From Bacteroidaceae bacterium (GTDB lineage: Bacteria; Bacteroidota; Bacteroidia; Bacteroidales; Bacteroidaceae), in assembly GCA_017940605.1 (NCBI GenBank), contig JAGAYF010000066.1, positions 1 through 45,606 of the forward strand: 45,606 nt of DNA, in the 5' to 3' direction. The notes under the pieces are model-generated. The model was not told where the DNA came from. It ran no database searches and worked only from the letters and a program-made list of their open reading frames with translations. The position numbers and the translations under genes are program-made. Each line of letters opens with the position of its first letter. Position 1 is the first letter of the stretch. Of this stretch, positions 1 through 45,606 are shown one piece after another.

Positions 1-1
1 C

Positions 2-532
2 CTGGGTGCTCACGCCTACCGACCCGAATACGACCCTGAAGGAATCTTCTCCACCGTTCCAGCCATCGGTACGGCCCTCCTGGGCATGACTGCCGGCGAC
101 TGGGTGAAGCGGGAAGACATCAGCGGAAACAAGAAAGTCCTGGGATTGGCCTTGGCTGGGATCATATTAGCCGCTTTGGGCTGGATATGGAATTTTGCCT
201 TCCCCATCAACAAAGCGCTTTGGAGCAGTTCTTTCGCGTGTGCCGTGGCCGGATACTCCTTCCTTATGTTTGCCCTGTTCTATTACATCATCGACGTAAA
301 GGGATGGCGCAAATGGGCCAAGTTCTTTGTTGTCATCGGTTTGAACTCCATTACGATTTACCTGGCCCAAAGATTCATACCCCTTTGGGATACACAGCAC
401 AGGATTTTCGATGGTTTCATCAATCTGTTCCCCGACAGTTTGCACCAGCTCATGGTTGAAATCACCTACATAGCCACTTGTTGGGGGCTGCTGTACTTTT
501 TGTACCGTCACCGTATCTTCCTTAAAGTATAA
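2..532 (+). CDS. HGSNAT/DUF5009-type membrane acyltransferase, C-terminal part
   Basis: The open frame enters from the left edge, so the N-terminal part is missing; a methionine at 86 is internal. The visible 176 residues begin with a DPEG-x-STVPAIGTALLGM stretch, typical of the heparan-alpha-glucosaminide N-acetyltransferase-like (DUF5009, NagX-type) membrane proteins common in Bacteroidota. At least four hydrophobic segments follow, and the protein ends with a short basic tail (YRHRIFLKV). Family members are polytopic inner-membrane proteins thought to acetylate amino sugars or transfer acyl groups across the membrane; the substrate cannot be read here. The stop lies 9 bp before metA, so the two may be co-transcribed. 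The family call is good, the exact function is unknown. Confidence 0.75.
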   Translation: MGAHAYRPEYDPEGIFSTVPAIGTALLGMTAGDWVKREDISGNKKVLGLALAGIILAALGWIWNFAFPINKALWSSSFACAVAGYSFLMFALFYYIIDVKGWRKWAKFFVVIGLNSITIYLAQRFIPLWDTQHRIFDGFINLFPDSLHQLMVEITYIATCWGLLYFLYRHRIFLKV

Positions 533-541
533 AGTCACATT

Positions 542-1429
542 ATGCCTGTAATTGTAGCAAAGGACTGGCCATATATAGGGCAGTTGCAAGAAGAGAAAAT
601 CAATATTATGGATTCCGTGCCCCGCGGAATCAAGCCTCTGCGCATCGCGCTGCTCAACCTCATGCCCATGAAGGAGTATGCCGAGATGGATTTCTACCGC
701 ATGCTGTCCCAATCGTCGCTCTACGCACAAGTAACGCTGGTCAAATTTGTCGGGCAACGCTACAAGAACGCCCCGCAGGAATATGTGGAAGCTTTCTACA
801 CCAATTTCCAGGACCTGCGCTCGCAGGAATTTGACGGATTCATCATTACAGGAGCTCCCGTGGAGCAAATGCCCTTTGAGGAAGTAAGGTACTGGGATCA
901 GATGAAGGAGGTCTATGCCTGGTGTGAGGAGCGGCCCGAGATGCCCAAGCTGCACATCTGCTGGGGATGCCAGGCCGCCCTGTATGCCCAGTTCGGCATC
1001 CACAAGCACATGGTTCCCCAGAAGGTTTTCGGTATCTTTGAACAGATGGCGAAGCCCATTCCCCTCTTCTACGGGCTCACCCCCAACTTTGCCATGCCCC
1101 AAAGCCGCCACACGGAAATGGTCATTGAGGAATTGGCACGCGAGGACAGGATAGAGATCGTTGCGTCCTCACCATTGTCAGGCCCTGGGGTCATCAAGCG
1201 GAAAGACAGGGCGGAATTCTACATCACGGGGCACATGGAGTATTCACCCATGCGCATAGACTTTGAATATCACCGCGATTTGGAAAAGAACCTGCCCATT
1301 CACCTGCCCTACAACTACTACGAAGACGACGACCCCGAGGGACAAATCATCTATTCCTGGCGCGAACCGGCCATGCGCTTCTTCACCAACTGGCTGGAAC
1401 GCTACGTCTACAAAGGCGACCACATATAA
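542..1429 (+). CDS. metA: Homoserine O-acyltransferase MetA (probably acetyl-CoA type)
   Basis: 295 residues, normal for the MetA (HTS/MetAS) family of glutamine-amidotransferase-like fold. It acylates L-homoserine in the first committed step of methionine synthesis in the cytoplasm. Visible landmarks: the nucleophile Cys140 in HICWGCQAAL and the His/Glu pair in the GHMEY motif near residue 230, matching the catalytic Cys-His-Glu set of the E. coli enzyme. The substrate loop reads TGAPVEQMPFEEV, with Glu at about residue 108. In this family a glutamate at that place goes with acetyl-CoA use and a glycine with succinyl-CoA, so the common name homoserine O-succinyltransferase may be wrong here; that is inference from the family. 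It is 13 bp upstream of the U32-family gene. Confidence 0.93.
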   Translation: MPVIVAKDWPYIGQLQEEKINIMDSVPRGIKPLRIALLNLMPMKEYAEMDFYRMLSQSSLYAQVTLVKFVGQRYKNAPQEYVEAFYTNFQDLRSQEFDGFIITGAPVEQMPFEEVRYWDQMKEVYAWCEERPEMPKLHICWGCQAALYAQFGIHKHMVPQKVFGIFEQMAKPIPLFYGLTPNFAMPQSRHTEMVIEELAREDRIEIVASSPLSGPGVIKRKDRAEFYITGHMEYSPMRIDFEYHRDLEKNLPIHLPYNYYEDDDPEGQIIYSWREPAMRFFTNWLERYVYKGDHI

Positions 1430-1442
1430 GCAGAAACGGTCC

Positions 1443-3464
1443 ATGTCCCCGCGCCGCCCCATTGAGTTGCTTTCCCCTGCCCGCAATCTGGAATGCGGGC
1501 GAGCGGCCATTCTGTGCGGGGCTGACGCAGTATACATCGGGGCACAGGCCTACAGCGCACGCGCCAGTGCCGGCAACTCTGTCCAGGATATACAAGAACT
1601 GGCCGCATTCGCCCATCAATACGGCGCACGCGTCTATGTGGCCCTCAACACCATACTTTACGATAACGAACTGGACTCAGCGCGCCGCTTGGCCCACGAA
1701 CTGGCACAGGCCGGGGCCGACGCCCTCATCACGCAGGACATGGCCCTCATTGACATGCAGCTGCCCCTGCCGCTGCACGCCAGCACGCAGATGGACAACC
1801 GCACGCCGCAGCAGGTGCGCTTCCTTCAGAAATGCGGATTCAGGCAAGCCATCCTGGCACGCGAACTCGGCACGGAGGAAATCGCAGCCATCCACCAGGC
1901 ATGCCCCGACATGGCCCTTGAGGTCTTTGTGCACGGCGCACTGTGCGTCAGCCTGAGCGGGCGTTGCCATGCATCGCAGTACTGCTTTGGGCGCAGCGCC
2001 AACCGAGGCCAGTGCGCCCAATTCTGCCGCCTTGCATTCGACCTGGAGGATGCCGACGGCCGCGTTCTGCTGCACGACAAGCACCTGCTCTCCCTGCGCG
2101 ACATGAACCGAAGCCGCCATCTGGAGGAACTGATGGATGCCGGTGTCAGCTCATTCAAGATAGAGGGCCGCCTCAAGGACATTCACTACGTCAAGAACAT
2201 TACAGCCTACTACCGCAACGCCATTGACACCGTCCTGGAGCGACGAAGCGAGTACCGGCGCGCTTCCTACGGACACAGCCAGCCCGGATTTGAACCTAAT
2301 CCCCTAAAATCGTTCAACCGAGGCATCACCAACTATTTCCTGCACGGCCGCACGCACGACCTCCATTCGTTTGACACGCCCAAGTCCATAGGCGAGCCCG
2401 TGGGCGAGGTGAAAGACATCCGCTCCAACAGGATCAGAGTGGCCGGACTGGCTTCCTTCAGCAATGGGGACGGCATTTGCTACCTGGACCGCGAGGGGCA
2501 ACTGCATGGATTCCGCGTGAACCGCGTCGAGAACAACAACATCCTGCACCCCGCCACGCCTCAGCCCGGACTGATGCCCCACACCCCCCTGTATCGCAAC
2601 GCCGATGCCGCCTTCCAACGCCTGTTGGAACACACGCAGCCCCACCGCGCCATCGCAGTCGACATCAGGCTGGAAGACACCGCACACGGATTCCGACTGA
2701 CCATGCAGGACGAGGCCGGCAGAACAGCCTGCGCCGAATGGGAAGCCGACAAGCTGCCCGCCCGACAACCGCAAGCCGATCGGCAGAGGACCGAGCTGGC
2801 CAAACTGGGCGACACGCCGCTGCGCTGCCGCAAAGCAGAAATCCTGACCCAGCAGGACTACTTCATCCCTGCATCCCTGCTGGGTGAATGGCGGCGTCAG
2901 GTGGTGGCACTCCTGCTGAAGCAACCGCTCACCGCCCCCATTGACGCGCCACGCCCACGGGGCGACGCGCACTACCCCTTTGGGGAACTGGACTACCGCG
3001 CCAATGTGGCCAACAAGTCGGCACTGCAATTCCTATTGCGGCACGGGGCTACCGCAGCCGAGCCTGCGCTGGAGACGCAGACCGATGCCCAGGCCCATGA
3101 CCGCCCCCTGCTGCTCATGACCTGCCGCTACTGCCTGCGCCATGCGCTGGGAAGGTGTCCCCATGACGGAAAAGATGGCAGCGAACAGGGTGAAAGCGGC
3201 AGGCTGAGCGCCGCCAACATGCCCATGCGGCCCAAAAAGGCAAGCTATGCGGCCCAAGAGGCGGACGAATGCGGCCTAAAAAATTTTAAACACGGCCCAA
3301 AACTCCCTTCAACAGGGCGTAAGAAATCAGAGCGTACCCTGCAGACCGATGTATCATTGGAAAAATGGGTTGAACCGCTCTATCTGGTCCTGCCCGACAA
3401 GCGCCGTTTCCGCCTGCGTTTTGATTGCCAAAAATGCCAAATGCTCATATATGCTGCTCCATAG
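1443..3464 (+). CDS. rlhA: U32-family 23S rRNA hydroxylation protein, RlhA type, with C-terminal insertion
   Basis: 673 residues from the ATG at 1443; an in-frame upstream extension to 1263 lies inside metA and is rejected. The start ELLSPARNLECGRAAILCGADAVYIGA and the signature EVFVHGALCVSLSGRC (about residues 160-175), followed by further cysteines, mark a U32 'peptidase'. Collinearity continues through the DUF3656-like middle to the C-terminal cysteine motifs (CRYCLRHALGRC, then FDCQKC), as in E. coli RlhA, which is needed for hydroxylation of 23S rRNA C2501. These proteins are not thought to be true peptidases. The oddity is a roughly 58-residue excess between the two C-terminal cysteine motifs (about residues 577-640), basic and low in complexity. 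Its DNA is a copy of the dispersed repeat seen elsewhere in the window, in reverse orientation. The gene overlaps the next one by 14 bp. Confidence 0.85.
   Translation: MSPRRPIELLSPARNLECGRAAILCGADAVYIGAQAYSARASAGNSVQDIQELAAFAHQYGARVYVALNTILYDNELDSARRLAHELAQAGADALITQDMALIDMQLPLPLHASTQMDNRTPQQVRFLQKCGFRQAILARELGTEEIAAIHQACPDMALEVFVHGALCVSLSGRCHASQYCFGRSANRGQCAQFCRLAFDLEDADGRVLLHDKHLLSLRDMNRSRHLEELMDAGVSSFKIEGRLKDIHYVKNITAYYRNAIDTVLERRSEYRRASYGHSQPGFEPNPLKSFNRGITNYFLHGRTHDLHSFDTPKSIGEPVGEVKDIRSNRIRVAGLASFSNGDGICYLDREGQLHGFRVNRVENNNILHPATPQPGLMPHTPLYRNADAAFQRLLEHTQPHRAIAVDIRLEDTAHGFRLTMQDEAGRTACAEWEADKLPARQPQADRQRTELAKLGDTPLRCRKAEILTQQDYFIPASLLGEWRRQVVALLLKQPLTAPIDAPRPRGDAHYPFGELDYRANVANKSALQFLLRHGATAAEPALETQTDAQAHDRPLLLMTCRYCLRHALGRCPHDGKDGSEQGESGRLSAANMPMRPKKASYAAQEADECGLKNFKHGPKLPSTGRKKSERTLQTDVSLEKWVEPLYLVLPDKRRFRLRFDCQKCQMLIYAAP
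3215..3335 (-). repeat. Dispersed T-tract/GGCCGCAT repeat, copy A, inside the rlhA-type coding region
   Basis: Read on the minus strand this stretch contains TTTCTTACGCCCTG, then TTTTGGGCCGTG, then TTTTTTAGGCCGCATTCGTC, then CTCTTGGGCCGCAT and TTTTTGGGCCGCAT. These follow one another every 21-25 bp. The central GGCCGCATTCGTCC block matches the same block in copies at about 11666, 35900 and 42714. On the plus strand it stays open in the rlhA frame and encodes a Lys/Arg-rich segment including MRPKKASYAA and LKNFKHGPK. Confidence 0.7.
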
Positions 3465-4455
3465 GTTGTTCCTCCTTCTGCTGCCGTTTATGGCCTGCGC
3501 CTGCACCCACCGCGACTACCAGGCCGCCGACCGCTGGGACTTGCCACAGGAGCAGCGCGACTCGCTCGAGTTTGCCCTGACGCGCCACTTTACGGTCAAC
3601 GACAATTTCGTGGTCAGCAGCGATTCCGTGGAACTGCAGCCCTTCCTTCCGCAGGACGGTATGCAGGCAGTGGCCGTGCGCCAGGAAGCCGCATGGGTGT
3701 ACCGAGGTGACAAAGTCGTAGTGGCCCAGACTGTCAAGCTGGACACCGACGGCCACCCTACATTCTACATCAAGGTGGCCCACAACCAGGAGGTCATGGG
3801 CTGGATTACCGAAGATGTCCTGCTGGAGAATGCCGTCCCATGCGACCCCATCTCGCAAGCCATCCACGCCTTCAGCAACAACTACCTGTTTGCCCTTTTC
3901 ATCCTGATGGGGATGGTCGCCCTGCTCTACCTGTACCGCCTGAGGCAGCACAAGCGGCTGCCCATCGTACACTTCAACGACATTGACTCGCTCTACCCCA
4001 CCCTGCTGTGCATGACGGTTGCCGTGGGGGCGACCCTCTACACCTCCATCCGCCAGCTTGCCCCCGACATGTGGGCCGCCTACTACTTTGCACCGTCGCT
4101 CAACCCCTTTGTACAGCCCTGGCCCATCGGCATGTTCCTGCTGTGCGCCTGGCTGACGCTGATTCTCTTCATTGCCTCGCTGGATGACATACGCCAACAG
4201 CTGCACGGATACGATGTACTGACATATACGCTGGGACTGGCCAGCATGGGGCTCGTCCTGTACCTCATCTTCTCGCAGGCCACGAAGATCTATGTCGGCT
4301 ACCCCTTGCTGGGCATCTACATCGGTGCTGCGCTGCACCGATACCGCCGCCAGCACGTAGCCAAGTACCTGTGCGGCAACTGCGGCAAGCCATTGCACCG
4401 CATTGGCCGATGCCCCCACTGCGGAATGCTCAACCGCGAGCATCCCGAACCCTGA
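3451..4455 (+). CDS. Membrane lipoprotein with C-terminal zinc ribbon, unknown function
   Basis: 334 residues from the ATG at 3451, which overlaps the end of the upstream gene by 14 bp and suggests translational coupling. The N-terminus MLLHRLFLLLLPFMACAC is a signal peptide with cysteines at 16 and 18, either of which could be the lipidated one. An outer, probably periplasmic segment (about 20-140) contains a strand-rich region resembling a bacterial SH3-like fold (AAWVYRGDKVV...). Five or so hydrophobic helices occupy about 145-295. The C-terminus carries a four-cysteine ribbon, C308-x2-C311 and C321-x2-C324. Similar zinc-ribbon membrane proteins occur in Bacteroidales, but I do not recognise a function. 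There is no sign of disruption. Confidence 0.75.
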   Translation: MLLHRLFLLLLPFMACACTHRDYQAADRWDLPQEQRDSLEFALTRHFTVNDNFVVSSDSVELQPFLPQDGMQAVAVRQEAAWVYRGDKVVVAQTVKLDTDGHPTFYIKVAHNQEVMGWITEDVLLENAVPCDPISQAIHAFSNNYLFALFILMGMVALLYLYRLRQHKRLPIVHFNDIDSLYPTLLCMTVAVGATLYTSIRQLAPDMWAAYYFAPSLNPFVQPWPIGMFLLCAWLTLILFIASLDDIRQQLHGYDVLTYTLGLASMGLVLYLIFSQATKIYVGYPLLGIYIGAALHRYRRQHVAKYLCGNCGKPLHRIGRCPHCGMLNREHPEP

Positions 4456-4475
4456 AAAATCAATAAAAATAAGTA

Positions 4476-4507
4476 TTGTGCATTGTTTTTGATTGCCGTA
4501 ATTTTGC
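4476..4507 (+). promoter_or_regulatory. Bacteroidota-type promoter before the TonB receptor
   Basis: TTG at 4476-4478, a 20-bp spacer and TAATTTTGC at 4499-4507 match the Bacteroidota -33/-7 consensus (TTTG, about 19 bp, TAnnTTTGC). Transcription would start near 4513, giving a leader of about 35 nt before the ATG at 4548. Confidence 0.7.
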
Positions 4508-4547
4508 ACTCAGAAACAATAGATTCTTTTTATCACACAATACTGCT

Positions 4548-6971
4548 ATGATTCAGCCCCTGCTCATCACTGCCGCCCTGCTCATGGGGAATCCTGCTGA
4601 AGCCGACACGGTTTCCATCATTGACATAGACGAAATCACCGTCGTAGCATCCAACAAGCAGACCAGTCCCCTGCGCAGTACGGCCACATCGGCATCGCTC
4701 ATTGGGCCGAATGAAATCAAGAGTGCCCGCATTCAGGACCTGAGCCACCTGAACGGCATCGTGCCCAACTTCTCCATGCCGCAATATGGGTCGCGGCTGT
4801 CGTCGGCGCTCTACATTCGCGGCATTGGCTCACGCATCAACACACCGTCGGTAGGGCTGTACGTCGACGACGTTCCCGTGGCGGAAAAGAGTGAATACAC
4901 CATGAACCTGCTGGGGCTGGACCGCATTGACATCATACGCGGACCGCAAGGCTCGCTGTACGGACGCAACGCCATGGGGGGCATTATCCGCATGTACACG
5001 CAAAACCCATTTCAGCAACAGGGAACCGACATCGCCGTGAGCGCAGCCAGCCGTACCAACCGGCTGAAGACATCCGTCATCACCCACCAGCGCATGTCGG
5101 ACAGGGTGGCCTTCTCACTGGGAGGTTTCTATGAGACCGACCGCGGGCTGTGGCACAACGACTCCCTGGACAAGCGCGTCGGCGGAAGCAATGCCTTTGG
5201 CTTCAAGGGCCGGCTCATGGTGCGCCCCGCACAAGGCCTCCTGTTGGACTGGAATGCGGCCTATGAATACAGCGACGAAGAGGGCTATCCCTACTTCTAC
5301 GACGGCACTCCGGGCGCAGCGCAAGAACCCATGCCTCAGGCCGTCGGCCGCATTACCGCCAACAGGCAGGGAAAATACCGTCGCGGACTGTTTACCACCA
5401 GCATGAAAGCCGCTTGGGACGCTCCGCTGTTCACTGTCAGTTCAGTGACCGGATTTCACAACCTGGGCGACCGCATGTTCATGGACCAGGATTTCATTTA
5501 CAAAGACTACTACTCCATGGAACAACGACAGAAAGCCAATACCCTGTCGGAGGAAATCTCGATCAAGAGCAGGAGCGGCCGCCGATGGGAATGGGTGGGC
5601 GGTGTCTTCGGCCTGTGGGAGGCTCTGCGGACTCAGTCGCCCGTGACATTCTACGGAGATGGCGTTGACATGCTCAACAACGCCATTGCACGCAACATGC
5701 CCACACCGACAGTGACCATCAACAACCCGCGGACGGGGCAGCCCGTGACACAGGCCATGCCCATGGCATTGTCCATTGTAGATCCCTATTTTGGCATCCC
5801 CGCCAATTTCCATACGCCCATTCTCAACGGCGCATTGTTCTTTCAGGGTACGCTGCACGACTTTCTGCTTCCACGCGTAAGCCTGACCCTGGGCATCCGA
5901 CTGGACCACGAAAGACAAGAAATGAGCTACCGAGGCGGCAAGCCCGTCCATTTCAACTTCAGCATGCCCAGCCATCAAATTGACATGGACATGGAAACGA
6001 CTACCCTGCTGCGCGGAAAAATCAAGGACGACCACACAAGCCTGCTGCCCAAGGCCGCACTGCAATACGACTTCAAGAAGAATCGGGGCAACCTGTACCT
6101 GACGGTTTCCAAGGGGCAGCGCGCAGGAGGATACAATATCCAAATGTTTTCCGACGTACTGTCATCCGTCATGCAGAACGACATGATGCAACTCACCAAG
6201 GACTACCTGGACGAGACCATGCTGCAACACGCACAGCAAATGCCGGCCATGAGCGACATGTTCCTCGCCATCAAGCAAGCCATTGACAACAACATTCCCA
6301 TTGGACAGATGCCCGACATTCAGAAGACGGTTACATATAAGCCTGAATATTGCTGGAATTACGAAGCCGGAACGCACTTGAACCTATTGGACAAAAGACT
6401 GATGGCCGACCTGTCTGTGTTCTTCATGGACATACGGAATCAGCAAATCTCGCGCTTCGTCAGCAGCGGGCTGGGACGCATGATGGTAAACGCCGGCCGA
6501 AGCCATAGCTGCGGCATGGAGATGTCTTTGCTGTACACGCTCTTGGACAACAGGCTTTCACTCCGCGCCAACTACGGATTCACTCATTCCGAGTTTCGCC
6601 GCTATGACTCGGGCGACGCAAACTACAAAGGCAACAACGTCCCGTTCATTCCCCGACACAATGCATCGTTCCTTGCAGACTATACGCTGCCCGTAAACAG
6701 CCCTTCCATCATAAACTCCATTACCCTGGGAGTAAACGCAACAGGGTTGGGACGCATTTGGTGGGACGAGGGGAACACGGCAAGCCAGCATTTCTACGGT
6801 ATGCTGGGAGCGCATGCCTGCTTGCACATGAAACAATGTGACATCAACCTGTGGGGGAGCAACTTGACCAATGCCCATTACCGCACATTCCAATTTGATT
6901 CAGCCAATCGCTCATACTATCAAAAGGGACTGCCCCTGCAACTTGGCATTGACCTGAACGTGCATCTTTGA
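4548..6971 (+). CDS. TonB-dependent outer-membrane receptor
   Basis: 807 residues from the ATG at 4548, placed just after a good promoter; an upstream in-frame TTG lies within that promoter. A short signal peptide ends near PAEA (residue 18). A TonB-box-like IDEITVVAS follows, then a plug domain (about 40-160) with the typical LYIRGIG, VGLYVDDVP and IDIIRGPQGSLYGRNAMGGII stretches, then a long beta-barrel ending in an alternating strand with LGIDLNVHL. There is no N-terminal carboxypeptidase-regulatory-like domain and no SusD neighbour, so this is not a SusC-type glycan importer. It looks more like a siderophore, cobalamin or small-ligand receptor. The ligand cannot be read from sequence, and no transport or regulatory genes flank it. 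Confidence 0.9.
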   Translation: MIQPLLITAALLMGNPAEADTVSIIDIDEITVVASNKQTSPLRSTATSASLIGPNEIKSARIQDLSHLNGIVPNFSMPQYGSRLSSALYIRGIGSRINTPSVGLYVDDVPVAEKSEYTMNLLGLDRIDIIRGPQGSLYGRNAMGGIIRMYTQNPFQQQGTDIAVSAASRTNRLKTSVITHQRMSDRVAFSLGGFYETDRGLWHNDSLDKRVGGSNAFGFKGRLMVRPAQGLLLDWNAAYEYSDEEGYPYFYDGTPGAAQEPMPQAVGRITANRQGKYRRGLFTTSMKAAWDAPLFTVSSVTGFHNLGDRMFMDQDFIYKDYYSMEQRQKANTLSEEISIKSRSGRRWEWVGGVFGLWEALRTQSPVTFYGDGVDMLNNAIARNMPTPTVTINNPRTGQPVTQAMPMALSIVDPYFGIPANFHTPILNGALFFQGTLHDFLLPRVSLTLGIRLDHERQEMSYRGGKPVHFNFSMPSHQIDMDMETTTLLRGKIKDDHTSLLPKAALQYDFKKNRGNLYLTVSKGQRAGGYNIQMFSDVLSSVMQNDMMQLTKDYLDETMLQHAQQMPAMSDMFLAIKQAIDNNIPIGQMPDIQKTVTYKPEYCWNYEAGTHLNLLDKRLMADLSVFFMDIRNQQISRFVSSGLGRMMVNAGRSHSCGMEMSLLYTLLDNRLSLRANYGFTHSEFRRYDSGDANYKGNNVPFIPRHNASFLADYTLPVNSPSIINSITLGVNATGLGRIWWDEGNTASQHFYGMLGAHACLHMKQCDINLWGSNLTNAHYRTFQFDSANRSYYQKGLPLQLGIDLNVHL

Positions 6972-7079
6972 ATTACGAGGAAGGAGCATTGGCCCAAAGA
7001 ATTTTAGGGTTTGACCTTTCTGTTACCACACATGGCACTTATTTTTCCATTCGTTCCCCATTTTGTTGGTGTAATTTCG

Positions 7080-7088
7080 TAATTTTGT
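7080..7088 (+). promoter_or_regulatory. Putative -7 box before menG
   Basis: TAATTTTGT at 7080-7088 matches the Bacteroidota -7 element except for the final base. No -33 element at ideal spacing is clear; a TTTTG at 7061 is about 5 bp too close. The predicted leader of menG is under 20 nt. Confidence 0.45.
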
Positions 7089-7110
7089 ATGCGCTAATCG
7101 CATATAAAGA

Positions 7111-7857
7111 ATGATGAAGTACGGACAAGAGCGTATTAAACCGTATGACAGCGCCAGAGCTAAAGGAGAGCAGGTCGAAGCAATGTTTGACAATATTGCT
7201 CATAGCTATGACGGACTGAATCATTTGCTATCCCTGGGCATTGACCGATATTGGCGCAATCGGGCATTGCGTTATTTGAAATCTAAGGACACCCCGACTT
7301 GTAGATTATTGGATATCGCCACCGGAACCGGCGACTTTGCCATTCAGTGTGCCATCCAATTGCCCAATACACAGATTACGGCGTGCGATATCTCGGACAA
7401 GATGATGGATATCGGGCGCAAAAAAGCGGCGTCACAGGTTCTGGAGCACCGCATCAGCTGGGAACGCCAGAATGCCATGGATTTGACTTATTCGGATTCA
7501 TCTTTCGACCTCGTAACGTCAGCATACGGCATCAGAAATTTTGAAAATTTGGAACAGGGACTGAGTGAGATGTATCGCGTCTTGAAGCAAAACGGCACAA
7601 TCGCTTTGTTGGAGCTCGCAACACCGAGCCATTTCCCCATGAAACAATTGTTTTGGGTCTATTCCCATTGCTGGATGCCTTTGGTGGGACGATTGCTGTC
7701 ACATGACACAAGGGCCTACAAATATTTGCCGCAAACAATGGAGGCTTTCCCCAAGGAAAAGGAAATGAAAAGGATTCTCCAGGGAATTGGATTTTCCGAA
7801 ATCGTTTTTCACCGCTACACATTTGGTTTGTGCATGCTATATCTTGCTAAAAAATAA
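7111..7857 (+). CDS. menG: Demethylmenaquinone methyltransferase
   Basis: 248 residues, the usual size for UbiE/MenG. It performs the final C-methylation of demethylmenaquinone with S-adenosylmethionine. Landmarks: the N-terminal VEAMFDNIAHSYDGLNHLLSLGIDRYWR block, the SAM-binding LLDIATGTGDFA (about 67-78), a second nucleotide-contact region ITACDISDKMMDIG, and the C-terminal FHRYTFGLCMLYLAKK. ATG codons at 7111 and 7114 both work as the start. Since complex I and menaquinol-oxidising NrfH are encoded in the same window, menaquinone is the likely product. Base composition is visibly more AT-rich than in the genes on either side, a feature shared with aroE downstream. Confidence 0.95.
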   Translation: MMKYGQERIKPYDSARAKGEQVEAMFDNIAHSYDGLNHLLSLGIDRYWRNRALRYLKSKDTPTCRLLDIATGTGDFAIQCAIQLPNTQITACDISDKMMDIGRKKAASQVLEHRISWERQNAMDLTYSDSSFDLVTSAYGIRNFENLEQGLSEMYRVLKQNGTIALLELATPSHFPMKQLFWVYSHCWMPLVGRLLSHDTRAYKYLPQTMEAFPKEKEMKRILQGIGFSEIVFHRYTFGLCMLYLAKK

Positions 7858-7891
7858 CTTCTCTTCGCTTTAACACACACATCAACGTTTC

Positions 7892-8647
7892 ATGACCACC
7901 TACGGCTTGCTGGGATTTCCATTAGGACATTCTTTTTCCAAGAAATACTTCACTTCACGTTTTGAACGTGAAGGAATAAATGCCCAATACCTCAACTTTG
8001 AAACGCCCAATGCAAGTGAATTGCTGAAAATTGTGGCTAAAAATCCAGAATTGAAAGGACTAAACGTTACCATCCCCCACAAGAAAGCCGTCATTCCTCT
8101 CTTAGATTCCATCAGTGAGCAAGCGAGAGAGATAGGAGCGGTTAATTGCATCAGGATAGAGCGTCAGAACGGAGGCCGACCACGTCTCATCGGATATAAT
8201 GCCGACATCATAGGCTTCACTCGCTCCATTACCCCCTTGCTAAAGCCACATCACAAGCGGGCATTGGTTTTAGGAACAGGCGGAGCAAGCCAAGCCATCA
8301 GCTATGGCTTGAAAAACATGGATATAGAGGTTACGCACGTCAGCCGGACACCGCAAGATAAGGATACAGTGTCATACAGTGGGCTGACTTCTGATATTAT
8401 CAAATCCCATCAAGTTGTTGTCAACTGCACGCCCTTGGGAACTTGGCCCAATGTGGATGAATGTCCGCCCATTCCCCACGAATTCCTCACACCAAGGCAT
8501 CTATTGTATGACTTGGTGTACAATCCCGAGAAAACCCTTTTCCTGAAACGCGGAGAAGAGCAGGGTGCAACCATCAAAAACGGGCTGGAGATGCTTCACC
8601 TGCAAGCCGAAGCAAGCTATGCTTTTTGGAATCAACCACAGAATTAA
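7892..8647 (+). CDS. aroE: Shikimate dehydrogenase (NADP+)
   Basis: 251 residues, slightly short but normal for Bacteroidota AroE. It reduces 3-dehydroshikimate to shikimate in aromatic amino acid synthesis. The N-terminal YGLLGFPLGHSFSKKYF is the substrate-binding block with the conserved serines. VTIPHKK holds the catalytic lysine, GYNADIIGF holds the partner aspartate, and VLGTGGASQA is the nucleotide-binding glycine loop. The C-terminal NGLEMLHLQAEASYAFW is also typical. It begins 34 bp after menG, and the next gene starts 3 bp after its stop, so menG, aroE and the TPM protein probably share a transcript. Confidence 0.95.
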   Translation: MTTYGLLGFPLGHSFSKKYFTSRFEREGINAQYLNFETPNASELLKIVAKNPELKGLNVTIPHKKAVIPLLDSISEQAREIGAVNCIRIERQNGGRPRLIGYNADIIGFTRSITPLLKPHHKRALVLGTGGASQAISYGLKNMDIEVTHVSRTPQDKDTVSYSGLTSDIIKSHQVVVNCTPLGTWPNVDECPPIPHEFLTPRHLLYDLVYNPEKTLFLKRGEEQGATIKNGLEMLHLQAEASYAFWNQPQN

Positions 8648-8650
8648 ATC

Positions 8651-9568
8651 ATGACGTACCACCGCGCCTTGCTGTTCATTCTGATCCTTTCCCTTCATTT
8701 ATGCGGAAAGGCATCACATGCATGGACAGTGGAGGACCTACCCATGGTGCACTTGCAAGACGCGCACAAATGGGTATGCAATCCCGACGGCGTACTCTCC
8801 AACGCCGCCACGGACAGCATAGACCGCTACCTTACCCTGATACACCAGACCAAGGGTGTACAATCAGTCGTGGTTGCGGTGAAAAGGCTCGAGGGCGGCG
8901 ACACCTATGAATTCGGCATGGCATTGGCCAAAAAATACGGCATAGGACAGAAGGAACAAAACAGCGGACTCATCATACTGCTTAGCACGGAAGACCGCGA
9001 ATACCGCATACTGACGGGCGAAGGCATCGAGGGCGCACTGCCCGATGCCATTTGCAAGCGCATCCTGAACCGTTACATGCTGCCTCACCTTAAAGCCGCC
9101 GAATGGGACGATGCCATGCTGCAGACCGTGAAGGCAGCCGTCGGCTACCTGGAAAACGATGAAGGCCTGCTGCCAGAGGATGAAGAAAGCGACGGCAACG
9201 ACTTGCTGGCCCTTATCTCCCTGGTTTCATTCACGCTTATCCTGCTGTATTCCCTCTTCCTGGCACAATACCGACGTTGCCCCAACTGCGGCAAACGCAG
9301 GCTGAGAGCCACCACGCGCACCTACCTATATAGGAACGGGGACTGGGAATACTACCGCATCGTATACGTGTGCTCACACTGCCGATACAGCGAAACCAAG
9401 GTTGAACGCCGTCCCCGCGACCGTGGCAACAACGGATCGGGCGGTATCTTCATCGGCGGTGGCCTGGGAAGCGGCATGGGGAGCGGCCACTGGGGCGGTG
9501 GCGGTTTCGGCGGAGGCAGCTTTGGAGGCGGCAGCTTTGGCGGAGGCGGTGCAGGAGGCCACTTCTGA
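8651..9568 (+). CDS. TPM-domain membrane protein with zinc ribbon and Gly-rich tail
   Basis: 305 residues. Signal peptide about 1-24. A TPM (TLP18.3/Psb32/MOLO-1) domain follows at about 35-165, including DRYLTLIHQTKGVQSVVVAV and SGLIILLSTEDREYRILTGEGIEGALPD. A transmembrane helix lies at about 184-205. A C4 cluster (C210, C213, C241, C244) follows, probably a zinc ribbon on the cytoplasmic side. The tail from about 262 consists of repeated GGGSFGGG-like units. TPM proteins paired with LemA are widespread in Bacteroidota and are probably involved in envelope maintenance; the biochemical role is unsettled. lemA follows 58 bp downstream, which supports a functional pair. Confidence 0.88.
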   Translation: MTYHRALLFILILSLHLCGKASHAWTVEDLPMVHLQDAHKWVCNPDGVLSNAATDSIDRYLTLIHQTKGVQSVVVAVKRLEGGDTYEFGMALAKKYGIGQKEQNSGLIILLSTEDREYRILTGEGIEGALPDAICKRILNRYMLPHLKAAEWDDAMLQTVKAAVGYLENDEGLLPEDEESDGNDLLALISLVSFTLILLYSLFLAQYRRCPNCGKRRLRATTRTYLYRNGDWEYYRIVYVCSHCRYSETKVERRPRDRGNNGSGGIFIGGGLGSGMGSGHWGGGGFGGGSFGGGSFGGGGAGGHF

Positions 9569-9626
9569 CAACAAAAAAGGCACACCCATCAAATTGAAAA
9601 TTATAATCTATTAAATAAATGCACAC

Positions 9627-10208
9627 ATGAAGAAATCTGTTTTAGTTATTGTAGCGTTAGCCGTATTGCTGATTCCCTTTTGCATCGGCAAGTACAACGG
9701 AATGGTAAAGGCCGACGAGAGTGTTTCGACGGCATGGGGCAATGTCCAGACACAGTACCAGCGCCGTGCCGACCTGATACCCAACCTCGTCAACACGGTC
9801 AAGGGGTATGCCGCCCATGAGAAGGAAACGTTTGAGGCCGTCATAGCAGCACGCAGCAAGGCCACGCAAGTAACCGTCGATCCCCAGAACCTGACACCCG
9901 AGAAGCTGAAAGAATTCCAGCAGGCCCAGGGCGAACTTTCCTCTGCATTGGGCAAGCTCATTGCCATCCAGGAAAACTATCCCGACCTCAAGGCCAACGA
10001 GCAGTTCAGCGAATTGCAGGCCCAGTTGGAAGGAACTGAAAACCGCATCAACGAGAGTCGCAAGCTCTACAACCAGGCTGTGCAGGATTACAACCTGTCC
10101 GTCCGCACCTTCCCAGCTAACTTGTTGGCCGGCATCTTCGGATTCAGCCAGAAGAGCAAGTTCGAGGCCGACGAGACTGCCCAGAAAGCACCCGAAGTCA
10201 AATTCTGA
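9627..10208 (+). CDS. lemA: LemA family protein
   Basis: 193 residues. An N-terminal membrane helix (about 4-22, VLVIVALAVLLIPFCIG) is followed by the classic LemA block: YNGMVKADESVSTAWGNVQ, then RRADLIPNLVNTVKGYAAHE, then a long helical bundle with NRINESRKLYNQAVQDYN and the closing FPANLLAGIFGF. The topology implies a short outer N-terminus and a cytoplasmic helical domain. The molecular function of LemA is not settled. Pairing with the TPM protein immediately upstream is the usual arrangement. purM begins 9 bp after its stop, so purM is probably carried on the same transcript although unrelated in function. Confidence 0.93.
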   Translation: MKKSVLVIVALAVLLIPFCIGKYNGMVKADESVSTAWGNVQTQYQRRADLIPNLVNTVKGYAAHEKETFEAVIAARSKATQVTVDPQNLTPEKLKEFQQAQGELSSALGKLIAIQENYPDLKANEQFSELQAQLEGTENRINESRKLYNQAVQDYNLSVRTFPANLLAGIFGFSQKSKFEADETAQKAPEVKF

Positions 10209-10217
10209 GGAAACGCC

Positions 10218-11387
10218 ATGGACAGCAAGCAACGATACATGATGCGCGGCGTGAGTGCCATGAAGGAAGACGTGCACAACGCCATCAAAAAGATAGACAA
10301 GGGCCTCTTTCCCCAGGCGTTCTGCAAGATACTGCCCGACATATTGGGCGGAGACCCCGACTATTGCAACATCATGCACGCCGACGGCGCAGGTACGAAA
10401 AGCAGCCTGGCCTACGTGTACTGGAAGGAGACCGGCGACCTGAGCGTGTGGAAAGGCATTGCCCAGGACGCGCTGATCATGAACATTGACGACCTGCTGT
10501 GCGTGGGCGCTACCGACAACATACTGGTCAGTTCCACCATCGGCCGCAACAAGATGCTCATACCGGGCGACGTCATCTCTGCCATTATCAACGGGACAGA
10601 CGAAATACTGCAACAAATGCGCGACATGGGGGTAGGCATCTACGCCACGGGCGGCGAAACGGCCGACATCGGCGACTTGGTGCGCACCATTGTCGTCGAT
10701 TCGACAGTTACGTGCAGGATGCGTCGCGATAAAGTCATTGACAATGCCAACATACGCCCGGGCGATGTCATCGTGGGCCTCTCCTCCTCAGGCCAAGCCA
10801 CCTACGAGAGCCGGTACAACGGCGGCATGGGCAGCAACGGGCTGACCAGCGCGCGCCACGACATGTTCAGCAAGTACCTGGCCGAGAAATATCCCGAGAG
10901 CTACGATGCCGCCGTGCCGTCAGAATTGGTGTACAGCGGCAGCTTCCGCCTGGACGACGTGTCGCCCGAAGTTCCGTGCAACATGGGCCAGCTGGTGCTC
11001 AGCCCCACGCGCACCTACGCCCCCGTGGTGAAGCGCCTGCTCGACGAAATGCGTCCCCGCGTGCATGGCATGGTGCACTGCACCGGCGGAGCGCAGACCA
11101 AGGTGCTGCATTTCGTAGGCCCTGACTGCCGTGTCATCAAGGACAACATGTTTCCCGTCCCGCCCCTGTTCCGAGCCATCCAGCAGGAGAGCCAAACGGA
11201 CTGGGCCGAGATGTACAAGGTGTTCAACATGGGCCACCGGCTCGAGGTATACGTCAGTCCGGCCGACGCCGAACGGGTCATCAGCATTTCGCGCTCGTTC
11301 AACATTGACGCACAGGTTGTAGGGCGCATTGAGCAGGGCGAGAAGAGCCTCACCATACGGAGCGAATTTGGGGAGTACCACTACTAG
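10218..11387 (+). CDS. purM: Phosphoribosylformylglycinamidine cyclo-ligase (AIR synthase), Bacteroidota type
   Basis: 389 residues, longer than the roughly 345 of E. coli PurM and collinear with the divergent Bacteroidota form. It closes the imidazole ring of aminoimidazole ribonucleotide with ATP in purine synthesis. Visible motifs: HADGAGTKSSLAYVYW (about 54-69), WKGIAQDALIMNIDDLLCVGA, the ATGGETADIGD loop (about 143-153), and GMVHCTGGAQTKVLHFVG near the C-terminus. It ends GEYHY. It is the last gene before a 657-nt noncoding stretch. In related genomes purM is often followed by prfA and pyrF; those are not present here. Confidence 0.93.
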   Translation: MDSKQRYMMRGVSAMKEDVHNAIKKIDKGLFPQAFCKILPDILGGDPDYCNIMHADGAGTKSSLAYVYWKETGDLSVWKGIAQDALIMNIDDLLCVGATDNILVSSTIGRNKMLIPGDVISAIINGTDEILQQMRDMGVGIYATGGETADIGDLVRTIVVDSTVTCRMRRDKVIDNANIRPGDVIVGLSSSGQATYESRYNGGMGSNGLTSARHDMFSKYLAEKYPESYDAAVPSELVYSGSFRLDDVSPEVPCNMGQLVLSPTRTYAPVVKRLLDEMRPRVHGMVHCTGGAQTKVLHFVGPDCRVIKDNMFPVPPLFRAIQQESQTDWAEMYKVFNMGHRLEVYVSPADAERVISISRSFNIDAQVVGRIEQGEKSLTIRSEFGEYHY

Positions 11388-11638
11388 CCCCTACCTGCCC
11401 TGCCCCAGCACGACATCCATCCTCATAAAGGCCACCTGCCGGTCGCCAATGCACCCTGCAACGGCGGCAGGCAGGTGCTGTTATCGTACAGAATGGTCCT
11501 CCTAGGGGGCACGGCATCCTCCGTCCGCCTCACCATCACTCCTACGCCCGTGAAGCAGGACATACAGCAAACTATATATCAAACGAATACGGAAAGCAAA
11601 TGCCCAAAGCCACCGACGGTGCAAGAGATTCCCTTCAT

Positions 11639-11725
11639 TCATGGTTTTTTACGCCTTGCCGGAATTTTTTCCAGCCGCATTCGCCCACCGCTTACGCCTT
11701 GTCCTCGCTGCTTTTGCGCCTTGGA
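11639..11725 (+). repeat. Dispersed T-tract/GGCCGCAT repeat, copy B
   Basis: Plus-strand order: TTTTTTACGCCTTG (11645), TTTTTTCCAGCCGCATTCG (11665), CTTACGCCTTGTCC (11691), TTTTGCGCCTTGGAGG (11712). Tract centres lie 20-25 bp apart. Compared with copies C and D it lacks one unit between the first tract and the GCCGCAT block. Confidence 0.7.
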
Positions 11726-11972
11726 GGATTCCGTTCATGCGAGCATGTGTTTTTTCGGCCCGTCAACCGCCCCCAACAGCCGTATGCTTGCACTGCCTAT
11801 CACTATTTATATAGGTTCACACGCGCAGTACGCACGGTTTTTGCCCATAGCCATTCATATATATGCATTGGAATTTTCATATAACCATCACGGTATCAAC
11901 GTAAAACAAGCAGAGATGCATAATTTTTCCATATTTTTTAGGAAAGTCCTGCTTGATTTTTGAAGTTTTTTA

Positions 11973-11981
11973 TAATTTTGC
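11973..11981 (+). promoter_or_regulatory. Putative nuo operon promoter (-7 box)
   Basis: TAATTTTGC at 11973-11981 is a full match to the Bacteroidota -7 element. A TTG at 11953-11955 lies 17 bp upstream, slightly closer than the usual -33 spacing. The start would be near 11987, about 58 nt before the nuoA ATG at 12045. Confidence 0.65.
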
Positions 11982-12044
11982 AGCGCAAAGTGCCGCCATG
12001 CGGCTTTGAATGACACAAATTATTTTTCTGATATTATAAGAGTT

Positions 12045-12395
12045 ATGAACTTTACGCTTTTAGTAACCGTAGTTCTGACGGCCCTTTTCTTTGTTGCCAT
12101 CGTTGTCGTCCTGGCCAACCTGCTGGCCCCGCGCAGCTACAACAGCAAGAAAGAAGAACCCTATGAGTGCGGTATCCCTGCCCGTGGCAACCAATGGGGG
12201 CACTATCATTTGGGATACTACTTGTTTGCACTGCTTTTCCTCATGTTTGACGTGGAAACAATGTTCCTGTTTCCATGGGCCGTCGTTGCCAAGGGATTAG
12301 GTCCGCAGGGACTCTTTGCCGTGGCATTCTTTTTATTCATCTTAATTCTGGGCCTTGCCTACGCCTGGAGGAAAGGAGCGCTGAAATGGCATTGA
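12045..12395 (+). CDS. nuoA: NADH-quinone oxidoreductase subunit A
   Basis: 116 residues from the ATG at 12045. An in-frame TTG at 12006 would add 13 polar residues before the first membrane helix and is less likely. NuoA is a three-helix membrane subunit at the junction of the quinone module and the proton-pumping arm. The [15 protein letters not shown] loop and the [16 protein letters not shown] helix, with its conserved Asp-x-Glu, are diagnostic. It is the first gene of the complex I operon, and its end overlaps nuoB by 10 bp. Confidence 0.96.
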
Positions 12396-13024
12396 TAAGA
12401 AAACCAAAAATCAAGTCGATTCCCTACGAAGACTTCAAGGACAACGAATCGCTTGAACAACTGATTGACCAGCTCAATGAAAAAGGCACGAATGTCATTG
12501 TGACAACTGCCGACCAACTGATTAACTGGGGGCGCTCCAACAGCGTGTGGCCCATGAACTTTGGAACCAGTTGTTGTGCCATCGAGCTGATGGCAATGGG
12601 TGCAGCCCGCTTCGATATGGCCCGCTTTGGATTTGAGGTAACACGAACCAGCCCTCGCCAAGCGGACCTTATTCTTGTTTGCGGTACGATCACCAACAAG
12701 ATGGCCCCCGTGCTGCGGCGTCTGTACGACCAGATGGCCGATCCCAAGTACGTCATTGCCATCGGTGGCTGCACCATAAGCGGCGGACCTTTCACCAAGA
12801 GCTACCATGTCGTGAAGGGCGTGGACCAAATACTGCCGGTCGACGTCTACGTGCCTGGCTGTCCCCCGCGCCCCGAGGCATTCTACTACGGAATGATGCA
12901 ATTGCAGCGCAAGATGAAGATTGAAAACTACCTGGGCACTGTCAATGCAAAGCAAAAGGACGAGCACAAACAGGAAGCCCAAGCCCTGCAACAGAAAATC
13001 CTTAACGAAGAACAAGAAGCATGA
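12386..13024 (+). CDS. nuoB: NADH-quinone oxidoreductase subunit B
   Basis: 212 residues from the ATG at 12386 inside the end of nuoA. NuoB carries the terminal 4Fe-4S cluster N2, which hands electrons to quinone. The four ligands are visible as C63-C64 (FGTSCCAIE), C129 (AIGGCT) and C159 ([14 protein letters not shown]). Compared with the shorter E. coli mature core it has an N-terminal extension (about 1-40) and a charged C-terminal tail rich in Lys, Gln and Glu (about 190-212). The stop overlaps the start of nuoCD by 4 bp, a sign of coupled translation. Confidence 0.97.
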
Positions 13025-14586
13025 CACTGGAAATAACAACTATAGCACCCGCCGAGTTGCACGCAGAAATGCTTCGGCTGAAGGAGGAGCGCAAAATGGA
13101 TTACCTGCGCAACCTCATTGGAATGGATTGGGGAGAGGAAGGACTGGGCGTCATCTACATGCTGGAAAGCAGCGAGACAGGCGAGACGGCGAACCTGAAG
13201 ACGCTGACCGCCGACCGCGAAAACCCTTGCATCCCTACGGTGAGCGACATCTGGGACATTGCCAACATATACGAGCGCGAAGTGTTCGATTACTTCGGCA
13301 TCAAATTCCTGAACAACCCCGACATGCGCCGCCTGTTCCTGCGCGAAGACTGGGTGGGCTATCCGCTGCGCAAGGACGACAAGCCTGAGCAGGAGAACCC
13401 CCTGCGCATGGACGACGAGCCGCTGGCCGACACGACCACGGAGTACTTCCTGCGCGAGGACGGCACGCTGGCCAGCAGGCAGCACACCATCTTCGCCCCC
13501 GAAGACTATGTGGTCAACGTAGGGCCGCAGCACCCGTCCACCCACGGCGTATTGCACATGCGCGTCAAGCTGGACGGCGAGACAGTGCGCAAGATAGAGC
13601 CCGTATTGGGCTACATACACCGCGGAATTGAGAAAATCAGCGAGAGCCTCACCTATCCGCAAATGCTTGCCATGACCGACAGGCTCGACTACCTGAGCGC
13701 CATGCAGAACCGGCACGCCATGTGCATGTGCATTGAGAAAGCCATGGAACTGGAAGTGACGCCGCGCATACAATACATACGCACCATCATGGATGAGCTG
13801 CAGCGAATAGCATCGCACCTCATCTACTATGCCTGCATGACCATGGACACCGGCGCGCTGACGGCATTCTTCTACACATTCCGCGAGCGCGAAATGCTTT
13901 GCAAAATATTTGAGGACAATTTCGGCGGCCGCCTCATCATGAACTACAATACCATCGGCGGTGTCCAGTACGACATCCTGCCCGACTTTGCCCGCCAGGT
14001 AAAGGAGTTCTGCCAGGCACTGCGCAAGCGCTTCCATGAATACCAAGACATTTACACCACCAACATCATTGCCCAGCAGCGCATGATAGGTGTGGGTACG
14101 CTCAGCCTGGACGAGGTCATCAGCCGCGGAGTCACAGGCCCGAGCGGCCGTGCCAGCGGTTGGCACAACGATGTGCGCAAGCGCCACCCCTATGCCCTGT
14201 ATGACCAAGTGGAATTCAACGAAATCATACGTACCGAGGGCGACACGAATGCCCGTCATTGGAATCGCATGGACGAAATACTGGAGAGCCTCCACATTGT
14301 TGAGCAGCTCATCGACAACATTCCTGAGGGAGAATATCAAGTAAAGCGCAAGCCCATCATCAAGCTGCCCGAGGGCGATTTCTATCAGGCCGTGGAAAGC
14401 AGCCGCGGTGAATTTGGTGTCTTCATTGAGAGCAAAGGCGACAAGAGTCCCTACCGCGTACACTTCCGCAGCAATGGTCTGCCCCTCGTGGGTGCAATGG
14501 ATGCCGCTTGCCGTGACCAAAAGTTTGCCGACCTGATTGCCATCGGTGCTTCCATGGACTTCGTCATTCCCGACATTGACCGATAA
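13021..14586 (+). CDS. nuoCD: Fused NADH-quinone oxidoreductase subunit C/D
   Basis: 521 residues joining NuoC (about 1-125, with [21 protein letters not shown]) and NuoD (about 155-521). NuoD begins at [23 protein letters not shown] and includes [28 protein letters not shown] and the C-terminal [13 protein letters not shown]. NuoD forms the quinone-binding pocket with NuoB; NuoC packs on its side. The linker (about 125-155) is acidic. C/D fusion occurs in enterobacteria and Bacteroidota. The fusion is genuine: there is one continuous frame without an internal stop. Confidence 0.97.
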
Positions 14587-14617
14587 TTCCATTTATAAGA
14601 TAAAAATAGTAAAGAAT

Positions 14618-15697
14618 ATGTTTGACTTTAGTATTGTTACGAAATGGTTTCACTCACTGCTCACGGGCGTCATGCCTGAATGGGCAGCGATAGGCATAGA
14701 ATGTTTCATCGTTTTGTTGTTCATCATCCTGCTTTACGCCATCCTGGCCATAGCGCTCATCTATGGTGAACGCAAGATATGCGCATTCTTCCAATGCCGC
14801 ATAGGGCCGAACCGAGTAGGTAAATGGGGTTTGTTACAGGTTTTTGCCGACGTGTTCAAGATGCTTACCAAGGAAATCATCAAGATGCGCCAAAGCGATC
14901 GCTTCCTACACGACATGGCACCCTACTTCATGCTGTTGGCTTCTTTCCTTACATTTGCCTGCATTCCATGGAACAAGGGATTGGCCATCTTGGATTTCAA
15001 TATCGGCGTGTTCTTCTTCATTGCCGTCAGCGGCATAGGCATTGTGGGCATCCTTTTGGCCGGTTGGTCCAGCCGAAGCAAGTATCCCATGATCGGTGCC
15101 ATGCGAAGCGGAGCGCAATTGGTCAGCTATGAACTCAGCATCGGCATGACCATGCTCACTGTCATCCTGCTGAACGGCACTATGCAGTTTTCCGAGATAG
15201 TACAACAGCAAGCCGATTTCGGTTGGAACATCATACGAGGCCATGTTCCAGCCATTATTGCTTTCATCATCTACCTGATAGCTGGCAATGCCGAGTGCAA
15301 CCGCGGTCCTTTTGACCTGCCTGAGGCTGAAAGTGAATTGACCGCAGGCTACCATACGGAATATTCAGGTATGCACTTTGGATTTTTCTACTTGGCAGAA
15401 TACCTGAACCTTTTCATTTGCGGGGCAATGGCCGCAACCATATTCTTGGGCGGATGGGCTCCCATCTATTTCCCTGGGTGGGAAGGATTCAATCATGTTA
15501 TGAGCCTCATTCCCGGATTTATTTGGTTTTTTGCCAAGGCCTTCTTTGTGGTATTCCTGTTGATGTGGATTCGCTGGACTTTTCCACGCCTGCGCATTGA
15601 CCAATTGCTGAGTTTGGAATGGAAATACCTCATGCCCATCAGTATGCTGAACATATTGTTGATGGCTTTAGTGGTTTGCTTTGGTCTCACATTATAA
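14618..15697 (+). CDS. nuoH: NADH-quinone oxidoreductase subunit H
   Basis: 359 residues from the ATG at 14618; a longer frame reaches back into nuoCD and is rejected. NuoH is the eight-helix membrane subunit that lines the quinone tunnel. Diagnostic regions: [20 protein letters not shown] after the first helix, the acidic loop [20 protein letters not shown], and the near-terminal [20 protein letters not shown]. It is placed between nuoCD and nuoI, where many complex I operons carry nuoG then nuoH. Here no nuoE, nuoF or nuoG is present, and the gap to nuoCD is only 31 bp. Confidence 0.97.
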
Positions 15698-15723
15698 TAA
15701 TGTAGAACACATATCTTAATCAT

Positions 15724-16239
15724 ATGGAAGAAAGAAATTACATACAAGGTATCCTGCACGCCAGCAAGACACTTCTTGTAGGTCTCAAGACATCAATTAA
15801 GATTTTCTTTGAACATCACGAAACAGAACAATATCCAGAGAACCGCGACACACTTATATTCTCTGACCGCAATCGTTTCTGCCTGGAAATGCCGCACAAT
15901 GAGAAAAACCAATACAAATGCATTGCATGTGGCCTTTGCCAAATGGCCTGTCCCAACGATTCCATTCACATCACAAGTGAAATGGTTGAGACCGAGGATG
16001 GGAAAAAGAAGAAACAACTTGTAAAATATGAATACAACCTGGGGCAGTGCATGTTCTGCAATCTTTGTGTAACCGCATGCCCTCACGATGCCATCCAATT
16101 CAACCAGGAGTTTGAAAATGCTGTTTTCGACAAGAAGAAACTGATTCTCACACTCAATCATCCTGGCAGCACATTGGCGGAAAAGCCCCGTCCTGTTGTA
16201 ACACCCAAACCATTAGAAACACTTAAAACAGCAGAATAA
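15724..16239 (+). CDS. nuoI: NADH-quinone oxidoreductase subunit I (two 4Fe-4S clusters)
   Basis: 171 residues. Two ferredoxin-type motifs are intact: C66, C69, C72, C76 (CIACGLCQMACPNDSI) and C109, C112, C115, C119 (CMFCNLCVTACPHDAI). These bind clusters N6a and N6b on the path to N2 in NuoB. An amphipathic N-terminal stretch (about 5-30) would lie on the membrane surface. The tail is Pro-rich (EKPRPVVTPKPLET). In an enzyme that lacks NuoEFG, this subunit is the expected place where an external electron donor such as a reduced ferredoxin would dock; that is inference. Confidence 0.97.
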   Translation: MEERNYIQGILHASKTLLVGLKTSIKIFFEHHETEQYPENRDTLIFSDRNRFCLEMPHNEKNQYKCIACGLCQMACPNDSIHITSEMVETEDGKKKKQLVKYEYNLGQCMFCNLCVTACPHDAIQFNQEFENAVFDKKKLILTLNHPGSTLAEKPRPVVTPKPLETLKTAE

Positions 16240-16241
16240 CT

Positions 16242-16757
16242 ATGGCAACAACGATTCTATTTTTCATATTGGCCGCCATCATCCTAGGATGTGCCATTGC
16301 CGCAGTGACGACCAAGCGCATCATGCGATCTGCCACTTATTTACTATTTGTTTTGTTTGGCACAGCTGGACTTTATTTCTTGATGGGATACACTTTCCTG
16401 GGATCGGTTCAGGTAATGGTCTACGCGGGCGGCGTTGTCGTTCTCTACATATTCGCACTCATGCTGACAGGACAACAAGACAACAAGGAAACGCATAAGA
16501 TAGGTCTTGCAAAAAAGGCAGCTGCCTTAATCGCCTCCTTGGCAGGTGCTGCGCTTTTTCTTTTCATCATCATTTCTCACCGCTTTGCCAATACCACGCT
16601 TTTGGAGAATCCATCCGAGCAAACCACATCCATTCAAACCTTAGGCCAGCAACTGCTCTCCACTGGCCAGAACGGATACATGCTTCCCTTTGAAGCTGTC
16701 AGCGTGTTGCTCTTGGCTTGCATTGTGGGTGCACTCATCATTGCCCGTAAACGATAA
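16242..16757 (+). CDS. nuoJ: NADH-quinone oxidoreductase subunit J
   Basis: 171 residues with five hydrophobic helices. The conserved third helix reads GYTFLGSVQVMVYAGGVVVLYIFALML, the hallmark of NuoJ. The subunit sits between the quinone module and the antiporter-like subunits and helps transmit conformational change. It starts 2 bp after the nuoI stop. The loop at about residues 110-145 (HRFANTTLLENPSEQTTSIQ) is hydrophilic and variable in the family. Confidence 0.96.
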   Translation: MATTILFFILAAIILGCAIAAVTTKRIMRSATYLLFVLFGTAGLYFLMGYTFLGSVQVMVYAGGVVVLYIFALMLTGQQDNKETHKIGLAKKAAALIASLAGAALFLFIIISHRFANTTLLENPSEQTTSIQTLGQQLLSTGQNGYMLPFEAVSVLLLACIVGALIIARKR

Positions 16758-16776
16758 TTTCAGACATTTCGCTATT

Positions 16777-17085
16777 ATGATCAGTATAGACTATTTTCTC
16801 ATTCTTTCAGCCTTGATGTTATTCATTGGTATCTACGGTTTCCTCACCCGTCGTAACACATTGGCCATACTCATCTCAATTGAATTGATTCTGAATGCTG
16901 CCGATTTGAATTTTGCTGCATTCAACCGAATGCTGTTCCCACAAGGGCAGGAGGGCTATTTCTTCACTCTTTTCTCAGTTGCCATCAGTGCCGCCGAGAC
17001 CGCCATTGCCATAGCCGTAATGATCAACATCTATCGCAATCTGAAGAACAACTTCGTTGAGAATCTTGATAAACTTAAATGGTAA
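16777..17085 (+). CDS. nuoK: NADH-quinone oxidoreductase subunit K
   Basis: 102 residues from the ATG at 16777; an upstream in-frame start lies within nuoJ. It is a three-helix MrpC-like subunit. The two conserved membrane glutamates are visible, one in LAILISIELILNAADLNFAAF and the other in AISAAETAIAIAVMINIYR; both are part of the central proton path. nuoL follows after 26 bp. Confidence 0.96.
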   Translation: MISIDYFLILSALMLFIGIYGFLTRRNTLAILISIELILNAADLNFAAFNRMLFPQGQEGYFFTLFSVAISAAETAIAIAVMINIYRNLKNNFVENLDKLKW

Positions 17086-17111
17086 CTTTCATATAAAACA
17101 GAAATACACCT

Positions 17112-19070
17112 ATGGATTTCACATACACCATTTTCATTCTCTTACTGCCATTCCTCTCTTTTCTGCTGTTAGGATTGGCAGGCAAATGGATGAGCCACCG
17201 CACCGCCGGCCTCATTGGAACATCCGTCCTTGCCATTGTGACCATCCTTTCTTACTATACCGCATTCCAGTATTTTGGAGGACAACGCATTGAGGGCATC
17301 TATCCCACGTACATTCCATATAATACTTGTTGGCTTCCGTTTACCGAGACATTGCACTTTGACATCGGCATCATGCTGGACCCCATAGCGGTCATGATGC
17401 TCATTGTCATCAGTACGGTCTCACTCATGGTCCATATTTATTCATTTGGATACATGCATGGCGAACGCGGATTCCAACGCTACTATGCCTATCTGAGTCT
17501 TTTTACCATGTCCATGTTAGGCTTGGTTGTTGCAACAAACATATTCCAAATGTATCTCTTCTGGGAATTGGTCGGTGTTTGTTCCTACCTGCTCATCGGC
17601 TTCTACTATACGCAAAAAGCCGCAGTTGCAGCCAGCAAGAAAGCATTCATTGTCACTCGTTTTGCCGACTTGGGTTTTCTCATCGGTATTCTTTTCTACG
17701 GATACTACACAGGTTCATTCAGTTTCGACTTTACGAATACGGCCGTTTACCTCAACAACGCATTACCTGGCGTAGGTGCGGAATACGGCAAAGCCATTGC
17801 AGGCGCAGGCTTCATACTTCCAACAGCCTTATTCCTTATGTTTATTGGTGGAGCGGGCAAGAGTGCCATGTTCCCCTTGCACATCTGGCTTCCTGATGCC
17901 ATGGAAGGCCCAACTCCGGTGAGTGCACTCATCCATGCCGCCACTATGGTCGTTGCCGGTGTGTTCCAGGTAGCCCGCATGTTTCCATTATGGATACAAT
18001 ACGCCCCTGACACCCTCCACATTGTCGCATGGATTGGGGCATTTACCGCTTTCTACGCAGCAGCCGTAGCATGTGCCCAAAGTGACATCAAGCGCGTACT
18101 CGCATTTTCCACTATTTCCCAGATTGCCTTTATGATGGTAGCCCTTGGCGTATGTTTACCTAAAGGTTCATTCACTGACAACCACGCAAGTTTGGGCTAC
18201 ATGGCATCCATGTTCCATTTATTTACCCATGCCATGTTCAAGGCCACGCTCTTTCTTGGAGCAGGTTGCATCATTCATGCTGTTCACAGCAATGAAATGA
18301 ACATGATGGGAGGCATGCGCAAATACATGCCCATCACACACATCACGTTCCTCATTGCCTGTTTGGCCATTTCAGGTATTCCTCCTTTCAGCGGTTTCTT
18401 CTCCAAGGATGAAATACTTGTTGCTGCGTTCCAATACAGCAGTGTCATGGGATGGATCATGACAGGAATTGCCGCCATGACCGCTTTCTATATGTTCCGT
18501 CTTTACTACGGCATCTTTTGGGGGACTGAGAACAAGGAACATCACACAAAACATGTGCCTCATGAAAGTCCCGTTGTCATGACGCTTCCGCTCATCATAC
18601 TAACTGTGATTACTTGCACATTCGGATGGATACTCCCTGGCACATTTGGCCATTTTGTCAGTGCCACAGGACAGTCCTATCACATTCATCTCGATTGGTC
18701 CGTCGCAGGTACTAGCATTGGTATTGCTCTTATTGCCATCGGCCTTGCCACATGGATATACAGTGGGGTGCGCCAACCTGTTGCAGAAAAGATGAAATCC
18801 ACTTTCCCAGCCTTGCATCGCTGGGCATACCATCGATTCTATCTGGACGAAGTTTACCAGTTTGTCACACATCGCATCATTTTTGCATGCGTAAGCCGTC
18901 CTTTGGCATGGTTTGACAGACACGTAGTCGACGGTTTCTTTAATTTCCTGGCTTGGGGAACTCATGCCACCAGCAATGGAATCAAGACATTGCAAAGCGG
19001 CCGTGTACAACAGTATGCCTTGGTGTTCTTGTTGGGCATATTAATCATTTCATTCATGTTAATTCTTTAA
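17112..19070 (+). CDS. nuoL: NADH-quinone oxidoreductase subunit L
   Basis: 652 residues, slightly longer than the E. coli subunit. It is the distal antiporter-like proton channel with a long lateral helix. Key stretches: LFWELVGVCSYLLIGFYYT with the conserved Glu, FPLHIWLPDAMEGPTPVSALIHAATMV, the lysine-containing DIKRVLAFSTISQIAFMM, and ISGIPPFSGFFSKDEIL. The C-terminal third carries the hydrophilic linker and the final transmembrane anchor (QYALVFLLGILIISFMLIL). It starts 26 bp after nuoK and ends 13 bp before nuoM. Confidence 0.97.
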   Translation: MDFTYTIFILLLPFLSFLLLGLAGKWMSHRTAGLIGTSVLAIVTILSYYTAFQYFGGQRIEGIYPTYIPYNTCWLPFTETLHFDIGIMLDPIAVMMLIVISTVSLMVHIYSFGYMHGERGFQRYYAYLSLFTMSMLGLVVATNIFQMYLFWELVGVCSYLLIGFYYTQKAAVAASKKAFIVTRFADLGFLIGILFYGYYTGSFSFDFTNTAVYLNNALPGVGAEYGKAIAGAGFILPTALFLMFIGGAGKSAMFPLHIWLPDAMEGPTPVSALIHAATMVVAGVFQVARMFPLWIQYAPDTLHIVAWIGAFTAFYAAAVACAQSDIKRVLAFSTISQIAFMMVALGVCLPKGSFTDNHASLGYMASMFHLFTHAMFKATLFLGAGCIIHAVHSNEMNMMGGMRKYMPITHITFLIACLAISGIPPFSGFFSKDEILVAAFQYSSVMGWIMTGIAAMTAFYMFRLYYGIFWGTENKEHHTKHVPHESPVVMTLPLIILTVITCTFGWILPGTFGHFVSATGQSYHIHLDWSVAGTSIGIALIAIGLATWIYSGVRQPVAEKMKSTFPALHRWAYHRFYLDEVYQFVTHRIIFACVSRPLAWFDRHVVDGFFNFLAWGTHATSNGIKTLQSGRVQQYALVFLLGILIISFMLIL

Positions 19071-19083
19071 TCAACCCACAATT

Positions 19084-20607
19084 ATGAATTTCTTATCTTT
19101 ATTTGTACTTGTTCCGTTACTTATGCTTTTAGGCCTTTGGCTCGTTCAAGGCCAAAAGGGAATCCGTACCGTCATGGTTGTGGGCAGTTCCATCTTATTG
19201 GCTATGTCCATTGCCCTCACTATCCAGTTTCTCTTGGATCGTGCGAGTGGCATTGATGCAGAAATGTTATACACAGCCAGCTTTACTTGGTTTGAACCAT
19301 TACATATCCAGTATGCTGTAGGTGTCGACGGCATTTCAGTCGCCATGCTTTTGCTGTCAGGCGTTATCGTCTTCACTGGCACATTTGTGTCTTGGGACAT
19401 GTGCAAGGAATACTTCCTATGGTTTACATTGCTTTCCATGGGCGTATTCGGATTCTTCATCTCTATTGACATGTTCATGATGTTCATGTTCTATGAGATT
19501 GCATTGATTCCCATGTACCTGCTCATTGGTGTATGGGGTACAGGCCACAAGGAATATTCAGCCATGAAACTTACCCTGATGCTCATGGGAGCTTCGGCAT
19601 TCCTCATGATGGGCATCTTTGGCATATTCTATGGAGCAGGAGGACAGACAATGAACATTCTTGACATTGCCAATCACACTGGTGGTGCTCAGATAATCGA
19701 TTTTTCCAAGCAATGCATTTGGTTTCCCTTTACCTTTTTGGGTTTTGGCGTTCTTGGCGCACTCTTTCCTTTCCACACCTGGAGTCCCGACGGTCATGCA
19801 TCCGCACCTACGGCCGTATCCATGCTCCATGCAGGCGTACTGATGAAACTGGGAGGGTACGGATGCTTCCGTATTGCCATATTCCTCCTACCCGAAGCAG
19901 CCAATGAGCTATCTTGGATTTTCTTAATATTGGCAGGTACGGGTGTTGTCTACGGTGCATTGAGCGCATGCGTACAGACAGACCTCAAATACCTCAATGC
20001 ATACTCGTCGGTATCCCATTGCGGTATGGTGTTGTTTGCCATCCTCATGCTTACAACCACAGCTTCCACGGGTGCTGTTCTCCAAATGCTCAGTCACGGA
20101 CTTATGACCGCCCTTTTCTTTGCCGTCATCGGCATGATATACCATCGCACCCACACCCGCGACATTCGCGAACTCAATGGTCTCATGCGTATAGTACCTT
20201 TCCTCTCCGTAGCATTTGCCATTGCCGGATTGGCCAATTTGGGACTTCCTGGTCTGAGCGGATTTGTAGCAGAAATGACCATATTCGTTGGTTCTTTCCA
20301 GAATGCGGATACCTTCCACCGGGTACTTACCATTTTGGCATGTACTTCCATCGTCGTTGCGGCAGTTTACATCTTGCGCATGATTGGAAAAATCCTCTAT
20401 GGAGAGAATCAGAATGAAGCTCACGCCCGAATTCACGATGCACATTGGGAAGAACGCTTGGCCGTCATTGTCTTGATAGCATGTATCGCAGGCATCGGCC
20501 TTTTCCCCACATGGATTAGTCAGCTCATTCAGGAAAGTGTAGCACCTGTCATTGAACATGTAAAGAATGCAGGGCACATCATTTCTCAAAGCAATCCGTT
20601 TATGTAA
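19084..20607 (+). CDS. nuoM: NADH-quinone oxidoreductase subunit M
   Basis: 507 residues, the normal size. It is an antiporter-like proton-pumping subunit related to MrpD. Conserved parts: FMFYEIALIPMYLLIGVWG with the essential membrane Glu, FPFHTWSPDGHASAPTAVSMLHAGVLMKLGGYG, the lysine helix DLKYLNAYSSVSHCGMV and LGLPGLSGFVAE. The start is the ATG at 19084 after a short AT-rich leader. It lies between nuoL and nuoN as in most complex I operons. Confidence 0.97.
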   Translation: MNFLSLFVLVPLLMLLGLWLVQGQKGIRTVMVVGSSILLAMSIALTIQFLLDRASGIDAEMLYTASFTWFEPLHIQYAVGVDGISVAMLLLSGVIVFTGTFVSWDMCKEYFLWFTLLSMGVFGFFISIDMFMMFMFYEIALIPMYLLIGVWGTGHKEYSAMKLTLMLMGASAFLMMGIFGIFYGAGGQTMNILDIANHTGGAQIIDFSKQCIWFPFTFLGFGVLGALFPFHTWSPDGHASAPTAVSMLHAGVLMKLGGYGCFRIAIFLLPEAANELSWIFLILAGTGVVYGALSACVQTDLKYLNAYSSVSHCGMVLFAILMLTTTASTGAVLQMLSHGLMTALFFAVIGMIYHRTHTRDIRELNGLMRIVPFLSVAFAIAGLANLGLPGLSGFVAEMTIFVGSFQNADTFHRVLTILACTSIVVAAVYILRMIGKILYGENQNEAHARIHDAHWEERLAVIVLIACIAGIGLFPTWISQLIQESVAPVIEHVKNAGHIISQSNPFM

Positions 20608-20646
20608 CAATCCATTGCCACAGAATTCTAAAACTCACAATAATAT

Positions 20647-22101
20647 ATGGACTATTCACAATTTCTCAATATGTTTGACGAGCTTAGCCTATTAGCCGTC
20701 ATTGTGATTATTTTCTTTGCCGACCTCTTTTTGTGCACAGATCGGAAAAGCGGCAAGGCAGGATTCCCCATGGCATTGCCTCCCGTCCTGCTGTTGGCTC
20801 AAACCTTGCTCATCGCATTTTCTCCCTTTGGCAATCGGTTCACATTAGAAACCATCGAGGCCTTCGGTGGCATGTATTTGCTCACACCCTCCATGTCCGT
20901 TGCCAAGATGGTGCTCAATACCGGAACAATTATTGTCTTCCTCATGGCCAGCCAGTGGCTAAAGCGAAGCGAGAACCAATCCAAGCAAGGAGAATTCTAC
21001 CTGCTCACCCTGTCCACTCTGTTGGGCATGTACTTCATGGTTTCCAGCGGCCACTTCCTCATGTTCTTCATAGGATTGGAACTAGCATCCGTCCCCATGA
21101 CTGCCTTGGTCGCATTTACCAAAAAGAACCAGGAAAGTGCCGAATCCGCAGCCAAGTACATCCTGACCGCACTCTTTTCCAGCGGACTCATGCTCTATGG
21201 GCTCTCCTTGATTTACGGAACAACCGGTACGCTCTATTTCTCTCAGCTGCCCTACCTTTTTGATGCCAGCTCCTACATGCAGCTATTGGCACTCGTCTTG
21301 TTTATCAGCGGATTGGGTTTCAAACTCTCGCTCGTTCCCTTCCATCTTTGGACAGCCGACACTTACCAAGGAGCACCCACTACGGTTACCGGATACCTGA
21401 GTGTTATCTCCAAGGGGGCAGCAGCCTTTGTTTTGTTCACGCTCCTTACCAAAGTCTTTTCCACCTTTGCCCATCAGTGGAACGCTATTCTCTTCGGACT
21501 AATCGTCTTGAGCATAACGATTGCCAATATTTTTGCTGTTCGTCAGCAAAACATCAAACGTTTCATGGCCTATTCATCCATTTCACAGGCAGGCTACCTT
21601 GTACTGGGCATCATGGGAGGAACTGGACAGGGATGTGCCGCCATGATGTATTACTTGTTTGTCTACATTGTGGCCAACCTGGGCGTATTTGCTATTATCA
21701 ACGCCATTGAACAGAATCAAGGCAAGACACTCATCAGTGATTACGACGGACTGTACCAGACAAATCCCAAACTGTCCTTCCTCATGACCCTTTGTCTGTT
21801 CTCCTTGGCTGGCATACCGCCATTTGCAGGATTTTTCTCCAAGTTCTTCATTTTCATGGCTGGTTTCAATGCAGGATTTCCTGTCTTGGTGTTCATTGCA
21901 TTGGTCAACACCGTCATATCCTTGTACTACTACCTGCTTATCGTCAAGGCAATGTACATTAAGAAGAATGACCATCCCATTCCAACTTTCCGTACAGACG
22001 CTTCCACCCAGATGAGTCTTACCATGTGCATCCTTGGCGTCGTGTTGGCAGGTATCCTTAGCGGCACATACCAGTTCTTCAATCAGTTATTCAATTTTTG
22101 A
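20647..22101 (+). CDS. nuoN: NADH-quinone oxidoreductase subunit N
   Basis: 484 residues with about 14 membrane helices. It is the third antiporter-like subunit, next to the quinone module. Conserved parts: [69 protein letters not shown] and [17 protein letters not shown]. It is the last gene of the operon; a perfect 17-bp hairpin stands 78 bp downstream, before convergent genes. Confidence 0.97.
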
Positions 22102-22179
22102 ATAAAGTTATAGGATAATTTGAGAACATAGCTACTACATTTGTTGATATACAGACAATCAATTAAAGATATCCCATAC

Positions 22180-22217
22180 CTGAATCCCCACCATCGTATG
22201 CGATGGTGGGGATTCAG
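22180..22217 (+). terminator. Perfect 17-bp hairpin between nuoN and the convergent glycan operon
   Basis: Arms CTGAATCCCCACCATCG (22180-22196) and its exact reverse complement (22201-22217) enclose a 4-nt TATG loop. The hairpin lies between the ends of two convergent operons and could act in both directions. There is no uninterrupted T-tract after it on either strand, so it may stabilise 3' ends rather than be a classic intrinsic terminator. Confidence 0.7.
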
Positions 22218-22309
22218 CTTACTATCTTTCCCATGTTACGAGCCTTATTCCAAGAATTGCTCTACCCTACATTCCCCTTAACTCATGCCCCAGCCGCTGA
22301 AGCCAACAA

Positions 22310-23356
22310 TTATATCTTGAAATACTTCAACTTCCACCGCAGTTTCAGTTTACGGACCAGGTTCAAGGGCTTTCTCTTCATCCTTCCTTGATAATGCTGT
22401 ACGAAATCGTCCACTGCATCCAACACGCGAGCCGAATTTTTTCCATCGCGGTGGGCTTCATGGAAAGACGTATACTTGCGTATCTCACTCATTAACGATT
22501 CCGGCCTCAACAAAGCCCGCTCAATGGCTGGACCAACCTCTTCTTCCTTCAGCACATCTATCAGATGTGGGCCAGGATGCGTATTGCAAAAAGTAACCAC
22601 CGGCTTGTCCAGCATCATATATTCCACCATGATACTGGACGAGTCACACAACATTACATCAGAACAGCGAAATATTTCCAGACTCTTGTTGACCTTGGAA
22701 AATTCCACATTGTCGTGTCGGGCTGCCATCCGTTCATATTGTTCAATCAACTGGGCATCGTCCAATTTGGGATGGAATGTGATAATCCATTTCCATGGAT
22801 ATTGCGTAGCCAAGCTATCTATTGTCGGCAATAGTTTCCATGCTGACGTAATACCTTTCGTAAATGTGGTAGAATAAAGAACAGTTGGCACTTCCCTGCG
22901 CGGTTCGGGGGGCAGCAGCGGGTCAAAGAAAGCATCCATCTCGCACCAACCCGTTTCATAGATTTTGAAATAGCCTTTTTCCTCTGACAATTCTGTAAAA
23001 TAGGGCGTGCTGCTTTCTCCTTGCGTACAGTAAATGTCGAACCACCCTCTTATAGTAAAGTGATCATCTTTCTTTTCAATGCGTTTACGAATAGGATATC
23101 CGTGAAACACAGCGACCTTCACACCCGGAAAGAAGTCATAGACATAATTGCCCGGTGCAAAGACGGCTTCGGGATTGTATTCCATGACCTCCTCAATGGT
23201 TTCAGCCAACTGCTCACCTGGCAGTAACATATTGGGACAGGTTTCCTCCAAAAACCACTTCACTTCGTCACCACGTCTCCATATCTCTTTTTGCAATGGA
23301 CGCAGTATCGTATAGGAATAGCTCAATGTAGCAAAAAACAAATAGTGCCTACCCAT
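22310..23356 (-). CDS. CDP-glycerol glycerophosphotransferase-like glycosyltransferase
   Basis: 348 residues. The GT-B-like layout resembles the CDP-glycerol:glycerophosphate glycerophosphotransferase family. An N-terminal half contains AVFAPGNYVYDFFPGVKVAVFHGYPI. The C-terminal half contains WIITFHPKLDD, SDVMLCDSSSIMVEYMMLDKPVVTF and the basic tail KRKPLNLVRKLKLRWKLKYFKI, which may hold the protein to the inner face of the membrane. The substrate in a Gram-negative host is uncertain; modification of LPS core, capsule or another surface glycan is likely. It follows the kinase gene after 6 bp, so the two are one transcription unit. Confidence 0.75.
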   Translation of the reverse strand: MGRHYLFFATLSYSYTILRPLQKEIWRRGDEVKWFLEETCPNMLLPGEQLAETIEEVMEYNPEAVFAPGNYVYDFFPGVKVAVFHGYPIRKRIEKKDDHFTIRGWFDIYCTQGESSTPYFTELSEEKGYFKIYETGWCEMDAFFDPLLPPEPRREVPTVLYSTTFTKGITSAWKLLPTIDSLATQYPWKWIITFHPKLDDAQLIEQYERMAARHDNVEFSKVNKSLEIFRCSDVMLCDSSSIMVEYMMLDKPVVTFCNTHPGPHLIDVLKEEEVGPAIERALLRPESLMSEIRKYTSFHEAHRDGKNSARVLDAVDDFVQHYQGRMKRKPLNLVRKLKLRWKLKYFKI

Positions 23357-23362
23357 GCCTTC

Positions 23363-24112
23363 TTACAGTTCTAATTTGAATTTAACACGGTGTTTCTGGG
23401 AAAAACGTGTCCAAAAGGCCGCACGTGCCTCCAGCGCAATCCTTTCTGCCTCCTCTTGATTGAAACCACGCGCCTTGGCATACTCATGTACCACCAACAG
23501 GAAAAAACGCTTAGGCCCCCAAAGGCGCTTCAGATTGGAGCATCCATGCTTCAAGTCCACAGGGCCGAAATCCATGCGGTTGATATCAACAAGGGAAAAG
23601 CGGTATTGGCCTGCAGCATCCTTTTCCCACAGAATATTTCCAGGCGAATAGTCACGGTGCAGAATTCCATTTTCATGCAAACGAGCCGTATACTGCGCAA
23701 GGGATACGGCAATATCCTCGTATGTTCCCTCCTGCGCATCGCCCAATTCATACATTCTGTGCCCATAAGGACATTGCACGGTAACAAGGTAGCTTTCCCT
23801 TAAGATTCCCGTCTTCCTGCGCTCCATATAGGCAATCGCTTCGGGGGTTTCAATCCCCTTGCCACGCAAAACAGAGGAATACATATATGCCCTATAACCT
23901 TTAGGCTTTCTGATACCTATGGAATAGATCAGTGCATTGATGCCCTTGGGCGCATGGTAACGTTTCGCATTGATGACCGTTCCATCGAGTGCATGAAAAA
24001 TCTTGATAACGTTGCGACTAACGTGGATAGCCGTACCCTCATGGTCAAATATATTGGGTATTTCCTCAATATATTCCTGGAGATATCTGTATTTTTCGTT
24101 TAGGATATTCAT
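23363..24112 (-). CDS. WaaP/Kdo-kinase-like LPS kinase
   Basis: 249 residues. The protein-kinase-like core is clear: LHRDYSPGNILW gives the catalytic Asp154 and Asn159, and VDINRMDFG gives the metal-binding Asp176. This arrangement is that of the lipopolysaccharide kinase (Kdo/WaaP, InaA) family, which phosphorylates sugars of the LPS inner core. The N-terminal part contains VINAKRYHAPKGINALIYS, with lysines suited to ATP binding. The exact sugar is not known. A strong -7 element ends only about 10 bp before the ATG, so the mRNA may be nearly leaderless. The partner downstream is the glycerophosphotransferase-like gene. Confidence 0.82.
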   Translation of the reverse strand: MNILNEKYRYLQEYIEEIPNIFDHEGTAIHVSRNVIKIFHALDGTVINAKRYHAPKGINALIYSIGIRKPKGYRAYMYSSVLRGKGIETPEAIAYMERRKTGILRESYLVTVQCPYGHRMYELGDAQEGTYEDIAVSLAQYTARLHENGILHRDYSPGNILWEKDAAGQYRFSLVDINRMDFGPVDLKHGCSNLKRLWGPKRFFLLVVHEYAKARGFNQEEAERIALEARAAFWTRFSQKHRVKFKLEL

Positions 24113-24121
24113 CGTTTCAAT

Positions 24122-24130
24122 GCAAAGGTA
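24122..24130 (-). promoter_or_regulatory. -7 box for the LPS kinase operon
   Basis: On the minus strand this reads TACCTTTGC, an exact match to TAnnTTTGC. The start of transcription would be near 24116, only 4 or so bases before the ATG at 24112. No convincing -33 element is visible. Confidence 0.6.
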
Positions 24131-24176
24131 AGCATTTCTTTTCTATCACGGCTATGCTATTATCTAAAAAACGCGA

Positions 24177-24428
24177 TTAGCGTCGAAATCGTTCCTTCAA
24201 CCGTTTTATTCCCTCAACGCCCAGAATGGTGAGACCGGCATACTGGCAAATCTTGGCCAATCCGAACAGGACAAACCACAGTATACCTTTCGCCTCTGCA
24301 CCAATAGGCAGCAACATTTGGGCAAAAGAAAGAATATAGAAAGGAATGCACATGAACAATACGATCACTCCCGTACGGAAAGAGAGACTCCCGAGACACA
24401 ACTTCATGTTGTCAAGCATTTTTTTCAT
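24177..24428 (-). CDS. Small membrane protein coupled to ccsA, unknown function
   Basis: 83 residues. Two hydrophobic helices (about 16-40 and 46-70) separate a basic N-terminus from a basic C-terminal tail (EGIKRLKERFRR). The start codon overlaps the ccsA stop by 4 bp (ATGA arrangement), which argues that it is a real gene translated with ccsA. It is the last gene of the nrf cluster. I do not recognise a named family. Position suggests a role linked to cytochrome c assembly or to the NrfHA complex, but this is inference only. Confidence 0.65.
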   Translation of the reverse strand: MKKMLDNMKLCLGSLSFRTGVIVLFMCIPFYILSFAQMLLPIGAEAKGILWFVLFGLAKICQYAGLTILGVEGIKRLKERFRR

Positions 24429-25237
24429 TTCATAGAGGTACTATAGGTGTGAACACTCGATCCCTGATCCGAAGGCAGGTAATTAATTCCCCACCAAGTT
24501 ACTTGTAACAACAGGAATCCCGCAATAAGCAACCACATAGCCAAACGGGGCTTGTGCGACGGCAGCAAACGGTAGTGGATGTAGCCAAGGTAGGCCAGCC
24601 AAGTAACAGCAGCCCACGTCTCCTTAGGATCCCACGACCAATAATGTCCCCATGCCTCCTTTGCCCACAGAGCACCAAACAGCATACCAACTGTAAGAAA
24701 GCACAAACCTGCATACACAAGGTTATCAAGAGACAGGTAAAAGTCAACCGGGACACTCTTTTTTTCCGCATTTTTTCTCTTTCCTCTGACCAGAAGCCAA
24801 ACTGCCACCATCATTGCAGCACCCAAAAGAGCATAGGAAAACATATAAACAATGACATGGGGTGCGAACCATGGACTTTGCAAGGCAGGCATTAGCATCT
24901 TTGAGTGTATTTCGGGCTTGAGAATATTGATGCACACGAACACCAGTGCCAACAACGAGGAGAAAGAGAGTATCCACTTGTAGTGCCAACGGATGTAAAC
25001 AATAAGTCCTGCCAGGGGGAGGAAAAACGAGTACCACAGGCGCGTCTCACCCATCGTTCTCAAGGGCGGCCGTTCCAAGGAATGCCACATCAGCATGATA
25101 TAGGCAAAGAAGACCAACAAACCTATAACAGTAAGACAACAAGCCATGGTGCGACGCATACTCCATGCCGCCCATGCACCGGCAGCCCACAGTAGAACTG
25201 ACACAACAGCAAAATACACGAAATATTCCCAAGTCAT
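24425..25237 (-). CDS. ccsA: Cytochrome c biogenesis protein CcsA (heme handling, system II)
   Basis: 270 residues with about eight membrane helices. The tryptophan-rich WWD-type region is visible at about 191-208 (WAKEAWGHYWSWDPKETW), followed by AVTWLAYLGYIHYRLL with a conserved histidine. Another candidate heme-ligating histidine is H127 in WFAPHVIVYMFSYALLG. CcsA carries heme to the periplasmic side and presents it for attachment to CXXCH motifs. It follows the ResB-like gene after 6 bp and serves the NrfA/NrfH multiheme proteins encoded upstream. Confidence 0.92.
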   Translation of the reverse strand: MTWEYFVYFAVVSVLLWAAGAWAAWSMRRTMACCLTVIGLLVFFAYIMLMWHSLERPPLRTMGETRLWYSFFLPLAGLIVYIRWHYKWILSFSSLLALVFVCINILKPEIHSKMLMPALQSPWFAPHVIVYMFSYALLGAAMMVAVWLLVRGKRKNAEKKSVPVDFYLSLDNLVYAGLCFLTVGMLFGALWAKEAWGHYWSWDPKETWAAVTWLAYLGYIHYRLLPSHKPRLAMWLLIAGFLLLQVTWWGINYLPSDQGSSVHTYSTSMK

Positions 25238-25243
25238 ACCAAC

Positions 25244-26134
25244 CTACTCCTTACCTCTTTTGTTCCTTACACCTACCACAAACATACAGACCGCTCCCAA
25301 TAACATCATCCATATACCCACATAGACGGCGGGCAGCCATGGATCACGCACTAATTCCAGAATACTGGTCTTGCTTTGGACGCCCATTGACGTATCATAG
25401 CCGTACTGGTATATCTTCCAGCCCTCCACTTCGACAGGATGATTCACGTCTACAGTGGCCGAAAAGTTCTTGCCGCTTTTTGTAAGGACAATAATATCAG
25501 AGGCAAAGCGGCGGGGAGAACCGTCGTCATACTGTTCCATGATAAATTGCTTCAGTTCTATGGCTATAGGTAGTTCCACTATCGTTCCTTCCGGCCTCAA
25601 TGCCCGCCACTCTGGCTCATCTGCAACAGTTATCATCTTCAGCCGTTGCATGTCTGCACTGCCAAGGGTGGCACAAACGAGGGAAATGAACAATCCCAGA
25701 TGGATGAGCAGAAACGGAATGTCGCGCCGCAACTGAAAGTGCCGTAGTCGCCGAAGGACAACCAAAGAAAGGATGACGGCCAGCCACACATAGATAAGGA
25801 CAAACGGCCAGAAAGTAAGCATGTTGTTGATCCATGTTCCATTCACAGTCTGCCGCGTCAGCCCCATTATGGCAGTCAGCACAACAGCATAGCAGAGTGC
25901 GGGAACTGCCGCGTGCGTTGTGCCCATGAAGCGCAAAGCATATACACGCCTTTGCAGTAGAAAGGCCATCACCAGCAGGATTAGCAGGACAGCCAACACA
26001 ATGATATTGACTGGCCATGCCAAGGCCTCCCACACAACAGGACCGACAACCAGTTCGAGCATCAGTCCTGTGACAATCAAACCTCCGCCAATGAGGAATC
26101 CCTCATTCAGCTTCCAAGGTTTAGTCCACATCAA
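25244..26134 (-). CDS. ResB-like cytochrome c biogenesis protein
   Basis: 296 residues. Three hydrophobic helices lie in the first 120 residues, a fourth at about 135-155, then a periplasmic domain of about 110 residues (ADMQRLKMITVADEPEW... to KIYQYGYDTSMG), and a final helix (VGIWMMLLGAVCMFVVGV). This is the layout of the ResB/Ccs1 component that partners with CcsA in system II cytochrome c maturation. It is shorter than the classical ResB of Gram-positive bacteria. Its start overlaps the nrfA stop by 4 bp, so the heme-attachment genes are tied to nitrite reductase expression. Confidence 0.87.
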   Translation of the reverse strand: MMWTKPWKLNEGFLIGGGLIVTGLMLELVVGPVVWEALAWPVNIIVLAVLLILLVMAFLLQRRVYALRFMGTTHAAVPALCYAVVLTAIMGLTRQTVNGTWINNMLTFWPFVLIYVWLAVILSLVVLRRLRHFQLRRDIPFLLIHLGLFISLVCATLGSADMQRLKMITVADEPEWRALRPEGTIVELPIAIELKQFIMEQYDDGSPRRFASDIIVLTKSGKNFSATVDVNHPVEVEGWKIYQYGYDTSMGVQSKTSILELVRDPWLPAVYVGIWMMLLGAVCMFVVGVRNKRGKE

Positions 26135-27663
26135 ATTTCCAAGAGCTTGCCGTTTTTCTTGGCTTCGTCAATCCATTTGGGAACAATCTCATCAAGGAAC
26201 TTCTGCTTCTTGCTACGCAGTTCCTTCATGTCAAGGCCTATAGCCTGCTGAGCCTTATCCTTGGTTGAGTAGTCGGGTACAGGTATCTCTCCAGTGTGTC
26301 CATGCTTGGCGGCCACGCGGGCAATGAGCAGACGGGCCTGCTGAGCATAGTCCACAGAGTGGGAAAGCAAGCGTGTCACTTCCTGCGGTGCATGGAAAGT
26401 AGCCCCATGGGAGGCTATGGCATAGTCCCAACGCCACTGACTCTTGCGAAGCAGAGCCTGGATAGGCTTCAGTTCAGCTTCGGTCGCCCCATTGTTGATG
26501 ATATATTGCGTCTCAAAATGGGCACGGGCCAACTCTTGCTCTGCACGATCGCGCACCTCGTTACACTTAGCCTGGCGCTCATACACATTCTGGCGCAATA
26601 CATTCTCATCCTGACGATGACAAGTCTGGCAGGTACGGTCTATGTGTGCCAAGGGTGACATAATATGATGATCGGTGAACTTAACACCTCCCTCTTGCTT
26701 GTAAGGCATGTGGCAATCGGCACACGACACGCCACGTTGACCGTGTATGCCTTGCAGGGCAATCTCATAACCTGGATGTTGGGCCTTCAATATGGGGGTC
26801 TTAGACAATGGATGGACATAGTCATAGAAACCTATTGAATCAAAATATTCCTCCGCAGCTTCGCAAGTCAGCCCTCGGTCCTGCGGAAACATCAAATAGT
26901 TTGCCTTGCCTGGGTTCTTTGGGTCATCAGGCTTGATAAAGTAGTACTCAGTATGACACTGGGCACATACCAAGGAGCGCATTTCCTGATGGCTGGCCTT
27001 TCTGACATCCTTACCCACGCGACTCCATGCCTCATATAGGGCCGGACGGGCTGGACGCAGGTCCATTGTGCGAGCGTCATGGCAGTCGGAGCACCCCACG
27101 GTGTTCATTATCTCACCACCAAGGTCGCTCCACTTTCCTGCATAGTAGTTGGCAGGATCAAAGACGGATTTCGTACCGCTCAGTTCGCGCATCATGCGAG
27201 GAACGTCGGGCCCCTTGCAAGTCCAACAGGTTGCGGGCTGCATGTCAGCGTCTCCATCAATACCAGGATTGCCCGTGCGCAGAATCTTGCGCAGGTCCTC
27301 AAGACAATGCTTGTGACCACGCGGAGTATTATAGTCTCGGCTGAAAGCATAGCCCGCCCATAGCACGACCATCTCCGGACGTGCGGCCAGTACATCCACC
27401 TCGTCTGACGAATTATACCTTGACTCAAACGATGTGTCCTCCGTCTGCGCCCAAGTTTCGTACTCACGGGGATAGTCTGCCTTGAATTTCTCATTTTGAG
27501 CCACGATAGAGTCGGTAAACTCCGTGCGCTTGTTGTTGAATACACTGGCCACCTCGGCCCTGCGCTCCATCAAGGACGAAACGAGCAGCCCTAACAGGAA
27601 TACTACAACCATAGAACCTCCAAAGAGCAACCAACCTTGCCATTTTTTCAATTCTTTTGCCAT
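26131..27663 (-). CDS. nrfA: Pentaheme cytochrome c nitrite reductase, ammonia-forming
   Basis: 510 residues. An uncleaved-looking N-terminal membrane segment (about 11-31) or signal leads into the periplasmic catalytic domain. All five heme sites are intact: the active-site C146-W-T-C149-K150 with the lysine axial ligand typical of NrfA, and four CXXCH motifs at 191-195, 233-237, 314-318 and 345-349. NrfA reduces nitrite to ammonium with six electrons delivered by NrfH. The stretch TEYYFIK after the third motif and the distal histidines HHIMSPLAH also fit. It is encoded 76 bp downstream of nrfH across an AT-rich spacer. Confidence 0.96.
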   Translation of the reverse strand: MAKELKKWQGWLLFGGSMVVVFLLGLLVSSLMERRAEVASVFNNKRTEFTDSIVAQNEKFKADYPREYETWAQTEDTSFESRYNSSDEVDVLAARPEMVVLWAGYAFSRDYNTPRGHKHCLEDLRKILRTGNPGIDGDADMQPATCWTCKGPDVPRMMRELSGTKSVFDPANYYAGKWSDLGGEIMNTVGCSDCHDARTMDLRPARPALYEAWSRVGKDVRKASHQEMRSLVCAQCHTEYYFIKPDDPKNPGKANYLMFPQDRGLTCEAAEEYFDSIGFYDYVHPLSKTPILKAQHPGYEIALQGIHGQRGVSCADCHMPYKQEGGVKFTDHHIMSPLAHIDRTCQTCHRQDENVLRQNVYERQAKCNEVRDRAEQELARAHFETQYIINNGATEAELKPIQALLRKSQWRWDYAIASHGATFHAPQEVTRLLSHSVDYAQQARLLIARVAAKHGHTGEIPVPDYSTKDKAQQAIGLDMKELRSKKQKFLDEIVPKWIDEAKKNGKLLEI

Positions 27664-27739
27664 AATCTATTTTTGATATTTATATTTTACGAATTTAATA
27701 TTTATGAATTTATCTACTGATTGACAGCAAATACTTCAT

Positions 27740-28354
27740 CTACCGCCCAACCTTTTTCTTCTTCAGCAGCCCTTGCAACCAATCAGGGACAGGACTGGGC
27801 GGCAACGGTGTAACGCTCTCTGCACCGGGCGTAGCCATCAGTGAGTTCATGCCGCCATGGGGCACGTTGCGATGGCAGTCCCAGCAGGCCTTGCCTTCAC
27901 CACGCTTAGCCATCATGTAGTCAATCCGGCCCGTTTTGACAAACTCCTGATTCAGTTGCGCATGGCAACGTATACAGTTGTCCATAATGACCTTGGCCGA
28001 AGCTTCCTCGGCCATAATAGCCTGCCGCTCGGCATGAGTTACGAAATAAGCTGTGTGCTTCAGGCCATCCACAGCCTTAAAACCATATTTGGCCACAAGG
28101 CTGGAATGGGGTACATGGCAATCATTGCACGTAGCATCGCGCCCATGGCTGGAGTGACTCCAGGTAGCATAATAGGGAGTCATTATGTGGCAGTTGACAC
28201 AGGCTGAAGGGTCATTTCCCAAGTACGTATGCGCCCGAAGCAGATACATAAACAAGCCACCCAGACCGACTATCACGCCAGCCACAATCAGAAATCCGAT
28301 TTTCTGCCGATAGGAAAACCAGTCTTTCACAGAGAGCAGTTTGCGTATATCCAT
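27740..28354 (-). CDS. nrfH: Tetraheme quinol dehydrogenase NrfH
   Basis: 204 residues from the ATG at 28354. An upstream in-frame ATG at 28399 would add a hydrophobic 15-residue piece and is less likely because the core starts with MDIRKLLSVKDWFSYRQK and then one membrane anchor (about 19-40). Four CXXCH motifs are present at 52-56, 76-80, 127-131 and 157-161, as in NapC/NirT-family NrfH. It oxidises menaquinol in the membrane and passes electrons to NrfA. The C-terminal tail is Pro-rich, ending in lysines. It is the first gene of the cluster nrfH-nrfA-resB-ccsA-small membrane protein. Confidence 0.94.
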   Translation of the reverse strand: MDIRKLLSVKDWFSYRQKIGFLIVAGVIVGLGGLFMYLLRAHTYLGNDPSACVNCHIMTPYYATWSHSSHGRDATCNDCHVPHSSLVAKYGFKAVDGLKHTAYFVTHAERQAIMAEEASAKVIMDNCIRCHAQLNQEFVKTGRIDYMMAKRGEGKACWDCHRNVPHGGMNSLMATPGAESVTPLPPSPVPDWLQGLLKKKKVGR

Positions 28355-28627
28355 GTTTATAGTTGGTAATATTTTTGTAAATATACGAAAAATATTCAAA
28401 ACATCCGCATAATATCAATTATTTCTCTTCTTTATTTACCTAAATTACTTAAATTCAAATGATTTATTATTCATTTTGGTTTTGACATGAAATTTGTACT
28501 GCATCAACATCGGCCATAGCCCTTGTTGCAAGGAAATAGTGGGAACAACAAGTCCCTGCCATGAGATTATTAAGCAACAAGACCCCACTCTATGGGGACA
28601 ATGGTCTGAGTAAGCTAAAACTTAGAC

Positions 28628-28691
28628 GGACTAATTTAAAAAAACTCGGGGAGTTTTTTAAAAAAGTCGGGGAGTTTTTTCAACTTAGTCC
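28628..28691. repeat. Tandem pair of 21-bp palindromic units inside an inverted repeat
   Basis: Outer arms GGACTAA (28628-28634) and TTAGTCC (28685-28691). Inside are two adjoining units, 28639-28659 and 28660-28680, each A6, then C or G, then TCGGGGAG, then T6. The first unit folds by itself (AAAAAACTC/GAGTTTTTT with a GGG loop). The second has one mismatch. The whole can also fold as one long hairpin using the outer arms and the first A-tract with the last T-tract. Terminator, attenuator or protein-binding roles are all possible. Confidence 0.75.
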
Positions 28692-28713
28692 AAGTACTTT
28701 TTCTCACAAGCGC

Positions 28714-28749
28714 TTCATCCCCGAAAGAACTCTCTCTTCCGGGGATGAA
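28714..28749 (-). terminator. Inverted repeat downstream of lpxA
   Basis: Arms TTCATCCCCG (28714-28723) and CGGGGATGAA (28740-28749) with a 16-nt loop stand 36 bp after the lpxA stop on the minus strand. A T-poor stretch follows directly, so strength as an intrinsic terminator is uncertain. It could act together with the palindromic units further on. Confidence 0.5.
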
Positions 28750-28784
28750 ACTCGCTGTATGAAAAAAGGAATAACCTTTTGCTG

Positions 28785-29564
28785 TTACTTGCTGATGATA
28801 CCGTCTTCGGATTCCCGCAGGAACTGTATGATGTTATCTATCTCCTTGCTTCCGGGAACTTGGTCCAAGATTTGGTTTATGGCATCAAACAAACTGGTCT
28901 TTCCGTTGAACACCAACCGATAGGCCTGTGCTATGTGATGCTGCACCTTTTCGTCCACTCCGGCATTGGTCAGGATGGTACTGTTCACGCCACCATATTC
29001 AATGGGATTGTGATGTGCCACAATATACGGGGGGACATCCTTGCTGAAACGGCATCCACTCTGCACCATGGCGCAACGTCCTACGCGCACACCAGGGTTG
29101 GCAATGACATTGCTGGACAGAATGGCGTAATCATGAATCTCAATATCACCGGCTATCTTCGTGCCATAGCCCAAGACGCAGTTGTCATGTATCTTTGTAT
29201 CGTGGCTGATGTGAACACCTTCCATGATGAAGTTTCCATTGCCTATGACTGTCTGGCCTCCCGCAAAGGTTGCGCGATTAATGACGACATTCTCGCGAAT
29301 AATGTTGTTGTCACCGATAACAAGCTCGGTCTTGTCGCCACGGAACTCAAAATCCTGCGGCAGGGCTGCAAGGACCGTTCCCTGATGCACGACATTGTTT
29401 TTGCCCATGCGTGTTCCCGCCATGACACTGGCAAAGGGATAGATGGTACATCCGTCACCAATGACGACATCACCTTCGATATAAGTAAAGGGATAGATGG
29501 TTACTCCGTCGCCCAGGCGTGCTGAGGAATCAATATGGGCCTGTGGACTTATATTATTTGCCAT
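28785..29564 (-). CDS. lpxA: UDP-N-acetylglucosamine O-acyltransferase
   Basis: 259 residues, normal for LpxA. It transfers a 3-hydroxyacyl chain from acyl carrier protein to UDP-GlcNAc, the first step of lipid A synthesis. The left-handed beta-helix is visible as hexapeptide repeats over about 5-190 (IGDGCTIYPFASV, IGDNNIIRENVVI, IGNGNFIMEG). The catalytic histidine is His121 in HISHDTKIHDN. The region NPGVRVGRCAMVQSGCRFSKDVPPY and the C-terminal helical part with AYRLVFNGKTSLFDAI are typical of Bacteroidota LpxA. It sits after the RND efflux genes rather than with lpxD, lpxC/fabZ, so it is either relocated or a second copy. Confidence 0.93.
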   Translation of the reverse strand: MANNISPQAHIDSSARLGDGVTIYPFTYIEGDVVIGDGCTIYPFASVMAGTRMGKNNVVHQGTVLAALPQDFEFRGDKTELVIGDNNIIRENVVINRATFAGGQTVIGNGNFIMEGVHISHDTKIHDNCVLGYGTKIAGDIEIHDYAILSSNVIANPGVRVGRCAMVQSGCRFSKDVPPYIVAHHNPIEYGGVNSTILTNAGVDEKVQHHIAQAYRLVFNGKTSLFDAINQILDQVPGSKEIDNIIQFLRESEDGIISK

Positions 29565-29605
29565 AATTCTGCTGTATTTGAATAATATTGCTTACCAATA
29601 ATTCA

Positions 29606-30997
29606 TTACTTGTCACCGCCGCCCAAGGCATAATACAGATTGACAACAGCCTGCATCTTATTGAAGTCATCGGCTATCTTGCTCAATTGTGCCTGCAAGA
29701 GAGACTGCTGGGCACTGATGACGTTCAGGTAGTTGCCGTTCTGGCCCATCTTGAAGACCTTTTCAGCAACTTCGACATTGCGTTGCAGGCTTTCTATCTG
29801 CACTTTTTCGAGCGCACTGCGTTCCTGGCTGGTTTGATAGAGGGCTAGGGCATTGCTGACCTCACTTCCAGCCTGAAGAATGCTTTGCTGCCATGCCAGG
29901 AAAGCTTGCTCTTGCTGCGCCTTGGCCACCTTGAGCTGGGCAACCAAGCGTCCATTCTGGAAAATGGGCTGCGCCAGGCTACCTACGGCCGTGGCCAGAA
30001 TCTTTCCAGGATTGACAATGCCCGCACCGCTGCTGTTGGTCCACGCAGCCGACCCACTGATGGTAATGCTGGGGTAGAAAGCTGCGCGGGCACGCTTGAC
30101 ATTATAGTAACAATTGGCCAATGCCATCTCCTTGGCATGTACGTCGGGACGGTTGCCCAACAACTGGACACCGATACCCGTGCTGAACTTGGAGGGTAGG
30201 CTTTGGTTCTCCAACTTACCGCGTGGTATGGAATGGGGAGACTCGCAAAGCAGGACGGACAAGGCATTCTCCGTGTTGCGAATTTGACGTTGCAACTCGG
30301 GAATGGATGCCAGTACGGAATAATAGTTGGCCTTGGCCGATTGGACGGCACTTTCGTCCACGCCGGCGGCATACTTCTTCTGCTGGACCATCATTTCATA
30401 GGTCTGCTTCGTCAGGTTTTCCGTATTACGCGTAATTTGCAACTGCTTGTCAAGCATGAGCAACGTATAATAGGCATTGGCTATCTGAGCAATCAGACCA
30501 CACTGGACCGCACGCTGATAATCCTGCGCCTGAAGCAGGGATGCCTGCTGGGCACGCTTAGCATTGGTCAAGGAACCGAATAAATCGATATTCCAACTGG
30601 CTTCGACGGGTAAGGAATAGATTTGGCTGGCCTTACCCATGTCCCATGAGCGCAGATTACCCGTGGCCGCAAATGCAAAGGAGGGGAAAAACGCCAACTT
30701 GGCAGAGGTCAGCATGGCCTTGGCCTGCGTGACTGACAATGCAGCAGAGCGCAAATCGGTATTATTTTTCAATCCGCTGTCAATGAGTTGTTGCAAGTAC
30801 GTATCGGTAAAGACTTCGCGCCAAGGTGTTCCGCCCAAAGAGAAAGTATCTCTCTCGGCCAAGGAGGAAGTCAGGCTGGCCGTATCGCGAAACAATCCTG
30901 TGGTATTGACATTGTCAGGACGCTGATATTTTTTGTACAGACCGCAGCTATTGAACAAGAGCGTTACGGACAGCAGAAGATAAAGTATCTTTCTCAT
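29606..30997 (-). CDS. RND efflux outer-membrane channel lipoprotein (TolC/OprM type)
   Basis: 463 residues. Signal peptide MRKILYLLLSVTLLFNSC with the lipidated cysteine at 18. The mature protein has two outer-membrane efflux repeats (about 60-250 and 270-455) rich in long amphipathic helices, for example AALSVTQAKAMLTSAKLAFFPSF and KLENQSLPSKFSTGIGVQLLGNRPDVHAKE. The LLGNRPDV stretch is a hallmark of the NodT/OprM family. It forms the outer-membrane exit duct of the pump. It starts 2 bp after the pump gene stop, consistent with one operon. Confidence 0.94.
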   Translation of the reverse strand: MRKILYLLLSVTLLFNSCGLYKKYQRPDNVNTTGLFRDTASLTSSLAERDTFSLGGTPWREVFTDTYLQQLIDSGLKNNTDLRSAALSVTQAKAMLTSAKLAFFPSFAFAATGNLRSWDMGKASQIYSLPVEASWNIDLFGSLTNAKRAQQASLLQAQDYQRAVQCGLIAQIANAYYTLLMLDKQLQITRNTENLTKQTYEMMVQQKKYAAGVDESAVQSAKANYYSVLASIPELQRQIRNTENALSVLLCESPHSIPRGKLENQSLPSKFSTGIGVQLLGNRPDVHAKEMALANCYYNVKRARAAFYPSITISGSAAWTNSSGAGIVNPGKILATAVGSLAQPIFQNGRLVAQLKVAKAQQEQAFLAWQQSILQAGSEVSNALALYQTSQERSALEKVQIESLQRNVEVAEKVFKMGQNGNYLNVISAQQSLLQAQLSKIADDFNKMQAVVNLYYALGGGDK

Positions 30998-30999
30998 TT

Positions 31000-33900
31000 T
31001 TATTTCTCTGATTTATCGTTAATGTATTTTATATCGACAGGACGCGTGTACTGTTTCAATTCACTGTCATTCTTTCCCTTGATGAGACCAATGAAGTGCA
31101 GCGGTTTTAGCTTCTCCTGTATCTTTTGGAAGAACACAAACAGGGCTGGCACAATGAATATCTGGCAAATCATGCCTATCAACATGCCACCAACCGCAGC
31201 CGCGCCCAAAGTTCGGTTACCATTGGCACCCACACCCATGGCAAACATCATAGGCAACAAGCCAATGACCATGGCAAGCGAGGTCATCAAGATGGGACGC
31301 AGACGAGCTCCCGCACCCAAGATGGCACTGTATGTGACAGCCATACCCATTTGACGGCGCTCAAGGGCGAACTGGACAATCAAGATGGCGTTCTTGGCCA
31401 ACAGACCAATCAACATGATCAAGGATATCTGCATATAGATATCATTGTTGTGTCCAAACAACTGCGTAAAGATGAATGCACCTGCCAATCCAAACGGAAC
31501 TGACAAAATAACAGAGAACGGAAGCAAGTAGCTTTCATACTGGGCACACAAAATGAGGTAGACGAAGATGATGCACAGGAGGAAGATCAGTCCTGTGGAG
31601 TTGCTTGCCTTTTGTTCCTCACGTGTCAAACCGGAATACTCATAGCCATAGCCTTGCGGAAGGGTTGTCTGTGCAACTTCGGAAATGGCCTGGATGATAT
31701 CGCCAGAGGAATATCCGCTGTTGGGCGTTACGTTAGCATTGATACAGGTAAACAAATTGAAACGATTGATGTTGGCCGGACCGTACACGCGGTTCAGTTC
31801 ACAGAATTCCTTTACCGGCGCCATGCCCGACGGAGTTCGTACATAGATATCGTCCAATCCGTCAGGCGTAGAACGGCTGTCTATCGTTCCTTGAATCATG
31901 ACACGGTACAATTTGCCATAGGCATTGAAATTGGAAGCATACAAACCACCATAGTAACCTTGAAGCGTTGTCAGAACCGTTGAAGGAGAGATGCCGGCCT
32001 GCTTACATTTGGCCACGTCCACGTCTATCATGTACTGCGGATAGTTTGGATTGTATGACGTCATGGCTACTTGTACCTCGGGACGCTTGTTCAATTCAGC
32101 AAGAAACTCTTTCGTGATGCCAAAGAATTTGTCCAAATCGCCACCCGTCTTGTCCTGCAGGGAAAGCGACACTGCATTGGTCGCTGAAAAACCTTGAATC
32201 ATTGGGGGAGCAAAGGCAATGATTTGCGCATCCTTGATACTGGCCGTCTGAAGATAGATCATTCCCAAGACAGCACGGGCACTTTGTCCCATATTGCGCT
32301 CTTCAAACGGTTTCAGCTTGATAATAAAGGTAGCCTGGTCAGAACCTTGACCCGCAATAAAGTTATAACCCACCAACTGTTCGCGCGTTTTAATGGCAGG
32401 GTTGGCTGCAAGCATGGAGTCCACTTGATCAATGACTTGCTGCGTGCGCGCCTGACTGGTTGCAGGAGGCATGGAAATGGTACAGAACAATGTTCCCGTA
32501 TCCTCATCGGGCACGAGACCCGTCTTAGTCGTCATCATACTTACGCCCAACGCTGCCACACCGGCAACCAAGAGAATGACAACAAGTACCGGACGCTTAA
32601 TCATCCGCTCCACGCCTTTCTTATATTTTGCCGTATACTTCTCAAATGATGTATTGAACGACGCATGGAAACGGTCCACAATGCTCATCTTGCGCGTATT
32701 GCCGCTCTCGTCCTTCGGTTTCAGGAAGATGGCACAAAGGGCTGGCGACAAGGTCAAGGCATTCAAGGCCGAAATGAAGATGGAAACGGCCATCGTAATA
32801 CCGAATTCTTTGTAGAACGTACCGCTCGTTCCACCAATGAAAGACACAGGAATGAACACCGATGCCATGACAAGCGTAATGGAGATGATAGCACCGCTGA
32901 TTTCGTTCATTGCGTCAATGCTGGCCTGCATTGCGCTCTTGTATCCTTGGTCCAATTTGGCATGCACGGCCTCTACCACCACGATGGCATCATCTACGAC
33001 AATGGCGATGGCCAACAACAGGGCGGAAAGAGTGAGTAAGTTGATGGTAAACCCAAAAACCTTCAGGAAGAAGAAAGTACCTATCAAAGATACAGGTACG
33101 GCAATCAAAGGTATCAATGTAGAACGCATATCCTGCAAGAAGATATACACCACAAAGAACACCAACACGAGAGTAATGATAAGTGTTTTTACAACTTCCT
33201 CGATACTGGCGTACAAGAACTCCGTTACGTCATAGTTAATCTTGTATTCCAGTCCGGGAGGGAAGTTCTTGGCCTGCTCCTCCAACACCTGTTTGCTGGC
33301 TTTGGCAATTTCGTTGGCATTCGACCCTGCTACTTGCTGCACCATACCCATGACAGAGGGCCTGTTGTTGTTGCGCATGGCCACGGAGTACTGCAAACCG
33401 CCCAACTCCACGTCAGCGACATCCTTCAACTTCAAAGTCTGCCCCGTCTGCGTACTGGTGAGGATGATGTTGCTGAATTCCTCGGCCGTCTTCAATCGGC
33501 CGCGGTAGCGCATGGTGTATTCATAGGCCATGTTGCTCTGTTCGCCAAACGTTCCGGGCGCAGCTTCAATGTTCTGCTCAGCCAAAGCAGCTGAAATATC
33601 GGTAGGCATGAGCCCATACTGCTTCATCACGTCGGGCTTCAGCCAAATACGCATGGAGTAAGTCTTCATACCCGGGCTCTGCACGTCGCCCACGCCCTGC
33701 ACACGCTTCAGGGCAGGGATGATGTTGATGTTGGCGTAGTTGGTCAGGAACTCATCGTCGTAGCGCCCATCCTCAGTGGTCAGCGTAAACATGATAACCT
33801 GCGAGGTCTGGCGCTTCATCACAGTGACGCCGACCCGCGTCACCTCGGCAGGCAACAAAGCCTGCGCCTGCTGTACACGGTTCTGCACGTTCACCGCCGC

Positions 33901-34209
33901 CATGTCAGGATTAATACCTTTTTCAAACATCACGGTGATACTGGCTGAACCGGCATTGGTAGCCGATGAGGTCATGTAGGTCATGCCCTCCACGCCGTTG
34001 ATGCTTTCCTCCAGCGGCGCAAGCACGGAATTCTCCACAGTCTTGGCATCAGCACCCGTATAGGTTGTCCACACGCTGATAGTGGCGGGAGCAATGTCGG
34101 GGTACTGTTCGATGGGCAGCGTCACCAGTCCGATGATACCCAGAATGACGATCAGGATGGATATCACCGTAGAAAGTACGGGACGCTTTATAAAATTGGT
34201 AAATGTCAT
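31000..34209 (-). CDS. RND efflux pump inner-membrane transporter, HAE-1 family
   Basis: 1069 residues, the full size for AcrB-like pumps. The opening MTFTNFIKRPVLSTVISILIV and LPIEQYPDIAPATISVWTTYTGA are typical of the multidrug HAE-1 subfamily. The proton-relay aspartates are in LLAIAIVVDDAIVVVEAVH and the conserved lysine is in LIGLLAKNAILIVQFALERR. There are twelve membrane helices and two large periplasmic loops. It exports amphiphilic compounds such as bile salts, dyes or drugs using the proton gradient; the true range cannot be read. The start lies 41 bp after the adaptor gene. No regulator gene is adjacent. Confidence 0.96.
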   Translation of the reverse strand: MTFTNFIKRPVLSTVISILIVILGIIGLVTLPIEQYPDIAPATISVWTTYTGADAKTVENSVLAPLEESINGVEGMTYMTSSATNAGSASITVMFEKGINPDMAAVNVQNRVQQAQALLPAEVTRVGVTVMKRQTSQVIMFTLTTEDGRYDDEFLTNYANINIIPALKRVQGVGDVQSPGMKTYSMRIWLKPDVMKQYGLMPTDISAALAEQNIEAAPGTFGEQSNMAYEYTMRYRGRLKTAEEFSNIILTSTQTGQTLKLKDVADVELGGLQYSVAMRNNNRPSVMGMVQQVAGSNANEIAKASKQVLEEQAKNFPPGLEYKINYDVTEFLYASIEEVVKTLIITLVLVFFVVYIFLQDMRSTLIPLIAVPVSLIGTFFFLKVFGFTINLLTLSALLLAIAIVVDDAIVVVEAVHAKLDQGYKSAMQASIDAMNEISGAIISITLVMASVFIPVSFIGGTSGTFYKEFGITMAVSIFISALNALTLSPALCAIFLKPKDESGNTRKMSIVDRFHASFNTSFEKYTAKYKKGVERMIKRPVLVVILLVAGVAALGVSMMTTKTGLVPDEDTGTLFCTISMPPATSQARTQQVIDQVDSMLAANPAIKTREQLVGYNFIAGQGSDQATFIIKLKPFEERNMGQSARAVLGMIYLQTASIKDAQIIAFAPPMIQGFSATNAVSLSLQDKTGGDLDKFFGITKEFLAELNKRPEVQVAMTSYNPNYPQYMIDVDVAKCKQAGISPSTVLTTLQGYYGGLYASNFNAYGKLYRVMIQGTIDSRSTPDGLDDIYVRTPSGMAPVKEFCELNRVYGPANINRFNLFTCINANVTPNSGYSSGDIIQAISEVAQTTLPQGYGYEYSGLTREEQKASNSTGLIFLLCIIFVYLILCAQYESYLLPFSVILSVPFGLAGAFIFTQLFGHNNDIYMQISLIMLIGLLAKNAILIVQFALERRQMGMAVTYSAILGAGARLRPILMTSLAMVIGLLPMMFAMGVGANGNRTLGAAAVGGMLIGMICQIFIVPALFVFFQKIQEKLKPLHFIGLIKGKNDSELKQYTRPVDIKYINDKSEK

Positions 34210-34250
34210 TGTCTGAAAATTTGAGCAAACAGCTGAATCTGTCCGCTGAT

Positions 34251-35465
34251 TTATTTTTTACTGAATGCCTTCTTCATTTCCTTGTAATTGCCCTGTATCG
34301 TACCCAGCTGCTGGGCATCGGCAATGTTCTTCTCATACTGTGCCTCCGTTACGGGCTGTATCTCCATTCCGTCGGTCAGTTTGGTCAGGCCCTTGGTCAC
34401 TATGCGGTCACCCACGCTGAGTCCCTGGGTCACTATGTAGTTCTGACCGTCATTTTGTGGGTCTACATGGATTTCTGTGTACTTCACTTTGTTGTCCTTG
34501 CCCACAGTGTAGACAAATATCTTGTTCTGCACCTCGGTCGTGGCGCTTTGGGGAATGATGATGCTGTTCTCGGCCGTGCGCGGGATGATGATGGCACCCG
34601 TTCCGCCGCTCTTGAGCAAATGGTCGGGGTTCTTGAAATCGGCCCTCACGCTCACGCTGCCCGTCGTTTGGTCTATTACGCCGCTCACCGTCGTCACAGT
34701 GCCGGGATGGACGTACATGCTGCCGTCGGCCAGCTGAAGCTGTACCTTGGGGAAGGCCTTGGTGAGGTTGCGGCTGCCCTCTTCGCGCGTCAATTCCAAC
34801 AACTGCTTCTCGGTCATGGAGAAATAGACGTACATTTCTTCTATATTCGACACGGTAGTCAGGGGCTGCACCACGCTGGCGCTCACCAAGCTACCCACAC
34901 GGTAGGGAATGGTGCCCACCACGCCGTTGCTGGGACTCGTCACATTGCAATAGCTCAGGTTGTCGCGGGCACTCATCACGGCTGCCTCGGCCTGGGCCAG
35001 GGCTGCCTTGGCAGAGGCCAGGTTGTTCTCGGCAGTCTGCAAATCATAGTCGCCAATGATGTTCTGGCCGTGGAGTTCCTTCTTGTTGTTATAGGTCAGT
35101 TCGGCCGTAGCCACTGCCGTCTTGGCCGATGCCAGCTGGGCGTTTGCCTGGTTGAGGGCTGCCTTGAACTGGACGTTGTCAATCATGAACAGCACCTGGC
35201 CGGCCTTGACCTGCGCGCCTTCATCGACACACAGACGGGTGATGAAGCCCGACACCTTCGGCCTGATTTCAATATCCTGCTTACCCTTGATGACTGCAGG
35301 GTAGCTGTTTTCCATATCGGCATTGCTGGCTTCGACCGACATGTAGGGGTATTCATTGTTTTGCGGGAGACCGCCTTGGTTGCCTCCGCAGGAACTCATT
35401 CCTAAAGTTCCCAGTGCCACTGCACACACAGGCACAAAATTCCAGATGCGCTGTAATTTTTTCAT
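34251..35465 (-). CDS. RND efflux periplasmic adaptor (membrane fusion protein)
   Basis: 404 residues from the ATG at 35465, chosen because it gives a standard lipoprotein signal (MKKLQRIWNF, then hydrophobic residues, then GMSSC); in-frame ATGs at 35474 and 35498 are alternatives. The lipoyl half-motifs flank a coiled-coil hairpin (about residues 95-165, rich in Ala, Glu, Lys), as in AcrA. Typical stretches are IRPKVSGFITRLCVDEGAQVKAGQVLF and VTSPSNGVVGTIPYRVGSLVS. It bridges the pump and the outer-membrane channel. It is the first gene of the operon and is preceded by a good promoter at 35546-35580. Confidence 0.93.
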   Translation of the reverse strand: MKKLQRIWNFVPVCAVALGTLGMSSCGGNQGGLPQNNEYPYMSVEASNADMENSYPAVIKGKQDIEIRPKVSGFITRLCVDEGAQVKAGQVLFMIDNVQFKAALNQANAQLASAKTAVATAELTYNNKKELHGQNIIGDYDLQTAENNLASAKAALAQAEAAVMSARDNLSYCNVTSPSNGVVGTIPYRVGSLVSASVVQPLTTVSNIEEMYVYFSMTEKQLLELTREEGSRNLTKAFPKVQLQLADGSMYVHPGTVTTVSGVIDQTTGSVSVRADFKNPDHLLKSGGTGAIIIPRTAENSIIIPQSATTEVQNKIFVYTVGKDNKVKYTEIHVDPQNDGQNYIVTQGLSVGDRIVTKGLTKLTDGMEIQPVTEAQYEKNIADAQQLGTIQGNYKEMKKAFSKK

Positions 35466-35545
35466 TGTTTTCATTTCTGTATTTATCATTATTTTCATTC
35501 TATACTACGGCGGCCGTCCACACGGCCGTCCTTTCTTTTTGAAGT

Positions 35546-35580
35546 GCAAAATTACTGATTTTTCAACAAGTTAAGCAAAA
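35546..35580 (-). promoter_or_regulatory. Promoter of the RND efflux operon
   Basis: On the minus strand TTTTG (35580-35576) is followed after 21 bp by TAATTTTGC (35554-35546), close to the Bacteroidota consensus. The start of transcription would be near 35539, giving a leader of about 70 nt that contains the duplicated GGACGGCCG element. Confidence 0.65.
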
Positions 35581-35605
35581 TTGTTTTTCCCAAAAAGCAC
35601 AGACT

Positions 35606-35624
35606 AAAACATATTTTATGTTTT
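35606..35624. promoter_or_regulatory. Palindrome upstream of the efflux promoter, possible operator
   Basis: AAAACATA and TATGTTTT arms (35606-35613 and 35617-35624) around a 3-nt TTT centre, about 25 bp upstream of the -33 element. The spacing and symmetry suit a dimeric regulator site, but AT-rich palindromes arise easily by chance. Confidence 0.35.
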
Positions 35625-35830
35625 TTGTTACATTTTAACCTAAAAGTTTCCTTTTTCACCACTCCTGTAGGCTATTTTTACACATTAACGAACACTAAAA
35701 CACAGAAAAAGACACATCATGGGCAACTGCACAGGGCAGGCAGGACTTTACGGACGCACCTGCACTAGAAGGCGGCCCTCATGCAGACAACGATATTCAG
35801 CGGTCGCGCATTACCACACTCATGGTGTGT

Positions 35831-35966
35831 ACTTTACGCCCAGTGGCCGTCATCGTGTTTTTTTACGCCTTGATGATCCAGCTTTTGCGCCTTGCAGGAT
35901 TTTTCTCAGGCCGCATCCGACGGCTTTTTACGCCCTGTCCTGCGGTGTTTTTGGCCACTTCGGTTT
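35831..35966 (+). repeat. Dispersed T-tract/GGCCGCAT repeat, copy C
   Basis: Plus-strand order: ACTTTACGCCCAGTGG (35831), TTTTTTTACGCCTTGATG (35858), TTTTGCGCCTTGCAGGA (35883), TTTTTCTCAGGCCGCATCCG (35900), TTTTTACGCCCTGTCCTG (35925), TTTTTGGCCACTTCGG (35948). Tract spacing is about 17-27 bp. Copy D has nearly the same order and spacing for the central five units. Confidence 0.75.
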
Positions 35967-35986
35967 CACATGATGCCGATGCCTGC

Positions 35987-36021
35987 AAAAAAAGCCCCTC
36001 GGCCTGACTGGCCGAGGGGCT
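35987..36021 (-). terminator. Intrinsic terminator of the C69 dipeptidase gene
   Basis: On the minus strand a 12-bp GC-rich stem (AGCCCCTCGGCC pairing with GGCCGAGGGGCT), with a 5-nt loop, is followed directly by seven Ts. It begins 20 bp after the dipeptidase stop codon at 36041. This is a textbook rho-independent terminator. Confidence 0.9.
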
Positions 36022-36040
36022 GTATCCTTGTTGCGTTCCG

Positions 36041-37681
36041 TCAGAAACCCGTCCAGGTCTGTCTCCACAACTGTCGGGCCAGTTCGTCCCATCGGGTGAC
36101 GGCAGCGCCAAAGAAGTCGGCCGTATAGCCGTTGAGCATGGCCTGGGCCTTCTTGGGGTCTTCCTTGTTCAGTTCCTGCCAGGTCGTCTCCACGAAGGGC
36201 AGTTCGCGCAGGCCTTTTTCCAGGAAGTACTCCTGCGCAGGCTCTATGGTCTTGCGGAATGTTCCCCAGCGCACCGTGGCCAACCGGTTGGCCTTGCGGA
36301 AATGCCACAGCGCGGCATCGTCGCGGTCGGTGTGCTGGCCGCACACCTGCAACAGCTGGGGCAGTTCCGTAACGCCGCAGAAGATGGGGAAACGCGGACT
36401 CTCGCCCGGGTTGTCCAGTGCCACCCAGGCCACGCCGCCCACGGCATCGGGCAACCACGAGCGCAGCTGAATCACCGTGCTGTAGGCACACCACGGAACG
36501 CTGACGGTTCGTATGTTCTTCATGGCCGAATCGCCCATGGAGTAGTACATCTTGATTTCATCGGGGCGCATCCATGGGTTGGAGAAAGGGGAGGCCACGC
36601 TGTCAGGCTCGCCATCGACCAACCGGCCCTGCCGGTCCTTGCGCTTGGGGTTGGGAATCTTGTTGCGGCCGCTCAGGTTGAGCGCCGTCCCCTCATAGTA
36701 GCTGCGCAGCAGGCGCATGACGTCCTGTGCGCTCACGGGCTTGTCGGGCTTCACGCTGATGGGCAGGCTCTCCGCTTGGTCGCTCAGGTGCAGCGAGGGG
36801 GCCAGCTGGTTCATGATGAAATGCTCGCGCACGCTGTAGTTCTTCATCTCCTTTACATAGTTGCCGCCGCTGTAGGCCTTCCAGAAGCAAAACTCTTCCT
36901 TGCCGTCCCACAGCTTCAGCTTGCGGGCCACGTCAAACACATTGTCGGACGCCAGGCAATGGGCCTTGTCGGCCACGTCAATCTTGGAAATGCGGCACAC
37001 ATTGGCCGATACGGCTATCTCGTCATCGGGAATCCTGACGGCCGCCCACACGCCGCCCAACTTCTTGGGACCTTCGCCAAAGATTTCAAATATCCAAACT
37101 TCATCCTTGTCGGCAATGGTCAGGCACTCACCGCCGTCGGCATAGCCATACTCCTTGACCAGGCGGCCCATCAGCAGGATGGCCTCGCGGGCAGTGGAAC
37201 AGCGTTCAAGGGCCATGCGCTCCAATTCCTCAATCATGAACATGCCTTTCTTGTTCTGCAAGGTGTCGCGGCCCATAATGGTCGTTTCGCCAATGGCAAG
37301 CTGCTTTTCATTCATGCAGGGGTAGGCCGTGTCCAGATAGCGGTAGGTGTGCCTCACCTGAGGTATGCGGCCCTTGCATTTCACCTTGGTGCTGTCCTGC
37401 GGAGTCTGCGTGTGCATCCTTCCGTCGTAGATAGCCGTCAGCGTGTCGCGCACATAATCCCTGGCAGGCACCATGCGCATCCACGTGCGATACCAGGAAT
37501 CGCACGTATGGGAGGTCATGACCGAACCATCGGCCGACGCTTTCTTGCCGACCATGATACTCGTGCAGGAAACGGGGCGCATCCCTGCCGCATCCATTGC
37601 ATCCTGTTGCGCACAGGCCATCCGTGGAACGGAAAGAAAAGCCAGCACTGCGGCAGCCTTCATCATCATTCTATACATCAT
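36041..37681 (-). CDS. Secreted C69-family dipeptidase
   Basis: 546 residues. A signal peptide (about 1-24, ending ACAQ) precedes the mature enzyme. Cys39 in SCTSIMVGKKASADGSVMTSHTCD is the expected N-terminal-nucleophile cysteine of peptidase family C69. Further typical stretches are GETTIMGRDTLQNKKGMF, EYGYADGGECLTIADKDEVWIFEI and AVSANVCRISKID. Such enzymes cleave dipeptides with broad specificity; in asaccharolytic and saccharolytic Bacteroidales they are periplasmic or surface proteins. The start is 4 bp after the phosphatase stop, so the two genes form one unit. The C-terminus is intact and followed by a strong terminator. Confidence 0.9.
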   Translation of the reverse strand: MMYRMMMKAAAVLAFLSVPRMACAQQDAMDAAGMRPVSCTSIMVGKKASADGSVMTSHTCDSWYRTWMRMVPARDYVRDTLTAIYDGRMHTQTPQDSTKVKCKGRIPQVRHTYRYLDTAYPCMNEKQLAIGETTIMGRDTLQNKKGMFMIEELERMALERCSTAREAILLMGRLVKEYGYADGGECLTIADKDEVWIFEIFGEGPKKLGGVWAAVRIPDDEIAVSANVCRISKIDVADKAHCLASDNVFDVARKLKLWDGKEEFCFWKAYSGGNYVKEMKNYSVREHFIMNQLAPSLHLSDQAESLPISVKPDKPVSAQDVMRLLRSYYEGTALNLSGRNKIPNPKRKDRQGRLVDGEPDSVASPFSNPWMRPDEIKMYYSMGDSAMKNIRTVSVPWCAYSTVIQLRSWLPDAVGGVAWVALDNPGESPRFPIFCGVTELPQLLQVCGQHTDRDDAALWHFRKANRLATVRWGTFRKTIEPAQEYFLEKGLRELPFVETTWQELNKEDPKKAQAMLNGYTADFFGAAVTRWDELARQLWRQTWTGF

Positions 37682-37685
37682 GTTT

Positions 37686-38159
37686 CTATTTTTCTTGTAT
37701 TACACTCAATAACGTTTGGCACGCATCCTCCAGCAAATCCAGCACATTCTCGAATCCTTGGTCGCCGCCGTAATACGGATCGGGTATCACCTTGTCATGC
37801 GGATGGGCACTCAGGTACTCTGCCAGGTAATGCACTTTCTTCATGGCCTCATCGGAGGGAGCTTGCCGCGACACATCGTGATAGTTCTCTTCGTCCATCA
37901 CGAAAATCAAGTCAAACTTGCCGAAATCCTCTGGCTTGAACTGGCGCGCACGGTGCGTCAGGTCGTAATTGCGCCATGCGGCATGCTTTCTCATGCGAGG
38001 GTCGGGCAGATTGCCCACGTGCCATCCTCCCATGCCCGCAGAATCAATGTATATCTGGGACGAAAGGCCGGCCTCATCCACCATTTTCTGCATGATACCG
38101 TGCGCCGCCGGTGAACGACATATATTACCGAGGCAGACAAACAATAGTTTCTTAACCAT
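37686..38159 (-). CDS. Low-molecular-weight protein-tyrosine phosphatase
   Basis: 157 residues, the standard size. The phosphate-binding loop at the N-terminus is intact: C9-LGNIC-R15-S. The general-acid aspartate is in the C-terminal IPDPYYGGDQGF. In bacteria such enzymes often act with tyrosine kinases in capsule and exopolysaccharide control, but no kinase gene is adjacent here. It lies just upstream of the dipeptidase gene (4 bp) and downstream of the mtlD terminator, so it probably has its own promoter in the short interval 38160-38173 or reads through from mtlD. Confidence 0.93.
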   Translation of the reverse strand: MVKKLLFVCLGNICRSPAAHGIMQKMVDEAGLSSQIYIDSAGMGGWHVGNLPDPRMRKHAAWRNYDLTHRARQFKPEDFGKFDLIFVMDEENYHDVSRQAPSDEAMKKVHYLAEYLSAHPHDKVIPDPYYGGDQGFENVLDLLEDACQTLLSVIQEK

Positions 38160-38173
38160 ACCTTATAAAATAA

Positions 38174-38210
38174 CAGAGGGCTTTGGGAGAAAAACTCCCA
38201 AAGCCCTCTG
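38174..38210 (-). terminator. Perfect 16-bp hairpin after mtlD
   Basis: Arms CAGAGGGCTTTGGGAG (38174-38189) and CTCCCAAAGCCCTCTG (38195-38210) enclose five bases. On the minus strand a T-rich stretch (TTATTTTATAAGG) follows. It stands 18 bp after the mtlD stop at 38229 and before the phosphatase start at 38159. Confidence 0.85.
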
Positions 38211-38228
38211 CAAGATTGTCATACTTGA

Positions 38229-39371
38229 TTAGAGACGCGCATAAGCATCCTCTATTTCCTTCACAACGGAATCCGATTCCTGCAGTCCCGTATATTTCAA
38301 GATGGTAGCGCGCAGGCCGTCAGTTTTGATGCACTCCTGGATTTCCACACTCTGTGGGTCGTCAGGATTCTCAAAGTGCAATGCACCGGCAATGGCCAAC
38401 ACCAGCTTATCGTAGGGCAAGCCATAGCCCTTGGCCGTCAGCATGGGAAGGATAAGGCGGTCATTGGGCGCCAGCTTGCGGCCCGGCTCGCGGCCAACGC
38501 GGTCGCAATCATCTTTAAGGTAGGGATTCTGGAAACGCTTCAATATCTTTTCGATATATGCAAAGTGCTTTTCGCGGTCAAAGCCGAATTTCTTGATCAA
38601 ACCCTGACCGCTCTGCTGCATAGCCTCTTTTACGATTGCATAAACCTCACCGTCGGCAATGCTCTCCCCTATCGTCTGGTATCCCTTGAGCTTTCCCAGG
38701 TAGGCAGCCGTTGCGTGGCCGGTATTGAGGGTAAATAACTTGCGTTCAATGTACGCTTCCAGGTTATCAACAAGCGTCATTCCCTCTATTGCGGGAATTT
38801 CGCCCACGAATCCGCTGCGCTCTACGTCCCATTCAAAGTATTCCTCCACTGCTACGTCGAGGGGAATTTCGCAATGTACGGGCGGAACGATTCTGTCCAC
38901 TGCCGCATCGGGAAATCCCACGTGCTGCTGCGCCCATGCCTGGGTATCGCTGTCCAACTGGGCGTACACCAATTCCTTCAGCTGGGATGTACAGCGCAAA
39001 CCGTTCTCACAGGCGATGACTTGCAAGGGAGATTCGTTGCCGGCGGCTTTCCTGGAAACCAATCCCTTGGCAATCGTGGGTGCAACGAACTTCAGGATGC
39101 GCAATCCCACGGCAGTCGTTATGATATCGGCCTTTGCCACTGCAGCTACGGCCTCGTCGCTGCCGCTGTTCACGGCGGAGATGCCCTTAATCTCAATATC
39201 CTTGCTCTGTACATCGGTAACGTGCACCGTGTAGCCTTTTCTCTCGTTGATTTGCTGGAGAAGCGTCTCCACCACATCGGCAAAAATCACCTCATAGCCT
39301 GCCTGCGCCAGCACTGCGCCTATAAATCCGCGCCCTATGTTGCCTGCGCCAAATTGAATCGCTGTTTTCAT
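38229..39371 (-). CDS. mtlD: Mannitol-1-phosphate 5-dehydrogenase
   Basis: 380 residues, aligned by eye along its length with E. coli MtlD. It interconverts mannitol-1-phosphate and fructose-6-phosphate with NAD. The nucleotide-binding start FGAGNIGRGFIG, the DIITTAVG stretch, GNESPLQVIACENGLR and the catalytic block ERKLFTLNTGHATAAYLGKLKGYQTI are all present, as is RFQNPYLKDDCDRVGREP. Bacteroidota usually lack a mannitol PTS, so the phosphorylated substrate must arise another way. The transporter gene 12 bp upstream belongs to the organophosphate antiporter family and may import it, or MtlD may make mannitol-1-phosphate from fructose-6-phosphate. Confidence 0.95.
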   Translation of the reverse strand: MKTAIQFGAGNIGRGFIGAVLAQAGYEVIFADVVETLLQQINERKGYTVHVTDVQSKDIEIKGISAVNSGSDEAVAAVAKADIITTAVGLRILKFVAPTIAKGLVSRKAAGNESPLQVIACENGLRCTSQLKELVYAQLDSDTQAWAQQHVGFPDAAVDRIVPPVHCEIPLDVAVEEYFEWDVERSGFVGEIPAIEGMTLVDNLEAYIERKLFTLNTGHATAAYLGKLKGYQTIGESIADGEVYAIVKEAMQQSGQGLIKKFGFDREKHFAYIEKILKRFQNPYLKDDCDRVGREPGRKLAPNDRLILPMLTAKGYGLPYDKLVLAIAGALHFENPDDPQSVEIQECIKTDGLRATILKYTGLQESDSVVKEIEDAYARL

Positions 39372-39383
39372 TGTATTTGTCTT

Positions 39384-40700
39384 TTATTTCGTTTCTTCTT
39401 CATGGATATAGCCGTCGCCCTTGAGATTCCAGAGAACCGCAACGATGACTCCGCCGATGATTGAGACGACAGCCATCAGCGCAAACAAGCTGTCCCAACC
39501 AAAGTGGTCGGAATACCATCCCAATCCCACGCCAGTGAAAATGACGCTCACGTAACTCATCAAGCCAATCAAGCCAACGGCCGAAGATGCAGCCTTCTTG
39601 GTTGCCTGATTCGATGCAACCACGCCCAGCAGGGCCTGCGGTCCGTACAAGAAGAAGCCTGCGACCGACAGAATGACGAGAATCAGGACCGGACTGGCCG
39701 TTCCGCGAATCACATAGAGGACAAAGAGACAGATTGCCACCAATCCCATCTCGATTGCGCATACACGCTGCGACTTGCTGGCGAAGAATTTGTCGCTTAT
39801 CCAGCCAGCGCACAGCATTCCGGCGCAACCGGCCAGTTCAAAGATGCCTACCGTCCAGGCCGACAGCTCCTGGCTCAGCCCCTTGTCCTGAAGGAAGGTG
39901 GGACCCCAGTCCAGCACGGCAAAACGAACGATATAGACAAACAGGTCCGTGATAGCCAAAATCCAGATGATGGGATTCTTGAACACCTTGCGCATCAAGA
40001 ATTCCTTAAACGCCTTGGGGTCGTCCTTTTCGTCCAGTTCCGTCTTGGTGTTGGGCAATTCGGGCAAACCCACGCTCTTGGGGGTGTCGCGCAGGGTGAT
40101 GATGATAAAGAACACGCCCAACACGGCCAGCGTTGCGGGCACCCAGAAGCACAGTTTCCAATCCGTCAGGTAGCCGCAGATGATAGATGCCACGAATGCG
40201 CCTATACTGTGGCTGGTGTTCCAGATGCTCATCTTCGTTGCCAACTCTGTGGGCGGCACCCAGTTCACCATGAGGTGATTGCAGGGGGCAAAGCCGCAGC
40301 CTTGGAAGATATTGTTGATAATCAGCAGGACTGCCATCACGACCACCATGGCATTCACAAAATCAGGGCCTTCATTGCTGCCCGTAATCCAGTGGCTCAG
40401 CACGTCGCTGAAGCCAAAGATGTAGTTCACCAATGCACAGATACTCAGGCCCAGCACCAAATGCCAGCGCGCATTGGTACGGTCGGCAATGATGCCGTTG
40501 ACGAACTTGGATATACCGTAAATGATACCCACGATTGAAAGAATGACACCGAAGCTGGTGTTGGAGATGCCGTACTCCTCATGAAGCATGGGCATGGCAA
40601 AGGAGAAATTCTTACGCACGAAGTAAAAGACGGCGTATCCCATCATGGAGCAGATGATTACCCTCCACTGCCAGTGTTTGAAACTGTGTTTAGTCTGCAT
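39384..40700 (-). CDS. Organophosphate:phosphate antiporter family transporter (GlpT/UhpT/UhpC-like)
   Basis: 438 residues with about twelve membrane helices. The start FKHWQWRVIICSMMGYAVFYFVRKNFSFAMPML resembles GlpT and UhpT and holds the conserved arginine of the phosphate site. The second conserved arginine is in FVYIVRFAVLDWGPTFLQD. IWNTSHSIGAFVASIICGYL is another family hallmark. The family exchanges sugar phosphates or glycerol-3-phosphate for inorganic phosphate. Co-transcription with mtlD (12-bp gap) suggests a hexitol or hexose phosphate substrate. The first gene of the unit, it is preceded by a -7 element at 40750-40758. Confidence 0.88.
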   Translation of the reverse strand: MQTKHSFKHWQWRVIICSMMGYAVFYFVRKNFSFAMPMLHEEYGISNTSFGVILSIVGIIYGISKFVNGIIADRTNARWHLVLGLSICALVNYIFGFSDVLSHWITGSNEGPDFVNAMVVVMAVLLIINNIFQGCGFAPCNHLMVNWVPPTELATKMSIWNTSHSIGAFVASIICGYLTDWKLCFWVPATLAVLGVFFIIITLRDTPKSVGLPELPNTKTELDEKDDPKAFKEFLMRKVFKNPIIWILAITDLFVYIVRFAVLDWGPTFLQDKGLSQELSAWTVGIFELAGCAGMLCAGWISDKFFASKSQRVCAIEMGLVAICLFVLYVIRGTASPVLILVILSVAGFFLYGPQALLGVVASNQATKKAASSAVGLIGLMSYVSVIFTGVGLGWYSDHFGWDSLFALMAVVSIIGGVIVAVLWNLKGDGYIHEEETK

Positions 40701-40749
40701 ATTTGTATAAAGTTTTTAGTTTTTTGAATGATAAACAAAAATTAGTGGT

Positions 40750-40758
40750 GCAAATGTA
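40750..40758 (-). promoter_or_regulatory. -7 box for the transporter/mtlD operon
   Basis: The minus strand reads TACATTTGC, an exact TAnnTTTGC match. The start of transcription would be near 40744 and the leader about 44 nt. The upstream TTTG is too close to serve as the usual -33 element. Confidence 0.6.
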
Positions 40759-40806
40759 GCAAAATTCTTGCAAACTGACACCGCGCCGCCTGAAAAAAGT
40801 CTGTTC

Positions 40807-41589
40807 CTACAGGTTTCTCGCCTTGTATATGCGTTCCTTAGCGTCGTTGATCTCCTGAAATTTCCGCTTAGCCGCCTCCCTGACGTCCTCGCCCAGGGTG
40901 GCTACGCGGTCGGGGTGGTATTGCAGTGCCATCTTGCGGTAGGCCTTTCTCACCTCCTCGTCCGTTGCCTGCGGCGTCAGGCCCAGCACCTTGTATGCGT
41001 CGTCCAGCGTCGTCCCGCCCAGGGAAAGCATTTGGTCGATGACCCGCGCGTCCAGCTGAAGGCCCACTGCCACCTGCCGCAACGAGTTGATTTCCGTCCC
41101 GTCCACATGGCCGTCGGCCTTGGCCACCTCACACAGGAACGACATCAGCTGCAACCGCTGCTCCTGGGGCATGACGCGCGCCATCTCGTCGCAGGCCTGC
41201 CGTATCTGTGCCTGCCACAGGTCGTTGCCGTTGCGTTTGTGGTAGTCAAACAGGCGTAGCAATATCTGCTCGCCCTGACCGACCGCCACTTCCCCGAAAT
41301 TGTTGCGCAGGAACTTGCGCATCAGTTCCATTTCGGAATGCATGATCCTTCCGTCGGCCTTGATGATATGGGCCGACAGGACCAGCAACGAGAACAGGAA
41401 GCCATTTCGCTCGCCCTCCTGCTGCATGTTCCCAGTACCGCTCCCCGAGGCATCGCCATCAGTCGCAACCGGTGCATTGTCGTCCGAAAAGGAGTCAATA
41501 ATCACCCCAATGGCAAACCCTGCCAAGGCCCCCAGTATGCCGCCGTTGAGAAGACCCAGGAATCCGCCTATCCATTTTGCATAAGCCAT
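40807..41589 (-). CDS. TerB-like and DnaJ-domain membrane protein (DjlA-like)
   Basis: 260 residues. A glycine-rich hydrophobic N-terminus (about 7-32) looks like a membrane-inserting segment, as in DjlA. A low-complexity linker follows (about 35-60). A TerB-like helical domain (about 65-180) contains two acidic repeats, HIIKADGRIMHSE and EVAKADGHVDGTE, likely metal-binding. A J domain (about 195-260) has the HPD motif at 225-227. DjlA-type proteins recruit DnaK to the membrane. It is a single-gene unit with its own promoter, divergent from the nitrilase gene. Confidence 0.9.
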   Translation of the reverse strand: MAYAKWIGGFLGLLNGGILGALAGFAIGVIIDSFSDDNAPVATDGDASGSGTGNMQQEGERNGFLFSLLVLSAHIIKADGRIMHSEMELMRKFLRNNFGEVAVGQGEQILLRLFDYHKRNGNDLWQAQIRQACDEMARVMPQEQRLQLMSFLCEVAKADGHVDGTEINSLRQVAVGLQLDARVIDQMLSLGGTTLDDAYKVLGLTPQATDEEVRKAYRKMALQYHPDRVATLGEDVREAAKRKFQEINDAKERIYKARNL

Positions 41590-41651
41590 GTAATACTTCT
41601 TTTTTCAATGATTGTACGCCACCAGGGCCGCATTTCAGCCCCTTGACGGCT

Positions 41652-41660
41652 GCAAAGTTA
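41652..41660 (-). promoter_or_regulatory. -7 box for the TerB/DnaJ gene
   Basis: The minus strand reads TAACTTTGC, an exact match to the Bacteroidota -7 element, about 63 bp before the ATG at 41589. Directly upstream is repeat copy E, so the -33 region falls in the repeat. Confidence 0.6.
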
Positions 41661-41663
41661 GGA

Positions 41664-41742
41664 AAAACGCCCCATTTTCATCGGCCCAAGGCCAAAAAAC
41701 ATGGCCGAACGGGCCGTTTGTCGCAAAAAAGGCGTAATTTTA
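41664..41742 (-). repeat. Dispersed T-tract repeat, diverged copy E
   Basis: Minus-strand order: AAAATTACGCC, TTTTTTGCGAC, a GGCCCGTTCGGCCATG block, TTTTTTGGCCTTGGGCCGATG, GGGGCGTTTTTCC. The T-tract plus (A/G)CGCC or GGCC layout is that of copies A-D, but the GGCCGCAT block is not preserved. It fills most of the gap between two divergent genes. Confidence 0.45.
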
Positions 41743-41764
41743 CCCCGACACCCACAAGACAGAA

Positions 41765-42532
41765 ATGAAAATCAGCATTTGTCAGCCCGACACGGCCTGG
41801 CTGCAGCCCACGGCCAACCGCCATCGCATTGAGCAGTTCCTTTCGGCCGCCCCCGACACCCAGTTGTTGGTCCTGCCCGAGATGTTCAGCACAGGCTTCT
41901 GCCTGCAACCCCACCTGTGCGCCGAGCCAGAACCCCATGAAACCCTGCAGTGGATGCATCGCATGGCCCGGCAGCACCACACGGCCCTGGCCGGCAGCCT
42001 GGCCGTCAGGGATGGCGCAAACTACTACAACCGATTCTACTTCGTACTGCCCAACGGGAACGTCCATTCCTACGACAAGCGACACCTGTTCAGCCCCGCC
42101 GGCGAAGACAGGGCCTACACGGCCGGCCGGCGGCGCGTCATCGTGTCGTGGGGCGGCATGCGCTTCCTGCTGCAAGTGTGCTACGACCTGCGCTTTCCCG
42201 TATTCAGCCGCAACCGCCACGACTATGATGCCGCCATCTACGTGGCCAACTGGCCCGCGACCCGACAAACGGCATGGGAACAGCTGCTGCGCGCCCGTGC
42301 CCTGGAGAACCAGTGCTACGTCATTGGCGTAAACCGTACGGGGCGCGACCCACACAATGCCTACGGCGGCGGCAGTGCCGTCATAGGGCCGCAGGGAGAG
42401 ACGCTGGCCCTATGCAAACCCCACAGCGAGGACCTGCAGACCGCCGACCTGGACATGGAGGCACTCCGTGAAGTGCGGCAGCAATTTCCCGCCCTTGACG
42501 ACGGCGACACCTTCAGCATGGACCTCCTGTAG
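41765..42532 (+). CDS. Nitrilase-superfamily omega-amidase-like hydrolase
   Basis: 255 residues. The catalytic triad of the nitrilase superfamily is intact: Glu39 in LVLPEMFSTGF, Lys105 in YDKRHLF, and Cys139 in LLQVCYDLRFPVF. The order and the NWPATRQTAWEQLLRARALENQCYVIGVNRTG stretch match YafV/Nit2-type enzymes, which hydrolyse alpha-ketoglutaramate or alpha-ketosuccinamate (amide metabolism, methionine salvage side-product repair). The precise substrate needs assay. It faces the TerB/DnaJ gene divergently, with copy E between them. Confidence 0.9.
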   Translation: MKISICQPDTAWLQPTANRHRIEQFLSAAPDTQLLVLPEMFSTGFCLQPHLCAEPEPHETLQWMHRMARQHHTALAGSLAVRDGANYYNRFYFVLPNGNVHSYDKRHLFSPAGEDRAYTAGRRRVIVSWGGMRFLLQVCYDLRFPVFSRNRHDYDAAIYVANWPATRQTAWEQLLRARALENQCYVIGVNRTGRDPHNAYGGGSAVIGPQGETLALCKPHSEDLQTADLDMEALREVRQQFPALDDGDTFSMDLL

Positions 42533-42669
42533 CAGGACATCCGTCCACCAGTCCCCGTCTGCCCCACCCTATGTATTGCAAGCGGTTGCGGAAGAGCATC
42601 TGACAGATAACGTAAACTCCTTTCATTCAGTCATTCACGCAACTCACATCAGTATGGGGCGGCAAGCGC

Positions 42670-42770
42670 GATTTTTTACGCCTTGATGGTGGATCTTTCA
42701 CGCCCCGTCGGTATTTTTTCAGGCCGCATTGGTCCGACTTTCACGCCCCGTCCTGCCGCCCTTGCGCCTG
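42670..42770 (+). repeat. Dispersed T-tract/GGCCGCAT repeat, copy D
   Basis: Plus-strand order: TTTTTTACGCCTTGATGG (42672), CTTTCACGCCCCGTCGG (42695), TTTTTTCAGGCCGCATTGG (42714), CTTTCACGCCCCGTCCTG (42738), CTTGCGCCTGCCGCGG (42761). Tract spacing is 20-24 bp. The order and spacing agree closely with copy C. Confidence 0.75.
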
Positions 42771-42890
42771 CCGCGGATGCTGAGACCTACGTTCCGGCCA
42801 CTGCCAACGGCAGGACGCTGCCCAGCGAGGGGCAGAACATTTTTCGTCCGATTTTGCCGCGCACATGGCCCTTGTTACGCAGAAAAAACG

Positions 42891-42899
42891 TACTTTTGC
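42891..42899 (+). promoter_or_regulatory. -7 box for the acid phosphatase gene
   Basis: TACTTTTGC is an exact TAnnTTTGC match, about 30 bp before the ATG at 42929. A TTG at 42872 lies 16 bp upstream, shorter than the ideal -33 spacing. Confidence 0.6.
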
Positions 42900-42928
42900 A
42901 GTTCAAAATCACTTCTGTACCCCACCAC

Positions 42929-43654
42929 ATGAACAAAATCATCACCATTTTCATACTTTGCATTGGCTTTTCACTGGGCACCCAGGCCCAGAAAGCCAAG
43001 CGCCCCAACCCCTACTTCAAGGAACAGCAATTGCCCAACGGAGTCAAGTACCTGCCTGCACCGCCCGATACGACAAGCACCCAGTTTGCCAACGACATTG
43101 CCCAGTACATGTGGGGCAAGTCGCAGCGGCAGGGCGCGCGCGGCCGGCAGGCCATCGACCATGCCACAATGAGCGTGGACGACATGATAAGGCTGTTCTC
43201 GCCAGCCTTTGGCATGACCATCTCGCGCGAGGAAACGCCCGAACTGTACCGCCTGCTGGGTCACAGCATTGAGACGCTCAGGCGCGGAACACACATTGCC
43301 AAGCGCACTTACATGCGCAAGCGTCCCTACAGCCGCTTCAACGAGCCCTCGCTCGTGCCGCGCGACGAGGAATGGCTGCGCAACAATGGGTCGTACCCGT
43401 CGGGCCACACCACCCTGGGGTGGGGAATGGCACTGCTGCTGAGCGAAATCAACCCCGAGCGGCAGGACACGCTGCTGAAGCTGGGATATGAGTGGGGACA
43501 GAGCCGCGTCATTGCCGGATACCACTGGCAGAGCGACGTGGATGCCGGCCGGCTCATCGGCAGCGCATGCTATGCCCGCCTGCACACCAGCGCAGGTTTC
43601 CTGAAGCAGTTGGAAAAGGCGAAAAGCGAGTTCCGCCGCAAGTGGAAGCACTGA
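42929..43654 (+). CDS. Class A nonspecific acid phosphatase (PAP2 superfamily), secreted
   Basis: 241 residues from the ATG at 42929, chosen because it gives a clean signal peptide (about 1-20, ending TQA) right after a promoter. The three-part phosphatase motif is complete: K125-x6-R132-P133, P157-S-G-H160, and S192-R193-x5-H199-x3-D203. This defines class A bacterial acid phosphatases such as PhoN/PhoC, which hydrolyse phosphate monoesters in the periplasm. The substrate range is broad in the family. The gene stands alone before ffh. Confidence 0.9.
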   Translation: MNKIITIFILCIGFSLGTQAQKAKRPNPYFKEQQLPNGVKYLPAPPDTTSTQFANDIAQYMWGKSQRQGARGRQAIDHATMSVDDMIRLFSPAFGMTISREETPELYRLLGHSIETLRRGTHIAKRTYMRKRPYSRFNEPSLVPRDEEWLRNNGSYPSGHTTLGWGMALLLSEINPERQDTLLKLGYEWGQSRVIAGYHWQSDVDAGRLIGSACYARLHTSAGFLKQLEKAKSEFRRKWKH

Positions 43655-43727
43655 CCTGCCGCCGCACCTGCACACAAGAAATGTTAAAAACAGAAACAGC
43701 AACCACTAAAACAACCAGGATAGAATT

Positions 43728-45086
43728 ATGTTTGAAAACCTGTCGGAAAGACTGGAACGGTCTTTCAAAATACTAAAGGGCGAGGGCCGCATCAGCGACA
43801 TCAACGTGGCCGAGACGCTCAAGGACGTGCGCAAGGCCCTGTTGGAAGCCGATGTCAACTACACGCTGGCCAAGACATTCACTGACGAGGTGAAGCAAAA
43901 GGCCCTGGGCCAGAACGTCCTCACGTCGGTCAAGCCCAAGGAGATGTTTATCAAGATTGTACACGACGAGATGGTGAGGCTCATGGGCAGCGAGACTGCC
44001 GAGCTGCAGCTGAAGAACCGCCCTGCCGTCATACTGATGAGCGGACTGCAGGGTTCGGGTAAGACAACCTTCAGCGGCAAGCTGGCCAACTGGCTCAAGA
44101 CGCAGCAGCACCGCAAGCCCCTGCTGGTGGCATGCGACGTGTACCGCCCCGCCGCCGTCAACCAGCTGCATGTCGTGGGAGAGAGCATAGGAGTCCCCGT
44201 ATACAGCGAGGAAGGCAGCACCAATCCTGTGCAGATAGCCCTCAACGCCGTGCGCGAGGCGAAGCTGAGAGACTATAACCTGGTCATTGTGGACACAGCA
44301 GGCCGATTGGCCGTGGATGAGCAGATGATGCAGGAGATTTCACAGCTCAAGGAAGCCCTGAACCCCGACGAGACCCTCTTTGTCGTGGACAGCATGACCG
44401 GTCAGGACGCTGTGAACACGGCCAAGGAGTTCAATGACAGGCTGGACTTCAGCGGCGTCGTCCTTACCAAGCTGGACGGCGACGCCCGAGGCGGTGCGGC
44501 ACTGAGCATCAGGGCCGTGGTGAACAAACCCATCAAGTTCATCGGTACTGGTGAAAAGATGGAGGCCCTGGACCTGTTTCACCCCGACCGCATGGCCAAC
44601 CGCATACTGGGCATGGGCGATGTCGTGTCCTTGGTGGAGCGTGCCCAGGCCGTTTATGACGAACAGGAAGCCCGACGCCTGCAAAAAAAGATTGCTAAGA
44701 ACAAGTTTGACTTCAATGACTTCCTCACCCAAATCAACCAAATCAAGAAGATGGGCAACATCAAGGACTTGGCCGCCATGATTCCTGGCGTGGGGAAGAG
44801 CATCAAGGATATGGACATACAGGACGATGCATTCAAGAGCATTGAAGCCATCATATACAGCATGACCCCCTTTGAACGCGCCAATCCCAATGCCATCAAC
44901 CAGAGCCGCCGCATGAGGATTGCCAAGGGCTCGGGAACGAACATCCAGGAGGTCAACAGGCTGCTCAAGCAGTTTGAGCAGACCCGCAAGATGATGAAGA
45001 TGGTAAGCGACAAACACTTCGGATCGGCCATGAAGAACATGCCGAAATCCATGATGGACCTCAACAACATTCCCCTAAAGCCCTGA
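43728..45086 (+). CDS. ffh: Signal recognition particle protein Ffh (SRP54)
   Basis: 452 residues. The N domain (about 1-90) has the ALLEADVNYTLAKTF stretch. The GTPase domain shows GLQGSGKTTFSGKLANWL (about 106-123), VDTAGRLAVDEQMM, TKLDGDARGGAALS and a final closing loop FIGTGEKMEALDLFHPDRM. The M domain (about 320-445) holds the RNA- and signal-binding helices, with the conserved SRRMRIAKGSGTNIQEVNRLLKQFEQ. It delivers ribosome-nascent chains to the membrane receptor FtsY. folD follows after 6 bp. Confidence 0.97.
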   Translation: MFENLSERLERSFKILKGEGRISDINVAETLKDVRKALLEADVNYTLAKTFTDEVKQKALGQNVLTSVKPKEMFIKIVHDEMVRLMGSETAELQLKNRPAVILMSGLQGSGKTTFSGKLANWLKTQQHRKPLLVACDVYRPAAVNQLHVVGESIGVPVYSEEGSTNPVQIALNAVREAKLRDYNLVIVDTAGRLAVDEQMMQEISQLKEALNPDETLFVVDSMTGQDAVNTAKEFNDRLDFSGVVLTKLDGDARGGAALSIRAVVNKPIKFIGTGEKMEALDLFHPDRMANRILGMGDVVSLVERAQAVYDEQEARRLQKKIAKNKFDFNDFLTQINQIKKMGNIKDLAAMIPGVGKSIKDMDIQDDAFKSIEAIIYSMTPFERANPNAINQSRRMRIAKGSGTNIQEVNRLLKQFEQTRKMMKMVSDKHFGSAMKNMPKSMMDLNNIPLKP

Positions 45087-45092
45087 CACACC

Positions 45093-45606
45093 ATGAAACT
45101 CATTGACGGAAAAGCCACAGCGGCCACTATCAAGGCTGAGATTGCACAACAGGTACAGGACATTGTTGTCCAGGGAGGCAAACGCCCCCACCTGGCCGCC
45201 ATACTGGTTGGCCACGACGGCGGCAGCGAGACCTACGTTGCCAACAAGGTGAAAGCCTGCGCCGAATGCGGGTTTGAGTCCACCTTGATTCGATTTGAGG
45301 ACGACATTACCGAACAGCAACTCCTTGACAAGGTAGAGGAACTGAACAACGACGACAGCGTGGACGGATTCATTGTGCAGCTGCCACTCCCCAAGCATAT
45401 TGACGAACAGAAAGTCATTGAAGCCATTGACTACCGCAAGGATGTCGACGGCTTCCACCCCATCAACGTGGGCCGCATGGCCATAGGTCTTCCCTGCTTC
45501 ATCAGCGCCACCCCCAAGGGCATTCTGGAACTGCTGCGCCGCTACGGCATTGTCACCAGTGGCAGGCACTGCGTCGTCCTGGGCCGCAGCAACATCGTGG
45601 GCAAGC
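45093..45606 (+). CDS. folD: Methylenetetrahydrofolate dehydrogenase/cyclohydrolase FolD, N-terminal part
   Basis: The frame runs off the right edge after 171 residues of about 290. FolD oxidises 5,10-methylene-tetrahydrofolate and opens the resulting ring to 10-formyl-tetrahydrofolate. The catalytic Tyr48/Lys52 pair lies in [56 protein letters not shown] and the opening of the nucleotide site [12 protein letters not shown] are also visible. It is encoded 6 bp after ffh, the usual arrangement in Bacteroidota. Confidence 0.95.

What the first reader, a model, noticed from the sequence alone, without database searches (positions are those of the whole stretch)
3215..3335. A dispersed intergenic repeat appears to have entered the rlhA-type gene and is translated
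Seen: the protein matches E. coli RlhA closely, except that about 58 extra residues lie between the C-terminal motifs CRYCLRHALGRC and FDCQKC. The DNA of this excess, read on the minus strand, has the unit order and the GGCCGCATTCGTCC core of the repeats found between genes elsewhere in the window. It stays in frame and encodes a Lys/Arg-rich peptide in a loop between two cysteine pairs. Known: palindromic repeats that add protein segments have been described in Rickettsia, but I know of no such case for this repeat. Inferred: the loop tolerates insertion.
Basis: partly seen in the sequence, partly recalled or inferred. Interest (0 to 1): 0.75.

Follow-up and report, generated by a model that had tools for sequence, protein, structure and literature searches.

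The report
Intergenic repeat array inside RlhA-like gene
A DNA repeat that this bacterium otherwise keeps between its genes sits once, in frame, inside a U32 (RlhA-like) gene, adding about 59 amino acids to a loop; several related bacteria carry quite different repeats in the same part of that gene.

Summary
The U32/DUF3656 (RlhA-like) protein has about 59 residues more than its nearest relatives between its third and fourth conserved C-terminal cysteines. A profile of 110 copies that were not found through the gene copy matches the excess (51.6 bits, E=3e-13). Of 148 mapped copies this is the only one judged to lie inside a gene. The repeat was not found in 398 other family genomes (strict filters), nor by exact pattern in GTDB genomes or IMG/VR.

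The repeat is a phased array: 328 of 454 successive box spacings are 21 or 22 nt, boxes are conserved, spacers are no more alike than chance, no RNA fold is supported, and no two mapped copies are closer than 3.8 kb. A genus-mate has an array of the same design with unrelated boxes. This suggests sites for a lineage-specific DNA-binding protein (inferred).

In four other lineages the same linker or loop carries that genome's own dispersed repeat, so this part of the gene looks like a recurrent landing site. In-frame bacterial repeats are known (Rickettsia RPE, enterobacterial RU); one gene taking unrelated repeat families is a new variant. Translation and function were not tested.

The parts
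1443..3464 (+). U32 peptidase-family, RlhA-like gene (Peptidase_U32 + DUF3656 + C-terminal Cys module), 673 aa
   Evidence: open frame, invariant cysteines C169, C176, C192, C196
3159..3371 (+). segment between C573 and E645 that holds the ~59 excess residues (71 aa here, 12 in the two nearest relatives)
3218..3328 (-). repeat element: five GCC boxes at 22, 21, 22, 22 nt; profile match 3249-3328, fifth box 3218-3238 (weak on its own, E=0.47)
3263..3276 (-). exact GGCCGCATTCGTCC core (box C)
3123..3158 (+). C-terminal Cys motif CX2CX7C (C562, C565, C573) before the insert
3426..3437 (+). C-terminal CX2C (C663, C666) after the insert
11638..11730 (+). intergenic copy of the element (other unit order)
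35857..35939 (+). intergenic copy of the element (one of the 18 copies in profile R1)
42670..42752 (+). intergenic copy of the element (one of the 18 copies in profile R1)

Best explanation
The excess in the RlhA-like gene is a copy of a lineage-specific intergenic element (shown). The element is an array of usually four short boxes (TTTTACGCCTTG and TTTTCAGGCCGCAT types) held 21-22 nt apart, two helical turns, present at about 150 intergenic places that keep a distance of about 4 kb or more (shown for the mapped copies). It most likely works as DNA, as a site array for a lineage-specific DNA-binding protein whose contacts are the boxes (inferred). In the RlhA-like gene one array lies in coding DNA, antisense to the gene, in a frame that is free of stops in 57 of 137 copies (shown). 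It is read as a flexible insertion between the third and fourth conserved C-terminal cysteines (position shown; translation and flexibility inferred). This loop and the linker before the Cys module are places that several lineages have filled with their own unrelated repeats (shown for four others).
For: Profile matches: E=2e-16 (R1) and E=2.6e-13 from 110 copies not found through the gene copy. Unrestricted spacing of successive T-rich GCC boxes: 328 of 454 are 21 or 22, 29 more are 43 or 44; after shuffling letters 1 of 37. GCC cores 1.4-2.0 bits, spacers 0.1-1.0. Spacer columns of 134 copies are no more alike between copies than after column shuffling: 19 pairs with 15 or more of 21 against 15.8 expected; variance 5.08 against 4.84, sd 0.14. 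One of 148 copies inside a gene; a second call, C9:63423, has its likely Met downstream of the repeat. Absent from 18 genus mates under sensitive settings, from 398 other family genomes under strict ones, and by exact pattern from genome contigs and viral contigs. Other repeats in the same gene: TCAATNN heptads in G002 and G007 (185 and 182 genome hits, overlapping ones counted; control 5 each), CTCCCCCTCAAGGGGAG in G016 (23 matches, its own included), CATTTCGACTGAAGCG in L261/G400 (39 hits, its own included).
Against: No expression or peptide data; no binding protein identified; only one genome carries the element, so selection on the insert cannot be measured. Much of the match rests on box C: with 31 nt masked it drops to 15.5 bits, E=0.046. 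The excess (about 177 nt) is longer than the recognisable array (111 nt), so about 65 nt are unexplained. The spacing could have another cause than function. Occupied sites are not demonstrably shared between G000 and G001 (3 of 21 against 5 of 40 gene ends). A search for second copies in the same locus found one in 1 of 97 RlhA-like loci. The draft genome is 73% complete in 66 contigs.
Confidence: 0.72

Rival explanations
1. The element is a MITE-like mobile repeat; one copy transposed into the gene and is a neutral passenger, and the boxes have no function.
For: About 150 dispersed copies, almost all intergenic; P. gingivalis BrickBuilt is a MITE with 23-nt direct repeats, always intergenic (abstract and passages).
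Against: Boxes are alike but spacers are not beyond chance; in the pair table only the contig-end copies C6, C27 and C61 are near identical, the next best pair is 0.86. No conserved terminal inverted repeats in 60 nt on either side, only weak further boxes. Copies keep apart.
Confidence: 0.2
2. The insert is kept because the added, moderately basic peptide helps the enzyme, for instance by holding rRNA.
For: 13 K/R against 10 D/E in 71 residues; frame intact; E. coli RlhA acts on a cytidine of 23S rRNA (passage in PMC6747719).
Against: No second genome to test selection; other lineages fill the same stretches with unrelated peptides, which fits tolerance better.
Confidence: 0.1
3. Assembly artefact: a chimeric contig joins an intergenic copy to the gene.
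For: Draft genome of 66 contigs; repeats are a known cause of misassembly.
Against: The gene continues in the same frame on both sides; the downstream neighbour with a W(D/T/I)L...QRDS-like motif follows the gene in 11 of the 16 other genus loci as well; the array lies inside a 45.6-kb contig.
Confidence: 0.06
4. Chance resemblance.
For: Boxes are short and T-rich; with the core masked the remaining match is weak.
Against: E=2.6e-13 with a profile not found through this copy; five boxes in 22/21/22/22 register.
Confidence: 0.01

Closest known systems
Rickettsia palindromic elements (RPE)
   Same: A small dispersed repeat of about 150 bp found in frame inside protein genes (passages of the review PMC10969869).
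   Different: RPEs are palindromic (by name) and nearly half were in ORFs; here a non-palindromic box array, with 1 of 148 copies in a gene.
Enterobacterial RU-1/RU-2/RU-3 repeats in ORFs (PMC2759123: abstract and Discussion read)
   Same: Intergenic repeats that also occur as in-frame parts of annotated genes.
   Different: Per that Discussion RUs have stable long hairpins, and fusions to super-family proteins are at C-terminal regions, not in conserved domains; here the array lies in a loop between Cys motifs and no fold is supported.
BrickBuilt MITE of Porphyromonas gingivalis (PMC4596501: abstract and other passages seen)
   Same: A Bacteroidetes genome, intergenic, direct repeats of similar period (23 nt).
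   Different: 19 copies with leader and tail segments and small inverted-repeat ends; always intergenic.
TAACTGA heptamer direct repeats (PMC4679880: abstract, section list and passages seen)
   Same: About 170 short direct-repeat sets in one genome, mostly intergenic, a few in ORFs, proposed as binding sites.
   Different: Heptamers mostly close upstream of start codons and proposed to act after transcription; here 21/22-nt phasing with spacers, at all kinds of gene junction.
REP/BIME elements (start of abstract in a search listing only, PMC2817692)
   Same: More than 100 copies per genome, binding sites for several proteins.
   Different: Palindromic, and the paper concerns associated tyrosine transposases; the element here is not palindromic, and no transposase was sought.

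Membership tests
Rickettsia palindromic element-like in-frame repeat | copy of a dispersed repeat in frame inside a protein gene | tested here: met
Rickettsia palindromic element-like in-frame repeat | palindromic element | tested here: not met
   RNAalifold: 4 pairs, none with compensatory change; direct box array
MITE | terminal inverted repeats and target duplication | tested here: inconclusive
   no conserved ends in the 60-nt flanks of 137 copies; no empty site available for a target duplication
MITE | copies alike over their whole length from recent copying | tested here: not met
   spacers of 134 copies no more alike than after column shuffling
RlhA (U32 peptidase family) | Peptidase_U32 plus DUF3656 domains | tested here: met
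   (that RlhA has this architecture is recalled)
RlhA (U32 peptidase family) | CX6CX15CX3/4C motif common in the U32 family | tested here: met
   C169, C176, C192, C196 invariant in two alignments; motif from passages of PMC6747719
RlhA (U32 peptidase family) | hydroxylation of 23S rRNA C2501 | not testable with these tools
   NCBIfam gives only matches below cut-off to TrhP, UbiU, UbiV and PRK15447
structured RNA (Rfam) | match to a known RNA family | tested here: not met
   no match at gathering score in the window

The most novel reading that the evidence does not exclude
The repeats are chromosome-marking sites: arrays of boxes on one face of the helix, 4 kb or more apart, read by a fast-evolving DNA-binding protein, so that the box sequence changes between species while the 21/22-nt phasing and the long minimum spacing stay (G000: TTTTACGCC and GGCCGCAT boxes; G001 and G014: TTCCA-N6-TGGAA boxes). 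The copy in the RlhA-like gene would then be a working site that the protein had to accommodate.
Probability: 0.28. Interest if true: 0.85.

Novelty: new variant of a known kind. Interest (0 to 1): 0.62.

Why it matters
It gives a bacterial case of intergenic DNA becoming protein at a place that several lineages have filled with unrelated repeats, so that tolerance of a loop can be told apart from merit of a peptide. The element itself, particular to one genome in sequence but matched in design by a relative's array, and keeping a minimum distance along the chromosome, poses a testable question about what reads it.

Tried and rejected
RNA structure: no supported fold, no Rfam match. Phage or plasmid origin: no match for a 151-nt query around one copy, none in IMG/VR by exact pattern. 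Coding pressure on box D: by hand, an ACGCC box there would put a TAA in frame, but 57 of 137 copies are open in this frame anyway, so no special selection is needed. Sites shared between G000 and G001: a first count (10 of 30 flanking-gene matches within 1.2 kb of a G001 element, 16% of the sequence lying that near) did not hold end by end (3 of 21 against 5 of 40, P=1). Depletion at divergent promoters: 1 of 45 on the contigs searched throughout, but 23 of 140 copies with both flanks overall, so not claimed. Other intragenic copies: 22 open frames through copies were listed and nine read by eye; three of these had no Pfam match; the gene callers put only the RlhA-like copy inside a gene, apart from C9:63423. 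The first repeat scan of G001 failed because the gene caller left 25 pieces of 245 kb as intergenic; repeated with an ORF mask. The L249 palindrome has 5 places in its genome at up to one mismatch and is not counted as a dispersed repeat.

Corrected on checking: one search's mean spacer identity (0.316 against 0.321) is equal by construction and shows nothing; the test used is that. One search's 347 of 348 spacings came from a chain that accepted only 20-23 nt; the unrestricted count is 328 of 454. The excess is 59 residues against the nearest relatives, not 58.

Limits of counts: 148 copies are those found by nhmmer (E<=1e-3) in the stretches fetched; the tool counted 164 matches at E<=0.01, with 150 of 930 candidates scored, and contigs searched throughout gave a few more weak copies. 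137 of 148 were used for box statistics, 134 for the spacer test. For the 95 gaps DNA between the fetched stretches was searched only by the tool. G001 spacing used 149 typed rows, 85 places, with approximated contig lengths; 150 of 792 candidates were scored.

Full report
What is there. The gene at 1443-3464 (+) has Peptidase_U32 and DUF3656 domains and an open frame. In the genus 17 of 19 genomes, the window's own included, have a match. The ten relatives aligned are 48-61% identical; the window protein has 71 residues between C573 and E645, the two nearest relatives 12. Of 97 loci, 68 gave a measurable loop: 93 aa here, 52, 44, 44 and 40 in four, 31-38 in the other 63; 29 did not parse. On the minus strand the excess matches profile R1 at E=2e-16. 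The 18 copies in R1 were found through the gene copy or its core, so I rebuilt the profile from 110 copies found neither way: 51.6 bits, E=2.6e-13; none of the 110 holds the exact 14-mer. With 31 nt around the core masked, what is left is weak, E=0.046 or 0.26. The five boxes keep a 22/21/22/22 register.

The repeat. Boxes are TTTTACGCCTTG and TTTTCAGGCCGCAT types, in a chain of four in 72 of 137 copies, five or six in 20, one to three in 45. Without restriction, 328 of 454 successive T-rich GCC spacings are 21 or 22 nt and 29 are 43 or 44, against 1 of 37 at 21 or 22 after shuffling letters. GCC cores carry 1.4-2.0 bits, spacers 0.1-1.0. In 21 spacer columns of 134 copies, three near-identical contig-end copies left out, pairs are about as alike as after column shuffling. 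No RNA fold is supported. By a simple codon-bias gene caller one of 148 copies lies inside a gene, this one; a second run also flagged C9:63423, whose likely start lies downstream of the repeat. Of 140 copies with both flanks, 50 run along and 28 against two same-strand genes, 39 are convergent, 23 divergent; six lack a flank. The median distance to the nearest gene 3' end is 122 nt (117 copies).

Spacing. The mapped copies are at least 3.8 kb apart (0 of 95 gaps under 3 kb; 26.7 expected if uniform). On six contigs read complete or nearly so and two pieces of a seventh, about 414 kb, 38 gaps have a minimum of 3.9 kb; random choice of intergenic regions gave no such case in 2000 simulations, for either of two pools. 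The gene copy's neighbour on one side is 8.3 kb away; on the other side the contig ends.

Distribution. R1 matches none of the 18 other genus genomes at E<=0.01, 150 candidates scored in each, and none of 398 other family genomes under strict filters, 11 candidates scored in each genome listed. The exact pattern CGCCYYGN{5,9}TTTTTCAGGCCGCAT gave nothing in genome contigs or viral contigs; those scans may leave out very near records.

A counterpart in a relative. In 254 kb of G001 there are 17 arrays of another sequence, TTCCA-N6-TGGAA units of about 21 nt. Profile R2 gives 152 matches in G001, 128 in G014, 5 in G013 and 4 weak ones in G000, none in the other 15. The units are palindromic and match on both strands; 149 G001 rows are 85 places, with no gap under 6.2 kb among 27. 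Sites are not demonstrably shared between G000 and G001.

The gene as a landing site. By reading the linker carries TCAATNN heptads in G002 and G007, with heptad-like stretches in the loop too, TCAAATN in G006 and CTCCCCCTCAAGGGGAG in G016. The heptad pattern has 185, 182 and 38 hits in G002, G007 and G006, overlapping ones counted, and none in G000; the reversed control has 5, 5 and 0. It is not clean everywhere: in G015 the control exceeds the pattern (61 against 38). The G016 stretch has 23 matches in its genome, its own included. L261 carries a CATTTCGACTGAAGCG repeat in the linker, 39 hits in its genome with up to 3 mismatches and one beside the gene. G002 and G007 share the linker type and may be one event, so I count four other lineages: G002/G007, G006, G016 and L261. 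For G006 the TCAAATN form itself was not counted genome-wide, only TCAATNN. A second copy in the same locus was found in 1 of 97 loci. Whether this gene is richer in repeats than others was not tested.

Reading. That the excess is a copy of the intergenic element is as good as shown. Translation follows from the open frame but was not tested. Tolerance is supported by the other lineages. That the element acts as a DNA site array is inferred from phasing, conserved boxes with chance-like spacers, and spacing; no binding protein is known.

Literature. In-frame bacterial repeats are known: RPE (passages of PMC10969869) and RU elements (abstract and Discussion of PMC2759123). BrickBuilt (passages of PMC4596501) and TAACTGA repeats (abstract and passages of PMC4679880) are the nearest by design among papers seen. 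The listings showed no title on 21/22-nt phased, regularly spaced arrays in Bacteroidales; the library holds only open-licence papers.

Noticed in passing
G001 (loci L299-L318), e.g. L307:7945-8059: An analogous array with TTCCA-N6-TGGAA boxes of about 21-nt period, unrelated in sequence to the window's repeat; G014 matches the same profile.
   Followed up: partly
genome G000: Mapped copies of the repeat keep at least 3.8 kb from each other.
   Followed up: yes
L261, linker of the RlhA-like gene: A CATTTCGACTGAAGCG repeat lies in frame in the linker; 39 hits in that genome.
   Followed up: partly
L249 near 4155: A GACGCACGGCCGTGCGTC palindrome lies in the RlhA-like gene just before the Cys module; five places in its genome.
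   Followed up: partly
window 28617-28702: A 43-nt inverted repeat with GGGGAGTTTTTT in both arms, the arms adjoining.
   Followed up: no
window 3450-4455: The downstream neighbour ends in a CGNCG...CPHCG motif and has no Pfam match; a like motif start follows the gene in 11 of 16 other genus loci.
   Followed up: partly
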